DNA from: Faecalicatena absiana
GTDB taxonomy: Bacteria > Bacillota > Bacilli > Lactobacillales > Lactobacillaceae
Length of the DNA stretch: 64,000 bases
Assembly: GCA_017309015.1 (NCBI GenBank)
Contig: JAEDAG010000004.1
Span: 124,001-188,000, forward strand
Reading direction: 5' to 3'
A program made the translations under genes and the position numbers. Shown here one piece after another: positions 1-64,000 of this stretch. Below the pieces are notes generated by a model that saw nothing but the letters and a program-made list of their open reading frames with translations, was not told the origin of the DNA and did no database searches. How positions within the stretch are numbered: the stretch's first letter is position 1; each line of letters begins with the position of its first letter.

Positions 1-451
1 CGGAAGTATCGATCATCACGACTTCCCCGCCAGCCATCTCAATATTGGTGAAGTACAAAGAGAAGACTGGAGTTGGCACCAGCACCTTGTCGCCTGGATT
101 CAAGAGTCCGATCAGGGCTGCCGTAATGGCTTCGGTTGCCCCATCAGTGACGATGACCTCAGTTTCCGGATCATAATGCACGCTTCTGGTATCTTCCAGA
201 TATGAACTGATTGCTTGGCGCAGGGCCAGCTTTCCTTTAGATGGCCCATAGTGCGAGTCGTTGTTTTCAATTCCGCGGATCGCGGCTTGCTTGACGTGCT
301 CTGGAACGGAAAAGTCAGGTTCACCCAGGGTCAGCTTGATGATCCCGGGGATAGCGGAAATTTCCTCGTCAAAAGCCCGGATCGCCGAAGGGGCAATCTT
401 GGCCAAGTTTTGGTTGCCTAAGCTTTGCAAATTTGGATTCAATTCTGGCAT
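1..451 (-). CDS. patA: N-acetyl-LL-2,6-diaminopimelate (DAP) aminotransferase, 3' end beyond window
   Basis: N-terminal 150 residues of a class I/II PLP aminotransferase. It starts MPELNPNLQSLGNQ at ATG 451, preceded by ATAGGAAAGAAAG. The visible part has the fold-type I landmarks LTLGEPDF (substrate-contacting N-terminal segment), the SHYGPSKGKLALRQAI region and VTDGATEAI, the glycine/threonine cofactor-phosphate motif. In this family the enzyme transaminates N-acetyl-2-amino-6-ketopimelate to N-acetyl-LL-DAP. Being last gene of the dapH-dapL-dapA-dapB operon, 18 bases after dapB, supports that role over a generic aspartate aminotransferase. The PLP lysine lies outside the window. Confidence 0.85.
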   Translation of the reverse strand, partial: MPELNPNLQSLGNQNLAKIAPSAIRAFDEEISAIPGIIKLTLGEPDFSVPEHVKQAAIRGIENNDSHYGPSKGKLALRQAISSYLEDTRSVHYDPETEVIVTDGATEAITAALIGLLNPGDKVLVPTPVFSLYFTNIEMAGGEVVMIDTS

Positions 452-469
452 ATTGCGCTTTCTTTCCTA

Positions 470-1249
470 TTACAAGATATTTTCCAAGCCAACTACAAGC
501 TGATCCAGCTCGCCGACCCGTTCCAGGGCTACCTTGACCCCGCTCATGAAGGAGCCGCGGTCAAATGAGTCCTGGCGGATGGTCAAAGCTTCACCCTTGC
601 CGCCGAAAAGCACCTGCTCATGAGCGATGTAGCCTGGCAGACGAACGGCGTGGATCTTAATTCCCTGATAATCGCCACCGCGGGCGCCAGCCAGGCTTTC
701 AGTCGTATCAGGGGCGGTTTGGTGAGGCTCACGGACTTCCGCGATCATTTTAGCAGTGCTCAAGGCCGTGCCGGATGGGGCATCCTTCTTGTCCTCATGG
801 TGCATTTCGATGATTTCAACGTCTGGAAAGTACTTGGCTGCTTCCTTGGCAAACTTCATCAGCAACACGGCTGACATGCCAAAGTTTGGCGCGATCAGGC
901 CGCCCAGATGCTTTTTCTTGGACAAGGCCAGCAATTCGCCTTCTTGCTCGTCAGTCAAGCCAGTCGTGCCGACTACAGGGCGAAAGCCATGTTCTAAAGC
1001 AAACTTGACATTGCCATAAACAGCTGACGGCACCGTGAAGTCTACCCACACATCAGCGATCCCAGCTGGAATGTCTGCTCTGTTGGTAAAAATTTTCGCC
1101 GCTACGGGCAGCTGGTAGTCTTCCGGGTTCTGACTCTTCAAGGTATGCGCCAAGCCCGCCGTGATTTCAAAGCCTGGCAGACTGTTGACCAAGTTAACGG
1201 CTTGCTGGCCCATTGACCCAGCAAAACCAGCTATCAATACTTTTGTCAT
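470..1249 (-). CDS. dapB: 4-hydroxy-tetrahydrodipicolinate reductase
   Basis: Reduces hydroxy-tetrahydrodipicolinate to tetrahydrodipicolinate with NAD(P)H. The 259 aa are normal for DapB. Visible are the N-terminal Rossmann motif ([15 protein letters not shown]), the VDFTVPSAV strand, [21 protein letters not shown], the family signature [18 protein letters not shown] (catalytic His and Lys), and the C-terminal [14 protein letters not shown]. The ATG overlaps the stop of dapA (TAATG), indicating translational coupling. Confidence 0.96.
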
Positions 1250-2178
1250 TATGCAATTTCTCCTAACTCAAGTGGCAGATTCTTTGACAGGGCATCCGCT
1301 GGCAAGCCAAGAGCCGCAGCCAATTGTTCTTTGTCTTCATCGTCCAGTGGCAGAATCGGCAGCCGGCAGCCGCCAACGGCAAAGCCTTGGGCGTTCAAGA
1401 CTGCCTTTACAGGAGATGGTGACGGGAACATGAACAAGGCGCTCATCCGCGGGGTCAGCCATCTTTGCAGCCGACCAGCTGAAGCATAGTTGCCCGCGTA
1501 CAGGTCATCATACATCCGGCGCATCTTCTCGCAGTAAACGTGGGTAGCAACGGAAATGACACCGTCCGCGCCGAGCACGCGAGCCGTCAGGGCTTGAGCA
1601 TCTTCGCCGGTGAAAAGGGCAAAGTTGGCTGGACGCTTGTCAACGATCTCTTCGATCTCTTCCAAAGAGGCACATTGCTTGATCCCTGCAATGTTAGGGT
1701 GCTGAGCCAGTTCAAGAATGGTTGAGACTTCCATCTTGACGCCTGTTCTGCCGGGGATGTTGTACATGATGACTGGGATGTCGACATTGTCAGCCACGGC
1801 CGTGAAGTGCGCCTTCATGCACTTTTGGTTTGGCTTGTTGTATGGCGGAACCACAACCAAAGCATAGTCGATCCCAGGAATTTGTGCAACTTCTTGGGTA
1901 AAGGCAATAGTTTCAGCGGTGTTGTTTGAGCCAGTCCCGGCAATTACGGGCACGCGGCCGCCAACGATCTTGCCAAATTCAGTGTAGAGCTGGATCTTTT
2001 CATCATGAGTCAGGGTTGGGGTTTCACCCGTGGTCCCGCCGATAACGAAGCCGTTGCATCCCTGGTCAATCAAGCGGTTGGTCAACTGTGCCAAAACCTT
2101 GAAATCGATGTGGTTGTCCGCGTCAAATGGGGTAATGATGGCCGTAAGCAAGTCAGAATCTTGTAATTGATTGTTCAT
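1249..2178 (-). CDS. dapA: 4-hydroxy-tetrahydrodipicolinate synthase
   Basis: Condenses pyruvate with aspartate semialdehyde, the committed step of DAP synthesis. The 309-aa TIM barrel shows [10 protein letters not shown] (pyruvate-binding TT), [11 protein letters not shown] (Tyr of the catalytic triad), YNIPGRTGV (second Tyr and Arg) and AGIKQCAS, whose lysine forms the Schiff base. Start ATG 2178 follows TAGGAGAAAGACAA. It overlaps dapB by the TAATG junction and lies 78 bases after dapL. Confidence 0.96.
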
Positions 2179-2256
2179 TTGTCTTTCTCCTAGCGTATCT
2201 GCTTTTCGCTGTTGTGCTTTCTTAATATTTACTGTCGTACTGTTGTTAGTAGCGCT

Positions 2257-3408
2257 TTACTGGTCCATCCGGTAGTTCAAAAAGCCGTTGATGGCGGTCA
2301 CGCCCTTATAGATGGCTTCCTCTTTGGGCTTGAGAGTGGCTGAGTGAAGCGATGAATCATCGTCAATTCCCAGCCAGAACATGGTGCCTGGGAACTTGGC
2401 AAGCAGGAAGCCGAAGTCTTCACCTGTCATTGCTGGCTTGGTTTCGATGAACTCAACGTCTGGCTCCCCCTTCATGTAATTAATGAAGTTGGCGGTCAAT
2501 TCCGGGTTGTTTTCTACTGGCCAATAGCCGCCTTGGTTAAGCCCCAGGTCCACTTTGACCCCAAAACTGAGCTCAATTCCGTGACAGATCTCAGCCAGCC
2601 GCTGGTCGATCAGCTCGATCATCTTTTGCGTCAGCCCCCGGATCGTGCCTTCGATGCGGGCATGATCGGCAATCACGTTGCGAATGCTGCCAGCTTCTAC
2701 CTTGCCCAAGGTCACAACCCCGCTTTGAATCGGGTCGATGCTGCGGGAAATGATGGTCTGTATCTGCATGATCAAGGCTGCCGCGGCAACGACCGCGTCT
2801 TTGGCCTGATGCGGAAAGGCTGCGTGCCCGCCTTTGCCCCAAACATCGATATTGACTTCCGTCGTGCCCGCGAAAAGGGTGCCGTTCAAGCAGCCAATTG
2901 CTCCTGCTGGCAAGCCGGGATTGTCATGAAGCCCATAAAACTCGTCTGGCTTCCATTCTCCTGAGAACAAGCCCAGTTCATATGCCCGCTTGCCGCCGCT
3001 TTCGCTCTCTTCAGCCGGCTGGAAGAAAAACAGCAGATTGTCTTTTGGCTGATGCTCACTAAAATAGCTCAATACGCCCAGGGCGACGGTCATGTGGATG
3101 TCGTGCCCGCAGGCATGCATCACATGGGGATGCTTGGATTTAAATGGCAGACCGGTTACTTCCTCAACCGGCAGAGCATCGATATCCGCCCGGTAGCCAA
3201 TCGTGCGCTTGGGCTGACTCCCCTTGACCAAGACCATGAGGGCGGTTGGCAATTCCGCTGGCTCTCTGATGGTCAGGTAGTCCTGCTTCATTTGCTTGAT
3301 CACGTCTAATAAGTAAGCGTGGGTTTCCTTTTCCTGCAGGGCCAATTCAGGGATCTCATGCAAGTGGCGCCGGATCTGAATCAGCTCTTCTTCTGTCAAA
3401 GCTGCCAT
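2257..3408 (-). CDS. dapL: N-acetyldiaminopimelate deacetylase (M20 family)
   Basis: 383-aa zinc amidohydrolase of the M20/YkuR type, removing acetate from N-acetyl-LL-DAP. Metal-binding motifs include HACGHDIHMT (about residues 98-107), FFQPAEES and FYGLHDNPGLPAG. The dimerisation-domain GKGGHAAFPHQAKDA and late TGEDFG and LHSATLKPKEE are also present. Start ATG 3408 follows AAGGAAGTTTTTGAA. Its place between dapH and dapA fixes the substrate as acetyl-DAP rather than hippurate or acetyl-amino acids, which relatives hydrolyse. Confidence 0.92.
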   Translation of the reverse strand: MAALTEEELIQIRRHLHEIPELALQEKETHAYLLDVIKQMKQDYLTIREPAELPTALMVLVKGSQPKRTIGYRADIDALPVEEVTGLPFKSKHPHVMHACGHDIHMTVALGVLSYFSEHQPKDNLLFFFQPAEESESGGKRAYELGLFSGEWKPDEFYGLHDNPGLPAGAIGCLNGTLFAGTTEVNIDVWGKGGHAAFPHQAKDAVVAAAALIMQIQTIISRSIDPIQSGVVTLGKVEAGSIRNVIADHARIEGTIRGLTQKMIELIDQRLAEICHGIELSFGVKVDLGLNQGGYWPVENNPELTANFINYMKGEPDVEFIETKPAMTGEDFGFLLAKFPGTMFWLGIDDDSSLHSATLKPKEEAIYKGVTAINGFLNYRMDQ

Positions 3409-3450
3409 TTCAAAAACTTCCTTAATATTGCTGAACTTCTTCTGTCATCC

Positions 3451-4164
3451 TTAAAGCTTGCGCAGGTCTTCTTCAAGACCGGTCTTGCTTTCCGTCTTTT
3501 CATCGACTTGCTTCAAGACTCTGGCTGGCACGCCGCCGACCACCGTGTGCGGGGCCACGTCCTTGGTAACCACAGCACCAGCAGCCACCACGGCGCCTTC
3601 GCCGACATGAACGCCTTCAAGTACGACCGCGTTGGCCCCGATCAGGACGTCGTCGTCCACGCGAACCGGCTCAGCGGATGCTGGCTCAATTACCCCAGCT
3701 AAGACAGTGCCGGCACCGATGTGGCAGTTCTTGCCAACAATTGCCCGGCCACCAAGCACGGCGCCCATGTCAATCATTGACCCTTCGCCAATTTCTGCCC
3801 CGATATTGATTACGGCCCCCATCATGATGACGGCATTGTCACCGATCACGACTTGGTCGCGAATAAAGGCACCTGGTTCGATGCGGGCATTGACTTCCTT
3901 GATGTCAAGCATTGGCACGGCAGAGTTGCGCGCGTTGTTCTCAACCCGGACGGAAGCAAAGTCACCCTTGTGCTCCTCAAGGAAGGGCTTGAGATCCTTC
4001 CAGTCCCCGAAGACCACGCCGGTCTTTGCTTCTACAAAAGGATCCGTACCTTCTGGAAAGCTCAGCTGATCCAGTCCTTCACCGCGCAGGTAAACCTTGA
4101 CCGGAGTCTTCTTTGGCGCGGAGCCAATGTAGTTGATAATGCTTTGTGCGTCTAATTCTGCCAT
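3451..4164 (-). CDS. dapH: 2,3,4,5-tetrahydropyridine-2,6-dicarboxylate N-acetyltransferase
   Basis: First gene of the lysine operon. It acetylates tetrahydrodipicolinate with acetyl-CoA, defining the acetyl branch. The protein (237 aa, [14 protein letters not shown]) has an N-terminal DapH domain, then left-handed beta-helix hexapeptide repeats ([35 protein letters not shown] and following). I chose ATG 4164 because AAAGAGGTTAACAAA precedes it; the in-frame ATG at 4182 has no ribosome site. The gene begins soon after the riboswitch terminator. Confidence 0.94.
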
Positions 4165-4225
4165 TTTGTTAACCTCTTTCAAATTTCCATTTAATTTGGG
4201 AGCGCCCGCGAAATTGACAAATAAA

Positions 4226-4455
4226 AAGCCCCGGGTTGCTTACGCAATCTGGAGCTTGAATAAATTCATCATTAAATCCGTCAATTGCAAGCGCAACGCA
4301 GGTAAATTCCCTGCGACAGTCTGCAGCTTCTTCAACTGCAACCCAGCCAATTTGCCCTAGCCATCTCGACAAACGCTTCGGCAACCGCCCCTTTCACGTG
4401 GGGTCAAAACCTGGCCGGCTCTCCCGCGCTACTGATGTTGGCTGCGCCTCTTCAA
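4226..4455 (-). promoter_or_regulatory. Lysine riboswitch (L box) with intrinsic terminator
   Basis: Read leftward, the leader carries L-box landmarks in order: AGAGGCGCAGCC, AGTAGCGCGGGAGAGCC, GTGAAAGGGGCGG, GCCGAAGCG, GGCTGGGTTGC and the GACTGTCGCAGGGAA region. The expression platform is a hairpin at 4226-4257 (AAGCTCCAGATTGC, loop GTAA, GCAACCCGGGGCTT) followed by TTTTTA. In this class lysine binding stabilises the aptamer and favours the terminator, so excess lysine should shut off dapH-patA. Confidence 0.92.
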
Positions 4456-4463
4456 TTGCCTAC

Positions 4464-4492
4464 AGTCTAGTTTAATTTTGTGAGCTTGTCAA
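4464..4492 (-). promoter_or_regulatory. Promoter of the lysine operon
   Basis: A perfect TTGACA -35 box (4487-4492) lies 17 bases from TAGACT (4464-4469). Transcription would begin just upstream of the riboswitch aptamer. Confidence 0.75.
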
Positions 4493-4619
4493 TGTATTTT
4501 TCATGCCTTTTTAATAGCACGTGTAATTTTTCCTTTGCAGAAAAAATATTTACCTGGCAAGATCCCAATCCTGGAGCGGATCGCGGCGGATTTCAGCCTC
4601 ATGAATTGCAGAATATATT

Positions 4620-4648
4620 TTGCAAATTAGAAAAAATCATGCTATTGT
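4620..4648 (+). promoter_or_regulatory. Putative promoter of aspartokinase-dapF
   Basis: TTGCAA (4620-4625), 17-base spacer, then TATTGT (4643-4648). It sits 55 bases before the aspartokinase start and diverges from the lysine-operon promoter. No riboswitch is seen on this strand. Confidence 0.45.
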
Positions 4649-4703
4649 CCTACATAGTTTAAAAATTAATTAAAGTCTTTTTGAACTAAGGAGTGCTTTT
4701 CAC

Positions 4704-6062
4704 ATGAAAGTTGTAAAATTCGGGGGCAGTTCCTTGGCCAGCGGTCCTGCCGTTGCCAACGCCCTCAAGATTATCACCAGTGATCCAGAACGGCAGATCG
4801 TAGTAACTTCTGCGCCCGGCAAGCGTCACGCTGGCGATATCAAAGTTACCGACCTATTGATCAGATATGCCAACCAGATCATTGATGGCAAAAACGCCAG
4901 CGCTACGGTTGAAGAAATCTTCCAGCGCTATGTGGAAATTGGCCACTACTTTGGCGTAGAAGAAGGCAAAATCTCACATCTGCGCGATATTCTGCTTTCT
5001 CTGCCAAATGGCAACTATCCAAACAACGAATACCTGATGGCCGCCTTCAAGGCCCATGGCGAATGTCTGAATGCCCAATTGATCGCCATCATCTTGAAAG
5101 AGCAGGGCGTAAAGGCCCGCTTCGTTGATCCAAAAGCCGCCGGCTTGACGGTAACTGGCTCACCCAACAATGCGTCTATCGCTCCAGAAAGCTACCAAGC
5201 CCTGGAGAACTTTGAATATGAGCCTGACGAAAAACTGATCTTCCCTGGCTTTTATGGCTATACCTTGGCTGGCCACATTGCTACTTTCTCCAGAGGCGGC
5301 TCTGACATTACCGGGGCTATTCTTGCCCGGGGCTTCCATGCCGATCTCTATGAGAACTTTACCGACGTTGACGCGATTTTCTCCGCCAACCCAGCCGTAG
5401 TCGACCACCCGCTGCCAATCCAGACCATGACTTACCGGGAAATGCGGGAACTGTCTTACGCTGGCTTTTCAGTCTTTCATGATGAGGCCTTGATTCCTGC
5501 TATCCAGGGGCAGATCCCAATCAACGTCAAAAACACCCAGCACCCTGAAAAACGTGGGACCATGATCGTTCCGGAAAAGCACTTCAAGCCTGAACATATC
5601 ATGACTGGGATCGCGTCCAGCAAGCACTTCGCGGCTCTTTACCTGCACAAGTACCTCATCAACAAGGAAGTTGGCTTTACCCTCCGGATTCTGAACATCC
5701 TCAGCAAATATGGCCTTTCCTACGAACACATGCCAACTGGGATTGACGATTTGACCATTATCTTTGACAAGAATAAGCTGAGTGATGAAATCATCGATTC
5801 AGTCTGCGATGACATTCAAACTGAAATCAATCCTGACCACCTGGAATGGATCAACGACTACGCCATTATCATGATCGTTGGCGAAGGCATGAAGAATCAT
5901 ATCGGCGTCATGCGCGATATTGCCACTCCAGTCGCTGCCCAAGGGATTTCCCTGCGCATGGTCAACCAAGGCTCATCAGAAATCTCGATCATGATCGGGA
6001 CGACCACTGAAGACGCTGACCGGGCGGTTAAGGCGATCTACGACTACTTTTTCAAGCGCTAA
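4704..6062 (+). CDS. lysC: Aspartate kinase
   Basis: Phosphorylates aspartate, the entry step to lysine/DAP, threonine and methionine. The 452 aa begin with the kinase signature KVVKFGGSSLASG. RGGSDITGA and FTDVDAIFSANPAVV lie in the catalytic domain, and the C-terminal third forms the ACT regulatory pair (GFTLRILNILSKYGLSYEHM; IGVMRDIATPVAAQGISLRM). Length and layout resemble the Bacillus YclM-type enzyme III more than alpha/beta aspartokinase II, as no internal beta start is obvious. Start ATG 4704 follows AAGGAGTGCTTTTCAC. dapF follows after 11 bases. Confidence 0.94.
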   Translation: MKVVKFGGSSLASGPAVANALKIITSDPERQIVVTSAPGKRHAGDIKVTDLLIRYANQIIDGKNASATVEEIFQRYVEIGHYFGVEEGKISHLRDILLSLPNGNYPNNEYLMAAFKAHGECLNAQLIAIILKEQGVKARFVDPKAAGLTVTGSPNNASIAPESYQALENFEYEPDEKLIFPGFYGYTLAGHIATFSRGGSDITGAILARGFHADLYENFTDVDAIFSANPAVVDHPLPIQTMTYREMRELSYAGFSVFHDEALIPAIQGQIPINVKNTQHPEKRGTMIVPEKHFKPEHIMTGIASSKHFAALYLHKYLINKEVGFTLRILNILSKYGLSYEHMPTGIDDLTIIFDKNKLSDEIIDSVCDDIQTEINPDHLEWINDYAIIMIVGEGMKNHIGVMRDIATPVAAQGISLRMVNQGSSEISIMIGTTTEDADRAVKAIYDYFFKR

Positions 6063-6073
6063 AGGAGACAATT

Positions 6074-7066
6074 ATGACCAAGCTTTTGAAGGTTCACGGC
6101 TCACAAAATCAATTTTTCATCTTGGACCAGACCGTGCTCAAGCAGCCATTGAGCGACGCAGAGCTTAAAGCACTGACGATCAAGCTGACTGACCCGGAAA
6201 CGGGCCTTTTAGGCGGTGCTGACGGCGTTCTGGCAATCAGCCAGTCTGATCATCCAGGGGTGCTCGGCAAGATGCGGGTTATCAACGCCGACGGCAGTGA
6301 GGCTTCAATGTGCGGCAATGGCTTGCGCACCGTGGCCCGCTACTTGTCCGAAAAGACCGGCCAGGACCAGTTCAAGGTTGAAACCATGTATACGGATCTG
6401 CAAGTCCGCCGCCAGCCTGATTTTGCCCCTGGCGTGCCAGCCATGGCGGTCGAGATTTCACCGGTCAAGTTTGCCAAGGAAGACCTGCCTTTTGACAACC
6501 TGGGCCATGAACGCCTTTTAGACACTTTGGTCCCAGAATTCGTTCCCGGCTGGAAGTTCAGTGCGCTTGCCGTGCCAAACCCGCACTTGGTCACCTTCAT
6601 CAAGCAAGCTGAGCTGACGAGCCCGGTCTTGGGCGAACTGGGGACTTACCTCAACGGCACCAACCCTTACTTCTCCGATGGCGTCAACGTCAATTACGTC
6701 GTTATCCGCGGTGAAAATGAGCTCTTCGTCCGCACCTTTGAAAGAGGAGTCGGCTTCACCAACGCTTGCGGGACGGGGATGTCGGCCAGCTCACTGGTCT
6801 TTGTCCTGACCCACCCTGATTTAGGCCATTTCAATCAGCCAATCACCGTCTTTAACCCTGGCGGCATGGTTAAGACCATCTTGCATAACGAAGATCACAA
6901 GTATTGGATCGAATTGATCGGCAACGCGACTGAAACCCATGAAGTGGAGATTGCGGAAGCTGATCTGCATCAAGCCCGCATCGATCAAAATGCGGCTAAG
7001 ATCACGGAAACTGGCGAACAGGCTGCCTACATGAGCTTCGTTGATCAGTTGCCTGCAGTCCGTTAA
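6074..7066 (+). CDS. dapF: Diaminopimelate epimerase
   Basis: Interconverts LL- and meso-DAP without a cofactor. The 330 aa contain both cysteine motifs of the family: EASMCGNGLRTVARYL (first catalytic Cys, residue about 80) and GVGFTNACGTGMSAS (second, about 233). GDGVNVNYV and NPHLVTFI are also family-like. The length exceeds the common 270-280 aa through small insertions and a C-terminal tail, as in lactobacilli. Start ATG 6074 follows AAAGGAGACAATT. Confidence 0.94.
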   Translation: MTKLLKVHGSQNQFFILDQTVLKQPLSDAELKALTIKLTDPETGLLGGADGVLAISQSDHPGVLGKMRVINADGSEASMCGNGLRTVARYLSEKTGQDQFKVETMYTDLQVRRQPDFAPGVPAMAVEISPVKFAKEDLPFDNLGHERLLDTLVPEFVPGWKFSALAVPNPHLVTFIKQAELTSPVLGELGTYLNGTNPYFSDGVNVNYVVIRGENELFVRTFERGVGFTNACGTGMSASSLVFVLTHPDLGHFNQPITVFNPGGMVKTILHNEDHKYWIELIGNATETHEVEIAEADLHQARIDQNAAKITETGEQAAYMSFVDQLPAVR

Positions 7067-7101
7067 ACCTTAGCCAAACTATTTACATAACAATAATTAT
7101 G

Positions 7102-7140
7102 ATAGAGGATATCTAACTTACTGGATATCCTCTATTTTTT
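7102..7140 (+). terminator. Terminator after dapF
   Basis: Perfect 12-bp stem ATAGAGGATATC / GATATCCTCTAT, 10-base loop, then a T run. It ends the aspartokinase-dapF transcript; the tract after it enters the converging gene at 7156. Confidence 0.88.
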
Positions 7141-7155
7141 ATGTTTTCTTTTATT

Positions 7156-9207
7156 TTAGATAAAGCTTTTAGCCTCCTTTTCAGCTGCCGTCTCCTGCTT
7201 GACCAGCCGGCAACTTGCAAGCAGCTGCCGCAGGTATTTCTTCTTAAAAGGATCATCTTCCAAGGTGATGGCCGGCGTCAGGTACTTTCTGCAGACCGTA
7301 CGGTTTCCCTGCAAGAAGGCGGCACACTCTTCTTCAGCCATGCAAAAGACGGCTGGATGGTCGATCAAGCGCTTGAGCATCAGCAGCGCGTCGGCGCTGG
7401 CCAATTCATCAGGCAGATTGACAAGCTCATGCCAAAGCTTGAAATCAGTCTCCCGCTCGCCATCCTTGCTGGCAAGCGACTGCTGGATAAAGCTCTCTGT
7501 CAAGCTGCTTGGCACCAGTTCTTGATAATAGATCCGGTAGCTCAATAAGCAGCGGTCTTCCGCCGCGATCAGTCCACTCTTGAGCATTTGCTTGATCCGG
7601 CTTTCAATCATTTGATTGCTAAAAAGGCGAAAGTGCTTGTCATAAGCAGTCGGATGCAAGTCATCGTAAAAGTCAATGGACAGATCGCGCAGAATCTTAA
7701 CTACGTTCTTAGCCGTAATACGATATTCGTTGGTCATGGCCAGCTTGGCAATGGCAACAGCAACGATGTCCCCAAGCAATTTGTGCTCAGAGAGCTGCTT
7801 GGCGATTTTGGCCTCCCAGCTCGCTTCTTTGGACAAGCATCTGGTCAGAAAGGCTTGGCAGCTATCCACTGCTTGCTCATCAAGCGCAAAGGTGACTTGA
7901 TATGCTTTCCCCGACTTTCCCGTGGCAGTCACCTGAATCTGGTCCTTGGCCTTCAAGTACCTGCTGGCTACTTGCAGGCCATCAGCACTGCAACAGTCCA
8001 GAAATTCCTGATACTGACTGCATTTCCGCAAGGTCTGCTCAAAATTTTCGAGCATCTTGACCTTTTCTGGCGCCAATTCAAATCGTCCACTGGCCAAATC
8101 CAGGTCGACATAGCTGCAGGGCTCTGCCTGCTCCCAGTTGGCAAAGTCTTGGAAATAGTCAGCCATAATCCTGGTCTGTTCTTGCGTCAGCGAATCCAGC
8201 AGCTGAAATTGCTCAGGCTGAACTGGAAACTGCAGATAAATCCTGCCGCGACTAAGACGACATTTGCCCGCCTTAAGTTCTGCTGACTGCTTGAAGAAGG
8301 AAATGAGGCGCTCTTGGTCCAAGAGCTGATAACAGATCCAGCGCTTGAGCCGTTCGGGCGTAATCATCTGCTTGGCCGCTTCCGTGTCCAATAGCGGCCA
8401 TGCCTTCTCAAGGCCAGTCAGCAAATCTTTGGATTGGCTTAAGAATTCTGCCGTCATCCTGAGCAGTTCTGCTTCTCCATAGTCTTGGGGCACGACATTT
8501 TCAACCAAGTCGTCTTTCAGGCTTGCCAGAGCGTCATCAAGCAGCCGAGGATCAGAGCTCTTGGCAATTTTGAAGCGTGACTCTCTAAGCCGGAATTTTG
8601 CCTCTGGTTCGGCTATAGCCTCAATTGTCAGCTGCATCTCATCTTCCCATGCCGTCAGCGGTGCTAATCCATTGATTTTTATCCTGCCAAGCCGCTGACG
8701 GACGTATTGCAAGGGTTCAATCTGCCTCTTTGCAACTAGGCTTAACTCGCCAGTTGCTTTTACCAGCAGCTGGCAGCTTTGAAAATCATAGCGCATCTTG
8801 TCTTTTCCCTTCCGGTAGATATGACAGTCCTGTTCTTCCAGATCAGGATACTCGAGGTAAATCCTTCTGAGCATGGTGAGCTTGTCAAAGCCAATCCGCT
8901 TTGCCGAGGCCAGCCGCTGGCGGATTTTTGCGAGCATTTTCGCGTGCATGTGCCGACCTTCTTTAGCTTTAGGTCCACTGAAATCCAGCTTGATGATGTT
9001 GCCATCCGATGTAACCACGGCTTCCAAGCCTAAAAGCGGATCATCGGTCACTAGATCAATCATATAGTTTCCAGCATTCGACTTGCGGCACTTGATCTTC
9101 GTTGGATCGATAGCCAGCTCATTCTCATATCCATTCAGCAGATCAAGGGCGATGAGTACTGCGCCTTTTTCTGAAATCAAGCTTTTCCCTCCTTTCGTTT
9201 GCCGCAT
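7156..9207 (-). CDS. Unrecognised large protein, last gene of the MoxR/vWA cassette
   Basis: 683 aa from ATG 9207, which lies two bases after the preceding stop with AGGA six bases upstream. A TTG at 9180, preceded by AAAGGAGGGAAAAGC, is an equally strong start and would give 674 aa. I recognise no domain. There is no signal peptide or membrane segment and no Walker motif. Leucine- and charge-rich helices dominate, with several scattered cysteines but no SWIM-type CxC...CxH. Gene order (MoxR, vWA, 141 aa, this) suggests it is a partner or effector of an ATPase-vWA machine; that is inference. It converges on dapF. Confidence 0.85.
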   Translation of the reverse strand: MRQTKGGKSLISEKGAVLIALDLLNGYENELAIDPTKIKCRKSNAGNYMIDLVTDDPLLGLEAVVTSDGNIIKLDFSGPKAKEGRHMHAKMLAKIRQRLASAKRIGFDKLTMLRRIYLEYPDLEEQDCHIYRKGKDKMRYDFQSCQLLVKATGELSLVAKRQIEPLQYVRQRLGRIKINGLAPLTAWEDEMQLTIEAIAEPEAKFRLRESRFKIAKSSDPRLLDDALASLKDDLVENVVPQDYGEAELLRMTAEFLSQSKDLLTGLEKAWPLLDTEAAKQMITPERLKRWICYQLLDQERLISFFKQSAELKAGKCRLSRGRIYLQFPVQPEQFQLLDSLTQEQTRIMADYFQDFANWEQAEPCSYVDLDLASGRFELAPEKVKMLENFEQTLRKCSQYQEFLDCCSADGLQVASRYLKAKDQIQVTATGKSGKAYQVTFALDEQAVDSCQAFLTRCLSKEASWEAKIAKQLSEHKLLGDIVAVAIAKLAMTNEYRITAKNVVKILRDLSIDFYDDLHPTAYDKHFRLFSNQMIESRIKQMLKSGLIAAEDRCLLSYRIYYQELVPSSLTESFIQQSLASKDGERETDFKLWHELVNLPDELASADALLMLKRLIDHPAVFCMAEEECAAFLQGNRTVCRKYLTPAITLEDDPFKKKYLRQLLASCRLVKQETAAEKEAKSFI

Positions 9208-9209
9208 TT

Positions 9210-9635
9210 TCAGTCCTGTGTTTTGTCCGGATGGGTTCTCAAGAAGTCGTTAAACTGCTGGTTGAGCCGCTGCGCCATTTCTTCCGCTGGCTGCATAATC
9301 TGCTTCAGCACCTTCTGGCTTTTGAATGGATTGCTGCCATCTGGTTCAATCATGACCAGCATGCCTTCCATTAAATCACGTTGAACTTCTTTTGGCTTAC
9401 GCTGCCCATCCGCTTTATGCAGCTTGATCGTCACGCTGCTTGCCTTTGGCATGACCAGACAGGCCATTACTGCCGAAAATTTCCGGGTGGCTGAACTGAA
9501 GCTCACTCTCGGCTTGACCCACACGTAGATGCGCTCATCCGGCTTGATGCCGGCTTTGCGCGCGTCTTCGCGCAGCTGGGAGACAAGGCAGTCTAAATCA
9601 TCAGTCATGGTTGCGTCGCTTTTTATCTTGCTCAT
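9210..9635 (-). CDS. Unrecognised 141-aa protein of the MoxR/vWA cassette
   Basis: MSKIKSDATMTDDLDCLV... starts at ATG 9635, with GAAGGAGAAAAAT just upstream; the longer in-frame extension to 9689 has no such site. It is soluble, with an acidic N-terminus, a basic beta-rich centre (RIYVWVKPRVSFSSATRKF) and a helical C-terminus (EEMAQRLNQQFNDFLRTH). No family recognised. It overlaps nothing and stops two bases before the next gene, so the two are almost surely co-translated. The TnpB element separates it from the vWA gene. Confidence 0.8.
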   Translation of the reverse strand: MSKIKSDATMTDDLDCLVSQLREDARKAGIKPDERIYVWVKPRVSFSSATRKFSAVMACLVMPKASSVTIKLHKADGQRKPKEVQRDLMEGMLVMIEPDGSNPFKSQKVLKQIMQPAEEMAQRLNQQFNDFLRTHPDKTQD

Positions 9636-9840
9636 ATTTTTCTCCTTCGTGAGTTCGATTATCAAGATTGATCGGTTTACGCAACACATTAAAATACAGA
9701 TATCTCAGTCTTGTCCACTCACGACACAAGCGCTTTCAACGGCGCTGTTGCCAGCTTCCTGCAGATTAGTTCCAAATAAGAAATGGCTCTACGACGGCCT
9801 TTTCACTGGGGGATCTTGTCAAAAAATTTAGATAGCATCG

Positions 9841-10028
9841 ATCAACTACCCCCGACCGAGGTCGGAGGTTTGCGACTAACTAGCGTGGTCCAAACAAACT
9901 CCCCGAAGAGAGTTCTCCCATAACCAAGCCCGAAGGCTTACGCTGTCGCTTCTCAAGCATCCTTGGCGGACCTCAGATGCTTCCGCAGATTGATTAACTA
10001 CGGCAGAACAGCACGTGTACGCACTGCT
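9841..10028 (-). ncRNA. Putative omega-RNA / right end of the TnpB element
   Basis: Directly after tnpB on the same strand lies about 185 bases of dense secondary structure. It includes GTAAGCCTTCGGGCTTGG, GAACTCTCTTCGGGGAGTT and the terminal hairpin CCGACCTCGGTCGG, ending GGGGGTAGTTGAT near 9841. This matches the known arrangement of omega-RNAs, which overlap the 3' end of tnpB and the right end of IS200/IS605-type elements. The guide would be the flanking host sequence just below 9841. Exact ends are not proven. Confidence 0.7.
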
Positions 10029-11309
10029 CTAATCTGTTTGTTTCTTTGATTTCTTGACTTTGGCTTTCTTGGCTTCGCTTGTGCCGCGTTTGCTCTGATA
10101 CGATGGATTAGGCACGCCACTGACGTACATCGTTCCCAGCATCTGAATGTTCATCGCGGCGATGCGGTCGTCATTGGAGCGGTAGCCGCATCTGTCACAG
10201 ATGTACATGTGCAGTCCATGGTCACGGTTTTCTTTGGAGATCCGGCCACACTTAGGACAGCGCTGACTGGTATAGTGTGCATCTACCTTGACGACTTCAC
10301 TGCCATTCAGACGCGCCTTGTACTTGAGCTTTTGCTCAAGATCATAGAAAGACCAGGAATGGTGCTCATATCTGTTTTCCCTCTTGCGGTTGTAGACCGT
10401 ATCAAAGGTCACGTCAGTTAAGTCTTCAAGGACAAAGAGAGTGTCTGGTCCGTAGTGGCTAACGAGTGTCTTAGACAAGCAGTGATTGCAGTCGCTCATC
10501 CAGCGGTTCTCTCGATTGCCAATCTTGCGGATGCGTCTCTTTGAGCTTCTGGTGTTCTTAGCCTGCAGATGGCTGCGCAGCTCCTTATAGTGCTGACGCT
10601 TGCGGGCAATAGCCTTGCCGCTTATGAAGAGGGTCTTGCCCTTTTCGTCATAGCAGGCAGCGATCTGCCGCAGGCCACGGTCAATTCCGACAACATGGCG
10701 AGTCTGCTCAATCTCATAATCAGGGAAGGACTTGGTTGCGCTGATGTGCATAAACCAGTGCTTGCCGGATTTAAGAATCCTGGCAGTGCCAAAAGTCCAT
10801 TCGTCATTCAGATACTGCTCAAAGCCGGGCATGGCAATCTCGCATTCAATCCGCCCGTCAAGGGTGTTGACGGACACGATCTTGCCGTTCTGCTTAAAGG
10901 AATAGTCCCGGCCTCTGACCTCATCCAGCTGCGGTCGCTTAAAGAAGATTGGCTCCCAAAGCCAGTCAAGATCGCGCTGAACAGAATAGCAGCCCTCGCC
11001 TTGGGGCGCATTGATGTCGTGGATTTTATACGGCTTTTGACCAAGCTGAGTTTGAACAGACTTGTATCTGGCAATAACGGTCTTCAAAACAGACTGAGCC
11101 ATTTGGGATCTGAGGCTGAACTTCTGTCGCAAGTCGGAGTAGAGTGCTTTGTTCAGCTTTGCCTGGCGGAGTTCAAAGTCATGCTCAAAAACATATTGGG
11201 ATACGAAGTTGCAGCCCTGTCTGTAAATTTCCATGCTGTCTGCCAGCGATTTGGCATTGTCGGAACTGGCCACTTTGATGTGAGCCTTAATGGTCAAAGA
11301 AATTTCCAT
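10029..11309 (-). CDS. tnpB: RNA-guided endonuclease TnpB (IS200/IS605 family)
   Basis: 426 aa with an intact RuvC-like nuclease: VVGIDRGLRQIA (Asp210), FVLEDLTDV (Glu295), and NDDRIAAMNIQ (Asp381) after a zinc ribbon CPKCG...CDRCG (residues 351-374). The N-terminal half is the usual TnpB nucleic-acid binding region and the C-terminus is lysine-rich. In characterised relatives TnpB cleaves DNA directed by an omega-RNA, helping the element persist. An extended -10 (TGTTATAAT) lies about 30 bases before ATG 11309. No disruption seen. Confidence 0.93.
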   Translation of the reverse strand: MEISLTIKAHIKVASSDNAKSLADSMEIYRQGCNFVSQYVFEHDFELRQAKLNKALYSDLRQKFSLRSQMAQSVLKTVIARYKSVQTQLGQKPYKIHDINAPQGEGCYSVQRDLDWLWEPIFFKRPQLDEVRGRDYSFKQNGKIVSVNTLDGRIECEIAMPGFEQYLNDEWTFGTARILKSGKHWFMHISATKSFPDYEIEQTRHVVGIDRGLRQIAACYDEKGKTLFISGKAIARKRQHYKELRSHLQAKNTRSSKRRIRKIGNRENRWMSDCNHCLSKTLVSHYGPDTLFVLEDLTDVTFDTVYNRKRENRYEHHSWSFYDLEQKLKYKARLNGSEVVKVDAHYTSQRCPKCGRISKENRDHGLHMYICDRCGYRSNDDRIAAMNIQMLGTMYVSGVPNPSYQSKRGTSEAKKAKVKKSKKQTD

Positions 11310-11445
11310 TGGTCATGCCTTCTTTCACTAAATATATTATAACATAAAGGTAGTGAAAACGGCCAATAGAATACTAATTATCTAGAGAATTTAGAAAGGA
11401 GAAAGGCGCGCTCCCACCTCGATTGAAATCGAAGGTTTCCGCGCG

Positions 11446-13089
11446 CTACATATTCATGAAATTCAGCAGATCCCGAGGCCGGCGCACGCAGAAAACTTCA
11501 TCTGCATATTGAGCATATTCCGCGAGAACCGAGTCCCCCGTATTCCATTTATTTGTTTGCTCCGTGTTCAGCCAGTACGTTTTCTTTGCCCTTCGGCTGA
11601 TAGTCTTAAAAGTCTCCGCTTCAGTGGGACGAAAGTTGTTTCTGGCGTCGCCAATCCAGATCACAATCGTCTCTCGGGTAAACTCTGCCAAATATTCCTG
11701 CCGCAGTTCGCGCAAGGGCCGCCCATAGTCTGAATAGACGCCATGGGTAGGAATCGTATTCAGGACCTTGTGCAATGCCTTATCTGCATTTGGCTGGTCA
11801 AACAGCTTGGAAATATCAAAAAGCGAATTGACAAAGGCAAAAGATTTGCATCCCCCAGCAAAAATGTCCTTCATAAAAAACATAAAAGTCAGCATCATCT
11901 CGCTGGCCTGGCGGCAAGAGCCGGAAACGTCAAGGAGCATGACAATCTTGCTTTTGCTTCTTCTCGGCTTGACATAGGCCAACTCAATCGGAATCCCACC
12001 AGTGCGGCAGGCCTTTTTGCAGATTTCTGCTACATCCAGCCGTTTCTTTTGTCTGGTCCGGATTCTTCGCAAAAAACGGGTCTTGAGCTTGCGGGCATTC
12101 TTCAGCAGATAGTCACGAATTTCTTCTTGCTCTGACAGAGACAGACTGTTGAAGCTCTTGTCCAGCAAGGCGTTTCCCTGGCCAAGAGAGAGCACGCCGC
12201 AGCGCCCTTCATTGAAGGCATTGCGAGAATGACGGCTCTGGGTTTTGACAATTGCCCGCTGGCTGATGCTTTTGCCCGTCAGTCCGCTAAGCAAGTTGTC
12301 CATTTCCTGCTTGGCTTGCTTGACCGAATCTGCCAGCTTGTGTTCTTGCGTCAGGATTTCCATGCGTCTGGCATCGTTTTCCGCGATCTGCCGCGCAAGA
12401 CGGCGGCGCTTTTGCTGGAACTGGTCCAGGAGCTTGACCTGCTTTGCGATTACATCCAGCATGGCGAGCGGATCTGCCGTGCTCATTACCGTCTTCATGC
12501 CGCCACGCAAAATCTTGCGCAGGCTATCCTGCTTTTCAGCCAAAGCGGCTTTCTGCCGTGGACTGCCTGTGGCGGCAATGACGGCCATATTTTGCAGCAG
12601 CTCATATTCCGGACATTTTCCAAAGACCAGTTCGTAGTCAGTTTGAACAGCCTTGAGGCCTTGCTGGATTTGGCTGGTTAAGCGTGAGGAAGCCGCGACC
12701 ATTTCTGCCGCATTAAGCTCCTTGCCCAGCAGCGCTTGCTTGGTCCGCGAAATTTCCGCCAGCTGCAAGGCAAATTCCTGATGCTGCCGTTCTTCTTCCC
12801 GCAGCCGGTTTTGGTAGCGGTCATGAGCCGCCTTAAGCGATTTTCGCCGTTGCAGAAAGTCCGCGAAATCTTGGTGGAAATACCGGGCTTCACGCTGTGA
12901 CTTCACCATGATCGTCTTTAAAAGCGGCTCGCAGGCTGCCAAGGTCAGATTCGTTTCATTGAAAGGGGCATCGCCCATTAACTTGAACACCAGCTCAGCA
13001 TAATCTGCCGGGATTTGATAGCCAAGGCTTTGCAGATAAATACCTAAGTCAATGACCTCAGCGGGCAAGAAACTCTGACCATTCATCAT
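11446..13089 (-). CDS. vWA (CoxE-like) domain protein partnered with MoxR ATPase
   Basis: 547 aa from ATG 13089, preceded by AAAGGAGAAGTGG; it overlaps the MoxR gene by 32 bases, so the two are coupled. The N-terminal 350 residues are mostly charged helices, including a likely coiled coil around RYQNRLREEERQHQEFALQL. The C-terminal domain has the metal-ion-dependent adhesion motif LLDVSGSCRQ (about residue 386) and VIWIGDARNNFRP, typical of CoxE/ViaA-type von Willebrand A domains that work with MoxR ATPases. The stop codon TAG lies exactly at the TnpB-element left end, so the natural C-terminus may differ. Confidence 0.9.
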   Translation of the reverse strand: MMNGQSFLPAEVIDLGIYLQSLGYQIPADYAELVFKLMGDAPFNETNLTLAACEPLLKTIMVKSQREARYFHQDFADFLQRRKSLKAAHDRYQNRLREEERQHQEFALQLAEISRTKQALLGKELNAAEMVAASSRLTSQIQQGLKAVQTDYELVFGKCPEYELLQNMAVIAATGSPRQKAALAEKQDSLRKILRGGMKTVMSTADPLAMLDVIAKQVKLLDQFQQKRRRLARQIAENDARRMEILTQEHKLADSVKQAKQEMDNLLSGLTGKSISQRAIVKTQSRHSRNAFNEGRCGVLSLGQGNALLDKSFNSLSLSEQEEIRDYLLKNARKLKTRFLRRIRTRQKKRLDVAEICKKACRTGGIPIELAYVKPRRSKSKIVMLLDVSGSCRQASEMMLTFMFFMKDIFAGGCKSFAFVNSLFDISKLFDQPNADKALHKVLNTIPTHGVYSDYGRPLRELRQEYLAEFTRETIVIWIGDARNNFRPTEAETFKTISRRAKKTYWLNTEQTNKWNTGDSVLAEYAQYADEVFCVRRPRDLLNFMNM

Positions 13090-14017
13090 CCACTTCTCCT
13101 TTACCGTTCCAAATGCCGGCACCAAATTTCTGCAAAATCTCTGAAACTGGTTCAAGATCCCTGCAGTCCTTAACCAGAATGCTCAGCGCGTTCATGGCTA
13201 ATTCCTTGGTTGCCTGCTCGTTTGCCTGCAAGAATTTGGCATAAGCAATTGCTTCAGCGATTGAGGGCTGATAGTGCAGCAGCTCTGCTTGCTGGCCAAG
13301 CTCAAACAGGGCAGCGGCGATTCCTCTGGCCAAGTCCGGTTCTGCGGCTGCCTTCTTCATAAGAATTTCCGTCAGCTCTTGCTTGCTCTTGCGCTCAATG
13401 TACAAGTAATTGCAGCGTCTTCTCAAGGCCCCGGAGAGTTCCCGGTAGCCATTGGAAGTAATGAATACCAGTGGCTTCTGATTGGCGGGACATTTAATTT
13501 CCCCTAGCTGGGGAATGGTCAGCGCATAGTCCTCCAAAAATTCATACAACATGTATTCGACTTCTTCTGGTGCCTTGTCGATTTCGTCAATGCAAAGCAC
13601 GCACGGGCCATCGCCGCTGATGGCCTTTAAGATCGGCCGCTTGATCAAAAAGTCGGGTCCATAAAAGTCAACGGCCAGGTTCGCCGACTGCATGGCCTGT
13701 CTTGGGCTAAGCCCTGCCAGGGTCTGTTCCAGCTTCGGCTTGAGCAGCTCCAGCATCAAAAGCTGCTTTTGATAGTCGTAATCATAGAGGATCTTGTCAT
13801 CAGTCAATCCGTCATACATCTGCACACGGCAGTATGGCAGCCGGAGTCCGTCAGCCAGGGCTCTGGCAACTGTTGTCTTGCCAACCCCCGGCTCCCCCTC
13901 CAAGAGCAGCGGCCTGTCTTGACTGATGCTGGCCCACAAAGCATAGAGCATCTCGGAGCTGGCAAGGTAATTTTGACTCATCAGGGCATCCCTGATTTGG
14001 CTTAAATTGAGCTTCAT
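13058..14017 (-). CDS. MoxR-family AAA+ ATPase
   Basis: 319 aa. Walker A GEPGVGKT (41-48), Walker B CVLCIDEID (139-147), sensor-1 VFITSN, and the arginine-finger region GALRRRCNYLYIE identify the MoxR branch of AAA+ proteins. These often act as chaperones that load cofactors or remodel a partner together with a vWA protein. First gene of the cassette; ATG 14017 follows AGAGGTTTGCA. Only a weak promoter candidate (TGGACA, 17 bases, TTAAAT) is visible upstream. Confidence 0.93.
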   Translation of the reverse strand: MKLNLSQIRDALMSQNYLASSEMLYALWASISQDRPLLLEGEPGVGKTTVARALADGLRLPYCRVQMYDGLTDDKILYDYDYQKQLLMLELLKPKLEQTLAGLSPRQAMQSANLAVDFYGPDFLIKRPILKAISGDGPCVLCIDEIDKAPEEVEYMLYEFLEDYALTIPQLGEIKCPANQKPLVFITSNGYRELSGALRRRCNYLYIERKSKQELTEILMKKAAAEPDLARGIAAALFELGQQAELLHYQPSIAEAIAYAKFLQANEQATKELAMNALSILVKDCRDLEPVSEILQKFGAGIWNGKGEVDDEWSEFLAR

Positions 14018-14251
14018 TGCAAACCTCTTTCTAAATACACGATCATATGTTCTGATTTGACTAAAATTTAACTACATTTTTTGCCCCTTGTCCACCCCAG
14101 TCCAAAGTGACCAGATCCCTTGTCAGATCTAGCTTTTACACTGTTCATTTTCTGTTAGATTCCAAGCAGGAAGTGGACTTGCGGGTGGCCAAAATTCCGT
14201 GAAATTTTTTCGCTATTTTTTCTGACAAAACAGGCAAAAAGTTAATGCAAC

Positions 14252-14289
14252 AAAAAAGCATGTCTTTAACTCAAGGCAAAGACATGCTT
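14252..14289 (-). terminator. Terminator of the MerR-quinone operon
   Basis: 12-bp perfect stem AAGCATGTCTTT / AAAGACATGCTT with a TTTTTT tail when read leftward. The 14018-14251 tract between it and moxR holds no recognisable gene. Confidence 0.85.
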
Positions 14290-14335
14290 ATTAAATTGGC
14301 TATTTGGTTACCGTTTACGGCAAAAATACGATTGC

Positions 14336-14662
14336 TTATTTGCGGATAAACTTCGCGTCTCCTGCAGCTTCCGGGGCAGTGACAAAGCGCTCAACTTGCA
14401 TATGCAGGTCGTACTTCTCACGAAGCGCGGCCAATTCCCCCATCATTGGGGAAGCATGGTGGGCATCCAAGGCCGCTTGATCGCGCCAGCTGTCAATCAG
14501 CAGCACGGTTTCCGGGTCGTTCATTGGAATAAAGTAATCATAGCGCTCGTTGCCTTCCTCAGCCCGAATACGGCCAGCTACGCCGCTTCTTTCCATTTCT
14601 TCCGCGAACTTGCGGGCGTTGCCATTTTCTCCAGTGTAATACAGATTTACAGTTAAGCTCAT
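14336..14662 (-). CDS. Putative quinol monooxygenase (ABM domain)
   Basis: 108-aa ferredoxin-like alpha/beta barrel of the antibiotic-biosynthesis-monooxygenase type. Features are NLYYTGENGNARKFAEEM, then ERYDYFIPMNDPETVLLIDSW with the family W, then DAHHASPMMGELAALREKY and a strand ending VERFVT. Relatives such as YgiN oxidise quinols or act on small aromatics. Start ATG 14662 follows AGGAGAAACAA, nine bases after the reductase gene. Substrate unknown. Confidence 0.75.
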   Translation of the reverse strand: MSLTVNLYYTGENGNARKFAEEMERSGVAGRIRAEEGNERYDYFIPMNDPETVLLIDSWRDQAALDAHHASPMMGELAALREKYDLHMQVERFVTAPEAAGDAKFIRK

Positions 14663-14671
14663 TTGTTTCTC

Positions 14672-15208
14672 CTATTCAAAATCCGCTAATGCTTCAAGGC
14701 GTGCTTGGTGCAGGTATTCGTTGTACTTTTCGACTTGGCTGGCCAGCGCGTCATCGGCAATTGAGGACGCACCGTCAGTGATGAACGGTTTGATGAACCT
14801 GGTATGGGTCAAGCGGCTGGTCGCTTGAAATGGCCGCAGCAGCTCATGAGCCGTGTATTTGGCAAAGCCGTCCCTGCCATAGTTTTTTGCCCCTGGCGAT
14901 ACGGCAATGACGACTTCCTTGCCCTCAAGGGCAGTTCCGCCAGTCCCGTATGCCCAGCCATATTCCAATACGTCATCTTCCCACTGTTTGGTCAAAGCCG
15001 GTGCCCCATACCAATGCATCGGAAACTGCAGCACGACGCGGTCAGCTTCAAGCAGGACTTTTTGCTCAGCGGCAACGTCAATCTTAAAGTCAGGATACAG
15101 GTCGTACATGTCCCGCACTTCAATATCATCATCCAGACCATTTATCAGTGCCAAATTTACCCTTGATTCTGGCAAATTTGGGTGAAATAGCAATACTGTC
15201 GTCTTCAT
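14672..15208 (-). CDS. NAD(P)H dehydrogenase (quinone), flavodoxin-like fold
   Basis: 178 aa (MKTTVLLFHPNLPESRVN...) of the MdaB/KefF/YwrO family. The N-terminal flavin-binding strand is followed by VVLQFPMHWYGAPALTKQW, the typical quinone-reductase motif, and AYGTGGTALEGKEVVIAVSPG near the active site. ATG 15208 follows AAGGAGGCAAAA; the longer in-frame extension lacks a ribosome site. It sits between a MerR regulator and a quinol monooxygenase, suggesting detoxification of quinones or electrophiles. Confidence 0.88.
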   Translation of the reverse strand: MKTTVLLFHPNLPESRVNLALINGLDDDIEVRDMYDLYPDFKIDVAAEQKVLLEADRVVLQFPMHWYGAPALTKQWEDDVLEYGWAYGTGGTALEGKEVVIAVSPGAKNYGRDGFAKYTAHELLRPFQATSRLTHTRFIKPFITDGASSIADDALASQVEKYNEYLHQARLEALADFE

Positions 15209-15218
15209 TTTTGCCTCC

Positions 15219-15626
15219 TTAGTCATCAAGGACGTGGTATTCGGCAAAATAACTCTTATGCTGCTTGATTTCGCCAGTCTCATACAATTTCAATTTGTGG
15301 TTCAGGCGATCGATCGACCGCTGAAGATCGTGCTGCTTTTCCACCAAAGCATCCCGCTGCTCGCGCAAGAGTTCTTCCTGGGCAGGCAAGGTCTGGTCGC
15401 CTTGCTGGATAAGGGAGACGTAGTCCAGCAGCTTCTCAACGCCAACGCCTGAGTGCCTCAAGCAGATAATCATTTCCAGCCACTTCTGCACGTCCTCCGG
15501 GTAGCAGCGCCGCCCGCTAGGGGTACGCGGCACGGCCGGCAGCAAGCCAATCCGCTCATAATAGCGCAAGGTATCCGGACTGATCTGGTACTTCTCGGCA
15601 GCTTCAGTAATCGTCAATTCCGTCAT
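15219..15626 (-). CDS. MerR-family transcriptional regulator
   Basis: 135 aa: N-terminal winged helix-turn-helix MTELTITEAAEKYQISPDTL then RYYERIGLLP, a long dimerisation helix (EELLREQRDALVEKQ...), and a short C-terminus with no cysteines, so metal sensing is unlikely. ATG 15626 follows AAAGGACGTGATAAGA; the upstream GTG at 15635 is too close to that site. First gene of its operon, with its palindromic operator in the promoter. It resembles regulators of aldehyde, quinone or disulfide stress genes. Confidence 0.9.
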   Translation of the reverse strand: MTELTITEAAEKYQISPDTLRYYERIGLLPAVPRTPSGRRCYPEDVQKWLEMIICLRHSGVGVEKLLDYVSLIQQGDQTLPAQEELLREQRDALVEKQHDLQRSIDRLNHKLKLYETGEIKQHKSYFAEYHVLDD

Positions 15627-15651
15627 TCTTATCACGTCCTTTGATTGTTAC

Positions 15652-15682
15652 TTTACTACTTGGAGTGCACTTCAAGTAAAGC
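15652..15682 (-). promoter_or_regulatory. MerR-type promoter with 19-bp spacer and palindromic operator
   Basis: Leftward, CTTTAC and GTAAAG hexamers are separated by 19 bases. The spacer holds the near-perfect palindrome ACTTGAAGTGCACTCCAAGT (15658-15677). An over-long spacer with a central dyad is the hallmark of MerR-activated promoters, so the regulator probably controls its own operon. Confidence 0.75.
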
Positions 15683-15701
15683 CTTTTTGGTCTTTTTTAC
15701 G

Positions 15702-15732
15702 AAAAAAACGGCTCCGCGGAAAACCGCGAAGC
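15702..15732 (-). terminator. Terminator of the 63-aa membrane protein gene
   Basis: Stem GCTTCGCGG / CCGCGGAGC, loop TTTT, followed by CGTTTTTTT. Confidence 0.85.
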
Positions 15733-15755
15733 TATTTTTCCAGAAATGCCTTGCT

Positions 15756-15947
15756 TTAAAAGCCAAACTTGTGATTGTGCATCAAGATCTTCTTGACGAC
15801 TTCTTTGATTAAATAATACCCGACTGCAATTGCCACGGCTGCAATCAGCATCGTGGTCGTATAACTAGGATACATGAAAAACACGATGGTTAAGGTAACG
15901 ACGGCGATAATACCAACGACCGCGTCAGCAATTCTTTCACCAGACAT
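15756..15947 (-). CDS. Small membrane protein, two transmembrane segments
   Basis: 63 aa, MSGERIADAVVGIIAVVTLT..., with two hydrophobic helices (about residues 9-27 and 31-48) and a basic C-terminus KKILMHNHKFGF. ATG 15947 follows GAGGTGACAATT. Monocistronic, with promoter TTACAT-17-TATAAT and its own terminator. No family recognised. Confidence 0.75.
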   Translation of the reverse strand: MSGERIADAVVGIIAVVTLTIVFFMYPSYTTTMLIAAVAIAVGYYLIKEVVKKILMHNHKFGF

Positions 15948-15972
15948 AATTGTCACCTCATATCTTATGCAA

Positions 15973-15986
15973 AGCAAGCGTTTTCT
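15973..15986 (-). promoter_or_regulatory. Candidate cre site (CcpA operator)
   Basis: AGAAAACGCTTGCT is close to the cre consensus. It lies just downstream of the TATAAT (15995-16000) of the small membrane protein gene, where CcpA binding would repress. Confidence 0.45.
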
Positions 15987-16023
15987 TTATAGCTATTATA
16001 ACGCTTTTGCCGCGTGAATGTAA

Positions 16024-16851
16024 CTAAAGAACGATCTCCTGGCCCAAAGCTATGGCCCGCGCGTCCGTATAATGGCCAATATAATGCGTCCAGGCGATTG
16101 GCAGGGAAGCTGGGGTGATCTCTTTAAGCAGATCATAGACCGTGCTCTCCTGCCCTTTTTCTTCCAGCTCAGTGAAAGTTCCCAGGAGAATCCCGCTGAC
16201 CTGGTCAAAAAGCTCCAGCTGCCGGCACTGCTCCAGCAGGGTGGCAATGCGGTAGACTCCGCCACCATAGCTTTCCAGCAGGAGGATCTTCCCCGAAAAA
16301 TCAGGCCAGTATTCAGTCCCTGCCAGCTTAAGCAGACAGCGAAGATTGCCGCCAAGTACTTCCCCGCGCAGCTCGCTGCCACGCAAGAAGGTGGCCTTCA
16401 GGCATTCTGGCGCGAACTTGCCTGTCAGGACCTGTTCATTGAAATAGTACTGTTCTTCACGTGAGTGGTCATAAATCAGGTTCCGCGCCTGAAAGTTGAC
16501 GGCGGTATTGCCGTTTTTGACCAACGCGTTCAGAATCGTTGTCAAGTCGCTATAGCCAAAAAAGGCTGCTCGGCTGTCCTTGATCGCTGGAAAATCGATG
16601 TATGGCAAGACCGTATTGGCCAAATCGCCGCCCGAGACGTCAAAAATATATGCCATGTCCGGATCCAGGAAAAAGCTGGTCAGTTCCGCCCCACGCTTCG
16701 GGCCACGCCCAGCCAGCCGTTGGTCATACAAATACTCGCTCTCCGTGACGCTCAAGCCAAAAGAAGCCAATACGCTCTTTAGTGCATTGACTTCTCCCTT
16801 GCGGTCTAAGGTCAGCGGATCGGAGCAAGCCGTCAATGCTGCTTTCTTCAT
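16024..16851 (-). CDS. S66-family peptidase (LD-carboxypeptidase / MccF-like)
   Basis: 275 aa. The family triad is visible: serine in FFGYSDLTTIL (nucleophile elbow), glutamate in LLLESYGGGVYR, histidine in THYIGHYTDARA. N-terminal DPDMAYIFDVSGGDLANTVLPY is also typical. Members cleave murein L,D-tetrapeptides or peptide-nucleotide antibiotics; the sequence does not decide between them. There is no signal peptide, so it acts in the cytoplasm. ATG 16851 follows GTGAGGCTTGG. Confidence 0.88.
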   Translation of the reverse strand: MKKAALTACSDPLTLDRKGEVNALKSVLASFGLSVTESEYLYDQRLAGRGPKRGAELTSFFLDPDMAYIFDVSGGDLANTVLPYIDFPAIKDSRAAFFGYSDLTTILNALVKNGNTAVNFQARNLIYDHSREEQYYFNEQVLTGKFAPECLKATFLRGSELRGEVLGGNLRCLLKLAGTEYWPDFSGKILLLESYGGGVYRIATLLEQCRQLELFDQVSGILLGTFTELEEKGQESTVYDLLKEITPASLPIAWTHYIGHYTDARAIALGQEIVL

Positions 16852-16902
16852 CCAAGCCTCACTTTACATAATTATTGATATGTTTTTGTTTCTTGATTTT
16901 TC

Positions 16903-18303
16903 CTACTGCCGCAGGCCTTTAGGGTAAAAGTTTTTCAGCTGCCCACTTGTGGTCAGCTTGCCGAAACTGAAGACCTGGCCCTTAGAGGCAACCAGAACGA
17001 ACCCCTTGAGCTGACTGGCTGTCTGCAGGCTCTCCCCATGCAGGTAGCGCTCATATTGGCCCTCATCCAGGTCAACGACCCGGTCCTGCTTAATTTGCCC
17101 CAGAGCTTCCGCCAGCTGGTGGCTTGGCTCAAAGCGCTTCTTCTTCAGTATCCCCAGCTCCATCCCGTTGCTCAGGATCTTGAGTCCGCGCAAAGAATCC
17201 GGAGCAAGCAGCGGCACGAATACGTGATCCTTGCTCTTCTGCAGGCGGCTGGACCAGTTTTCAAGACCAGCTGGCAGCGAGAGTCCCTGCAAGGCCTCAG
17301 TCACATATTCCAGCTCTTCCCTGCTGATCTGGTCCTCGCGCCGGCCGCCCCGCTTCTTGCGCTTGTCCTGCTTGCGCTTTGCCGGCTTTTCCCCGCTTGC
17401 GGCGTTAGAAGCTGCTGGCAGGCGCAGGACCGCGACGAACTGTCCTTCGCCTAAGCCGTCCTGTGGCCAAAAGCGGAAGCAACGGGCCAGCTCAGGATTT
17501 CCGTTGCCCCATTCAGGCCGTCCCGCGGCTGTTGGCACGCCTTTCAGGTCCCGCTCTTCAACCGTGAAGCCATAGTTTTCTATCAGCCAGGATACGATCG
17601 CTTCGTCTTCTTCTGGTGAAAAGGTGCAGGTTGAGTAGACCAGTTGCCCGCCTGGCTTGAGCATTTTGACCGCTTCTCGCAGAATCTCCTGCTGTCGCGC
17701 CTGGCAAGTTAAGACATTGTCCTCAGACCAGTACTTGATGGCATCTTCGCTCTTTCTGAACATCCCTTCCCCGCTGCAGGGCGCGTCGACCAGAATCTCG
17801 TCAAAAAAGGCGGAAAACTTGCTGCTCAAGTCCTCTGAGCTGCCATTTGTCACTAAGGCATTGGTCACCCCCCAGCGCTCCAAATTTTCACGCAGGATTT
17901 TGGCCCGGGACGGGGAAATCTCATTAGCCACCAAAAGCCCCTGCCCTTGCAGCTTCTCGCCTAAAGCCGTGCTCTTGCCGCCGGGAGCGGCACAAAGGTC
18001 TAGCACCCGGTCACCCGGCTTAACGTCCGTCAAATGAGCCGGGAACATGGCCGCCGGGTCTTGGGAATAAACGGTCCCGCTGGTCCATTCCACGTCCTTG
18101 CCCGATATTTCACCGTAATAGGCGTTGGGGATGCCAGGAACCGGCCTTGACAAATCATAGCTGACTGCCGCGCCTTTCTTCAGGCTGTTGACCCGGAAGG
18201 CCTTCTTGCTGGGTTCATCCAAGGCTTTGAACAAGCGAGCGGCCTCGTCCTCGCCCAGCAACTGAGCAAATTTCTCTTTAAATTGTGCAGGAATTTCAAG
18301 CAT
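16903..18303 (-). CDS. rsmF: 16S rRNA (cytosine-C5)-methyltransferase, RsmF type
   Basis: 466 aa. The RsmB/NSUN catalytic domain carries LDLCAAPGGKST (SAM binding), EILVDAPCSGEGMFRK (motif IV Cys) and LVYSTCTFSPEEDEAI (motif VI catalytic Cys). A lysine/arginine-rich linker (KPAKRKQDKRKKRGGRRED) and a C-terminal RNA-binding RsmF-type domain follow. ATG 18303 overlaps the previous gene by eight bases (ATGCTTGA). Confidence 0.92.
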   Translation of the reverse strand: MLEIPAQFKEKFAQLLGEDEAARLFKALDEPSKKAFRVNSLKKGAAVSYDLSRPVPGIPNAYYGEISGKDVEWTSGTVYSQDPAAMFPAHLTDVKPGDRVLDLCAAPGGKSTALGEKLQGQGLLVANEISPSRAKILRENLERWGVTNALVTNGSSEDLSSKFSAFFDEILVDAPCSGEGMFRKSEDAIKYWSEDNVLTCQARQQEILREAVKMLKPGGQLVYSTCTFSPEEDEAIVSWLIENYGFTVEERDLKGVPTAAGRPEWGNGNPELARCFRFWPQDGLGEGQFVAVLRLPAASNAASGEKPAKRKQDKRKKRGGRREDQISREELEYVTEALQGLSLPAGLENWSSRLQKSKDHVFVPLLAPDSLRGLKILSNGMELGILKKKRFEPSHQLAEALGQIKQDRVVDLDEGQYERYLHGESLQTASQLKGFVLVASKGQVFSFGKLTTSGQLKNFYPKGLRQ

Positions 18304-19273
18304 TCTCTATTTTCTCTCCATGATTGTAGATGTATAACAAAGTCCCGATGTAGGCACAAACTTCCAACAGAACAACGCCGATCAGCAGCATAGCCAGCAT
18401 CCCCCGGTGTCCAATATAGGCGCGCCAAACCAAGAGGATATAGGCTCCAACCCCTTCCAAGACTTGGAAGAAGAGGAAGCGGCCACTCTTGTTCAAGATA
18501 AAGTTGGTCAGCAGATCCCCCGTGATATGGGTGCGCCTGCTTTCCAGGTATAACAGCCAGGCATCAAGCGCCATCGCGGCCATTGCAATCAAGGTCAAGA
18601 ACAGAATCAGCAAGGCTTCCGGCATCAGGAGGGTCAAGCGACGCTGGCGGTTGCGCTTGACGAAGTCCGGCCACCAAGTCTTGCTCTGCAAATATGTTGC
18701 GATGTGGCTGATCGCGCTCTTGGAGCCATCGACATAGACCACGTAATCGCTGATCGAATCCTTGGCCGTTTCTTGATTAGGGCCGGTAGTCAGGTAGAAG
18801 GTCTTAACGCCCTGGTATGGCACCCGCTTCAAGGTGCCCACAACGGAATAGTAGTGTCCACCCAGAACTACGTAAGTATTGCCCTGGGTCGTCAGCTTTG
18901 GAACTTCGGCCGAAGCTGCCAGCGCCGCGAACGTCACTCGGCCAGTAAAGTCGGCAGAAGTGAAGAAGCGCCCCTGGGTGACGGGAAAGTAGTGCAGGTT
19001 CCGATTCTGGGCCCAGATCAGGACCTCTTTCTTCTCAAACTTGTTCTGGAGCTGCATTTGCACGGAATCATGGGGATATTTCTTCTTAATCCACTGCAAA
19101 ACCGTCTTGATTTCGACGTCCTTCTTCGGCTTGACGATTCGTGCCTCCATGCTCATCCCCCGTGCCTGCAGGATCTGATTGGCCAGCTGGGATTGCATGT
19201 TCGAGCAGACGATCCCGATCAGGATCAACATCAAGAATGAAAACAGGCTAACGGTTAATCTGTGTCGCTTCAT
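18296..19273 (-). CDS. Membrane protein with MacB/FtsX-like architecture
   Basis: 325 aa: one N-terminal transmembrane helix (about residues 9-28), an extracellular domain of about 180 residues, then three C-terminal helices (about 220-245, 265-285, 295-315). This order matches MacB/FtsX-type permeases, and the soluble part has the segment TLKRVPYQGVKTFYL. No ATPase gene is adjacent. It is translationally coupled to the genes on both sides (ATGA overlap upstream, eight-base overlap downstream). Function unknown. Confidence 0.75.
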   Translation of the reverse strand: MKRHRLTVSLFSFLMLILIGIVCSNMQSQLANQILQARGMSMEARIVKPKKDVEIKTVLQWIKKKYPHDSVQMQLQNKFEKKEVLIWAQNRNLHYFPVTQGRFFTSADFTGRVTFAALAASAEVPKLTTQGNTYVVLGGHYYSVVGTLKRVPYQGVKTFYLTTGPNQETAKDSISDYVVYVDGSKSAISHIATYLQSKTWWPDFVKRNRQRRLTLLMPEALLILFLTLIAMAAMALDAWLLYLESRRTHITGDLLTNFILNKSGRFLFFQVLEGVGAYILLVWRAYIGHRGMLAMLLIGVVLLEVCAYIGTLLYIYNHGEKIENA

Positions 19274-20016
19274 GGCTTCACCTCAAATACTTCTTCCTCA
19301 ATAAAGTCATAAGAAACAAAACTCTGGTTGATTCTGCTAATTGCCCGCGAATTTGTGCAATAATTTCCCGCCCAAAAAGACCGCGAATTAGTGGCGCCTT
19401 TTCGCTCGCCAATAAAGAGCAGATGGGCTTGCGGGGCATATTTGCGTTTAGCGGCAATTAAGGCAATGTCGCTGTCGCCGAAATTAGGCGACCAGGAGCA
19501 GAGGATCAGCTCCCGGTCGCCATACTTTTCAACTGCTTTCTGTGCCTCCAGATTCACGACTGGGTAAAAGGGCTCGCTGCCAGTTGCCGACGTCTTGGCC
19601 CACTCCAAGGAGTCGCTCGCTACCACGTCCATGCCGGCAGCACTTAAGGCTTTGGACCAGTAGGCATTTCCTGCCATGACTTCAAGCGCGGTCTTTACCC
19701 CCAGCTCTTCCATGATCAGTTTGGCCGTGGCCAAGTTAGGCAAGGACCAGATTCCATATTCAAGCGAGAGATACTGACGCACGTTGTTCAGCAGGTTGTT
19801 CATCGTCTGCAAGTTCTTGAGCTGGTCATCTGGTATCTGCCAGCTAATTTCCTCGTATTCATCCGGCTCAAGGCCAAGCTTGCCCGGGGCATGTTCTAAG
19901 ACTTGCCGCTTCTTGACTGCCTGATCGATCCGGCAGATTTCCGCTACCTGATCAGCGATTTCTTGATTCTTCAATTGTGCAGACAAAGCCTGCAACTTAT
20001 CAATGTATTTTGTCAT
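19270..20016 (-). CDS. Putative SAM-dependent methyltransferase
   Basis: 248 aa from ATG 20016 (AAGGATAAAATT upstream). A helical N-terminal third precedes a Rossmann segment KTALEVMAGNAYWSKALSAA...DVVASDSLEW (motif I and acidic motif II), then ELILCSWSPNFGDSDIALI. The LEVMAGN loop and following acidic residue are methyltransferase-like, but the substrate is not evident. Promoter region and leader derive partly from an IS3-like remnant. Confidence 0.7.
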   Translation of the reverse strand: MTKYIDKLQALSAQLKNQEIADQVAEICRIDQAVKKRQVLEHAPGKLGLEPDEYEEISWQIPDDQLKNLQTMNNLLNNVRQYLSLEYGIWSLPNLATAKLIMEELGVKTALEVMAGNAYWSKALSAAGMDVVASDSLEWAKTSATGSEPFYPVVNLEAQKAVEKYGDRELILCSWSPNFGDSDIALIAAKRKYAPQAHLLFIGERKGATNSRSFWAGNYCTNSRAISRINQSFVSYDFIEEEVFEVKP

Positions 20017-20079
20017 AATTTTATCCTTACTAACGATTTTACCATTAAGCAAAAAAAAATACGCCTTGAAAGGACAATT

Positions 20080-20250
20080 TCAAGCTGCCGCCACCAAGGA
20101 TGGCTTTGCAGTGCCATGGAGAATCAGGCGTTTAGAAAATCTTAAACAGTCGCTATTGTCAGAGGCAATTTTCACTTTTAGTTCAAATGAATATTTGGTC
20201 ATAAAAATACCCCACAATCGTTAGCTGTCTATGTCTAACAATTGTAGGGC
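20080..20250 (-). mobile_element. Remnant of an IS3-family left end and orfA start
   Basis: From ATG 20202 leftward reads MTKYSFELKVKIASD, the characteristic beginning of IS150/IS1223-type OrfA proteins. It is then degenerate and stops at 20080. Upstream, the hairpin with GTTAGACATAGAC and GGGGTATTTTT resembles the leader end of such elements. No orfB follows. Confidence 0.5.
20202..20250 (-). terminator. Hairpin terminator after the LPXTG gene
   Basis: Stem CCCTACAATTGTTAG / CTAACGATTGTGGGG with a TATTTTT tail, 32 bases after the surface-protein stop. It may have been donated by the IS3-like end. Confidence 0.7.
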
Positions 20251-20281
20251 ACTTTAAGTTATGGACTGGCTAAATCAGCTG

Positions 20282-23200
20282 TTAGTTTTCCTGCTTTCTT
20301 TTCTTAAAGCTGATAGCAAAGAGAGAAAGACTGCCCAGAAGAGAAAGGATACCTGCTAAGATGCCAGACTTAGCAGACTTCTCACCTGTTTGCGGCAACT
20401 TGGTTGCAGATGCCGCTGGGGTGTTTGCAACCGTAGGCTTAGAAGCTGACTTGGTCACAGGAGCTGGAGTTTCAGCTACGGATTTAGTTGCATTTCTTTC
20501 ATCCATGTTAACCACAGTTACAACTTCACCATCCTCGGTATCTGCTCCAGTATCACCTGCCTCTTCAGTATTTTCATCAGTTCCGGTTGGTGTGGTGGTT
20601 GGCTTGGCAACAGGCTTAGTTGCCGGCTCTTCATCCGTGTTTACTACAGTTACAACTTCACCACCGTCGGTATTTTCCTTCGTATTGGTTGGTTCTTCAG
20701 TATTTTCATCAGTCCCAGTTGGTGTGGTGGTTGGCTTGGCAACAGGCTTAGTTGCCGGCTCTTCATCCGTGTTTACCACAGTTACAACTTCACCACCGTC
20801 GGTATTTTCCTTCGTATTGGTTGGTTCTTCAGTATTTTCTTTAGTCCCAGTTGGTGTGGTGGTTGGCTTGGCAACAGGCTTAGTTGCTGGCTCTTCATCC
20901 GTGTTTACTACAGTTACAACTTCACCACCGTCGGTATTTTCCTTCGTATTGGTTGGTTCTTCAGTATTTTCTTTAGTCCCAGTTGGTGTGGTGGTTGGTT
21001 CAGTAATTGGTTCCGTAGACGGCTTGTCACTTGGTTCCGGACTTGGAGTCGTCGGTTCCGTAGACGGATTATTAGTATTCGAACTCTGTTCAGCATCAGC
21101 AACAGCCTTGACAATAGCCAAATGATTTGCTGCCTTGGTTAAAGCTGCAGAAGCGGCATCGGCGGCAGCTTGAGCATTAGCAAGAACCGTCTGCTTAGTA
21201 GCCAGGTCAGCTTGGGCGGCCTTCAAGTCGGCAGCTGCCTTGTCTGCCAGGGCCTTAGCTGCAGAAACGGCAGAGCTGGCGGCATTAGTATCAGTTGGCA
21301 AGTTCTTGTCAGCATCAAGTTTGTCTTGGGCAACCTTGACCTTAGCTTCAGCAGCAGTCTTAGCGGCCTTAGCTGAAGCAAGAGTAGTATTAGCCTTGGC
21401 AGCCGCAGCTAAAAGTCGAGACAATTTAGCTTGCTCAGCAGCCAGCTTATCAGCCGCAATTTTCTTAGCTGCATCCTTGCCTTGAGCAGTCTTAGCAGCT
21501 TCATTGAAGGCCGCTGTGGCACTATTTGCGGCAGTCTTAGCATTCTCGGCAACTGCCAAAGTGGCGGCTACCTTGCTCTTAGCGGCCTCAACTTTGTTTT
21601 CGGCATTCTTGATGCCTTCGCTGGCTTGAGCCAAGGCCGCTTGAGCTTCTGCAGTCGCTTTTTGGCTGGCTTGGTAAGCATCACTGGCTTGAACTGACTT
21701 AGCCATAGCAGCAGCCAAAGCAGCGCTCTTGGAATCAAGGTCGTTTTGAGCCGCAGCTTGCGCTGACTTGGCCGCAGTCAAGGCAGCTTGGGCAGCATCG
21801 TCAGCCTGTTGAGCTGGAGCAACTGCGGCACTGGCAGCAGTTGCGGCGGCTTGAGCGGCAATTGCTGCGCCTGCCTTAGCTTCAGCATCTGCGGTAGCCG
21901 AAGTCAACTCTGCTTGAGCAGACTTAACGGCAGCTTCTGCTTGACTTGAAACAGCTTGAGCAGTATTTAAAGCCGTTTGAGCAGTACTTTGCTTATTTTG
22001 AGCAACAGACAAAGCATCATTAGCTTGAGCCAAAATTGAGTCTGCATCTGCCTTAGCTTGATTTGCGGCAGTCAAAGCTGACTTAGCTGCATTCAACTTG
22101 GCAGTCATCCCAGCGATGTCTGCAGGTTTTGGAACCGTGTAAGCTGTTGATTTGTCATTGTCAAAATGGATTGAATTGAAGTGGATCTGCAGGTACTGGT
22201 CCAAAGAAACACCGAGAGATTCTTTTACACCTCTATTAAAGATAAAGTTAGTAGCATGACCCCAGCCACTGTGGTCATCATCAAACAGCATGTCGACCAC
22301 TGAAGCGTAAACCGCTTTCTTTAAAGTATCCATGCTTAAAGTGCCAGTATAGCCACCATTGTCAACTGCACTCCAAGCTGGCTCAATCAAGTCCTTGTAA
22401 TGATTCTGCCATTCATCTTCAGTGTTGAGCGCGTAAACATAACCAGCACTCACATTTTCACTGAATGAACCGTCAGCCCCTGCTTTTTTCATTTCTGGTG
22501 TTTCAGCTTGGGATCTCAATCTTTCCATATCATGCCCATGTTTAGCATACATGTTCCAATTATCTGCAGTATAGCTTTGGCCAACTCTCTTGGAATAGTC
22601 AATAGAGTTGTCCGTAACGCTATAGTCCGCATCTGTGGCATTAGCCTGCTTACGCAGTGGATTCAGCAGCTTAGCAACATAGATGCTCAATTCTTGCAAG
22701 GCCTGGTCATCCAGTTCACCGTTAGTAACCTTGACCATCTTATCAGCATCTCCCGCTGTTGGCTGATACTGATTCTTAGTTACCGGAACAGTATTATTCC
22801 TGAAATCAGAACTCTGAATTGCAGAGTTCAAGGCACTGGCCTTGTAATCATTGGTAAATGAGTTAAGTTTTGCTCTTGCCGTCATACTATTAGTTTCAGC
22901 GAAATCCTTAAGAGCAGCAACATAGCCGTCTGGCATAACGATTACGTTCTTGTCCACGTTATTCAAGTCTGACTGGGCCTTGTCAACAGCCGTTTGGGCG
23001 GCGGCTGCGGCTTGTCTGGCTTGTTCAGCTTGACCTTGAGCCTTATTTTGCTTTTGCGTTGCCTTGCTTGCCTCATCCTTAGCTGCAGCCAACGCTTCAT
23101 TCTTGCTAGTCACGTCACTGGCAGCTGATTCTGCGGCAGAACTTGCGTTGTTTAATGCCGCTTGAGCTGCCTCTTTGGCTTGGACAGCATCATTGCTTGC

Positions 23201-24112
23201 TGCTTGGGCATCAGCCAAAGTCTGCTTAGCCTCGCTTTCCTTCTCCTTGGCAGCAGCCAGGCTCTTTGCAGTTTGATCAGCAACGCTCTGCTTTGCGGCA
23301 GTCTCATCTTTGGCCTGGTTCAGTTTCTCTTGAGCAGCTTGCTGGGCAGCTTCAGCTGGGCTTACAGCAGCTTGGGCTTCTTCACTGACTTGCTTGGCAG
23401 CTCCCTCTGCCTTTTGAGCAGCAGTCAGTGCCTCTTGAGCAGCTTCTTCTTTAGCCGGCGCTTCTGCAGCCTCCTTTTCGGCATCCTTTAAAGCTGACTG
23501 GGCATCATTGGCTTCTTTTTGAGCAGCCTCACTGGCGGTTTGCTTAGCATCCGCGTTTGCTTTAGCGTCAGCAGCAGCCTTTTCAGCGTCTCCTGCTTTA
23601 GCGGCAGCTTCTGCAGCAACCTTTTCAGCACTGTCTGTGACTTGCTTTTGATCACTTACTGCCTTTGCGGCTGAATCAGCGGCTTGCTGTGCTTGATCTT
23701 GCGCGTTTTGAGCAGTATTTGCTTCACTTTGCGCTTGCTTCAAGGCAGCTTGATCCTGAGCAAGCTGCTTTTGGTTTGCCTCTGTTTGGGCAGCAGTCTT
23801 TTGAGCGTCGCTTAAAGCTGAAGATGCTTGGTCCGCAGCTTTTTGCGCGTTGTCAACTATAGTTTGCTGGCTTTCTACTTGACTCTTGGCATCACTAACG
23901 TTTTTTTGTGCCACATCATTAGCCTGCTGAGCTTGGTTGACCGCATTTTGGGCCGCTTGCACATCAGTAGCACTAGCATTTGTCGGCGTGCTTTCAGCAG
24001 CTGCTTGAGCAGTTTGCGGTTGATTTGCCAACGTACCTGCACCAACAGCAGCAACCCCGGCTGTGGCAATCACAACAACCTTTTTAAGCTCTTTTGAGGT
24101 TTGTGAATCCAT
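20282..24112 (-). CDS. LPXTG-anchored alanine-rich surface protein with SEC10/PgrA-like domain
   Basis: 1276 aa. The N-terminus is a signal peptide ending TAQAAAE. Long Ala/Gln/Lys coiled-coil stretches (about 45-395 and 690-1050) flank a globular region (about 396-690). That region contains QELSIYVAKLLNPLRKQ, YAKHGHDMERL, FSENVSAGYVYA and DDDHSGWGHATNF, a CAP-like arrangement as in SEC10/PgrA surface-exclusion domains. A Pro/Thr/Glu wall-spanning region with 44-residue repeats precedes LPQTGEKSAKSG (about 1238), a hydrophobic helix and KKRKQEN. Sortase should couple it to peptidoglycan. ATG 24112 follows AAAGGAGAATAAAAA. Likely adhesion or aggregation role, not proven. Confidence 0.92.
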   Translation of the reverse strand: MDSQTSKELKKVVVIATAGVAAVGAGTLANQPQTAQAAAESTPTNASATDVQAAQNAVNQAQQANDVAQKNVSDAKSQVESQQTIVDNAQKAADQASSALSDAQKTAAQTEANQKQLAQDQAALKQAQSEANTAQNAQDQAQQAADSAAKAVSDQKQVTDSAEKVAAEAAAKAGDAEKAAADAKANADAKQTASEAAQKEANDAQSALKDAEKEAAEAPAKEEAAQEALTAAQKAEGAAKQVSEEAQAAVSPAEAAQQAAQEKLNQAKDETAAKQSVADQTAKSLAAAKEKESEAKQTLADAQAASNDAVQAKEAAQAALNNASSAAESAASDVTSKNEALAAAKDEASKATQKQNKAQGQAEQARQAAAAAQTAVDKAQSDLNNVDKNVIVMPDGYVAALKDFAETNSMTARAKLNSFTNDYKASALNSAIQSSDFRNNTVPVTKNQYQPTAGDADKMVKVTNGELDDQALQELSIYVAKLLNPLRKQANATDADYSVTDNSIDYSKRVGQSYTADNWNMYAKHGHDMERLRSQAETPEMKKAGADGSFSENVSAGYVYALNTEDEWQNHYKDLIEPAWSAVDNGGYTGTLSMDTLKKAVYASVVDMLFDDDHSGWGHATNFIFNRGVKESLGVSLDQYLQIHFNSIHFDNDKSTAYTVPKPADIAGMTAKLNAAKSALTAANQAKADADSILAQANDALSVAQNKQSTAQTALNTAQAVSSQAEAAVKSAQAELTSATADAEAKAGAAIAAQAAATAASAAVAPAQQADDAAQAALTAAKSAQAAAQNDLDSKSAALAAAMAKSVQASDAYQASQKATAEAQAALAQASEGIKNAENKVEAAKSKVAATLAVAENAKTAANSATAAFNEAAKTAQGKDAAKKIAADKLAAEQAKLSRLLAAAAKANTTLASAKAAKTAAEAKVKVAQDKLDADKNLPTDTNAASSAVSAAKALADKAAADLKAAQADLATKQTVLANAQAAADAASAALTKAANHLAIVKAVADAEQSSNTNNPSTEPTTPSPEPSDKPSTEPITEPTTTPTGTKENTEEPTNTKENTDGGEVVTVVNTDEEPATKPVAKPTTTPTGTKENTEEPTNTKENTDGGEVVTVVNTDEEPATKPVAKPTTTPTGTDENTEEPTNTKENTDGGEVVTVVNTDEEPATKPVAKPTTTPTGTDENTEEAGDTGADTEDGEVVTVVNMDERNATKSVAETPAPVTKSASKPTVANTPAASATKLPQTGEKSAKSGILAGILSLLGSLSLFAISFKKRKQEN
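20530..21000 (-). repeat. 132-bp direct repeats in the LPXTG gene
   Basis: GGTGTGGTGGTTGG recurs near 20589, 20721, 20853 and 20985, a strict 132-base period encoding about 3.5 copies of a 44-aa Thr/Glu/Pro unit. The copies are nearly identical, which favours copy-number change by slippage or recombination. Confidence 0.9.
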
Positions 24113-24276
24113 TTTTTATTCTCCTTTATTCCCTTAAACACATTATTAATAGCAATCACATTTTTACTTAGAGTTAAAAATTACTTTATTTCTCCTTTCT
24201 TGAAAATCACATCACTCATTACAACTTAATTTTAGCAGAAATGATCATTTTCGGAATCATTATTTGAACATACAAG

Positions 24277-24319
24277 AAAGCCTTAGAAGTACTGATATAA
24301 CGTGCTTCTAAGGCTTTTT
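24277..24319. terminator. Bidirectional hairpin terminator
   Basis: AAAGCCTTAGAAG / CTTCTAAGGCTTT with T runs on both strands, between the surface-protein gene and the IS4-type element. Confidence 0.7.
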
Positions 24320-24352
24320 CCCTTAATATTTATTGCAAATTACAAGGATAAA

Positions 24353-25955
24353 TTACTTAAACTTCCCACATCAAAAAAACTATGAAGCCTTGAAAACTCA
24401 ATAGTTTAGCCAGTAAATATTCAATTAAGCTGCTAGTGATGGCGATATAGCCTCTTGCATGTACTTCGGAAGGCGAGAAATGAAAGCGTTGGTGAATCTT
24501 TCCATCTGCTCTTCTGTCGGTTGGAAGATCTCTTTCACGCTCTCGAACATGGCTTCTACCAGGATCTGAAGGGAGTGATTGAAAGTGATGTCCGCAAGCT
24601 CGTCTATCATGCAGTAAAATAGCTCGCCCATAGTCCTATCATCTTCATCATCTCGCTTCTCAACTGACATGAACATGTAGCGCAAAAAGACAAAAGCTGT
24701 ATGGGCAGTCAATGCATCATATGAAAGACCATGGTATTCAGTGCCAAGCTTCAAGAAACTCTTGCAGGTCTTGAAGAAGACCTCGATGTCCCATCTTTTG
24801 CCGTAAATTCTGATGATCTCATTTTCATCGATCGTCATGTCCGTGCAAATAAGAGCGATCCAGTCTTTGCGGTTGGAGCGATTTCTTACGCAGACTATTC
24901 TGGCGTCAATCTGGGTACCATCTTTGGCAGGATCTCCAACCTTTACAGGGACGGACAGGAGATATCTTGAACGACCTCGACGCTTCTTGCATGCGTTGAA
25001 GATCTGCTTGACGTTCATCCGCTTTCCTTCGAACTCGTATGTGATCTTGGAGCTTTTCTTCACCATGGCGATTACGTTCAAACCACGTTGACTGATTTGG
25101 ACAATCTGATGAGGATTGGAGAACCAAGTGTCAAACATGACGTACTTGGCAGTGAGCCCTGCTTTCAAGGCTTGATCGAGCAGCTGGATAACTACATCGG
25201 TCCCCTTTGATTGGGCCATAATCCGCCTCTTGGCCGCGATTGTGCGCTTGTCGATCTTCTTGGTTGTCCCGATGACATTCTGATCGTTCTTTGAGGACAA
25301 GAGTGATGAAGCGATTGGGACAAAGGAGGATCCATCAGTCCAACCCATGGTCATCATTCGAAAGCCCTTCTTGTAGGTCATCGAAACGTGGTCGAATACT
25401 TTGGCAGCCAGCTCAGTCTTCTTGTATCCAGTTCTAGAGTAGAGCGAATCGTCAAAGACGAAGCAATCCGCACGTTGGTCAGAGGTCAGATCTTTCAGAT
25501 GCCCATTGACGATCCTCTCAGCTAGCAGAATAGTGAGGCGAAGCCAGTTGATATGTGGGTTCTGCATGAATCGATAGTAGGTGTTTTTGGAGAAGCCAGC
25601 AGTACACTTGCCAGACTTCTGTTGCATGTACATGCTTCTATCTCGAAACACATTACTGAAGATGTATGAAAGGATCGACCAAAGTGGGATTCCTTTGGAC
25701 TTGCGGAGCCCACATCTACGGAGAAGCTCCATAACTTTGTAGTCCTTGAAGAACTTTTCAACAGAACGAGAAATTTGGGGTTCGTTTTTGGTATCGAATG
25801 ATGGTAAACTAGACATAGCACAAGCCTTTCGTTTGATATTGATGATGTTGTAGTTGAATTATATCAAGCGAACAAAGGCCTTGTGCTTTTTTATTGGCTA
25901 AACTATTGAATTTTCAAGGTACAAGCCCACTTTTGTAAGTGGGAAGTTTAAGTAA
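24353..25955 (-). mobile_element. IS4-family insertion sequence
   Basis: One transposase gene is bounded by inner inverted repeats (CCTTGAAAACTCAATAGTTT at 24388-24407 and its one-mismatch mirror ending 25919). It is also bounded by perfect 17-bp outer repeats TTACTTAAACTTCCCAC (24353-24369) and GTGGGAAGTTTAAGTAA (25939-25955). The inner pair (1532 bp) is the likelier transposon limit; the outer pair may be a hairpin target split by the insertion. No clear target duplication seen. Confidence 0.85.
24425..25816 (-). CDS. IS4-family transposase
   Basis: 463 aa with a DDE core: VFDDSLYSRTG (first Asp), KYVMFDTWFSNP (second Asp), and IRIYGKRWDIEVFFKTCK, the Y-(2)-R-(3)-E-(6)-K signature of IS4 enzymes. 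The reading frame is intact from MSSLPSFDTK to the stop, so it may be active. Confidence 0.93.
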   Translation of the reverse strand: MSSLPSFDTKNEPQISRSVEKFFKDYKVMELLRRCGLRKSKGIPLWSILSYIFSNVFRDRSMYMQQKSGKCTAGFSKNTYYRFMQNPHINWLRLTILLAERIVNGHLKDLTSDQRADCFVFDDSLYSRTGYKKTELAAKVFDHVSMTYKKGFRMMTMGWTDGSSFVPIASSLLSSKNDQNVIGTTKKIDKRTIAAKRRIMAQSKGTDVVIQLLDQALKAGLTAKYVMFDTWFSNPHQIVQISQRGLNVIAMVKKSSKITYEFEGKRMNVKQIFNACKKRRGRSRYLLSVPVKVGDPAKDGTQIDARIVCVRNRSNRKDWIALICTDMTIDENEIIRIYGKRWDIEVFFKTCKSFLKLGTEYHGLSYDALTAHTAFVFLRYMFMSVEKRDDEDDRTMGELFYCMIDELADITFNHSLQILVEAMFESVKEIFQPTEEQMERFTNAFISRLPKYMQEAISPSLAA

Positions 25956-25961
25956 ATTAAA

Positions 25962-27347
25962 TTATTTCGCTCCACCTTCAGTTCTGATTTCCCGATAAAA
26001 GATCAGCCAGAGGATGACCGCCGAAATGGCTAAGAAGATGAAGGCATGCTGGGTTCCCAGGGCAGTTGGCCGCGGGCCTTTTGAGCCGGCTTGGCTCTGG
26101 CTGAAGGCAACAATGGCTGAGGTAAGCGAGGTCCCAATGGCACCAGCGAATTGCTGGATCGTGTTTAAGAACGCATTGCCTTGGGCTGACAGTTCCGGCT
26201 TAAGACTGGCCAAGGCGTTGGTCATGACCACGCCAATAGTCATCCCCATCCCAGTCATGTAGATAATGTAGACCAGGCAGATCAGCCAGTTGGACATGTG
26301 GCCAGACAAGCAGGCAAAAGCCAAGAGCTCAATGACCATCATGCTGACCCCGGTCATGATTGGCAGTCTGGCCCCCTTTTCATCATACAAACGGCCTCCG
26401 ACCACGCTCATCAAAGCGCCAGCAATGCCCGCTGGCATGGTAGCTAAGCCAGCTAAAGTTGCCGTTCCCCCATTGACCATTTGCACATAATTGGGCAGTA
26501 AAAAGGCATTGCCCAAAGAGCAGAGCTGGATGAGCAAGAAGCCAAACAACTGCAGGCTGAAGGATTTATTTTTCAGAATTTCAAAGTGAAGGATTGGCTG
26601 GGCGACTTTTTTCGAACGGATCAATAAGAGGACTAAAGCTGCCAGGCCGATTAAAATTGGCAAAAGGGTCAACTGCAAGTTGCCAGATGACAGTTTGCTG
26701 AACCCGTAGATCACCCCGCCAAACAAAATAGCGATTAAGGCAATGCTCAAAAGATCCGGAGTAATCTTAACGATCGGCGACTTCTGCTGGATGCCGTAGA
26801 GGCCCAAGCAGAAAGACAAAACGATCAAGGGCATTAAGAAGTAAAAGACATAGCGCCAGCCCAGGCGATTGATGATGAGGCCGCCAAAGGTTGGGCCAAG
26901 AGCCGGAGCAACGCCAGTAATCAGGTTGCCAAAGCCCATCATGAAGCCAATTTTTTCTGCTGGGACTTGTTCTAAGATAATGTTGAACATCAATGGCAGG
27001 GCAATCCCGGTCCCCAGCCCTTGCGTAGCCCGGCCCAGCAGCAAAAGCGGAAAGTTTGGCGCCAGCGGGTCAAGCAAGAGGCCAAAGAAGAAGAGCAAGT
27101 TGGCGCAGATAAAGAGCTGTTTGGTCTTGAAAGAACTTTTCAAAACGGCGGACAAAGGAACGACCACCGAAATTACCAGCAAATAGATTGAGGTCATCCA
27201 TTGAACCGTATTGGTGGCCAAGCCAAATTCCCACATCAAGGTTGGAAAGGCCACGTTCATGGCCGTTTCCACCAGTACCCCGCTAAAGGACATCAAGCCC
27301 GTGGCCAGGATGGCCGCGTAGACTTTCTTGGAAATTTTCGAATTCAT
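25962..27347 (-). CDS. MFS multidrug efflux transporter (DHA2/EmrB-like)
   Basis: 461 aa, 12-14 hydrophobic segments. Typical motifs are LVETAMNVAFPTLMWEF in helix 1, the cytoplasmic-loop GRATQGLGTGIALPLMFNII and GVAPALGPTFGGLIINRLGWR (motif C). ATG 27347 (MNSKISKKV) lies ten bases after the MarR stop; the longer in-frame extension lies inside marR and has no ribosome site. Co-transcribed with and presumably controlled by the MarR protein. Confidence 0.9.
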   Translation of the reverse strand: MNSKISKKVYAAILATGLMSFSGVLVETAMNVAFPTLMWEFGLATNTVQWMTSIYLLVISVVVPLSAVLKSSFKTKQLFICANLLFFFGLLLDPLAPNFPLLLLGRATQGLGTGIALPLMFNIILEQVPAEKIGFMMGFGNLITGVAPALGPTFGGLIINRLGWRYVFYFLMPLIVLSFCLGLYGIQQKSPIVKITPDLLSIALIAILFGGVIYGFSKLSSGNLQLTLLPILIGLAALVLLLIRSKKVAQPILHFEILKNKSFSLQLFGFLLIQLCSLGNAFLLPNYVQMVNGGTATLAGLATMPAGIAGALMSVVGGRLYDEKGARLPIMTGVSMMVIELLAFACLSGHMSNWLICLVYIIYMTGMGMTIGVVMTNALASLKPELSAQGNAFLNTIQQFAGAIGTSLTSAIVAFSQSQAGSKGPRPTALGTQHAFIFLAISAVILWLIFYREIRTEGGAK

Positions 27348-27357
27348 GTAACTTGCT

Positions 27358-27771
27358 TTACCCCTTTTCTGCAATGTATTCCAACAGGCGGCGAACCGTG
27401 TCCAGGTCAGCTTGGCTGAAATGGTCCAGAAGTTCCAGGTCGTCGTCTTTAATTTCTTCACGAATCTTTGGCAGCAAGTGGCTAGCCTCTTGGGTCAGCT
27501 GGACTAATTTCTGCCGCTTGTCGGTAGGATCGGGAACTCTTTCGATCAAGCCCCTCACTTCCAAGCGCTGCAGCATGATCGTGGTCGTTGAACGCTGAAT
27601 GGCGAATTCAGTTTCAATCAAGTGCTGCTTGGCCTTTTGCCCAGGCTGGCGGCCGATAAAGTCAAGGGTCGCCATTTGCACCCGGGTCAGGCGCAATTCT
27701 TGAGCAAAAGGCCCCGCGTGGTGGTCGATGCTTTTGGCGGCTGCCTTGATCATTTTTCTAATTGGCTCCAT
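27358..27771 (-). CDS. MarR-family regulator of the efflux gene
   Basis: 137 aa with a winged helix: LTRVQMATLDFIGRQPGQKAK, EFAIQRSTTTIMLQRLEVRG (recognition helix) and the wing LIERVPDPTDKRQKLVQLT. ATG 27771 follows GGAGGATTTAG. Located immediately upstream of the MFS gene, with a large palindrome over its promoter, so autorepression is expected. Confidence 0.92.
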   Translation of the reverse strand: MEPIRKMIKAAAKSIDHHAGPFAQELRLTRVQMATLDFIGRQPGQKAKQHLIETEFAIQRSTTTIMLQRLEVRGLIERVPDPTDKRQKLVQLTQEASHLLPKIREEIKDDDLELLDHFSQADLDTVRRLLEYIAEKG

Positions 27772-27790
27772 CTAAATCCTCCACTGTTTT

Positions 27791-27840
27791 CTGTTAGATA
27801 ACTAACAAAATTATAGGTGGAATTTTGTTAGTTGTCTAGC
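27791..27840 (-). promoter_or_regulatory. MarR-MFS promoter and palindromic operator
   Basis: TAGACA (27833-27838), 17 bases, TATAAT (27810-27815). The promoter is embedded in an imperfect 20-bp inverted repeat whose core is ACTAACAAAATT / AATTTTGTTAGT around an 8-base centre. The region 27841-28119 upstream holds no gene or structure I can name. Confidence 0.8.
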
Positions 27841-28119
27841 ATTTTTTGAAAGCCAGCCAAAAACATTGATAAGACTTGACTTGGAGTAGAAAAATGTAGG
27901 GCGTAGACAGCTTTATGACTGGCGCAAGGCTAATAGCCACTTAGCCAAGGATTTCAGCGAGTTTGCTTAAAAGCTGCTCTCAGGCGTTAGCTTTACATAA
28001 CTATGTTTATGACTAGTAAAAATTGTTGCCGGATCCCCTTCCCCCACTTTTTGCTAATAAAAGTGCTATGCTGATCTTGTAAGTTTTAATTATACATATA
28101 TTGCTAGGAGAAAAAAGTT

Positions 28120-28584
28120 ATGCGCAAACCTGTACCAATGTTAGACAGCAAGTTAAGCAACGCGGAATTTTTAGACTTAATCCCGTCTGCCTTTCAATCG
28201 GTCGTTTTCGGAACGGTTGCCAATGGCCGGCCTTTTACCAACGTAGCAGATATTGAGCTCTGCCTTGATGGCAAGCTTTACTTCGCCACGACTTACCAGA
28301 AAAGTTTTTATCAGCGGCTGCATGCTCAGCCATACGTTTCAATTACCGCGCTGAAAGGTCAAGAGACGATGTCCAGCGTTGGCTTTACCCTCAACGGTAC
28401 TGTCAAAGAGGTTGATCTTTCTTACCTGGACAAGATCTATGAATGCCATCCCGAAATGCTGGAAATCAACAAGACCGAGTCAGAACGCCGGGAACTGCTG
28501 CGTCCCTTTGAAATTACGCCTACGGATGGCTTTGTCTATGATCTGCGGCAAACGCCAATCTTCCAAAAGAGCTTTACATTCTAA
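28120..28584 (+). CDS. Pyridoxamine 5'-phosphate oxidase family protein
   Basis: 154-aa FMN-binding split-barrel protein. Visible are the SVVFGTVANGRPFTNVADIE strand pair, KLYFATTYQKSFYQRLHAQP (flavin-phosphate contacts expected near TTYQKS) and YVSITALKG. Such small PPOX proteins are usually flavin reductases or general stress proteins rather than true PdxH, whose substrate motifs are absent. ATG 28120 follows CTAGGAGAAAAAAGTT. Monocistronic. Confidence 0.85.
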   Translation: MRKPVPMLDSKLSNAEFLDLIPSAFQSVVFGTVANGRPFTNVADIELCLDGKLYFATTYQKSFYQRLHAQPYVSITALKGQETMSSVGFTLNGTVKEVDLSYLDKIYECHPEMLEINKTESERRELLRPFEITPTDGFVYDLRQTPIFQKSFTF

Positions 28585-28592
28585 TGCATGCC

Positions 28593-28635
28593 AAAAGGCC
28601 CCCGAAATCAGGAAACTAATTTCGGGGGCCTTTTT
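28593..28635. terminator. Bidirectional terminator between converging genes
   Basis: 16-bp perfect stem AAAAGGCCCCCGAAAT / ATTTCGGGGGCCTTTT with T runs on both strands. Confidence 0.92.
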
Positions 28636-28646
28636 CATGACCAAAT

Positions 28647-30140
28647 TTACAAACACACATGCTCTTGGGCGACGGCCTTGATAAAGGCCTGGTCGTGGTC
28701 AATAAGCAGCATGGCGGGCTGTTCTTTCTTTAGCAAAGCTATCAGCTGGTCCTGGTTGAAGAGATCCAGGTAGTTGGCCGGCTCATCCCATAGGTAGAGG
28801 TTTGCTTCTTCAGTCAAGGACTTGGCCAGGGCCACCCGCTTCTTTTGCCCCTGGCTCATCTCCTCAATTTTTTGCTTAAAAGCTTCCCGCTCCAAGCCTA
28901 ATTTTTTCAGCTGGTTTAACAATTTCTCATAGTCCAGGCAATGTTCTTTGGCAAAAGATGCCAGATCCCCCCGGTACAACGACAAGTCTTGCGGTAAATA
29001 ACTAATTTTAAGACCGCTCTGCAGCTGCCAGTCTCCCTGGCAGGTCAGCTTGTCTTTGCCCAAGAGCCAGGACAAGAAACTGGTCTTGCCGCTGCCATTC
29101 GGGCCCGTCAAAGCCACGATGCCTCGGTTGGCGATTTCAAGATTCAGCCCTTCAAACAAGGTCCGACCAGCAACTTCCAAGCTAAGGCCACGACCAGTAA
29201 ACAAAGTCTGATGGTAGTCTGGCTTAAAGTTCAAGTCTAAAGTTGGCGTTTCTTCAATATTGGACAAGAGGCCTTGCTTGGCTGCCTCCTCTTTAGCCTG
29301 CCGGCGGGCCACGTTTTTCGACCGCTTCATCACCTTGGCCGCCCGCTTGCTCAAAAAGCCCTTGTCACTTAATTCCGCCTTGCGGTCAGGCTTGATTTTC
29401 CCCTTGGCATGAATCTTGCTCTCTGCCTTCTGGGCATTGGCAGCTAGCTGTTTCTGACTGTTCTCCAAGCTCTTGATCTCCCGGCGCAACTTCCGGTCCA
29501 GGTCCAAGCTGGTCTGGTCGCGCCGGTCCTTGGTCTGCTGGTAGCCGTCAAAGTCATCGCGGTAAAGGTGGATTTCTCCATTCTCCAAGGCCAGGACATG
29601 GTCGCTGACTTCTTCTAAAAATTGCCGGTCGTGGCTAACCACGATATAGCCGCTCTTGCTTCTTTTCAGATATTCGGCTACTTCCTTCCGGCTGGCACTA
29701 TCCAAGTGATTGGTCGGTTCATCCAACAAAGGAAAGACGCCATCTTGGCTGAAGGCCAAAGCCAAAAGCAGCTTGCTCTGCTCTCCCCCGCTGAGCTGAC
29801 CAAAGGGCTGATAGAGTAAATCCGGGCTCAAGTTCAGCCGGTTCATTTCTTTCTCCAAGCGCCACAGCTCAAAGCCGGCCATATCCTGCAAGCTGAAGTA
29901 AGCTGGCTCCTCTTTTGGCAAAAAGCAGGGATAATAAGCAAAAGTCAAATCCGACTTAACCGCTGCCTGCTTTCCCAATTGCCCGGCCAGAAGGCGGAGA
30001 AAGGTTGTCTTGCCCCGGCCATTTCTGCCAATCAGAGCTAATTTCCAGCTGGAATCCAAGGAGAGAGAAAGATCGGTAAAGATTTCCTGGGCTTGATTTG
30101 GGTATGTGTACGAAAGATGCGTAATCTGAATCACTGTCAT
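28647..30140 (-). CDS. ABC-F ATPase, possible antibiotic-resistance type (Lsa/Vga-like)
   Basis: 497 aa, two ATPase domains and no membrane segments. Domain 1: Walker A GRNGRGKTT (38-46), signature LSGGEQSK, Walker B VFPLLDEPTNH. A basic linker (KGKIKPDRKAELSDKGFLSK region) follows, then domain 2 with GPNGSGKTS, signature MSQGQKKR and LYLWDEPANYLD. Length and layout match the Lsa/Vga ribosome-protection group, about 500 aa. ATG 30140 follows GAGGTTACAAA. The structured leader with tiny ORFs supports drug-inducible attenuation, but the substrate cannot be read from sequence. Confidence 0.88.
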   Translation of the reverse strand: MTVIQITHLSYTYPNQAQEIFTDLSLSLDSSWKLALIGRNGRGKTTFLRLLAGQLGKQAAVKSDLTFAYYPCFLPKEEPAYFSLQDMAGFELWRLEKEMNRLNLSPDLLYQPFGQLSGGEQSKLLLALAFSQDGVFPLLDEPTNHLDSASRKEVAEYLKRSKSGYIVVSHDRQFLEEVSDHVLALENGEIHLYRDDFDGYQQTKDRRDQTSLDLDRKLRREIKSLENSQKQLAANAQKAESKIHAKGKIKPDRKAELSDKGFLSKRAAKVMKRSKNVARRQAKEEAAKQGLLSNIEETPTLDLNFKPDYHQTLFTGRGLSLEVAGRTLFEGLNLEIANRGIVALTGPNGSGKTSFLSWLLGKDKLTCQGDWQLQSGLKISYLPQDLSLYRGDLASFAKEHCLDYEKLLNQLKKLGLEREAFKQKIEEMSQGQKKRVALAKSLTEEANLYLWDEPANYLDLFNQDQLIALLKKEQPAMLLIDHDQAFIKAVAQEHVCL

Positions 30141-30159
30141 TTTGTAACCTCGAAAAAGA

Positions 30160-30352
30160 AAAAAAGAGAGTCTGCACCCTTGCATGGGACAGACTCTCAG
30201 CCGCAAAAGCCGCGTCAATCTTGCAAAAGTGCATAGTAACCCCCTTGATCGCACAGCAAATAAAGCTGCTTAAATCATGATGGTTGTCTATGAAAATGCA
30301 AAATTATAGACGCAACGCTTTCGCCTCCTTTTCGATCAGTAATTTGATTCGT
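30160..30352 (-). promoter_or_regulatory. Attenuator leader of the ABC-F gene
   Basis: The hairpin at 30166-30198 (GAGAGTCTG / CAGACTCTC core) followed by TTTTTTT is an intrinsic terminator 20 bases before the ABC-F start. Upstream are a four-codon ORF TTG CGT CTA TAA (30304-30315, MRL) with AAAAGGAGG eight bases before it, and an ATG at 30234 (MHFCKIDAAF...) with AAGGGGG, read through the terminator. This is the layout of ribosome-mediated attenuation. Confidence 0.7.
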
Positions 30353-30381
30353 ATGATAGCACAGCTCCCCACTTATGTCCA
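30353..30381 (-). promoter_or_regulatory. Promoter of the ABC-F leader
   Basis: TGGACA, 17-base spacer, TATCAT read leftward (roughly 30353-30381). It places the transcript start about 40 bases before the MRL mini-ORF. Confidence 0.6.
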
Positions 30382-30404
30382 GTTGCTTTATACTTGCATA
30401 CAAG

Positions 30405-30436
30405 AAAAGACCCGTCCCTGAGCAGCAGGACGGGTC
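30405..30436 (-). terminator. Terminator of the 69-aa gene
   Basis: GACCCGTCCTG / CAGGGACGGGTC stem, then TTTTCTT, read leftward. Confidence 0.82.
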
Positions 30437-30450
30437 CTCTCATATTAAGT

Positions 30451-30660
30451 TTAGTTGCAGGCCATGTCGGCCATTTCTTCATCGACGCCGTTGGCGATCA
30501 AGATTGACTTGGTTTCTGCTTTGGCGGCTTCAGCCTTGCTCATTTGAACAGGGGTTGGAGTCTTCAGGCCAGTAGCCATGTCAGCCATCTTCGGAGTAAC
30601 GCCATTGGCGATCATCGTGTTCATCTCTTCCATGCGAGCACTCTTGTTTGCGGCTTTCAT
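30451..30660 (-). CDS. Small protein with duplicated ANGV-x4-MADMA motif
   Basis: 69 aa from ATG 30660 (MKAANKSARMEEMNTM...), preceded by AGAAGGCTGATATAT. Two copies of a 16-residue unit occur: MIANGVTPKMADMATG and LIANGVDEEMADMACN, separated by a Thr/Pro/Lys linker. Soluble, hydrophilic, with a single cysteine near the C-terminus. No family recognised. Monocistronic with its own terminator. Coding status rests on the ribosome site, terminator and internal duplication. Confidence 0.65.
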   Translation of the reverse strand: MKAANKSARMEEMNTMIANGVTPKMADMATGLKTPTPVQMSKAEAAKAETKSILIANGVDEEMADMACN

Positions 30661-30831
30661 ATATATCAGCCTTCTTTTCGATAAATTACTTCTTTTTCTT
30701 TTGGCTATATTATAGCACTTTTCCGCCTCTGTGGTATCCGCTTTCACCTGTGCCAAGACTAAGTTCGTGCTTTCTTGTATTTTAAGCTTTTTCAGACATT
30801 CAGCCTATTATTCTGAAGGCAAAATATCCCA

Positions 30832-30869
30832 AAACAAAATCGTCTTAGCTGTCAGCGAGCTAAGACGAT
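30832..30869 (-). terminator. Terminator after carB
   Basis: 12-bp perfect stem ATCGTCTTAGCT / AGCTAAGACGAT followed by TTTGTTTT, read leftward. Confidence 0.88.
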
Positions 30870-30893
30870 TGATTGTTTGATTACCTAGTTGAT

Positions 30894-33800
30894 CTATAAG
30901 GCTTCAGTAGCAAATGACCTGTTTTCCAAGCTGGTGAGCAGTGCATCAACCGTGTCCAGAGAGGTTAAAACTGGCACGTTGTGCATGATCGCCGTTTCCC
31001 GGATGATGAAACCATCAGAGTTGGATGAAAGGTCGTGTCCCATCGTGTTGATCGTGACATCGACATCCCCTTGCTTGATGGCATCCAGAATTGGCAACTC
31101 CTCGGAGTCCTTCTCGCCGATCTTGGCAACAGTTACGACGTGCAAGCCGTGTTCTTGCAAGAATTGGGAGGTCCCGGCGGTCGCGAACAAGCGGTAGCCA
31201 ATCTTGCTGAAGCGTTCAGCGAGCGGCAGGATGGCTTCCTTGTCCTTGTTTTCGATCGTCAGCAGCACCGACCCGTTGTTTGGCAGGTGGATGCCAGTGC
31301 CTTCAAAGGCCTTGTAAAGCGCCTTGGAGAAGGTGTGGTCGCTGCCCATGACTTCCCCAGTCGACTTCATTTCCGGCCCCAAGAGACTGTCGACGTTGGC
31401 CAGCTTGGTGAAGGAGAAGACTGGCGCCTTAACGTGGATGGCCTTGCTTTCTGGCTGCAAGACTTGGGTGTAGCCCTGTTCAGGCAGGCTTTCGCCCATA
31501 ATGCAGCGCGTAGCCACTTGCGCCATCTCAATCCCCGTCACCTTGCTCAGGAATGGCACGGTCCGGCTGGCTCTTGGGTTGACTTCGATGATGTAGACTT
31601 CACCGCCCCGCACGATAAACTGAACGTTCATAATGCCGACGCACTTCAAGGCAACCGCCAACTTCTCGGTAACGTCCACGATCTGCTGCTTTACTTCTTC
31701 AGTGAAGTGCTGTGGCGGGTAAACGGCCATTGAGTCACCGGAGTGAACGCCGGCACGCTCAATGTGCTGCATGATCCCAGGCATCAAGACGTGCTGGCCG
31801 TCGCAGATGGCGTCGACTTCCCCTTCCAGGCCTTCCAGATAAGTGTCGACCAGGATTGGGTGGCCATTGGTTGCCGGCGGGTTGTCCTTCAGGTAGTCCT
31901 CCAGTTCCTTTTCGTTGTAGACGATTTCCATTGCCCGGCCACCCAGGACGTAGGATGGGCGAACCAGGACTGGGTAGCCCAATTCATCGGCATACTTGAT
32001 GACTTCGTCGTGGTTCATGGCCGTCTTGCCGATTGGCTGGCGCAGGTGCAGCTCCTTGATGATTTCATCGAAAAGCTCCCGGTCTTCAGCCCGGTTGATG
32101 TCGTCAACCGTAGTCCCGAGGATCTTAACCCCGTGTTCTTCCAGGCCTTCAGCCAGGTTGATGGCGGTTTGCCCGCCGAATTGGACGATCACGCCAATTG
32201 GCTGTTCAACGTCGATCACATCCAGAACTTTCTCCAGCGTCAATGGCTCAAAGTACAGCTTGTCAGAAATTGAGAAGTCGGTTGAAACAGTTTCCGGGTT
32301 AGAGTTGATGACGATCGCCTCATAGCCCATCCGTTGCAAGGCCTTGACCGAGTGGACGGTCGCATAGTCAAATTCAACCCCCTGACCGATTCTGATTGGG
32401 CCGGAACCCAAGACGATGACGGACTTCTTCCCGCTCTTGTGGCTTTCGTTCTCTTGGCCGTATGTTGAGTAGAAGTAGGGCGTGCTTGAAGCAAATTCAG
32501 CGGCGCAGGTGTCAACCATCTTGTAGACTGGCAAAAGACCTGCACCCTTTCTGAACTGGCGTACCTCTTCTTCGCTGACCTGCCACAATTTGGCAATAGT
32601 CATGTCAGCGTAGCCGTAATACTTGGCCGTCCGCAAAGTCTCAACGTCCTTTGGGTGAGCCTTGATCTCGTCTTCCATTTCGACGATATGCTTCACGATG
32701 TCCAGGAAGTAGAAGTTGATCTTAGTCAATTCATGGACGTCTTCCAGGCTGTAGCCCCGTCTAAAGGCTTCAGCGATGTAGAAGAGCCGGTCGTCTTGCG
32801 CCTGGGCGAGCTTGTCGTCCACTTCAGCTTTGGACTTGTCCGCCAGGTCAGTGCAATACAGGTCCTTTTCGTCAATTTCCAAAGAGTTGACGGCCTTTTG
32901 CAGAGCTTCTTCAGCATTTCTGCCCAGCGCCATGACTTCACCGGTGGCCTTCATCTGCGTTCCCAGGTGCCGGTCAGCCTTGACGAACTTGTCAAATGGC
33001 CAGCGCGGAATCTTGGCCACGACGTAGTCCAAGGCTGGTTCAAATTCAGCAAAAGTCTTCTTGGTAACTGGATTCTTGATCTCGTCCAAAGTCAGCCCAA
33101 CCGCAATCTTAGCGGCCAGCTTGGCAATTGGGTAGCCCGTTGCCTTCGAAGCCAGGGCAGAAGACCGGGAGACACGCGGGTTGACTTCAATGACGTAGTA
33201 TTGGTAGCTGTTTGGATCCAGCGCCAGCTGCACGTTGCATCCCCCTTCAATCCCCAAAGCCCGGATCAGCTTCAAAGAACAGTTCCGCAGCATTTGGTAT
33301 TCACGGTCGCTCAAGGTTTGCGTTGGTGAGAAGACGATGGAGTCACCCGTGTGAATGCCGACGGGATCGAAGTTTTCCATTGAACAGACGACCATCGCGT
33401 TGTCGGCAGAGTCGCGCATAACTTCGTATTCGATTTCCTTGAAGCCGGCAATTGACTTTTCAATCAAGCATTCCGTAGCCGGACTCAGGTCCAAGCCGTT
33501 GGCAGTGATGGCGCGCAATTCTGCTTCGTTGGCGCACATCCCGCCGCCAGTGCCCCCCATGGTGAAGGCGGGCCGAACGATGACCGGATAGCCGATTTCA
33601 TTGGCGAAATCAACTGCGTCCTCAACGTCATGAACCGTTCTTGATGGCGGAACCGGTTCACCCAGCTTCTGCATCAATTCCTTGAAGCGTTCCCGGTCTT
33701 CAGCTTGGTCGATCGCGTCCAGTTTGGTCCCCAGGAGTTCGATGCCAAGTTCATCCAGCAGGCCGGATTTGTGCAGGGCAATGGCCATGTTCAAGCCGGT

Positions 33801-34079
33801 CTGGCCACCCAAAGTCGGCAGGATGGCGTCTGGGTACTCTTGCCGGATGATTCTCGACAAGGAGCCAACGGTCAAAGGCTCGATGTAAACCTTGTCAGCA
33901 ATTTCATTGTCAGTCATGATCGTTGCCGGGTTGGAGTTGACCAAGACAACCTCGTAGCCTTCTTCGCGCAGGGCCAGGCAAGCCTGGGTCCCTGAGTAGT
34001 CGAATTCGGCAGCCTGGCCAATAATAATTGGGCCAGACCCGATTACCATGATTTTGTGGATATCAGTTCTCTTAGGCAT
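30894..34079 (-). CDS. carB: Carbamoyl-phosphate synthase large subunit
   Basis: 1061 aa, making carbamoyl phosphate from bicarbonate, ammonia (from CarA) and two ATP for pyrimidines and arginine. It has two tandem ATP-grasp halves, each opening with the family block ([20 protein letters not shown] near the start; [19 protein letters not shown] near residue 550). The paired glycine-rich segments and [16 protein letters not shown] / [16 protein letters not shown] metal-binding strands are also seen, followed by a C-terminal MGS-like allosteric domain. ATG 34079 overlaps the carA stop (ATGCCTAA). Confidence 0.97.
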
Positions 34080-35157
34080 TTTGTTTGCTTTCCTTCCCTT
34101 CATCAATCAACTTCATGAACTTGTCGAACAAGTCAACGGCATCCAGCGGGCCAGGAGCCGCGTCCGGGTGGAATTGCACGGAGAAGGCCGGGTACTGCTT
34201 CAACTGAATCCCTTCAATCACGCCGTCATTGATTTCTTCGTGGGTAACTTCGATCTTGGCTGGATCGATTGACTGGGGATCGATCGCGTAGCCGTGGTTT
34301 TGTGAAGTAAACATGATCCGTCCGGTGGCCAGTTCTCTAACTGGGTGGTTGAAGCCGCGGTGGCCGAACTTCATCTTGAAGGTCTTGGCCCCATTGGCCA
34401 GAGCCAGAATCTGGTGGCCCATGCAGATCCCGAAGACTGGAACCTGCTTTTCGACTTCCGCGACCATTTTGGCCGCCTCAGTCATGGTTGACGGGTCACC
34501 AGGGCCGTTTGACAGCATCACGCCGTCTGGGTGGTGACGCAGAACGTCTTCGGCCTTGGCCGTGTATGGCAGAACGATCGTGTTGCAGCCACGCGCTGAC
34601 AATTCCCGCAGGATTGAGTGCTTAACCCCGTAGTCGATCAAGACCACGTTGCGCTTTGGACCTGGGTTTGGGTAAGGCTTGGTCGTGGACACGACCGGGG
34701 CCAGAAAGCCGCTATAGTCGTGCTCGCTGATTCGCTTCAAGGCTTCTTCCTTATTGTCGGAGTCAACCAGGCAGCCCTTCATGGACCCTTCTTCTCTCAG
34801 AATCTTCGTCAGCTTTCGGGTATCAACGCCGGAAATCCCTGGGATTCCCTTCTCTTCCAAGAAGTGTCCCAAAGTATCGCGCATCCGCCAGTTGCTTGCC
34901 ACACGGGCAACTTCCTGGCAAACCACCCCGTTGCATTGCGGGTCAATCGATTCGTTGTCATCCACATTGACCCCGTAGTTGCCGATCAGGGGGTTGGTGA
35001 AGACCAGGATCTGCTTGGCGTATGACTGGTCGGTAATCGCTTCTTGGTAGCCCGTCATCCCCGTAGTGAAGACAACTTCGCCAAATTTCTCTACGTTTGC
35101 TCCGAAGGCAGTGCCGGCAAAGACCGTGCCATCTTCAAGAACCAAATAGCGTTTCAT
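34072..35157 (-). CDS. carA: Carbamoyl-phosphate synthase small subunit
   Basis: 361-aa glutaminase subunit. The N-terminal half is CarA-specific ([20 protein letters not shown]). The class I amidotransferase half carries [14 protein letters not shown] with the nucleophile Cys, and [15 protein letters not shown] with the catalytic His and downstream residues. Ammonia is passed to CarB. ATG 35157 is first of the operon, downstream of the PyrR attenuator. Confidence 0.96.
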
Positions 35158-35200
35158 TCTTTTGTAAACCTCTTTTTATGGTAATCAACTATTTCGCAAG

Positions 35201-35400
35201 AAAAAAGACCATCCTGAACACTTCTAGTTCCGTGCTCTAAGATGGTCTCATATGGCAAACCCCAGCTGGCTCCATTCCACCCTTGTGGCCGGTTGTCAGC
35301 GTCCTTTCGTTCAAGATTCGAACGAAGATCCAATATCTCCCTGGTGATGTTTGCAATTGACAAGTCCTTCTTAGCCTCACGGGACTAAATTTAAAGGTCC
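35201..35400 (-). promoter_or_regulatory. PyrR-dependent attenuator of carAB
   Basis: The leader contains AAATTTAGTCCCGTGAGGCT followed by AAGAAGGAC (about 35363-35392), the conserved PyrR-binding loop of pyr leaders. Downstream is the terminator GACCATC...GATGGTC-TTTTTT at 35201-35247. The region between carries alternative pairings. PyrR bound to UMP should favour termination. Confidence 0.85.
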
Positions 35401-35416
35401 TTCTTTTGTTTTCTTA

Positions 35417-35445
35417 ACTATATTAATTTTGGGCCCGTAAGTCAA
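35417..35445 (-). promoter_or_regulatory. carAB promoter
   Basis: TTGACT (35440-35445), exactly 17 bases, TATAGT (35417-35422). Transcription starts just before the PyrR-binding segment. Confidence 0.8.
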
Positions 35446-35615
35446 GTGAAAAATCGCAAAAGTCCGGAAAACTAATTTATTTTAGGAAAAGACATTTCTA
35501 CATTTCTTATAGCATGTTCACGGAAAAACAAATATCGCCAAGCAGCCGTGGCGCTTTGCAAATTGCAAAATCACTTACTTTTTGTAAATTATCCGTTAAA
35601 AATTGCTTCCTTACC

Positions 35616-35643
35616 TTGCAATAAATGAGAGCTGTATTAAAAT
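35616..35643 (+). promoter_or_regulatory. Putative gapN promoter
   Basis: TTGCAA (35616-35621), 16-base spacer, TAAAAT (35638-35643). Confidence 0.4.
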
Positions 35644-35677
35644 TAAAACTATATCTATTTCGAAAGGAGTCACTTTT

Positions 35678-37111
35678 TTGACTAAGCACTATCTTAATTA
35701 TGTCAACGGTGAATGGAAAGATTCCGACGAAAGCATCGAAATCTTTAACCCTGCCACTGGTGAGTCACTTGGGACCGTTCCCGCGATGTCACACGAAGAC
35801 GTAGATGAAGTCTACGCCGCAGCCAAGAAGGCCTTCCCTGCTTGGCGTGCCCTGTCATACGTTGAACGGGCCAAGTACCTGGAGAAGGCAGCCGACATTC
35901 TTTACCGTGACGCTGAAGAAATCGGTTCTACCCTGTCAAAGGAAATCGCCAAGGGCCTCAAGTCAGCCGTTGGCGAAGTTGTCAGAACCGCGGAAATCGT
36001 TGATTACACCGCCAAAGTTGGCGTAACCTTGAACGGTGAAGTCATGGAAGGCGGGGATTTTGATCCCGCAAGCAAGAACAAGATTGCCATCGTTCGCCAT
36101 GAACCGGTTGGCCTTGTCCTGGCGATCTCACCATTCAACTACCCGGTCAACCTGGCTGGGTCCAAGATCGCCCCAGCGCTGATGGGCGGGAACGTAGTTG
36201 CCTTTAAGCCACCTACACAAGGCTCAATCTCCGGTCTGCTTCTGGCCAAGGCCTTCGCCGAATCCGGCCTGCCAGCCGGCGTTTTCAACACCATTACTGG
36301 CCGCGGACGGGTAATCGGGGACTACATCGTTGAGCACCCAGCCGTCAACTTCATTAACTTCACTGGTTCAACCGCCGTCGGCAAGAACATCGGCAAATTG
36401 GCCGGCATGCGGCCAATCATGCTTGAGCTTGGCGGCAAGGACGCGGCGATCGTTCTGGAAGACGCCGACTTGGATTTGGCTGCCAAGAACATCGTGGCTG
36501 GGGCCTTTGGCTACTCCGGCCAACGTTGTACCGCCGTTAAGCGGGTCTTGGTCATGGATAGCGTGGCTGACGAACTGATTGCCAAGATCATGGATGGCGT
36601 CAAGCAGCTGAAAGTTGGCATGCCAGAAACCAGCGCCGACATTACGCCTTTGATCAACACGCGCTCAGCCGACTACGTGCAGGGCTTGATTGAAGAAGCC
36701 GAGGAAAAGGGCGCCCAAGCGCTGACTGAGTTCAAGCGCGAAGGCAACCTGATTCATCCAATGGTCTTTGACAAGGTGACGACTGACATGCGCCTGGCCT
36801 GGGAGGAACCATTCGGGCCAGTCTTGCCAATCATCCGCGTTGATTCCGTTGACCAAGCCGTTGAAATTGCCAACAAGTCTGAATACGGTCTGCAAAGCTC
36901 CGTCTTCACCCGCAACGTGCAACGGGCCTTCGGCATTGCCGAAAAGCTGGAAGTCGGGACCGTGCACATCAACAACAAGACCCAGCGTGGGCCTGACAAC
37001 TTCCCATTCCTGGGCGTTAAGGGGTCTGGCGCCGGCGTGCAAGGCGTCAAGTACTCAATCATGGCCATGACCAAGGTTAAGTCAACCGTCTTAAACATCC
37101 AAGAAGACTAG
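35678..37111 (+). CDS. gapN: NADP-dependent non-phosphorylating glyceraldehyde-3-phosphate dehydrogenase
   Basis: 477 aa, ALDH superfamily. It oxidises glyceraldehyde 3-phosphate directly to 3-phosphoglycerate, giving NADPH and bypassing the ATP-yielding step. Visible are ISPFNYPVNLAGSKIAPAL, FTGSTAVGKNIGK (coenzyme), MLELGGKDAAIVLEDAD (catalytic Glu) and YSGQRCTAVKRV, where GQRCTAVKR is the GapN-type catalytic Cys context. EEPFGPVLPIIRV is also present. The start is TTG 35678 with CGAAAGGAGTCACTTTT; an in-frame ATG at 35603 has no ribosome site. Confidence 0.95.
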   Translation: MTKHYLNYVNGEWKDSDESIEIFNPATGESLGTVPAMSHEDVDEVYAAAKKAFPAWRALSYVERAKYLEKAADILYRDAEEIGSTLSKEIAKGLKSAVGEVVRTAEIVDYTAKVGVTLNGEVMEGGDFDPASKNKIAIVRHEPVGLVLAISPFNYPVNLAGSKIAPALMGGNVVAFKPPTQGSISGLLLAKAFAESGLPAGVFNTITGRGRVIGDYIVEHPAVNFINFTGSTAVGKNIGKLAGMRPIMLELGGKDAAIVLEDADLDLAAKNIVAGAFGYSGQRCTAVKRVLVMDSVADELIAKIMDGVKQLKVGMPETSADITPLINTRSADYVQGLIEEAEEKGAQALTEFKREGNLIHPMVFDKVTTDMRLAWEEPFGPVLPIIRVDSVDQAVEIANKSEYGLQSSVFTRNVQRAFGIAEKLEVGTVHINNKTQRGPDNFPFLGVKGSGAGVQGVKYSIMAMTKVKSTVLNIQED

Positions 37112-37121
37112 CATTTATCAC

Positions 37122-37153
37122 AAGATCCCCGCTCAAAGAGCGGGGATCTTTTT
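37122..37153 (+). terminator. gapN terminator
   Basis: AAGATCCCCGCTC / GAGCGGGGATCTT, 3-4 base loop, then TTTTG. Confidence 0.92.
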
Positions 37154-37193
37154 GTCTGTCTTTGTTTATTCATTTTAATTTTGATCTCATCAA

Positions 37194-37243
37194 TTTAATC
37201 TATTAGTAATTTATTTGATCTAGTGGTAAATTGATAATAATAC
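37194..37243 (+). promoter_or_regulatory. metA promoter with direct repeats
   Basis: TTGATC (37215-37220), 17 bases, TAATAC (37238-37243). Two imperfect 19-bp copies of TTTRATCTAKTRGTAAWTT start at 37194 and 37214, 20 bases apart and overlapping the -35 region. This could be a two-site operator; the regulator is not in the window. Confidence 0.5.
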
Positions 37244-37265
37244 CGTATAAGAGGAGGCACAACTC

Positions 37266-38258
37266 ATGCCAATTACATTAGATAAGAGATTAGCCGCCAT
37301 TGATATTCTGCGCAAGGAAAACATTTTCGTCATGGACAGCGAGCGGGCAGAAACCCAGGCGATCCGTCCCCTGCAGCTCTTGGTGGTCAACCTGATGCCA
37401 AAGAAGCAGAATACTGAAGTCCAACTCTTGCGTCACTTGGCCAACACCCCCCTGCAGCTGCAGGTTGACTTCCTCTATATGGCCAGCCACCATTCCAAGA
37501 ACACGTCAAACGACTACCTGAAGACTTTCTACAAGACTTTCGGCGACGTCAAGGACAAGCGCTATGACGGAATGATCGTCACTGGCGCGCCGGTTGAGAC
37601 CCTGCCTTTCAGGGAAGTCGACTACTGGGATGAACTGTGCGGCATCTTCGAATGGTCCAAGACCCACGTCTATTCAACCCTACACCTTTGCTGGGGTGCT
37701 CAGGCTGGCATCTACTACCACTATGGGATCGACAAGAACCCCCGGCCAGAGAAGCTTTCCGGGATTTACGAGCAGTTCATCAACCTGGAATCCCGCAATC
37801 CCCTGCTTCAAGGCTTTGACGACGTCTATAAGTGCCCGCATTCACGCTATACGACGACCCGTCCTGATGACGTTGAGCAAAATACGGATCTGGAGATCCT
37901 GGCTCAAGGCCCCGCCGTCGGCGTCTCAATCGCGTCTACGCCTGACATGCGGCAGATCTACAGCTTTGGACATCTGGAATATTCCCGCGACACTTTGGCC
38001 AACGAATATCAGCGGGATTTAAAGGCCGGGCTTGACCCAATCATGCCGGTCAACTACTTTCCAAATGACGATCCCAGACAAAAGCCGCGCATGGTCTGGA
38101 ACCTGGCCGCCTCAACCTTCTTCAGCAACTGGATCAACTATGCCGTCTACCAGGAAACCCCATATGACCTCCAGCTCCTGCGCGAAGGGGTTCCCTTCCA
38201 TGGCTACCTGCAAGGAACAAAGGCCGGACGCGAAGCAGAAAGCAAAAGACAAAATTAA
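37266..38258 (+). CDS. metA: Homoserine O-acyltransferase, predicted acetyl-CoA type
   Basis: 330 aa of the MetA (HTS) family, activating homoserine for methionine synthesis. Visible are [37 protein letters not shown] with the catalytic Cys, and a late HLEYSRDTL with His and Glu of the active site. In [16 protein letters not shown] a Glu occupies the position that sets acyl specificity (Glu in acetyl-using Bacillus cereus MetA, Gly in succinyl-using E. coli MetA), so acetyl-CoA is predicted. ATG 37266 follows GAGGAGGCACAACTC. The C-terminus is about 25 residues longer than usual. Confidence 0.93.
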
Positions 38259-38276
38259 TAATCAGCACCAAAAGAG

Positions 38277-38312
38277 GGATGCAGCCGCTAGCGGCCGCAT
38301 CCCCCTTTTTTG
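38277..38312 (+). terminator. metA terminator
   Basis: GGGATGC-GCCG / CGGC-GCATCCC hairpin with CTAG loop and T run. Confidence 0.88.
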
Positions 38313-38357
38313 TTTTGATTTCTAATAAATCAGGGTGAAAGTAGTAATAATTGAATT

Positions 38358-39866
38358 GGTTCAGTATAAAAACTTGTGTAAACGGCTGTGAGATTTAGGA
38401 TGCCTTTCGGGATATTTCCATTAATCGCAGAAAGAAGTATTCATCATCTGGATACCCATAACCCTTACGTCTCTCAGTCTTGATCTTATTGTTGATACCC
38501 TCAAGTTTGCCAGTTGATATCCCGTATTTGGCGAACGTGTAGATCCCTCTCAAATGGTTATTTAAGAGACGCGCAAACCAAATAAAGTGGCTATTCTCAG
38601 TTGCCTTGCAGATGTCTATGATCTCTTCAAGTCTAACGCACATTTCCACCTCGTCATGTGAGTTGTATGCCTGGTCTAGCAAGTCTTTGACGAGGTCTAT
38701 TGTGAAGAAGAACTTGTTTTCTTCCAACAGCTCGTCATACCATGCTTCATTACCGCCATAAGCCTTTATTTCTGGTGTATTGAATATTTCACCAGCAGTA
38801 GACACTAGCTTGCCTTGACGGGCATCCTCGTCCTTCTGAACTAATGTGGACCTCTTAGACATCAAGATGTAACGTGAGTTCTTAAGCAACTTAGCAGCCT
38901 CTGGAGAGCCTTCTTCAGCCAGCCGTCTTTGTTCATCCTTTCTGATCTCAGAAACCACTTTATCGTTGAAATTCTTGATAATGTGGAAGCGATCATAGAC
39001 GATGTCTAGCTTGGGATAGCGCCCTTTAAAAGCTTCTTCGAAGTCTGAATTCATGTCGCAAGCCACCGCCTCAACTTTTGACATCCACTCATCGCCAACA
39101 TGATCCATAAACTCGAAAACAACGGCTTTCTTCTTGCCATGGGCTAAGTAGAGAATATACCCTGTTTCCCAGTCTATGATTGCGGTGGCGTACTTATGGC
39201 CATCGTGGAGCTTAAACTCATCAATGGCTAAGTATTTTGCCTGCCTTTCAGGTTTTATGAGTGTCTTGCCATCAGTTGTAAATTTAGACAGTAGAAGAGA
39301 CTTGTGAATTGACTTTACAGTCATCTTGTCCAAGCCAGTAAGCCAAGCCACTGCCTTTAGAGTAAGGCCATAGCTTAACAGTTTCTCAGTGTATTCTTTT
39401 AAAGGTTTGGTGATGCGATAACCATCAGCTTTAAAAGGGATAGACTGGCTTCTAGTGTTGAATTGGCAATCAATGTTAAGACAACGAAAACGTGCATAGG
39501 ACACTCTGATATTGGTGTGTACTCCACCAATAGCGACGTGCTTAAGGGTAGATTCTAAAGACCCATTTTTAACTAGTTTTCTTGAGCAATTAGGACAGAA
39601 GGTATCACCACGCTCATCTAGCTTTCCTACAAAGGTTAATCCACCTTCATTTTGAATTGGCTCGCCAACTTGAATAAAGTCGGTAAGACCAGAATTAAAG
39701 GATAAGACACCTTTGTTAGGCATAACATCTTGAGTAGTAACTGACAGTTCTGTATAATTCATAGTAAGAAGGGCTCCCCATGTTTTTGTCGTTATTAACA
39801 TTGTAAGGGACAACCCTTCTTTTTTTGTTATCTAATTTCTATTTACACAAGAATTTATACTGAACC
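38358..39866 (-). mobile_element. ISL3-family insertion sequence
   Basis: 1509 bp with terminal inverted repeats GGTTCAGTATAAA-(1-2)-CTTGTGTAAA at both ends (from 38358, and mirrored to 39866) and one intact transposase gene. The 8 bases flanking each end do not match, so no target duplication survives. The right side abuts a surface-protein fragment. Confidence 0.9.
38395..39762 (-). CDS. ISL3-family transposase
   Basis: 455 aa from ATG 39762 (MNYTELSVTTQD). The N-terminal zinc-binding domain has CPNCSRKL and CLNIDC cysteine pairs. The DDE_Tnp_ISL3 core shows YLAIDEFKLHDGHKYATAI (first Asp), VEAVACDMNSDFEEAF (second) and YGISTGKLEGINNKIK (the Glu). Apparently intact. Confidence 0.94.
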   Translation of the reverse strand: MNYTELSVTTQDVMPNKGVLSFNSGLTDFIQVGEPIQNEGGLTFVGKLDERGDTFCPNCSRKLVKNGSLESTLKHVAIGGVHTNIRVSYARFRCLNIDCQFNTRSQSIPFKADGYRITKPLKEYTEKLLSYGLTLKAVAWLTGLDKMTVKSIHKSLLLSKFTTDGKTLIKPERQAKYLAIDEFKLHDGHKYATAIIDWETGYILYLAHGKKKAVVFEFMDHVGDEWMSKVEAVACDMNSDFEEAFKGRYPKLDIVYDRFHIIKNFNDKVVSEIRKDEQRRLAEEGSPEAAKLLKNSRYILMSKRSTLVQKDEDARQGKLVSTAGEIFNTPEIKAYGGNEAWYDELLEENKFFFTIDLVKDLLDQAYNSHDEVEMCVRLEEIIDICKATENSHFIWFARLLNNHLRGIYTFAKYGISTGKLEGINNKIKTERRKGYGYPDDEYFFLRLMEISRKAS

Positions 39867-39958
39867 AAAATAATAAGAAAAAAGGAAAAGCAACAATTAC
39901 TATCAAAGGCAAGAATCTATACACAGGAACAAGAAAGACTACATTTAAAATCAAGTAA
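39867..39958 (+). pseudogene. C-terminal fragment of a surface protein, cut by ISL3
   Basis: The frame immediately right of the insertion sequence reads NKKKGKATITIKGKNLYTG... and ends TFKIK plus stop. It resembles the last strand of Ig-like surface repeats. The 5' part is not on the other side of the element (which is the metA terminator), so a deletion accompanied the insertion. Confidence 0.6.
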
Positions 39959-39964
39959 AGATGA

Positions 39965-39993
39965 GGGAGCTGTCCACCAGGACAGCTCCCTTT
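39965..39993 (+). terminator. Terminator of the interrupted surface-protein gene
   Basis: GGGAGCTGTCC / GGACAGCTCCC hairpin with TTTC tail directly after the fragment's stop. Confidence 0.78.
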
Positions 39994-40051
39994 CATTATG
40001 CATCAGGCAAAAATGCCCCAGTCATATTGTTCAGTGCACCGATATCAATAT

Positions 40052-40252
40052 CTATTTGTTCAGATCCATCCGTGCAGCTTCCTTCAAAAGCTTCAGCGGG
40101 TACGGCAACACTGTTAACTCCTTGTATTTGACAAAAGTCACCTCTGTCATCTTCAGCATCCGGTAGACTTTCTCAGCCTCTTCTTCAAGAATATCACCTG
40201 AGAAACTGTTAATTATCCGCACAACTGATCCCTTGTCAATCGTCGTCTGCAT
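40052..40252 (-). CDS. Small unrecognised ORF (66 aa)
   Basis: MQTTIDKGSVVRIINSFSGD... with AAGGACAGGG before ATG 40252. It is charged, helical and soluble. It overlaps the degenerate reading frames just upstream and may be the tail of the same broken gene rather than an independent one. No family recognised. Confidence 0.4.
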   Translation of the reverse strand: MQTTIDKGSVVRIINSFSGDILEEEAEKVYRMLKMTEVTFVKYKELTVLPYPLKLLKEAARMDLNK

Positions 40253-40461
40253 CCCTGTCCTTATGCAAGGAGGTCAAGTAAAAGGTTACCTGCTGGTCGT
40301 TTACCGCCCGGTTGACGATCCCGAACAGTACCATACGTTTTTCCAAGGCCAGTTGACCGCTGCAGAATGCTAAGCAGGGCGCTCTTATCCTGTCCTGTGA
40401 TATCTTCAATGGCTGCTTGTGAGACACTTACACAAGGGAAGTAAGTCTGACTATTTTTCAT
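40236..40461 (-). pseudogene. Probable frameshifted small gene
   Basis: ATG 40461 has a good site (AAAGGAAGAAAA) and opens MKNSQTYFPCVSVSQAAIED. After about 45 residues (GLGKT) the plausible protein continues in another frame as MVLFGIVNRAVNDQQVTFYL, ending at 40236. Three neighbouring short frames in all three phases suggest one decayed gene with frameshifts. Identity unknown. Confidence 0.4.
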
Positions 40462-40558
40462 TTTTCTTCCTTTCAATAATCAGTTTTAATTAGCTTAGAT
40501 AATATATTTATAACTGATCATAGCAATCTTTGTTAGCGAATACAGGGAGGCCGGCGGT

Positions 40559-40573
40559 TTGTAAGCGCTTTGC
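40559..40573 (+). promoter_or_regulatory. Candidate cre site
   Basis: TGTAAGCGCTTTGCA is a near-palindromic match to the CcpA cre consensus, 34 bases before the -35 box of the marR-ABC exporter operon. Confidence 0.45.
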
Positions 40574-40606
40574 AACAAGTTGACTAGTTCAGCCAATCCT
40601 TCCTTC

Positions 40607-40635
40607 TTGACATTAGTCTACACACGGACTAAAAT
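40607..40635 (+). promoter_or_regulatory. Promoter/operator of the MarR-ABC exporter operon
   Basis: TTGACA (40607-40612), 17 bases, TAAAAT (40630-40635). The inverted repeat TTAGTC-N8-GACTAA lies within the promoter, a likely site for the MarR product. Confidence 0.75.
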
Positions 40636-40664
40636 CTTAGTTATTGTCCACGAGGAGACTTTTT

Positions 40665-41129
40665 ATGATTAGTAAGAACCACGAAAGCATTTCAGAATTA
40701 GTAACCCTGGCCAGCGTCCGGGCGACTTACGCGTATGAGCAATATGACAAGCTCATGGGAATCACCCAGTACGAGAGCATCATTCTCTATGAGCTTTTCA
40801 CCCATCCCCGCCTTTCGCAAAAAGAGTTGGTCTACCGCAGCGGCATCCCCAAGCAGTCCATCAGCAAGGGAATCCATATTTTACGTAAGCAAGGCTATCT
40901 GGAAGTCATCCCCGATGACCAGGACAAGCGCGTGAAATACTGTGCTTTGACCAAGGAAGGCAAGGCTTATGCCCAGAAAAAAGAAGCGCCGCTGCTGGCC
41001 CTCGAAATGCGCGTCATCGACAAGCTTGGACCAGACCGGGCCGAGCTGGCTTGCCAGATCCTAAATGAGTGGACCGACCTGCTATCCGCAGAAATAGCCA
41101 ACTTAAAGGAGGAAAAACAGAAACAATGA
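40665..41129 (+). CDS. MarR-family regulator
   Basis: 154 aa with a winged helix: QYESIILYELFTHPRLSQKE, LVYRSGIPKQSISKGIHILR (recognition helix) and the wing YLEVIPDDQDKRVKYCALT. ATG 40665 follows GAGGAGACTTTTT; the in-frame TTG upstream lacks a site. Its stop overlaps the first exporter gene (ATGA), so it likely governs that operon. Confidence 0.9.
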   Translation: MISKNHESISELVTLASVRATYAYEQYDKLMGITQYESIILYELFTHPRLSQKELVYRSGIPKQSISKGIHILRKQGYLEVIPDDQDKRVKYCALTKEGKAYAQKKEAPLLALEMRVIDKLGPDRAELACQILNEWTDLLSAEIANLKEEKQKQ

Positions 41130-42853
41130 AACTGCTATTGCCCTACTTCAAGCGATATAAGAAAGACGTCTTTGCCGCCTTGGTCATGATCGTCTTTTCA
41201 GCCTTCGCTACTTTATACCAGCCCCGCCTGCTCCAGCAGGTGCAAAACGAGCTGATGGCCGACCAGCAGCAGGCCGTCATCCGGGACACCGCCCTCTTGA
41301 TTGGCCTGGGTCTGCTCTCGATTCTTACCGGGGTCTTGAACGTCTACTTTGCCTCCCGGATCACCCAGGGCGTCGTCAGCGACCTGCGCGAAGACACCTA
41401 TGCCAAGATCCAGACCTTTTCTTTGGCCAACGTGCAGCAATTTTCATCTGAGTCGCTTAGCGTCCGCCTGATCAACGACATGCAGCAGATCATGAACATG
41501 ATTATGACCATCTTCATGCAGCTGATCCGCATGCCTTTGATCCTGGTCGGCTCAATCGTGCTGGCGGTGGTCACGATTCCCCGCTACTGGTGGGCGATTG
41601 TCGTTCTCTTGGCCTTGATGCTGGCGCTTGGCACGGTTGCCATCCGCCAGATGACCGCCATGTTTGACCAGTTCCAGATGTACATGGACAAACTTTCCGG
41701 CCGGACGGGGGAATTTTTGCAGGGGGTCCGGGTAGTCAAGTCCTTCAACCAGGGTCCGCAGGAAATCGCCAAGTTCAACCAGGATTCTGACGAATTGAAT
41801 GAAGTCAACATCAAGGTGGGCTACTGGTTCTCCACTATCATGCCCGGCGCCCAGCTGATTTCCTACCTGGTCATCAGCCTGGTGGTCTACCTGATCGGAA
41901 CCAGCATCCTGCAGCACCCATCAGACGTGGCGGTCATCAGTCCTTACGTCAACTATGTCTTGACCATGCTTTTTGCTATCTTGATCGTCGGCATGGCGGT
42001 CATGCAGATTTCCCGCGGGAACGTCTCCCTGCGGCGGATTCAGGAGGTCATGGACACCCAGCCAGACGTCGTCTTTAATGAAAAAGCTCCAACAGACGTG
42101 CTGGGCGGCTCAATTGAATTTGACGACGTCTCCTTCACTTACCCAGACGGCACCAAGCCGGTCCTGAAGCATATCTCCTTCAAGGTCCAGCCGGGGCAGA
42201 TGGTCGGCATCGTTGGGGCCACTGGCTCGGGCAAGACGACTCTGGCCCAGCTGCTGGCCCGGCTGTACGATCCGACCACGGGAACGGTCAAGATTGGTGG
42301 CAGCGACCTGCGCCAGGTCAATGAGACCGCCCTGCGTAAGACGGTTTCCTATGTCTTGCAGAAGGCAATCCTGTTCTCAGGCACGATTGCCGACAACCTG
42401 CGCCAAGGCAAGCAGGATGCTACGCCATATGAACTGGAGCGTGCCGCCCAAATTGCCCAAGCCAATGAATTCATCAAGCGCTATGATGAGACTTTTGATC
42501 ATGAAGTCGAAGAGCGCAGCGCCAACTTCTCTGGCGGGCAGAAGCAGCGCCTGTCAATTGCCCGCGGGATCATCGCCGGCAGTCCGATCCTGATTCTGGA
42601 TGACTCAACTTCCGCCCTGGATGCTGAAAGCGAAAAGCTGGTCCAGCAGGCGCTTGAGAAGCAGCTGCCGGAAACGACCACGGTCATGATTGCTGAAAAA
42701 ATCGTCTCCGTCATGCATGCCGACAAGATCCTGGTCTTGGATGAAGGCCGCCTGGTGGCTGAAGGCACGCATGAAGAGCTGCTCAAGACTTCGCCGATCT
42801 ACCAGGAAATCTACCAGACCCAAAGAGCCAAGGAAAGGAAGGAGGAAATTTAA
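41126..42853 (+). CDS. ABC exporter half-transporter, degenerate-site subunit
   Basis: 575 aa: six transmembrane helices, then an ATPase domain. Walker A GATGSGKTT (about 363), signature NFSGGQKQ (about 467), Walker B ILILDDSTSALD. The catalytic Glu after Walker B is Asp, and the H-loop reads MIAEKIVS instead of xxAHR. This is the inactive-site pattern of heterodimeric exporters such as LmrCD and BmrCD. Start ATG 41126 lies in the marR stop. It overlaps the next gene (TAATG). Confidence 0.92.
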   Translation: MKLLLPYFKRYKKDVFAALVMIVFSAFATLYQPRLLQQVQNELMADQQQAVIRDTALLIGLGLLSILTGVLNVYFASRITQGVVSDLREDTYAKIQTFSLANVQQFSSESLSVRLINDMQQIMNMIMTIFMQLIRMPLILVGSIVLAVVTIPRYWWAIVVLLALMLALGTVAIRQMTAMFDQFQMYMDKLSGRTGEFLQGVRVVKSFNQGPQEIAKFNQDSDELNEVNIKVGYWFSTIMPGAQLISYLVISLVVYLIGTSILQHPSDVAVISPYVNYVLTMLFAILIVGMAVMQISRGNVSLRRIQEVMDTQPDVVFNEKAPTDVLGGSIEFDDVSFTYPDGTKPVLKHISFKVQPGQMVGIVGATGSGKTTLAQLLARLYDPTTGTVKIGGSDLRQVNETALRKTVSYVLQKAILFSGTIADNLRQGKQDATPYELERAAQIAQANEFIKRYDETFDHEVEERSANFSGGQKQRLSIARGIIAGSPILILDDSTSALDAESEKLVQQALEKQLPETTTVMIAEKIVSVMHADKILVLDEGRLVAEGTHEELLKTSPIYQEIYQTQRAKERKEEI

Positions 42854-44622
42854 TGTCCAACACCCAGAAGTCCCTTGCCTATCTTAGGAAATACCTGCGC
42901 GCCTATCAGAAGCCGATCGTGATTTCCGTAATGATCTACCTGCTGGCCACTGCCGCCCAGGTAGCCGCGCCAACCCTGCTGGGGATGGCGGTTACCGACT
43001 TGTCGGCTTTTGTCAAAGAAAGCGCCCAAGGCCATGCCACCCTAACCCGCTTCTACCAAGCCTTGACCTGGATGGCAGCCTTCTATGCCTTGAACTCCAT
43101 CGCGACCTACATTGCCTGGATGATGATGACGCGCTTTAACGCCAATGCCAACAATGACATGCGCAAGGGGCTGTTTGGCAAATTGCAGCGGATGACCATC
43201 CGTTACTTTGATACCCACCAGGACGGGCAGATCCTTTCCTTGTTCAACAGTGACCTGGACAACATCTTCAACGCTTTGAACAACGCCTTTTTTGAAATTA
43301 TTTCCCAGTCCATGCTGTTTATCGGGACGATCATCGTGATGTTCGCCATCAACTGGAAACTGGCCATCAGCGTGGTAATCACCACCCCTTTGATCCTGCT
43401 CTTGAGCTTTATCATCATGAAAAAAGCCCGGGTCTACCTGGACCACCAGCAAGACCGGGTGGGTGAGCTCAATGCCTACATCAACGAGCAGCTCAACGGG
43501 GAAAACATTATCATCACTCAAGGCCTGCGCGAGCAGTCTGTAGCCGGCTTTAAGAAAGAAAACGCCAAGGTGCGGGAAGCCATGTTCAAGGGGCAGTTCT
43601 ACTCTGGCATCCTGAACCCGCTGGTTTCCGGCTTCTCGCTGTTAAACTTCGCGATCGTGATCGCTACTGGCGCTTACATGATTATGACCAAGCAGGTCAG
43701 CCAGGCGGCCGGCCTGGGCTTGATCGTGACTTTCACCGAATACTCCTGGACCTATTTCCAGCCGCTGACTCAGGTAACTTCCATCTACTCCATGCTGCAG
43801 CTGGCCTTAACCGGGGCCCGGCGCCTGGAAACGGTTGAAGCGCAGGCTGAAGAGGATACGGTTCCAGATGGGAAGACCATTTCTGGAGTGAATGAAGCCG
43901 TTCGCCTGGAAGATGTGCACTTTGGCTACACTCCAAACAAGGAAATCCTGCACGGGGTATCAATTGAGGTGCCTAAGGGTCAGTCAGTTGCTGTCGTTGG
44001 CCCGACCGGGTCTGGTAAGACGACAATCATGAATTTGATCAACCGCTTCTATGACGTAAACAGCGGAGCAGTTACTTTTGACGGCACTGATGTCCGGGAC
44101 CTGCAGCTGGAAAATCTCAGAAGCAATGTCGGGATTGTCTTGCAAGACTCAGTCCTCTTCTCTGGCACGGTAGCTGACAACATCCGCTACGGCAAGCCGG
44201 ATGCTTCTATGGATGAAGTTATAGCCGCGGCTAAGGAAGCCCAGCTGCACGACTTTGTCATGACCCTGCCCAAGCAGTACGACACGCCGATTGAGAATGG
44301 CCAGGCCAACTTCTCTACCGGGCAAAAGCAGCTTTTGTCAATCGCCAGAACTATTCTGGTCGACCCGGCCTTCCTGATCCTGGACGAAGCAACTAGCAAT
44401 GTCGACACGGTTACGGAAGAAAAGATCCAAAAGGCCATGGACAATGTGATTGCTGGCCGGACCAGTTTCGTGATTGCCCACCGTTTAAAGACGATTTTGA
44501 ACTCAGACAAGATTGTCGTATTAAAGGACGGCCAGGTTATTGAAGAAGGACCGCACGCTGACTTGATCAAGAAGCGCGGCTTCTACTACAAGCTCTACAC
44601 CAGCCAGATGGCTTTTGAATAA
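42853..44622 (+). CDS. ABC exporter half-transporter, catalytic subunit
   Basis: 589 aa, six helices plus ATPase domain with Walker A GPTGSGKTT (about 382), Walker B FLILDEATSN with the proper catalytic Glu (about 510), and H-loop FVIAHRL. The signature is slightly altered (NFSTGQKQ), which pairs with the partner's defective Walker B site to form the degenerate composite site. Drug or peptide substrate unknown. Confidence 0.92.
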   Translation: MSNTQKSLAYLRKYLRAYQKPIVISVMIYLLATAAQVAAPTLLGMAVTDLSAFVKESAQGHATLTRFYQALTWMAAFYALNSIATYIAWMMMTRFNANANNDMRKGLFGKLQRMTIRYFDTHQDGQILSLFNSDLDNIFNALNNAFFEIISQSMLFIGTIIVMFAINWKLAISVVITTPLILLLSFIIMKKARVYLDHQQDRVGELNAYINEQLNGENIIITQGLREQSVAGFKKENAKVREAMFKGQFYSGILNPLVSGFSLLNFAIVIATGAYMIMTKQVSQAAGLGLIVTFTEYSWTYFQPLTQVTSIYSMLQLALTGARRLETVEAQAEEDTVPDGKTISGVNEAVRLEDVHFGYTPNKEILHGVSIEVPKGQSVAVVGPTGSGKTTIMNLINRFYDVNSGAVTFDGTDVRDLQLENLRSNVGIVLQDSVLFSGTVADNIRYGKPDASMDEVIAAAKEAQLHDFVMTLPKQYDTPIENGQANFSTGQKQLLSIARTILVDPAFLILDEATSNVDTVTEEKIQKAMDNVIAGRTSFVIAHRLKTILNSDKIVVLKDGQVIEEGPHADLIKKRGFYYKLYTSQMAFE

Positions 44623-44633
44623 GGGAAACATGC

Positions 44634-44673
44634 AAAAAGGACACCTGTCACGAATAGTGATGGGTGTCCTTTT
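44634..44673. terminator. Bidirectional terminator after the ABC operon
   Basis: AAAAGGACACC / GGTGTCCTTTT stem with an inner TCAC / GTGA pair, between converging genes. Confidence 0.88.
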
Positions 44674-44686
44674 CTTATTACTCGCC

Positions 44687-44995
44687 TTATTCAGTCTTGC
44701 CGCTATAGTTGGCAATCCCGCCAATATTTTTGACTTTGCTGTAGCCTGCCTGCTTAAGCCAGGCAACTGCTTGACCGCTCCGGTTGCCGCTTCGGCAATA
44801 GACAAAGAGCGGGGTATCAAGATCCGTGATCTCGCCTTGGGCAGATTCAATCTTGCTCAAAGGGATGTTGATACTGGCCGGGATGTGCCCTGCCGCGTAC
44901 TCATCCTCTTCTCTGACGTCGATCAGTTTGGCATTCGGTGTTTTCTGGTATTCTTCAACGCCCGTGTTAATGTCATTTGCTTGAAAATGGTCCAT
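44687..44995 (-). CDS. Single-domain rhodanese-like sulfurtransferase
   Basis: 102 aa. KLIDVREEDEYAAGHIPASI and the active loop FVYCRSGNRSGQA, with persulfide-forming Cys in a six-residue CRSGNR loop, mark a GlpE/PspE-like rhodanese. ATG 44995 follows CTAGGAGAAAAGA. Cytoplasmic. Sulfur donor and acceptor unknown. Confidence 0.92.
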   Translation of the reverse strand: MDHFQANDINTGVEEYQKTPNAKLIDVREEDEYAAGHIPASINIPLSKIESAQGEITDLDTPLFVYCRSGNRSGQAVAWLKQAGYSKVKNIGGIANYSGKTE

Positions 44996-45016
44996 TCTTT
45001 TCTCCTAGTTTGCTGC

Positions 45017-45150
45017 TTATTTGGTTCTTTCTTGTGCCACTAGCTCATCCAACTTTTGCTTCAATTCTTTGTTAATTTCAATATTGCCTTCTTCACCACT
45101 GTTGTTTGAAACCCACTTCCAGGTGATATCCCAGTCAGATAATATTGACC
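45017..45150 (-). pseudogene. C-terminal fragment of an unidentified protein
   Basis: Between the GNAT stop and the rhodanese gene, one frame reads WDITWKWVSNNSGEEGNIEI then NKELKQKLDELVAQERTK plus stop. It looks protein-like but has no start or upstream part. Possibly a truncated gene. Confidence 0.35.
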
Positions 45151-45152
45151 TC

Positions 45153-45695
45153 TTACAACTTCTTTTCCAAAAGGACCAGCGGGACATCCTTGAGCCCGTT
45201 GAATTCACAAGGAACGATTCCGATTTCCTTGTAGCCCAACTTCTTGTACATCGCCCGGGCGTTCTTATTATGGGCATTGGTGTCCATGCGTAGAAAGCGG
45301 GCAGCAGACTTCCGCGCGTAATCTTCATAAAAAGCGACAAAAGCCTTCCCGTAGCCGCGGTGAGCTGCGTATGGATCAACCACCAAAGTATGCAGCACCA
45401 TGACTTCATCGTCTTTAGCCGCATACTCCCAGTTCCCCTGCGCGTAAGCAGCAAGCTGCTTATCGTTGATAATAGCAGTAGCAACGACCTTGCCCTGGTC
45501 GTCTTCCAGGACGAAAAGATCGCCTCTTTCCAGTGCATCTTGCGCGGTATTTCTAGTCGGGTAAATCGCTCTGTCCCAGCCGATTTCTACCTTTCCTGCT
45601 TCCTCGAAGTCGTGAATATGGCTGTAAATTTCAGCCACAGCATCAAGGTCCTTATCTTGCGCTTTCCTAATCAAAGAATCACCTTTTCTTCTCAT
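45153..45695 (-). CDS. GNAT-family N-acetyltransferase
   Basis: 180 aa from ATG 45695, which overlaps the preceding stop (ATGA). A TTG at 45674 with AAAGGTGATTC is an alternative start. Motif B/A are visible: VLHTLVVDPYAAHRGYGKAF (acetyl-CoA pyrophosphate loop) and LRMDTNAHNKNARAMYKKLG. Substrate unknown. Translationally coupled to the recombinase-RNase H fusion gene. Confidence 0.87.
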   Translation of the reverse strand: MRRKGDSLIRKAQDKDLDAVAEIYSHIHDFEEAGKVEIGWDRAIYPTRNTAQDALERGDLFVLEDDQGKVVATAIINDKQLAAYAQGNWEYAAKDDEVMVLHTLVVDPYAAHRGYGKAFVAFYEDYARKSAARFLRMDTNAHNKNARAMYKKLGYKEIGIVPCEFNGLKDVPLVLLEKKL

Positions 45696-47020
45696 TCTGC
45701 CATGCGTTTCATCAGCAAGCTGTCAACAAAGTCGCTGCCAGCATCGCTGACAGTGCTTCTTAACCATGCAAATTTCAGCTTGGAGCTATCGAACTTGGCC
45801 AGCTCCCGGTCAATCTCCTGCCAGAGTTCCTGGTTGGCTACTGGCTTTCCATTAGCCGTCTTCCAGTCCCGCTTTTTCCAGCTCTTCATCCAGGCCGGGC
45901 CATCATTTGTGTCGCTGACGGACTTGATAACGTACTGGGAGTTCAAGACAAACAGCAAAGGCTGCTGGGTCAGACCCAACTGTTCCAGCTTCTTCAAGCT
46001 TTCCAGAAAAGCTGTCATTTCCATTTCATTATTGGTCGCGCCCAAACGGCCGGCACTATCAGCAAGCTGCTGGCCATCATGCTCGATCATGTAGGCCCAG
46101 GCAGCCTTATCGCTATCTTGGACATGGCTGCCCTTGCGCGCGCCGGTGCTCCGGCAGGCACCCCCGGTATAAATAACGGCAGAATAATCTTTCTTATCGT
46201 ATTCTGGCTCCTGCTTAACTGCATTTTGCGGATCAGCTGGATCAAGCTTTAAGTAGTTCAAGGCATCCGACTCACGGCTAAAGGACTTGTATTCAGCTCC
46301 CGGGAAGCCGTTTACCTGCTTTTCAGCTTCCGGCCAACTGTAATAGATTCCTGGCTGACGGCCTTTTCTGACAGCATAAGTTTTTTTAGCTTTTTCTGCT
46401 TCCTTCACTTCAGCATCAGCAACTTCCAGCTCTTGATCACTCTTGATCTCTGCCTTGTAACGCCTTAAGCCAGGCAAGCGGCTGGAGAAAAGATTGATGA
46501 TGCTTACCAGGTCATCCACCAGTTCTTGGCTGGGGCTGGTCGCGGGGTTATTGATGACCACGATTTCACTTCCATGGCGCTTGCAGAAATTGGCAAACCA
46601 GTCAAAAGCCAAGCGTACAAAGCGGTCTTTGTGGGTCACGTAGATCTTGTTGACCTCGCCGTCTTCAACTTTCTGCAAGAGCTGGTTCCATTCCAGACGG
46701 TTAAAATTCAGACCGCTGCCAATGTCTGACATACTTTCGCCCACAGTAATGCCGTTGGCATTGCAGTAGTCCAGCAAAAAATTCTCCTGCTTGGCCAAAT
46801 CATCGCTTGCCCAAGCAACCGACACGCGAGCATAGATCACGTTTATTCTGCCGTCGTTGCTGGCTGCGCCAAGATACTCGTTAAGCTGCTCTTGGGTGTA
46901 GTAACGCCGATTTGTGGCACTTCTTTCAGCCTTAAGTTTGCCCTCCCGGTCCCACCTTTGCAGAGTAGCAACAGAGACGTCAAGGATTTCAGCAGCTTCG
47001 CCTACTTTGTATTTCTTCAC
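45692..47020 (-). CDS. Fusion: IS607-like serine recombinase + viroplasmin domain + altered RNase H
   Basis: 442 aa numbered from GTG 47020, which follows AAGGGGCCTTTTATC; a GTG at 47038 is possible. Residues 1-50 form a MerR-like helix-turn-helix (VGEAAEILDVSVATLQRWDR) as in IS607 TnpA. Residues 58-190 form a serine-recombinase domain with INVIYARVS (Ser67) and VTHKDRFVRLAFDWF. Residues 213-258 resemble the Caulimovirus viroplasmin/hybrid-binding domain (YAVRKGRQPGIYYSWPEAEK). Residues 278-442 are RNase H1-like with Glu334 in NNEMEMTAFLESL and Asp433 kept. The first active-site Asp is Gly286 (YTGGACR) and the third is Asn360 (LNSQYV). The frame is uninterrupted, so it is not an obvious pseudogene. 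Confidence 0.85.
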   Translation of the reverse strand: MKKYKVGEAAEILDVSVATLQRWDREGKLKAERSATNRRYYTQEQLNEYLGAASNDGRINVIYARVSVAWASDDLAKQENFLLDYCNANGITVGESMSDIGSGLNFNRLEWNQLLQKVEDGEVNKIYVTHKDRFVRLAFDWFANFCKRHGSEIVVINNPATSPSQELVDDLVSIINLFSSRLPGLRRYKAEIKSDQELEVADAEVKEAEKAKKTYAVRKGRQPGIYYSWPEAEKQVNGFPGAEYKSFSRESDALNYLKLDPADPQNAVKQEPEYDKKDYSAVIYTGGACRSTGARKGSHVQDSDKAAWAYMIEHDGQQLADSAGRLGATNNEMEMTAFLESLKKLEQLGLTQQPLLFVLNSQYVIKSVSDTNDGPAWMKSWKKRDWKTANGKPVANQELWQEIDRELAKFDSSKLKFAWLRSTVSDAGSDFVDSLLMKRMAE

Positions 47021-47162
47021 GATAAAAGGCCCCTTCACATTGTTTGCTACTAGTATAACATGACTTGCATACTTGCTGTTAGCAGTTACACATAATAATG
47101 GATATGAATGGCTGCCACTGATTGCAATTAGCTTCTAGGCCGCGACTTTTTCAAGGTGCAAA

Positions 47163-47209
47163 GAAAAAAGCATCCCTCTTCGCAGAATGATCCGCGCGAG
47201 AGGGATGCT
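47163..47209 (-). terminator. Terminator after the RNase H gene
   Basis: AGCATCCCTCT / AGAGGGATGCT stem with a TTTTTT tail, read leftward. Confidence 0.85.
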
Positions 47210-47230
47210 GTCGATGAAAAAAGATAATTG

Positions 47231-47800
47231 TTACATCTCGTCCATCTGTTCATTAACAAGGGCATCAGCCAGGTTGTTGCCATCGCTATCAGCATGGCCG
47301 TCGACGTGCTGCAAAGTCAAATCGGAGAACTTAGAAATTTCCTTATCAATTTCCTTCCACAAGTCCTTGTTGGCAACTGGTTTCCCATTAGAATTTCTCC
47401 AGCCCCGTTTTTTCCATCCTTTGATCCAAGCAGTCCCATCGGCAGAGTCACTGAGGGCTTTGCGAACATAGTCTGAATCTAAGGAAAGCAGCAGCTTCTT
47501 CTGGCTAAGACCCATGTCTTCAAGAGCCTTCAAGCTTTCAAGAACAGCCGTCATTTCCATCTGGTTGTTAGTAGCTCCGACTTTGCCGCCAGTAGTGGTC
47601 ATGGCATGTCCATCATGCAAGATCACGTATGCCCATGCTGCCTTGTCAGTTGGCAAAACGTGTTCACCTGCATTGTTGCCGTTGTTGCGGCAGCCACCGT
47701 CGGTAAAGATCCAGGCATCGTATTCGGATTCAAGTTGTTCTGCTTCCAGCTTTCCGATGAAGCTCATTTTTTCTTCTTTTGTCAAAGTTTTTTTAGTCAT
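47231..47800 (-). CDS. Ribonuclease H (type 1), intact active site
   Basis: 189 aa. All four RNase H1 acidic residues are visible: WIFTDGGCRNNG (Asp), NNQMEMTAVLESL (Glu), LLSLDSDYVRKAL (Asp) and HVDGHADSDGNNLADAL (His plus last Asp). It lacks a viroplasmin domain, having a 27-residue basic N-terminus instead. ATG 47800 follows AAGGAGACTGTCACA. It is a paralogue of the RNase H part of the neighbouring fusion, sharing the GKPVAN-LW-EID segment. Confidence 0.93.
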   Translation of the reverse strand: MTKKTLTKEEKMSFIGKLEAEQLESEYDAWIFTDGGCRNNGNNAGEHVLPTDKAAWAYVILHDGHAMTTTGGKVGATNNQMEMTAVLESLKALEDMGLSQKKLLLSLDSDYVRKALSDSADGTAWIKGWKKRGWRNSNGKPVANKDLWKEIDKEISKFSDLTLQHVDGHADSDGNNLADALVNEQMDEM

Positions 47801-47969
47801 TGTGACAGTCTCCTTACTAAATTTTCAAATGGACTTGTTTATGTCTTTGAAGCATTTCTGCTTCATCTGACAAGTTAATTGTAGTACATTGCTTACATTT
47901 CCGCAACACTTACTTACGTTTTTGTAATACATTTTTTTGGACATAAAGAAGCCGCCCTTTTAGAGCTCA

Positions 47970-48012
47970 AAAAAATGTGCCAAACAAGTTCTGCTTGTTT
48001 AGCACGTTTTTA
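47970..48012. terminator. Hairpin with T runs on both strands
   Basis: GTGCCAAACAAG / CTTGTTTAGCAC, loop TTCTG, flanked by A and T runs. The 47801-48133 gap otherwise holds only AT-rich sequence with no supported gene. Confidence 0.7.
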
Positions 48013-48133
48013 GATATATTTGCTTCTGCCAAAGAGATAGCCTTCTGCAGCTAAAGACATTAAACTCCACTCCGATTAGCAATAGATTGTTATGCTTTTT
48101 ATCATAGCATCGATCCCGCCAATGTAATAGCAA

Positions 48134-48664
48134 CTATTTCAGCCAGCTTTCCCGCTTTAGTACGTTTTCGACTTCTGGCAATTTATAGCCAAGCAGGGTA
48201 TCACCCTCTGGGTCAGTTTTGACATAGGTGAAGCCAAGTTTTTCCTGAACTCTCTTTGATTTCTCATTCCCCTCATAGTAGCAGCACCAGACCGCTTTGC
48301 ATTTTAGATCGGCGAAAGCATGGTCAATTAGGCAAGTTGCAGCTTCTGGGGCATAGCCGCGCCCCCAATATTCTTTGCCGATCCAGTAGCCAAGCTCTGG
48401 CTCATCATCTTTTTCTGAGCAGGCACCCTCACCAAATCTCAAGCCCGCGCAACCAATGATTAGATTGTCATCTTTCCTCAAAACTGCGTAAGTTTCCGGG
48501 GCTTGCAAATTCTCTTGAATCACCTGCAAGCTCTCTTCAACAGATTTATGGGCGGGCCAGCCAGCGGCAGGACCGATGGCTGGATCCTTGGCTAATTCGT
48601 AGAGGCGGGCGGCATCACTGTCTTCCCAGGGCCGCAAGCGCAATCTATCAGTAGTTAGTTCCAT
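48134..48664 (-). CDS. GNAT acetyltransferase, RimJ/RimL type
   Basis: 176 aa, MELTTDRLRLRPWEDSDAAR is the classic RimJ/RimL opening. LGYWIGKEYWGRGYAPEAAT is the acetyl-CoA binding motif and NEKSKRVQEKLGF follows. ATG 48664 follows CAGGAGGGAAAA. It probably acetylates a protein N-terminus, an antibiotic or a small amine; not decidable here. Confidence 0.9.
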   Translation of the reverse strand: MELTTDRLRLRPWEDSDAARLYELAKDPAIGPAAGWPAHKSVEESLQVIQENLQAPETYAVLRKDDNLIIGCAGLRFGEGACSEKDDEPELGYWIGKEYWGRGYAPEAATCLIDHAFADLKCKAVWCCYYEGNEKSKRVQEKLGFTYVKTDPEGDTLLGYKLPEVENVLKRESWLK

Positions 48665-48834
48665 TTTTCCCTCCTGGATTTTTAAATCATCAGTTAAAGA
48701 CAATCTTAACATAGTGACAGGATTTCCTAGTCACTATTTTTCCTGTTCCCCTAGCCAAGCCGAACTAAGTTGCTATAATCGAATCGCAGCTATTAGAACA
48801 AATGTTTTATTTGCTTTTGGAGGGAAGAAAAAAT

Positions 48835-49203
48835 ATGTCTGAAATTCTGTTCATGATTGCCCGCTTTAGCCTGGTGCTGGTCCTTTGCCACCTGCTTGCC
48901 CTGCCGCAAGCCTAGAGAAATGGCCTGGTGGGCGAATCCCTGCTTTAATCACTGAGCTTTGCCTGATCTTGATCCAGCTGGAGCTCAGCTTTTTCCGTCA
49001 CTGCCTTGACCGCCTTCCTCCTTTTTGCCGGCAATCTATTGCTGGAATTCGTCATCTTCTGCGATGACTTCTTAACAGATGCCAGATACAAGAGCCTGTG
49101 GGCCTACTTCAAGAATCTGAAGAAGAAGCAGAAGTTTTGGCTCATCGCAGTTGTCGTGATCACTGCCTTTGCTGGCCTGATCAATTTCTTCCCGGCTCCT
49201 TAA
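48835..49203 (+). pseudogene. Broken small membrane protein gene
   Basis: ATG 48835 with TTGGAGGGAAGAAAAAAT opens MSEILFMIARFSLVLVLCHL and stops after 26 residues. A second frame from about 49000 continues as TAFLLFAGNLLLEFVIFCDD to KKQKFWLIAVVVITAFAGLI and the stop at 49203. A terminator follows. The two parts fit one frameshifted membrane protein. Confidence 0.6.
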
Positions 49204-49210
49204 TCGCCCT

Positions 49211-49238
49211 CCCTGCTATAGAAGGCAGGGATTTTTTG
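49211..49238 (+). terminator. Terminator after the broken membrane protein gene
   Basis: CCCTGC / GCAGGG hairpin followed by ATTTTTT. Confidence 0.75.
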
Positions 49239-49264
49239 TCGAAAAAGTAATCTGGGAGTAATCC

Positions 49265-49557
49265 ATGTCCAAAAACAAATCTACCATTGATCTGACCTCG
49301 GGCATCATCAGCCTTGGTCTGGTTAAATTTGCCCTGCCCCTGATGGCCGGCAACGTCCTCCAGCAGTGTTACCAATGATCTCTGTTGTTTTGACGATCTT
49401 TTCCTTAGGTACCCGGGTTCTTTTGGCCTAACTCTTGTCCGCGGTTCCGTCAATCGGCTATATTGGAATTTGGGCCAGCATCCCAACCGGCTGGGCCGTG
49501 GCCGACTTAGCCGAGCTTTACTACCTGCACAAGAAGGCAGTTAAGCCAGCTGCCTGA
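49265..49557 (+). pseudogene. MATE-family transporter remnant
   Basis: The N-terminus SKNKSTIDLTSGIISLGLVK then FALPLMAGNVLQQCYQ is that of a MATE efflux protein, ending at a stop after 37 codons. After a gap the C-terminal helix SIGYIGIWASIPTGWAVADL and AELYYLHKK of the same family appears, ending 49557. About 350 internal residues are missing. Confidence 0.75.
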
Positions 49558-49561
49558 TTTT

Positions 49562-49654
49562 TTCGATAATAAGGTCTACTCAATCAGCTTGATTCTCCTT
49601 GTTATTTTGACTGTAATCTTAAACCTACTGATCCATGTCTGGGGCCTGGACTAA
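49562..49654 (+). pseudogene. C-terminal membrane-segment fragment
   Basis: Frame FDNKVYSISLILLVILTVIL then NLLIHVWGLD and stop, directly after the MATE remnant. One hydrophobic helix, no start. Source protein unknown. Confidence 0.4.
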
Positions 49655-49655
49655 A

Positions 49656-49697
49656 AAATACCCGCCAGCTTGCTAAAACAAGTCAGCGGGTATTTTA
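49656..49697 (+). terminator. Hairpin terminator, also found at 53231
   Basis: AATACCCGC...GCGGGTATT hairpin with T-rich tail; a near-identical copy lies at 53231-53270. Confidence 0.82.
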
Positions 49698-49740
49698 TTT
49701 TGTGAGGAAAAATTGACAAAATCAGCTAAGCAGTTTCATT

Positions 49741-50045
49741 TATTCAACGATGCCGAAGCCGCCAGTCCAAGCGATTTGTTCGCTAGCCGCCAGGGTCATT
49801 TGCAGGAAACCAGTTGCTTCCAGTTCTCTTGCCCGCTTATACCCGCAAAGGACTGCCAGCTAAAGCTTCCTTGATGGTCCCTTAGTTTCCTGGTCATCGC
49901 TGGCCAGAAGAACCGTGGTTGGCAGGTCGCCTAATTTTTCTGCCTTATCACCATTGCCAAAGTATACCTCTTGATTGCCGGCCACTTCAAAGTTCTTGCC
50001 GATTGCCTGCCCCATGTTGCCCTTGCCAAAAATTATTACCTTCAT
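49741..50045 (-). pseudogene. Internally deleted copy of the 56140 oxidoreductase gene
   Basis: The start (KVIIFGKGNMGQAIGKNFEV) and end (matching the TGGFGIVE tail) both mirror the intact gene at 56140-56709. The middle, including the whole substrate half of the Rossmann domain, is gone and a frameshift is present. Similarity continues upstream into the next gene's terminator, so a larger block was duplicated. Confidence 0.85.
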
Positions 50046-50225
50046 TGTTTTTGCCTCGTTACTTTCTTTTTGTAAGTTGTTAACGATGAGGACGCACTTA
50101 TCAAAAGTAAGTCAAGAGTTTTTTCTTATAAAAAGTTAGCAAAACAAAAATCGAGTCCGAAAGTGGACTGGATTAAGCTTATTCTGGATCTCTGTGATTT
50201 TTGACAGACTGACAAAAACGGGACT

Positions 50226-50543
50226 GTGACGCCTATTGGGACGATCGAAATCGCTAGCTACGGGCCGACATTGACTGTCCCAGTGGGTGTCGCAATCTCT
50301 ACAGGTGAAGGGCCAACACTGCCAGAGTCCACAGTTGCCATTTGGCTAATTGGCCAGAATGGCTTGAATGGTGCTGTACCGGTCGTGCAAACAGATCTTG
50401 ACGGAACACGGACAGTCGACATGTCGATCTATGCTGATCCTTCAATGCTTGAAATGGCAGAAGAAGCTATTTCGAAATGGAATGAGGCACTGGCCAAGTT
50501 TAAATCCTCGATGACGATGACGTCGTATTCCTTTACCAGCTGA
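50226..50543 (+). other. Open frame of unknown meaning in a mosaic region
   Basis: 105 codons open on this strand (TPIGTIEIASYGPTLTVPVG...), with no ribosome site. Its 3' end is antisense to a recognisable tnpB remnant, so the coding claim is weak. It could be a fragment of an unrelated gene. Confidence 0.2.
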
Positions 50544-50617
50544 TCCGTGATCTTGTGCAGATAGTCATCGCGCTGATTCGTGATGCGGCTCATATAGCGG
50601 TTCTTGGCGATATTGGC
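50497..50617 (-). pseudogene. Internal fragment of a tnpB gene
   Basis: Leftward frame reads AKNRYMSRITNQRDDYLHKI then TDQLVKEYDVIVIEDLN. This is the typical IS605 OrfB block leading to the second RuvC acidic residue. Flanks are degenerate, no ends seen. Confidence 0.65.
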
Positions 50618-50903
50618 TTTTTAAGGCATTCATCTGCAAGGATCCGCATCTTCCTTAATTTTCTTCTGCAAGCCTTCATGCAGGTATTCCGCGAGCTTGT
50701 CGACTAAGCTCAAGTTTCGCTGATACATCACGGCATTTTCAAAATATTACTAAGGGATTATGGCGCTTGATTAGCTGACTTGCGTTTGATTGGTATTGGG
50801 AAATTAGTACTAGAGCCCGCAGAAAGCTTTCAAATTGCTGCCTAAATGATGTTAAAGTGATGTGTTTTGCCATCAAGCTGTTGGCTGGCTATTTATCATA
50901 GAA

Positions 50904-50931
50904 ATAAAAAAAGAGCGCCTATTAAGCGCTC
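50904..50931 (-). terminator. Hairpin terminator
   Basis: GAGCGC / GCGCTC stem with TTTTTTT tail, overlapping the stop of a truncated frame. Confidence 0.7.
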
Positions 50932-51006
50932 CAACCGGTTCGGTACAAGTAATCAGCTGGTACATCAGATGTGAACTCCGGTTCATAATTCTGGTATCTA
51001 TATTGT
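50922..51006 (-). pseudogene. C-terminal fragment cut at a palindrome
   Basis: Frame reading YQNYEPEFTSDVPADYLYRT and GWSA stop, followed by its own terminator. It is interrupted upstream by the 16-bp palindrome at 51008. Protein not recognised. Confidence 0.4.
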
Positions 51007-51007
51007 A

Positions 51008-51043
51008 CTTAAACTTCCCACTTTTGCAAGTGGGAAGTTTAAG
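51008..51043. repeat. Perfect 16-bp palindrome, solo copy of the IS4-element flanking repeat
   Basis: CTTAAACTTCCCACTT, loop TTGC, AAGTGGGAAGTTTAAG. The same arms flank the IS4 element (24353-24369, 25939-25955). Confidence 0.85.
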
Positions 51044-51110
51044 ATTGTAATAAATTCGCTAGTAATATATGCCATACTAATCGAATGACATGAACGTAAA
51101 ATGCACAATA

Positions 51111-51140
51111 TAAAAAAGCAAGAAAGTTTTTTCTTGCTTG
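51111..51140 (-). terminator. Terminator of the two-gene ABC transporter
   Basis: AAGCAAGAAA / TTTCTTGCTT hairpin, loop AAAC, T tail, 20 bases after the permease stop. Confidence 0.83.
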
Positions 51141-51160
51141 TATACTTTAATAACATGCCT

Positions 51161-51916
51161 TTAATTTCCACCAACTCGTCCAGCAACCTTCACACGATGA
51201 TTGCTTCGCTTGAACATGACTAAGCCAATTGCCAACCACAGTACGCTATTAGTAATTGAGATTGCCAGATAATAGCCAAAACCATAATTCGCCTTTGTGG
51301 CAAGCAGTTGCAGCCAATTCAGCATTGGTTCAAGTGGCAAAATAACTTGTAATAGTTTAAATGCCGGCATAGTAAAGTCAATCTGTGCGAGCAATAGCAA
51401 TAAGTATGCGTATTGCACAAGCTGGATAATTCCACTAATTTCTTTTAACCATATTGCTAAGGCGATCAACAAATAGCCTAAGCCGATAATCGTAACTATT
51501 ACCAACAAGATTGGGATGATAGCTATAGCTGGAATCAAAATCGGCCTTCTTGTTACTAGGGTCAAGGCCAAGCCAATTACAACCATCTCTATTGCAGCAA
51601 AAATTAGGCTAACTACGTTTTTGATAAAAAAGTAGAACTCAACCTTCTTCGGCATCAAGTATATCTGTTCTAGCATCCCTGACTGCGCCCGATTGTGAAT
51701 ATCAAAGTACAGCGAGCTAATAGTTTCGCTCAGTAAGCTCCAGCAAGTATAGCCTAGAAAGGCATAAGCATAAGCTTGGTCGCTTAACTGACTTCCATTG
51801 GTAACAAAAACTAGCATAAAAGCAACCGTAAAGACCAACAGCTTTGCAGCTGAGTCCAGGGGATACTTTTTCATTCTTGCACTTCTAATGTAAAGCTCTG
51901 CTTGCAATTCTTTCAT
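51161..51916 (-). CDS. ABC-2 type transporter permease
   Basis: 251 aa with six predicted hydrophobic helices (around 25-42, 50-65, 95-120, 130-160, 175-200, 215-235) and the ABC-2 feature HNRAQSGMLEQIYLMP after helix 2. Its start overlaps the ATPase gene by 32 bases. It forms an exporter with that ATPase. Given the YcaO remnant upstream, it may have exported or conferred immunity to a modified peptide. Confidence 0.87.
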   Translation of the reverse strand: MKELQAELYIRSARMKKYPLDSAAKLLVFTVAFMLVFVTNGSQLSDQAYAYAFLGYTCWSLLSETISSLYFDIHNRAQSGMLEQIYLMPKKVEFYFFIKNVVSLIFAAIEMVVIGLALTLVTRRPILIPAIAIIPILLVIVTIIGLGYLLIALAIWLKEISGIIQLVQYAYLLLLLAQIDFTMPAFKLLQVILPLEPMLNWLQLLATKANYGFGYYLAISITNSVLWLAIGLVMFKRSNHRVKVAGRVGGN

Positions 51917-52607
51917 ATTCTTCCCTCCAAGCTTCTGTCTGTGGCTTTACAGATGTCCCATTTGTAATAAAAACGACTTTATCCGCAATTTTTTCTGCAA
52001 AGTCTAAGTCATGTGTAGTAATGATAATTCCCATTTCTTGAACTTGGGCTAATTCTTTAATCAACGCGATTACTTCATTTACGGCATTGATATCTAGTCC
52101 TAAAGTCGGCTCGTCCATAATCACTAGCTGAGGGTGAGCGATCAACGTCATACAAATAGCTGCACTCTGTTGCATCCCCCGACTTAATTCATTAATTGGA
52201 GTGTCCTTCTTATCAGTCAAGCCAAATCTGGTTAAAATCTCTGTTCCTCGTTTTAGAGCTTCAGTTTTGGCAATTCCCCGCATAAGGCCCCAATATACGA
52301 AATTGTCAATCAAGCTTAATTCGTCAACCAAATTAGTTGCATTTTCTAAAAGCGCTGCAGACTCTTGGTGAATTTTCTTAAAGTCATCTGCTTTAACGTC
52401 ACGATCGTGAAATAGTACTTTTCCATTATCTGTTTCAACTAATCCCAAAATGCTTTTAATCGTTGTTGTTTTTCCGGCGCCATTAGTCCCTAGTAGAACT
52501 AGGATTTCTTTATTATCTAAAGTGAAGCTAACGTCAGATAAAACTTTTTTAGGTGTAGCCTTGTTTAAGTTGAAAGTTTTGCCAATGTTTTCAACAGTTA
52601 GTAGCAT
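51885..52607 (-). CDS. ABC transporter ATP-binding protein
   Basis: 240 aa. Walker A LLGTNGAGKTTTIK, signature INELSRGMQQS (variant LSRGM), Walker B LVIMDEPTLGLD and H-loop IIITTHDLDFA. This is the CcmA/DrrA-type ATPase that pairs with ABC-2 permeases. ATG 52607 follows AGAGGGAAATC, 14 bases after the YcaO fragment's stop, implying a former operon. Confidence 0.92.
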   Translation of the reverse strand: MLLTVENIGKTFNLNKATPKKVLSDVSFTLDNKEILVLLGTNGAGKTTTIKSILGLVETDNGKVLFHDRDVKADDFKKIHQESAALLENATNLVDELSLIDNFVYWGLMRGIAKTEALKRGTEILTRFGLTDKKDTPINELSRGMQQSAAICMTLIAHPQLVIMDEPTLGLDINAVNEVIALIKELAQVQEMGIIITTHDLDFAEKIADKVVFITNGTSVKPQTEAWREEYERIASRALH

Positions 52608-52621
52608 GATTTCCCTCTTTT

Positions 52622-52884
52622 CTATGGTAGTGCACTTATATAGTAGTCTTCATTTCTTAAACCAATAAACCGTGGATGATTCATCTGTGGAAAAGATGGA
52701 AATGAAATTGATAATAACTCTGGAATAAATAACCTGATAACCCTATAATTTTCAATGAACGGTGGAGTAATATCTAAAAAGCATGCACTTGACGATACAT
52801 TTTTAATGTCATCAATTAATTTTCGTATATTCGGCTTGTGATCTCTCACTTTAATATTTTCTTCTTTAGAGACTCTAGAATTAA
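52622..52884 (-). pseudogene. YcaO-domain protein, only C-terminal 88 codons left
   Basis: The frame is open from the ISL3-remnant border. It contains SSSACFLDITPPFIENYRVI then RLFIPELLSISFPSFPQMNH and PRF. This fits the end of SagD/YcaO cyclodehydratases (V-x-x-DxT-P ... RVxxPxL ... PR). The rest is lost at the ISL3 end at 52885. YcaO proteins make azoline/azole-modified peptides. Confidence 0.65.
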
Positions 52885-53221
52885 GGTTCAGTATAAATTC
52901 TTGTGTAAATAGAAAATAGGCAATAAAAAAAAGAAGGGTTGTCCCTTACAATGCTAACTTCCCATAAATTACTACTCAAAGTGCTTTATCACTTGATATA
53001 TCAACCTTTTGGAGGATTCCGTTGAGTTTAAGTTACAACTCAAAAAATATTATCTTAAACTTCGAAAAAGACCGTAATAGTAGGCTTCTTAGACATTGAG
53101 TTGTAAAATCCTGGGAAATTAGCATTACAATGTTAATAACGACAAAAACACAAGGAGCCCTTCTTACTATGAATTATACAGAAGTGTCAGTAACTACTCA
53201 AGATTTTATGCCCAACAAGGG
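52885..53221 (+). mobile_element. ISL3 end fragment (promoter end and transposase start)
   Basis: GGTTCAGTATAAATTCTTGT plus GTAAA matches the right end of the intact ISL3 at 38358-39866. After a small insert, ATG 53169 reads MNYTEVSVTTQDFMPNKG, nearly the same as the intact transposase N-terminus, then ends abruptly. Confidence 0.88.
52952..53124. mobile_element. 173-bp MITE-like insert in the ISL3 fragment
   Basis: Inverted ends TGCTAACTTCCCA and TGGGAAATTAGCA (one mismatch) are flanked by direct TTACAA copies (52946-52951 and 53125-53130). The intact ISL3 copy has a single TTACAATG at this place, so the empty site is known. No coding capacity. Confidence 0.75.
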
Positions 53222-53230
53222 TGACTAAAA

Positions 53231-53270
53231 AATACCCGCCAGCTTGCTAAAAACAAGCCAGCGGGTATTT
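53231..53270. terminator. Second copy of the AATACCCGC hairpin terminator
   Basis: AATACCCGCCAGCTTG / CAAGCCAGCGGGTATT; matches 49656-49697. It joins the ISL3 fragment. The 53271-53389 tract holds only a short degenerate hydrophobic frame. Confidence 0.78.
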
Positions 53271-53389
53271 ATTTTGCCTTAAAGAGCTCTTTTTAGTTCC
53301 AACAATATTTCCAGCCATGACCAGGTAAATCAGCCCTATGACGATTACCCCGTGGGGATGTCTTCAGCAAATCGCGCCAAAAGATACCC

Positions 53390-54229
53390 TTATACCTTCC
53401 GGTCAGCGATCAGCTTTTCATGGGCCTGGATGTGAGTCAAGCGCTTTTTATCCCGGTTTAAAAGCAAGAGGAAGATTGCTTCAACCAAAGACGATGATGC
53501 CAGGCGGGAAAAGAGATATTCTTCCTGCAAGACCGTCTGGCCAATTGCAGTTGTCAGATGGTAGTCGCTCTTAGCAGCTAAGGGCGAGTCTGGCCGGTTG
53601 GTCATGGCTACGACCTTGATGCCTTTTTCCTTGGCCAAATCAGCCAGTTTTAACAAGCCAGATGATTCACCAGAGTTGGAAATCAGCCAAAGGCAGTCGC
53701 TGCTGCTCATATTCATGGTCTGGCCGATTACCGTTTCCATGGTCGGACTGGAAATAGCCAATAAGCCCAATTGGTTCAGCTTGTAGACCGCGTCTTCAGC
53801 AACTGGATAGGTGTCCCCTTCTGCCGCGACTTGGATCAGGCGGCTTTTTTCCAAGAGATCCAGGACTTCTTTTAGAGTAGCAGCTGGCAAGCGGCGAAGA
53901 GTCCGGTCAATTTCGTCCTCCTTGCTGGCCGCGATCTGGTCCAGGGCTTGGGAGACATTATCCTGGTTCAGGGATGCCAAGCTTGAGACGGGTGACTTTA
54001 CCCGGGCCAGACTGACTTTCAGCTGGTGAAAGCCCGATAAATTCAAATTGTGGCAAAAGCGGGTTACTGAGGCCCCGCTGACGCCTGCTGCTTGGGCCAG
54101 CTGGGAAATCGTGTAGTTAACCACTGCCTCTGGCTTGCTTAATATAATCTGGGCAACCTTTTGGTCACTTGGGGACATGCCATTTTTCCGGCAAAGGATC
54201 TGCTCAATGATGCTCTCTTCGTTTTCCAT
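53390..54229 (-). CDS. MurR/RpiR-family regulator (HTH + SIS domain)
   Basis: 279 aa. The N-terminal HTH_6 domain ends AAGVSGASVTRFCHNLNLSG (recognition helix). The C-terminal SIS sugar-phosphate-binding domain contains LIQVAAEGDTYPVAEDAVYK and LWLISNSGESSGLLKLADLA. It is divergent from rpiA with shared operators, so it probably senses a sugar phosphate and controls rpiA and the following oxidoreductase. Confidence 0.92.
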   Translation of the reverse strand: MENEESIIEQILCRKNGMSPSDQKVAQIILSKPEAVVNYTISQLAQAAGVSGASVTRFCHNLNLSGFHQLKVSLARVKSPVSSLASLNQDNVSQALDQIAASKEDEIDRTLRRLPAATLKEVLDLLEKSRLIQVAAEGDTYPVAEDAVYKLNQLGLLAISSPTMETVIGQTMNMSSSDCLWLISNSGESSGLLKLADLAKEKGIKVVAMTNRPDSPLAAKSDYHLTTAIGQTVLQEEYLFSRLASSSLVEAIFLLLLNRDKKRLTHIQAHEKLIADRKV

Positions 54230-54283
54230 GTTTACCAGTCTTTCTCCTGTTCCTTCTTGATTCTACAGTGCTATTATAGCATC

Positions 54284-54359
54284 TCTTGTAAATTAATTTC
54301 GCCGATTTTAAGATCTTGTAAATTAATTTATTGACATTCCCCTGTCTTTTGCTTACTAT
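54284..54359. promoter_or_regulatory. rpiR-rpiA divergent control region
   Basis: Two exact copies of TCTTGTAAATTAATTT (54284-54299 and 54314-54329, 30 bases apart), each containing the palindrome AAATTAATTT, lie between the promoters. Rightward TTGACA (54331-54336)-17-TACTAT (54354-54359). Leftward an extended -10 TGCTATAAT. Such TGTAAATTAATTT sites fit an RpiR operator. Confidence 0.72.
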
Positions 54360-54430
54360 GATTTTGTAAAGAAATTTCAGCTAAACTAGCAATGTAGAAA
54401 ATAATTTACGGTTTTTAGAAGGAGAATGTG

Positions 54431-55081
54431 ATGACTTTAATTTCAGATTTCGCGTTGAAGAAGATTCAACCAGGGCAAAAAGTTTCCCTTGGCGGCGGAA
54501 GCAACGTGGCCGACCTGACCAGGGCAATCGCTGAGGCCGACCTGGCCCTTGACCTCTACTCCCCTGCCCCGGCTACCCGGCAGTTAGGGGCCAGTCTCGG
54601 CCTGGCAATTAAGCCAGCAGAAGAAGCAGACCAGCTTGACCTGGCCTTTGACGGAGCAGACAGCGTTGATTTTTCCTTAAGGGCACTCAAGAGCAAGGGG
54701 GGCATCCATCTTTTTGAAAAAATCGCCGCGCAAGAGGCTGATGAATACATCCTTCTTTTGCCAGAAGGCCGGCTAAGAGAAAAGCTCAACCCAGATATCC
54801 AGCTCTGCCTTGAAGTAGCTGCTCCAGCTGTTAAATCCTTGCTTAATTTCGCTAAAGGCTTGGCTTTGAAGGCCAGTGTCCGAGAAGACGAATCAATTTT
54901 GGGCAACAAGCTAGTTGATCTATACGCGGAAAATTGGGACAAGATCGAAGAAGTAAACCAGCAACTGCTTGCCTTTAATGGCGTTGTTGCCTCGTCGCTT
55001 TTTGCAGGAGAAGTTACTTCCGTCATCACTGTTCAAAATGGACAAGCAGTTGAAATTGGCAAAGGAGAAAATCATGACTAA
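54431..55081 (+). CDS. rpiA: Ribose-5-phosphate isomerase A-like protein
   Basis: 216 aa from ATG 54431 (AGAAGGAGAATGTG upstream; the GTG at 54428 is too close). Features: QKVSLGGGSNVADLTRAI (phosphate loop, diverged from the usual GLGTGSTA), QLDLAFDGADSVDF (catalytic Asp region) and KSKGGIHLFEKIAAQEADEYILL. The divergence suggests a specialised isomerase rather than the housekeeping RpiA. Stop overlaps the next gene start. Confidence 0.82.
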   Translation: MTLISDFALKKIQPGQKVSLGGGSNVADLTRAIAEADLALDLYSPAPATRQLGASLGLAIKPAEEADQLDLAFDGADSVDFSLRALKSKGGIHLFEKIAAQEADEYILLLPEGRLREKLNPDIQLCLEVAAPAVKSLLNFAKGLALKASVREDESILGNKLVDLYAENWDKIEEVNQQLLAFNGVVASSLFAGEVTSVITVQNGQAVEIGKGENHD

Positions 55082-56060
55082 ATACAATTGGGGAATTATC
55101 GGGACTGGCTGGATTGCCGGAGAAATGGCTGACGCATTAAAGCGGGTCAACGGCGAAGTCCACGCTGCCGCCAACCCTCATAAAGAGGCTTTGGAAGCTT
55201 TTGGTCAGGAAAAGGGAATCAAGCATCTTTATACTGACCCAGATGAGATGATCAAGGATCCCAACCTGGATATCGTTTATATTGCCACCCCGCATAACTT
55301 CCACTACCAATATGCTAAGCAGGCACTGTTGGCTGGCAAGCATGTTTTTTGCGAAAAAGCGATCACGATTAACGAAAAGCAGCTGGAAAACCTGGCAAGC
55401 CTGGCTAAAGAAACGAATTTGATTTTAACAGAAGGCCTTACCCTCTACCACATGCCGCTTTACCGCAAGGTCAAGGAGCTGATCGCTTCCGGCAAATTGG
55501 GCCAGATCCAGCTGGTGCAAGTCAACTTCGGCAGTTTGAAGGATTATGATCCGGCCAACCGTTTCTTCTCAAAGGACCTGGCTGGCGGCGGGCTCTTAGA
55601 TATCGGCGGCTACGCTACGGCTTTTGCTCGGACCTTCCTGGATGAGATGCCTAACAATATTTTGACGACGGTGAAGTTTTTTGAAACGGGCGTGGACGAA
55701 CAGTCCGGCATTATTTTGAAAAATGACCGCCAGCAGCTGGCTGTGATGGCTCTGTCGATGCGGGCCAAGCAGCCAAAACGGGGCGTCATTTCCGGGACTA
55801 AGGGCTATGTCGAGATCAGCAACTACCCGCGGGCCATGCAGGCGGAAGTTACCTACACTGCCTCAGCTCATGAAGAACGCAAAGAGACGATCACGGCTGG
55901 GGAAAGCGACCTGGCTCTGGACTATGAAGTAGCCGACATGCAGCGGTATGTAGAGCAGGGCCATGACGATGGCGAACTGCAGACCTCCCGGGAAGTGATG
56001 CACATTTTGACGGCGGTTAGAGGCCAATGGGGGATGCGTTTCCCGGACGACAAGAACTAG
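55074..56060 (+). CDS. Gfo/Idh/MocA-family NAD(P)-dependent oxidoreductase
   Basis: 328 aa. N-terminal Rossmann motif WGIIGTGWIAGEMADAL, then IVYIATPHNFHYQYAKQALL, KHVFCEKAITINEKQLENL (family EKP-like motif, here EKA) and a C-terminal substrate domain with GGGLLDIGGYATAFARTFL. ATG 55074 follows AAAGGAGAAAATC and overlaps the rpiA stop. Probably a sugar or polyol dehydrogenase feeding the pentose phosphate route with RpiA. Confidence 0.92.
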   Translation: MTKYNWGIIGTGWIAGEMADALKRVNGEVHAAANPHKEALEAFGQEKGIKHLYTDPDEMIKDPNLDIVYIATPHNFHYQYAKQALLAGKHVFCEKAITINEKQLENLASLAKETNLILTEGLTLYHMPLYRKVKELIASGKLGQIQLVQVNFGSLKDYDPANRFFSKDLAGGGLLDIGGYATAFARTFLDEMPNNILTTVKFFETGVDEQSGIILKNDRQQLAVMALSMRAKQPKRGVISGTKGYVEISNYPRAMQAEVTYTASAHEERKETITAGESDLALDYEVADMQRYVEQGHDDGELQTSREVMHILTAVRGQWGMRFPDDKN

Positions 56061-56102
56061 ATTTATCTGATAAATTGTCTATTCTCAAAAACTTGGTACA
56101 AG

Positions 56103-56135
56103 AAAAGAGTGAGTTCAGTGAACCCACTCTTTTTT
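56103..56135. terminator. Terminator after the rpiA operon
   Basis: AAGAGTG-GTTCA / GAAC-CACTCTT hairpin followed by TTTTTT, shared by the converging gene at 56140. Confidence 0.82.
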
Positions 56136-56139
56136 GCTC

Positions 56140-56709
56140 TTATTCAACGATGCCGAAGCCGCCAGTCCAGCCGATTTGTTCGCTGGCTGCCAGGGTCATT
56201 TGCAGGAAACCAGTTGCTTCCAGTTCTCTTGCCCGCTTCAAGGCGCCGGCGTCCAGGACCCGCAAAGGACTGCCAGCTAAAGCTTCCTTAATGGTTGCCT
56301 TGGCTTCCTGGTCATCACCGGCCAGAAGAACCGTGGTTGGCAAGTCGCCAATTTTTCCGCTTTGCAGAGTTGCGGCAAAAGTCGTGTTGAAGCCCTTGAC
56401 CACCTTGGAATTTGGCAGCCAGGACTGGAGCAATTGCGCGGCGGACGAGTCAGCTGGCACGACCAATTCGTCCCAAGTGTCGAAGTTCAGAGGGTTGCTG
56501 ATGTCGATGACGATCTTGCCCTTCAGCTCTTCCTTGTATTGACTAGCAATGCTTTCCAAAGCGCTGAATGGCACGGCCATGATTACCAGGTCGCCAAGAT
56601 TTTCTGCCTTGTCGCCACTACCAAAGTATTCCACTTGATTGCCGGCCAGTTCGAAGTTCTTGCCGATTGATTGCCCCATGTTGCCCTTGCCAAAAATTGT
56701 TACCTTCAT
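56140..56709 (-). CDS. NADPH-dependent F420 reductase-like oxidoreductase
   Basis: 189 aa. KVTIFGKGNMGQSIGKNFEL is a dinucleotide-binding motif of the F420:NADP reductase (NAD_binding_F420) family. VIMAVPFSALESIA, KIVIDISNPLNF and VVKGFNTTFAATL follow. Lactobacilli do not make F420, so it likely uses another substrate. ATG 56709 is within TTTTTACC...; upstream AGGTAAAAACA acts as ribosome site. A deleted copy is at 49741. Confidence 0.88.
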   Translation of the reverse strand: MKVTIFGKGNMGQSIGKNFELAGNQVEYFGSGDKAENLGDLVIMAVPFSALESIASQYKEELKGKIVIDISNPLNFDTWDELVVPADSSAAQLLQSWLPNSKVVKGFNTTFAATLQSGKIGDLPTTVLLAGDDQEAKATIKEALAGSPLRVLDAGALKRARELEATGFLQMTLAASEQIGWTGGFGIVE

Positions 56710-56805
56710 TGTTTTTACCTCGTTTGCTTTCTTTTTGTAAGTTGTTAATCATAAGAATACACGCTTGTCAAAAGAAAGTCAAGGATCTTCTTACAAAAAG
56801 TTAGC

Positions 56806-56841
56806 AAAATAAAAATCCAGCCCGAAAGTGGACTGGATTAG
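56806..56841 (-). terminator. Terminator of the 56844 gene (repeated hairpin family)
   Basis: AATCCAGTCC-ACTTTC-GGGCTGGATT with T-rich tail. Near-identical hairpins occur at 58704 and, decayed, near 50150. Confidence 0.85.
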
Positions 56842-56843
56842 GT

Positions 56844-58607
56844 TTATTCGTGATCTTTGTGCTTTTTGATCATGTCTAAAATGGCCTGCATGGCCTCAAT
56901 TTTTTGCAATTGCTCACCATGGATGTCTGGATTGGACTTCCACTCATCAGTTGTCCAACCCTTGAGGACATAGACGTGCCGGTTCTTGTCATAGCTGTGG
57001 ATCAAGTCGAGGATCTTATTTTCAACCTCTTCGTTAAGTGGCTTGCCGCCATTAGCCAGCAGCTGGCGGAACTCCTCTTTAGGAATTGGGTCAACATCTT
57101 CAAGTCCGCCCTTGCTCGTCCAGAGGAAGTGATCAACTATCTTTCTGGCCAAATCTTTGCTTTCCAGGCTGACAATCTTGGCATCCCTGCTCCCTAATTG
57201 CGTAAAGTAGGCCAGCAGGTCCAGCTCTTCTTTCTCCTGCTGGTGGCCGGAATAAGCCAGCATGTCTTCTGGCTCCCAGTACTCACTTGCGTATTCGCTG
57301 AAGTAGACATTATAAACGCCTTCCAGTGCTTTTAAGCCGTCTGGACCCAGCAGGTCTTCATTCACAAGTATCCGTTCAAATTCGAAGTCGATCCCGTTTT
57401 TTAAAAGTTCATGCTGTTCAAAAATATAGTAAGGCACTTTTTCCCGGCGAACCAGTTCAGCAAAGGCGATGAATTCATCGTCGCTGATGTGAGGGTAATG
57501 ATTTTTGTCCTTAATATCTTCGTAAATTTGGGCGAGGTCAACGAGTTCGATTACGCCGTAGAGGTTGACGGCTGCTTGGAAGAATTTGTGCAAGAAGTCC
57601 AGCTTCTCTTCGTCAAAGCCGGCATCCGCATACCGCTTCTTCATAGTCTTATCGAGCAGACGCTTAGGGTAGCTGGCTTTTTTGCGCATTGCGGCGTGTG
57701 GGTGAGTATCACTGGCTAGGTCCAACAGCATCTGGCCAAGTTGCTGAAGGTGATCAGATGGGTCATAGTCTTCATCTAAATCGAAATGATCGTCATCATC
57801 TTTATAGAAAGAATCGTCAAAATATTCATTCTCAGTGATGTCTTCCTTAGGGATCCCCATCATCTTTCCATAAGTGTAGCCGCCAAGGCCCCAGCAAGGG
57901 AGGTCGTAAAGTGCCCGCTTCATCAGCGTGCAGATTTCTTGGAAAGTGTGCTTGCCATAGTCAAGCCGGTAGAATAAGGAGAGATTTTCAAATTCTGCTG
58001 AAGCTGCCTCCAAATTACCTGGACTGGTTTGGTAGGCATAGGTCACTAACTTGGTGATTTCGTTTAGGCCAGTGTCGTTTGGATAGATCTGACTTTCCAC
58101 CTGATCAAGCGGTTTGTCAAAGGCCTTCAGCTCTGCCATAATTTTTTGAAAAGCGCGGTCGTCAACTGTTTCTTTGTGCTCGGCAAAGTCGCGAAGGTCG
58201 TTAGGAGTTAAGTAAAACTTGCTGCTGAATTCGCAGAGTTCCATATAGAGGTACCAGATTTCATGAATACTGTCTTCTTTCCAGGCAACACTTTCATGAA
58301 CCAAAAGTGGGCTGGTTAAGGGGATGCCAGAATCATTGCAGTACTTGTTTATGATTTCTGGACTGAAAATAGCGTAATGCTCAAGCAATTTACTGCCTGT
58401 GACTTCGCCGAAAGTGAGGAATTGCTCAAATGTAATTTCCGGGTAGTCCTGGTTCTGCCTTTTGATGTCTTTGTACAAGCCGTACAGATCCTCAAGAGAG
58501 ATGATCCCGTATGCATTAACCGCGCCAGTATAGAACTGGAGAAGGAAGTCTATCGACTCCTCTGACAGGCCGATTTTTTTGAGTTTAGTGATTGCTGATT
58601 TTTGCAT
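56844..58607 (-). CDS. Unrecognised protein with an internal duplication
   Basis: 587 aa from ATG 58607 (GGGGGAGCTTGACC upstream). Two helical repeats are clear: GLSEESIDFLLQFYTGAVNA followed by YGIISLEDLYGLYKDIK (about 14-52), and GFDEEKLDFLHKFFQAAVNL followed by YGVIELVDLAQIYEDIK (about 325-365). Each is followed by an acidic segment ending in FAEL/FGEV. A very acidic linker (DDSFYKDDDDHFDLDEDYDP) separates the halves. A second, weaker repeat (SIHEIWYLYMELCEFSSKFY; GVYNVYFSEYASEYWEPEDM) continues each half. Cytoplasmic. No function known to me. Confidence 0.8.
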   Translation of the reverse strand: MQKSAITKLKKIGLSEESIDFLLQFYTGAVNAYGIISLEDLYGLYKDIKRQNQDYPEITFEQFLTFGEVTGSKLLEHYAIFSPEIINKYCNDSGIPLTSPLLVHESVAWKEDSIHEIWYLYMELCEFSSKFYLTPNDLRDFAEHKETVDDRAFQKIMAELKAFDKPLDQVESQIYPNDTGLNEITKLVTYAYQTSPGNLEAASAEFENLSLFYRLDYGKHTFQEICTLMKRALYDLPCWGLGGYTYGKMMGIPKEDITENEYFDDSFYKDDDDHFDLDEDYDPSDHLQQLGQMLLDLASDTHPHAAMRKKASYPKRLLDKTMKKRYADAGFDEEKLDFLHKFFQAAVNLYGVIELVDLAQIYEDIKDKNHYPHISDDEFIAFAELVRREKVPYYIFEQHELLKNGIDFEFERILVNEDLLGPDGLKALEGVYNVYFSEYASEYWEPEDMLAYSGHQQEKEELDLLAYFTQLGSRDAKIVSLESKDLARKIVDHFLWTSKGGLEDVDPIPKEEFRQLLANGGKPLNEEVENKILDLIHSYDKNRHVYVLKGWTTDEWKSNPDIHGEQLQKIEAMQAILDMIKKHKDHE

Positions 58608-58703
58608 GGTCAAGCTCCCCCTTTTTGTAAAATACGTTATTGCGTCTAAAGCTATTTTACCCGATCTTGGGAGGAAATGTGGGACTCCGGGATTTGTGGG
58701 ATA

Positions 58704-58736
58704 AAAATAATCCAGTCCGAAAGTGGACTGGATTAT
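58704..58736 (-). terminator. Terminator of the lysine-rich surface protein gene
   Basis: AATAATCCAGTCC-ACTTTC-GGACTGGATTATT with TTTAT tail. Confidence 0.88.
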
Positions 58737-58741
58737 TGGGA

Positions 58742-59989
58742 TTATTTGACGTTAACGATGAAGTTGTCGGTGTCGTAGCTACTACCGTCTGGGAACTTGA
58801 TAGTCAAGTAGTCTTCATATTTCCCTGGATCCAATGTATCTGTAGAGTCCAAAGAGCCATTGAAGCGTACTACAGTTCCCTCCGGTAATGCAGAAGCATT
58901 AGTCAAAAAGAAACTTGGATCAACTAATGTATTTTCCAATAAATCATCATCATGGTATTCCAAAGCTGAGGATGAAGAAACCGTAAAACTTGAAGCTTTT
59001 GGTGCAACCTTAATCGTTTCAGCTTGTGACGGTAACACTGTAATCTTAAATTTGTTGGTATCTTCATAAGATCCGTCTGGATAAGTCACCTTAACATGTA
59101 CCGTATAAGTCCCTGGCTTAGTAACAGAAAGTGGCTCCTCGGAATCTGTGTTCAATTCAAACTGTGTTCTATCAGATGACGACTTAAATTGTGAAAAGAT
59201 TGGGTCATTTGGGAAGTAGCCCGCTGGATTAGTGATAAAGTACTTACGGATTGAATAATCTACGCCGTACTCAATTGAATCATCTGCACCGTACTCAAGT
59301 GTTACATCATGAACAGTCGGCTGATACTTATCAACATCAGTAGTCGGAACCACAAAAGTTACTGAACCAACTACTTCCTTTGAGCCATCAGCGTATGTAA
59401 CTTGAATTCTAGTTGTGTAGGTACCACCCTTTTGACCGTTAACCGGATCCAAATACTTGTAGCTTGTACTTACTGGAATTGATGAATCGTTAGTAATAAA
59501 CTTTCGTGCTTCATAGTCCCAATCATCGGTAACGTCAGTACCCCACTTCAAATTAACCGTACCGCTCTTAACCTGTGGTTGGTACTTGTCTGCCATAGTC
59601 AGACGCTTAACAACCTTCTGAGCGGGTTTCTTAGTGGTAGTCTTCTTGACAACCTTCGTCACTGGCTTCTTGGTGGTTGTCTTCTTTACCACCTTTTTGG
59701 CAGTCTTCTTGCTAGTAGTCTTCTTTGGAGCAGCCTTCTTTGCGGTCTTCTTGACTACCTTCTTTTTAGCAACCTTCTTAAACGGCTTCTTAGTAGCTTT
59801 CTTCTTACTAGTCTTTTTAGCTACTTTCTTAGTCGACTTCTTCTTGGTACTCTTTTTGGCTTTCTTCGCCTTCTTAGTACTCTTCTTTGCAGCCATGGCA
59901 GTTGGTGCTACTTCTACTGCTGGAACTGCAGCGCCCAACAAAGCCAAGGCAACAGAAACCTTACTGATGGCTTTCAGTTTGTTACCCAT
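58742..59989 (-). CDS. Secreted lysine-rich surface protein with Rib-like domains
   Basis: 415 aa. The signal peptide (SKVSVALALLGAAVPAVEVA) is followed by about 100 residues almost entirely Lys, Thr and Ala (KKSTKKAKKAKKSTKKKSTK onward), a strongly cationic wall- or DNA-binding segment. Then come three domains of about 90 residues of the Rib/alpha-like type, recognisable by KYQP, PGTYTVHVKVTYPDGSYEDT and PGKYEDYLTIKFPDGSSYDT. No LPXTG motif, so attachment is probably electrostatic. ATG 59989 follows GAGAGGACAAAATT. Confidence 0.85.
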   Translation of the reverse strand: MGNKLKAISKVSVALALLGAAVPAVEVAPTAMAAKKSTKKAKKAKKSTKKKSTKKVAKKTSKKKATKKPFKKVAKKKVVKKTAKKAAPKKTTSKKTAKKVVKKTTTKKPVTKVVKKTTTKKPAQKVVKRLTMADKYQPQVKSGTVNLKWGTDVTDDWDYEARKFITNDSSIPVSTSYKYLDPVNGQKGGTYTTRIQVTYADGSKEVVGSVTFVVPTTDVDKYQPTVHDVTLEYGADDSIEYGVDYSIRKYFITNPAGYFPNDPIFSQFKSSSDRTQFELNTDSEEPLSVTKPGTYTVHVKVTYPDGSYEDTNKFKITVLPSQAETIKVAPKASSFTVSSSSALEYHDDDLLENTLVDPSFFLTNASALPEGTVVRFNGSLDSTDTLDPGKYEDYLTIKFPDGSSYDTDNFIVNVK

Positions 59990-60034
59990 AATTTTGTCCT
60001 CTCACATATTATTAGATGATTACACATTTTAATT

Positions 60035-60061
60035 TTTGACCCAAACGCTGTATTTGTCAAA
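60035..60061 (-). promoter_or_regulatory. Conserved upstream element TTTGAC-N15-GTCAAA
   Basis: Leftward TTTGAC, 15 bases, GTCAAA, followed by AATTAAAATGTGT. The same arrangement precedes the 62491 gene. It may be a shared operator overlapping a TTGACA -35 box. Confidence 0.55.
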
Positions 60062-60165
60062 TTACTTTTTTGCAAAACAATCATCTATTGTATGCAGACT
60101 AGTTTATCAGTCTTAATGCTTGCCCCAGCGCCAATTATAACCAAATTCGTAAATATCCAGAAAAA

Positions 60166-60206
60166 TAAAAAAGTATGATCCCGAATATATATCGGATTCA
60201 TACTTT
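60166..60206 (-). terminator. Terminator after the SLAP/CAP protein gene
   Basis: AAAGTATGA-CCGA / TCGG-TCATACTTT hairpin with TTTTA tail. Confidence 0.85.
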
Positions 60207-60247
60207 AACAAGCTTAACTAATCTCCCTAATAATTACACTACTGTAA

Positions 60248-62491
60248 TTACTTCTCACTTGGGACTTTCCAAGAGTCCTTGTAAGCTTTATAAGCCTTTG
60301 CCACTTGCTGATTAACACCCTTAATCTTTTCCACTTTAGCATTGGCCTCCTCATAAGCCTTTTTACTGCTATTCACATTCTCTTGAGCAGCATTGACCTC
60401 TGACTTGTCAGCTTGTGCTTGTTCGTAGTTGGACTTTGCCGTATTCATAGGCGACTCGTAAGACGCAACATAGCTATTAAGCGCGGCTTCAAACTCATCA
60501 ACGCTCACTTGCGTCCCTGAGTCTCTGGTTTTGCCAAAATCTGCCGCACTTGTTTCCGTATTTTGATCAAAAACCAAACCAACGTAGTCATAATCGCCCA
60601 TGCAGTTCGTGTAGTGGCCCGTGACGCCGCTTTCATGAGCGTCATAAATTGCTTTTTCTTCAGTATACCAGCCATCTAATGGATCACCGTAGCCCCATGC
60701 TAAATTCTCTGCCCAGGAAACATGCAAATCTTCTGGAGAATTGCAGAAATAAGTATGATCCCCTGTGCTGTTTGAGACAACATTGGCAATACTTGCGTAG
60801 ATCATGAGGTCATAATCTACGCCTAAAGCAGCATGATTAGAAAAATTATTGTCTGTTGCCCGCAGACTGTTAAGCTCCTTGATCAGCTTAACGTCATTCT
60901 TTAAGTTGCTTGTTTTAAGCGCGCTCTTGACGGAATCATCCAAGCCATTTACATAGCCGGCCAACACAGCAACATTTGCCATGCCGGTTTTTGAGTCTTG
61001 ATAGTAATTAGGCGTTGCCTTGCTCATGATAAAGTCATAGCCAGCTGCTTCATAAGCACTTGAAGCTTCATCATATTTAGTCTTGGTTGCTGAAACCTTG
61101 TTATTGTAGCTAGTTTCAGCATCCGTGTAGGCTTGATTTGCGTTATCCAAGGTTGCCTTCTTTTGATTTAAGTCATTCTGCGCAGCTTCTAACGAACCCA
61201 ACTCTTCAGCCAGCTTCTTGTACTTCTCATAATCAGCCTTGGCTTGTTTGTCATAAGTCGGACGAGTTGAACCAGCAGCAATCGTGGTTGTCGTAAATCC
61301 ATCCGCCTTAACCCAAGCAGAACTATTGTTATCCAGCGGATCGGCTATCTTATACCAGTTTACGCCACTCTTATCCGTAGTCGTCGCTGATACGTGATAA
61401 ACAATTGGATAGTAGCTGCCTTCAAAAAGTTCCGCTGCCGCGGCACTCTTCGTTTTGCTAAATGTGCTGTCGGAGTTTAAAGTGAACATATCAATGTTCT
61501 GACTACCATCCGTAGCACTAACATTTCTCTTTACGTTAAAGTTCGCGGCCTTAACAGATATTGTATTCTTTGAGCTTGAGCTATTAGAGAAACTCGAACT
61601 AGATCCGCTGTTATTTGGCTTAGAAACGGAAGAAGAATTGTTCTTAGTGGTTGAAGAATTACCTTTGTCGCTTACACCAGTGTTCTTTGAATTTGAAGCT
61701 GAATTGGTATTTCCTGCTGAAGAATTACCTTTGTCGCTTGCACCAGTGTTCTTTGAATTTGAAGCTGAATTGGTATCTCCTGCTGAAGAATTGCCTTTGT
61801 CGCTTACACCAGTGTTCTTTGAATTTGAAGCTGAATTGGTATTTCCTGCTAAAAAATTGCCCTTGTCATTTACATCCGTCGTCTTTGAATCTGATGCCGG
61901 ATTGTTGTTAGCTGCAGTAGCATTTTTCTTGTAGGTCACCTTAACAGTCTGATTCTTCAGCTTGTAGGTAACTTTAACTGCACCAATACTTGACCGACTA
62001 GCAGTATACCCTTCCACCCTGGCCACGGTATATTTCTTCCAAGAAGAGGTGCTCCACTTGCCATAGGTCTTCTTCTTAGTCTTGTTATCCGTCTTCACGC
62101 TTCTCTTGATGTAGGCCTTCTGAATCACCTTCTTCTCACCCTTTGGCTGGTAGAGCTTGATGGTTCTGGTGATCTTCTTCGTTTGCGTGGAATAGCTGTA
62201 GCGGACGAAGGCTTTCTTTGCATCACTGGTCCGGATGTAGCGTCCCTTGCCAAGACTGTAGTACTTCTTCCCCTTAATCGTTTTAGTACCATAGACGGTC
62301 AACTTGGCCTTCTTCTTGTATGATTTCTTAGTCTTCTTCCCCTTTGATGTGTATACATAAGCTTTCTTAGTAACATACACTTGGTATTTTGCCGCGGCTT
62401 GTACACTTACTTGTGGTGCAGCAGCAACAAAGCCAGTTGTTCCAAGCAATGCGACTGAAACCTTGCTGATAGCTTTCAGCTTCTTATCCAT
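60248..62491 (-). CDS. S-layer-associated/CAP-domain surface protein
   Basis: 747 aa. Signal peptide to VSVQAAAKYQ. SLAP-like beta domains rich in Lys/Tyr (residues 33-195; YYSLGKGRYIRTSDAKKAFV, VEGYTASRSSIGAVKVTYK) likely bind wall polymers. A Ser/Asn/Gly linker with 22-residue repeats (about 205-300), an SH3/GW-like unit (WYKIADPLDNNSSAWVKADG), a coiled coil, and a CAP/SEC10-like domain (VDYDLMIYASIANV, VSWAENLAWGYGDPLDGWYT, ESGVTGHYTNCMGDYDYVGL) with the conserved His/Glu pattern follow. A second coiled coil ends the protein. No LPXTG. ATG 62491 follows GGGAGGACAAAATC. Confidence 0.88.
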   Translation of the reverse strand: MDKKLKAISKVSVALLGTTGFVAAAPQVSVQAAAKYQVYVTKKAYVYTSKGKKTKKSYKKKAKLTVYGTKTIKGKKYYSLGKGRYIRTSDAKKAFVRYSYSTQTKKITRTIKLYQPKGEKKVIQKAYIKRSVKTDNKTKKKTYGKWSTSSWKKYTVARVEGYTASRSSIGAVKVTYKLKNQTVKVTYKKNATAANNNPASDSKTTDVNDKGNFLAGNTNSASNSKNTGVSDKGNSSAGDTNSASNSKNTGASDKGNSSAGNTNSASNSKNTGVSDKGNSSTTKNNSSSVSKPNNSGSSSSFSNSSSSKNTISVKAANFNVKRNVSATDGSQNIDMFTLNSDSTFSKTKSAAAAELFEGSYYPIVYHVSATTTDKSGVNWYKIADPLDNNSSAWVKADGFTTTTIAAGSTRPTYDKQAKADYEKYKKLAEELGSLEAAQNDLNQKKATLDNANQAYTDAETSYNNKVSATKTKYDEASSAYEAAGYDFIMSKATPNYYQDSKTGMANVAVLAGYVNGLDDSVKSALKTSNLKNDVKLIKELNSLRATDNNFSNHAALGVDYDLMIYASIANVVSNSTGDHTYFCNSPEDLHVSWAENLAWGYGDPLDGWYTEEKAIYDAHESGVTGHYTNCMGDYDYVGLVFDQNTETSAADFGKTRDSGTQVSVDEFEAALNSYVASYESPMNTAKSNYEQAQADKSEVNAAQENVNSSKKAYEEANAKVEKIKGVNQQVAKAYKAYKDSWKVPSEK
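61655..61855 (-). repeat. 66-bp direct repeats in the SLAP/CAP gene
   Basis: Three near-identical units, each containing CCAGTGTTCTTTGAATTTGA, recur every 66 bases and encode a 22-residue Ser/Asn/Gly/Lys linker unit; a fourth is partial. Confidence 0.88.
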
Positions 62492-62536
62492 GATTTTGTC
62501 CTCCCACTTGTTATTAGATATTCACACATTTTAATT

Positions 62537-62563
62537 TTTGACTTAAGCGTGTTTTTTGTCAAA
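62537..62563 (-). promoter_or_regulatory. Second copy of the TTTGAC-N15-GTCAAA element
   Basis: Same spacing and same following AATTAAAATGTGT as at 60035; spacer bases differ except ACRCGYTT-like core. Confidence 0.55.
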
Positions 62564-62613
62564 TTACTTTTTTAGAAATAACGGCCAATAAACAAATGTG
62601 GTTCCTTAAGTAA

Positions 62614-64000
62614 AGCTTCCAAAGACCTTTTGTAAACCTGATAGCCTTTTGCCAATTTTTACTCGACTTTCTCATCCTTCCTGGCTTCACCATCTTCATT
62701 ACTGAAACACTTTGCTCTGTCAATATCAGCGCTGACAGCGTTGTCTATGCCGGTGAATCCGGCGTGGAAACTGGCAAGGAAGCTGACAAGACCGGCGTTT
62801 TGAATTCTTCGCAGATCAACATGCTGAACAGCCAGATTCGCAATATTCAAGCCAAGGCCAACGGGGCAATCACAATCAGCGACAAGGTAAAAGAAGTCAA
62901 GGAAGATCAGCTGCCAAATGTTACCAGCAAGCTGAATACCTTAAGTTCTTTGATTGACCAGTACAATACCGCAAGAGCAACGATTGAAACGCAAAACCAC
63001 TCAACGGAAGGCACTGTTGGGGTTGCCGGGCAATTGGAAACCGTTGACGTCACGGGGTCAAATCTCGATGAAACCATCAGCAATTTGCAAAAGCTTTTGA
63101 CCAGAATGCAAAGCACGATTGCTGCCAATCAAAAGGCAGTGGATACGGACGCCAATGCCGCCAATCAAAACCGTGTCCTGATGGATAAGATCAGAGAAGC
63201 GAACCAGACCATTTCCGGAACCGCAAGCACGATCAAGAACTACAAGGACGGGATCACGGGCGACTTGGATGTGGTCAAGAGAAAGAGCCAGGACTCAATT
63301 GCCGCTGGCGGCGTAGTCGTTGACAACACCGAAACGCAAAAAATCAATACGGTCAAGACCAACCAGACAGTCACCGCAACGACCAAGGTAAACTCGATTG
63401 ATGAAGCAAACAAGGAATTGTCTAGAATCTTGGCTGATTTGCAAAAGCAGAATACCGTGTGCAGCCAAGAAGCGGTCAAGGCCGCCAGCTACAAGGCCAA
63501 TGCCTTGGCCAACATTGACAGCATCAACACTTGGCTTGGGGAAATGAAGCAGATTGCCGAAAACGCCAAGCAGACGGCAGGGACTTTGAACAAGTCCGTT
63601 TCCGCTCTTGATGCCTACAAGGCTGACCGGCTGGCCAAGCTTCAAGCAAAAATCGATGAATATAAAAAGACAGGCTATGCTTTTAAGGACACGCTGAATG
63701 CGATGCAGGCAGTCATTGACGGCGTAAAGAACTCAAATATTACCACGACTACCGTCACTGTCGGGCCAAGCGAAACGATCGACTTCGGTGACATCGGTCA
63801 AGCCTCTAGCGCAAATAACGGTGCAAAAGACGGCAGCATTGACGCCACCAAAGAAACCGAAAAGAATGCCTTGACCAGCCAAACCAATGCGGCACTGGCA
63901 ACGGCTAAAGCGCAAGACGATGCTCTTGTAGCCAAGATCAATGAGGCATACTCAATCACTGACAAGGCGATTGCCGAAATAGATAAAGCTATTGCTGACG
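62614..64000 (+). pseudogene. Surface-protein gene lacking a start, continuing past the window
   Basis: One frame is open from 62614 to the edge (462 codons). It reads ...LPGFTIFITETLCSVNISAD, SVVYAGESGVETGKEADKTG, then long helical Asn/Thr/Lys-rich coiled coil (QINMLNSQIRNIQAKANGAI, SNLDETISNLQKLLTRMQST). The hydrophobic stretch before NISADSVVYA looks like the end of a signal peptide. No ATG/GTG/TTG with a ribosome site exists upstream before the stop at 62611, so the 5' end seems truncated or replaced. It may be silent. Confidence 0.65.

Follow-up and report, generated by a model that had tools for sequence, protein, structure and literature searches.

The window, the 64,000-nucleotide stretch of DNA analyzed here, encodes on its minus strand a protein in which a serine recombinase of the IS607 transposase (TnpA) type is fused to a hybrid-binding domain and an RNase H fold. 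The fusion is a single 442-codon frame that runs from a GTG at position 47020 to a stop codon at 45692-45694 and is preceded, a few bases 5′ of the GTG, by AAGGGG, read from the sequence. The features of the locus are as follows:

45153-45695, minus strand: GNAT acetyltransferase gene, starting within a few bases of the stop codon of the fusion
45692..47020, minus strand: fusion gene, 442 aa, GTG start, open frame with the Shine-Dalgarno-like AAGGGG; orthologues of 446 aa
45695..46180, minus strand: RNase H fold, residues 281-442 (PF00075, alignments); D10G, D70N, H124T, with E48 and D134 kept
46253..46384, minus strand: Cauli_VI / RNase H1 hybrid-binding domain, residues 213-256 (PF01693, E 4e-19)
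46433..46840, minus strand: IS607-type serine recombinase, residues 61-196 (PF00239, NF033518); Ser67 kept, Gln71-Lys72 lost
46841..47020, minus strand: MerR-type helix-turn-helix, residues 1-60 (PF00376/PF13411)
47021..47075, minus strand: promoter stretch, TGTTATACT, -10-like; invariant in three genomes and resembling the IS607 tnpA promoter or left end
47170..47208, minus strand: hairpin with a trailing T run in the gap that separates the small RNase H gene from the fusion, seen in the sequence
47231..47800, minus strand: separate 189-aa RNase H without the hybrid-binding domain (profile and alignment); active-site residues intact

The Pfam scan of the fusion protein recovered the MerR, Resolvase, Cauli_VI and RNase_H domains in this order, every one above the cut-off. 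The MerR-type domain thus precedes the serine recombinase, as in IS607 TnpA, and the first ~196 residues reach 182.5 bits with the NCBIfam IS607 transposase model (cut-off 110). The C-terminal half has the domain content of RNase HI, namely, Cauli_VI, the residues of which match the solved N-terminal domains of RNase H1 (3bsu, 6vrd), and the RNase H fold, as identified with profiles and, for the RNase H part, also in a structure model; the NCBIfam ribonuclease HI model yields 79 bits, below the curated cut-off of 160. Both halves are near-complete: TnpA stops approximately where it naturally would, and the start of the RNase HI half roughly coincides with that of free RNase HI. In the structure model, which has a mean pLDDT of 79.0, a pTM of 0.44 and an unreliable arrangement of the domains, pLDDT is 90-98 across most ten-residue blocks of the RNase H fold, three blocks having 61, 82 and 84, and the confidence is low for Cauli_VI and helix E. 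The three-domain reading of the frame in the first-pass annotation, its coordinates and the placement of Ser67, Gly286 and Asn360 are all correct.

That annotation also claimed the loss of two active-site acids in the RNase H half, and this claim holds in all full-length copies of the fusion (the window and two orthologues described below). In E. coli RNase H numbering (D70, E48, H124, N130 and D134 assigned via alignments with the E. coli enzyme, and D10 via the 6vrd alignment and comparison with Lactobacillus sequences), D10 is replaced by Gly286 in 3/3 fusions, and D70 by Asn360 in the window and by Asn or Thr in all three, Thr being found in the G061 genome; D70N is also present in both remnants of the gene in L. 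delbrueckii. The loss goes further, with H124 replaced by Thr423 and N130 by Ser429 in 3/3 fusions, and the recombinase is altered as well. All 12 compared Lactobacillus RNases HI retain Asp, Asp, His and Asn at these four positions (D10, D70, H124, N130), and the fusion has further substitutions at the positions of Gly288, Asn291 and Gly422 in the Lactobacillus enzymes. Thus, within the active-site set of D10, E48, D70, D134 and the catalytic His, three residues (D10, D70 and H124) are gone from every copy, and E48 (Glu334) and D134 (Asp433) remain; judged by its residues, the active site is dead in all three copies. The fusion is identical to E. coli RNase H at T43, N44, N45, Q72, W81, W85, K86, K87, R88, W90 and N100, which we take to be contacts with the hybrid, and differs in the basic handle, where Gly89 is replaced by Asp and E. 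coli Asn84 by Ser. With many of the presumed substrate contacts kept and some changed, the domain is predicted to bind RNA-DNA hybrids without cleaving them.

The recombinase half presents a mixed picture. Ser67, the conservation of which we checked in an alignment with free TnpAs, the YAR motif and the Arg motif DRF.R are retained in all three fusions. However, residues close to the catalytic serine have changed: Gln71 and Lys72, kept in 17/17 free TnpA rows that cover those columns, are replaced by Ala or Gly and by Ser, respectively, in 3/3 fusions. In resolvases, this Gln belongs to the active site. The family residues Tyr106, Lys110, Tyr130, Phe137 (Leu in the fusions) and His176 are among those replaced in all three, and altogether, 13 of the 70 well-conserved TnpA columns are changed in at least one fusion. 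The model splits the helix E region into two parts (163-179 and 182-193; low confidence), a split that is also seen in TnpA crystal structures (PMC6188088).

Homologues with the same domain order were sought as the first-pass annotation proposed, and the full-length fusion was found in 3 of 75 genomes of the genus, including that of the window. The two orthologues, both of 446 aa with the same GTG, come from an uncultured Lactobacillus metagenome-assembled genome (MAG; G061, 95% amino-acid identity) and from Lactobacillus nasalidis YZ01 (G031, 91-92%); the carriers, few in number, are closely related to the yogurt bacterium. The presence of the same frame in two other assemblies dispenses with an assembly artefact in a single genome. 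The annotation regarded two arrangements as fatal to its reading, two separate genes in relatives or a frameshifted recombinase; the former did not appear among the relatives examined, and the latter did not appear in the two full-length orthologues. Two L. delbrueckii strains carry truncated remnants only: in subsp. delbrueckii DSM 20074 (G010), the C-terminal part remains, and in subsp. indicus JCM 15610, a shortened remnant adjoins the same rhodanese gene. A scan of named species genomes, which may omit the genome of the window, confirmed five loci: two full fusions, one remnant and two pieces of a free TnpA. Among the matches listed for 397 sampled genomes of the family (E 1e-45), there was no full-length fusion besides that of the window, and no further one was found in samples of 395 order, 398 class and 398 phylum genomes (E 1e-66); because these samples overlap and at most four candidates were scored per genome, distant fusions could be missed. 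Most likely, as the distribution suggests, the fusion arose before these species diverged and later disappeared from both L. delbrueckii strains seen, which makes it dispensable there.

The locus does not resemble an IS607 insertion sequence. The fusion is present in a single copy in its own genome; no tnpB-like frame was seen by eye beside it; and the neighbor genes are common to the other carriers and also adjoin the L. delbrueckii remnants. Together with the purifying selection described below, these features support the suggestion of the first-pass annotation that the fusion may be domesticated. The GNAT gene follows the fusion in the window and lies further downstream in L. nasalidis, but is missing from that place in G061, so that it is no fixed partner. 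Other kinds of element can be set aside. None of 72,556 plasmid and 50,697 phage records covers 80% of the query at a single site, and viral contigs yielded no confirmed relative; among the four proteins scanned for defense systems, the only PADLOC match was mad1, to the helix-turn-helix; Rfam gave no match at the gathering threshold in 44000-49500; and the window contains no tRNA, which argues against a tRNA-linked island.

The L. delbrueckii remnants start at different residues of the fusion (L041 at 332 and L057 at 316); the front half of the fusion and the small RNase H may therefore have gone through two deletions, either distinct or nested. Two records from L. delbrueckii subsp. indicus JCM 15610 that are named plasmids (NZ_CP018613 and NZ_CP018612) carry a locus of hypothetical genes, the RNase H remnant and the rhodanese gene, with ABC transporters shown in one of them; this locus is chromosomal in relatives, and the plasmid label may reflect an assembly or naming problem.

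Comparison of the three copies, one of them from a MAG and one from a 720-contig draft, indicates strong constraint. The dN/dS values for the whole gene are 0.114, 0.124 and 0.125 in the three pairs (bootstrap 95% limits 0.06 to 0.19, the upper limits being 0.18-0.19). Among the parts, the helix-turn-helix has the lowest values (0.03-0.04), followed by the RNase H part (0.083-0.095, compared with 0.080 between G061 and L. delbrueckii for an RNase HI that looks active) and the recombinase part (0.12-0.18). For Cauli_VI, dN/dS is 0.06-0.25, with few changes and limits of 0 to 0.57, and the value of 0.25 in one pair stems from one synonymous and one non-synonymous change. The 16-codon linker evolves more freely (0.25-1.0, from a calculation in which the domain limits of the G061-G031 pair are offset by four codons past the linker). 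Judged by these ratios (0.03-0.25), every domain of the fusion is under purifying selection. Given that the frame is open in two other genomes and that dN/dS of the whole gene is 0.11-0.125, the fusion is more than a chance event.

The region upstream of the fusion is conserved as well. The 55 bases immediately 5′ of the start are identical in the three genomes, compared with 26 variable columns among 215 in the same gap overall and 44 variable fourfold sites among 151; assuming independent neutral sites, the chance of an unbroken 55-base run at that rate is ~6e-9. Some of the upstream identity between the window and L. nasalidis may be due to recombination, because dS between these two genomes is 0.11 for the small RNase H upstream versus 0.33 for the fusion. 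A MAFFT alignment, the IS rows of which stop roughly one codon past the gene start, pairs the -10-like stretch and its flanks with IS607 tnpA promoters, which lie inside the left end; a BLAST search upstream of the fusion yielded no match to an IS607 left end. In the 110 upstream bases, GCAAGT is the only exact word 6 to 8 bases long that occurs twice. TnpA of IS1535 forms a filament when it binds the repeated motifs of the left end (PMC6188088), and, by analogy, binding of the fusion to its own promoter is quite plausible.

The small RNase H gene upstream co-occurs with the fusion. Its close orthologues (93-95% identity) were found only in G061 and G031 among the 75 genomes of the genus (E 1e-48), the next best matches being at most 58% identical, so that the carriers of the gene are the same 3 of 75 genomes, own included, that contain the full-length fusion. 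Its dN/dS is 0.19-0.40, above that of the fusion, and its dS is below that of the fusion. The hairpin between the two genes, which the pattern scan did not list as its loop exceeds the length that the scan allows, is probably the terminator of the small RNase H gene, suggesting separate transcripts.

We examined the origin of the two halves in phylogenetic trees. The TnpA part of the fusion is the sister of a partial free TnpA from Lactobacillus sp. MRS-253-APC-2B (support 99/95), with a fusion stem of 0.57 changes per column and tips of 0.026-0.039. In the RNase H tree, the fusion stem is 0.45 and the branches inside the clade are at most 0.054; the fusion, the small RNase H and the RNases HI of the group (L042 and L043) cluster together, with support no higher than 74/83 and with no branching order among them favored (p-AU 0.28). 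Strong change followed by constancy would be the expected trace of a new function. Rapid divergence is not special to the fusion, however, because the stem of the small RNase H is even longer (0.70). The divergence of the fusion, its residue losses and the selection acting on it are observed directly, and the following scenario would account for them. An IS607 insertion sequence would have landed, in an ancestor of the L. delbrueckii group, before a duplicated RNase HI gene that encoded the hybrid-binding domain and RNase H; through subsequent loss of tnpB and the right end, the complete TnpA frame would have become continuous with that gene. Domestication presumably followed, with strong divergence and loss of the RNase H catalytic residues and of some conserved recombinase residues, after which selection would have kept the product constant.

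The fusion can be compared with several known systems. It shares with the IS607-family TnpA (NF033518; structures 3lhk, 3ilx and 6dgc) the same two domains in the same order and, in the model, the split helix E described for that family (Hancock et al. 2018, PMC6188088), and is 74-75% identical to the nearest free TnpA piece, with a family score above the cut-off. Unlike TnpA of this family, it has the C-terminal Cauli_VI and RNase H domains, no adjoining tnpB-like frame, a single copy and no Gln71-Lys72. With bacterial RNase HI that has an N-terminal hybrid-binding domain, it shares both domains, complete and in order (55-63% identity to the RNases HI of the group, depending on the alignment), but the catalytic residues are lost, the score is below the curated ribonuclease HI cut-off and a recombinase lies in front.

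The statement of the first-pass annotation that it knew of no such described system holds for the complete protein, which was not found among the literature matches listed, but not for a portion of it: part of this architecture has been in print since 2007. In a single sentence and table row that name no MerR or RNase H part, Kochiwa et al. reported that one L. delbrueckii gene combines the hybrid-binding domain (dsRHbd) with a resolvase (NC_008054, 978609-979283; PMC1950709). Both genes have the resolvase followed by the hybrid-binding domain, in the same species group; the published gene differs in having only 675 bases and in that Resolvase starts at residue 1 (PMC1950709). Because of this start and the absence of RNase H from the listing, it looks cut at both ends and, compared by its published description alone, probably represents the fusion gene in a shortened form. 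Domesticated forms of TnpB, the second protein of IS607 elements, have been published as well: the nuclease-dead TnpB repressors, TldR, follow the same logic, whereby a transposon protein is domesticated after death of the nuclease with binding kept, but differ from the fusion in being derived from TnpB rather than TnpA and RNA-guided, with no RNase H fusion named in the text available (PMC13418256). The literature matches listed included neither a fused, selected IS607 TnpA nor the selection on this protein, its dead RNase H or the neighbor gene.

It seems probable, from the sequence comparisons, that the fusion is kept intact in three species because it does a new job. The explanation that we favor, and to which we give an even chance, is that of an IS607-derived, domesticated protein that no longer transposes. 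Its product would be a dimeric DNA-binding protein, the MerR domain of which would bind motifs derived from the ends of the insertion sequence, at least in its own promoter, whereas the hybrid-binding domain and the dead RNase H would grip an RNA-DNA hybrid or R-loop and leave it uncut, so that the protein might act as a regulator or mark sites for the adjacent RNase H. A pure DNA binder would have no use for Ser67 and the Arg motifs, so that their retention counts against this explanation, as do the loss of the gene from two L. delbrueckii strains, the small number of copies (three), the changes in the handle (Gly89 to Asp, Asn84 to Ser) and Asn130 to Ser. A more ambitious version, in which the fusion would represent a new bacterial regulator, a domesticated serine transposase that reads a DNA site through MerR and an R-loop through the hybrid-binding domain and pseudo-RNase H, and gates expression or passes the hybrid to the adjacent RNase H, is tentative and unlikely.

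The first-pass annotation proposed that the hybrid-binding module steers a still active recombinase or transposase to R-loops. The retained Ser67, YAR and DR..R motifs and the selection on the recombinase part (0.12-0.18) speak for this idea, but with conserved residues next to the catalytic Ser also changed, it is less likely than a non-catalytic binder of DNA and hybrids; the loss of Gln71-Lys72, present in 17/17 free TnpA rows, Phe137 to Leu in all three copies, the lack of a second copy in the genome and of an adjoining tnpB-like frame, and neighbors shared with other genomes and with the L. delbrueckii remnants make it, in our estimate, distinctly improbable. Less improbable, although still unlikely, is a role for the fusion as a pseudo-enzyme that complexes with or positions the adjacent RNase H and adds hybrid binding and a DNA address; this would fit a small RNase H that lacks the hybrid-binding domain yet keeps its catalytic residues, with close orthologues confined to the 3 of 75 genomes that carry the full-length fusion. 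However, a terminator-like hairpin separates the two genes, the small RNase H has the higher dN/dS and lower dS, and the co-occurrence rests on three related genomes. We consider it very unlikely that the fusion guards against IS607 elements as a dominant-negative transposase that occupies their left ends. The lowest dN/dS is indeed that of the helix-turn-helix, and the genome contains four IS607 tnpA genes, all with a tnpB-like frame (by eye) behind them, but the MAG and L. nasalidis keep the fusion with no other IS607 match (both are drafts, so repeats may be missing), and the RNase H half would be left unexplained. Finally, a chance fusion in decay, open only through youth, is scarcely credible: the gene is broken in the two L. 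delbrueckii strains seen and has lost catalytic residues, but all pairs have dN/dS values well under 1, both over the full gene and in its helix-turn-helix, recombinase and RNase H parts, which speaks strongly against such decay, and the 55 invariant upstream bases are also at odds with it.

The fusion is real, conserved, odd and narrow; its architecture, conservation, selection, loss of catalytic residues and co-occurring neighbor gene are all seen in the data, and it is so far limited to a handful of related Lactobacillus species. It ties a DNA-binding module of a transposon to putative recognition of RNA-DNA hybrids, with the cutting residues removed; therefore, whether a bacterium reads R-loops at chosen sites becomes testable with one small protein and its neighbor.

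The resident IS607 tnpA genes of the same genome (L002-L005) are located on contigs C1, C17 and C20. Three of these are near-identical and show 60% identity to the TnpA part of the fusion; the fourth shows 52%.
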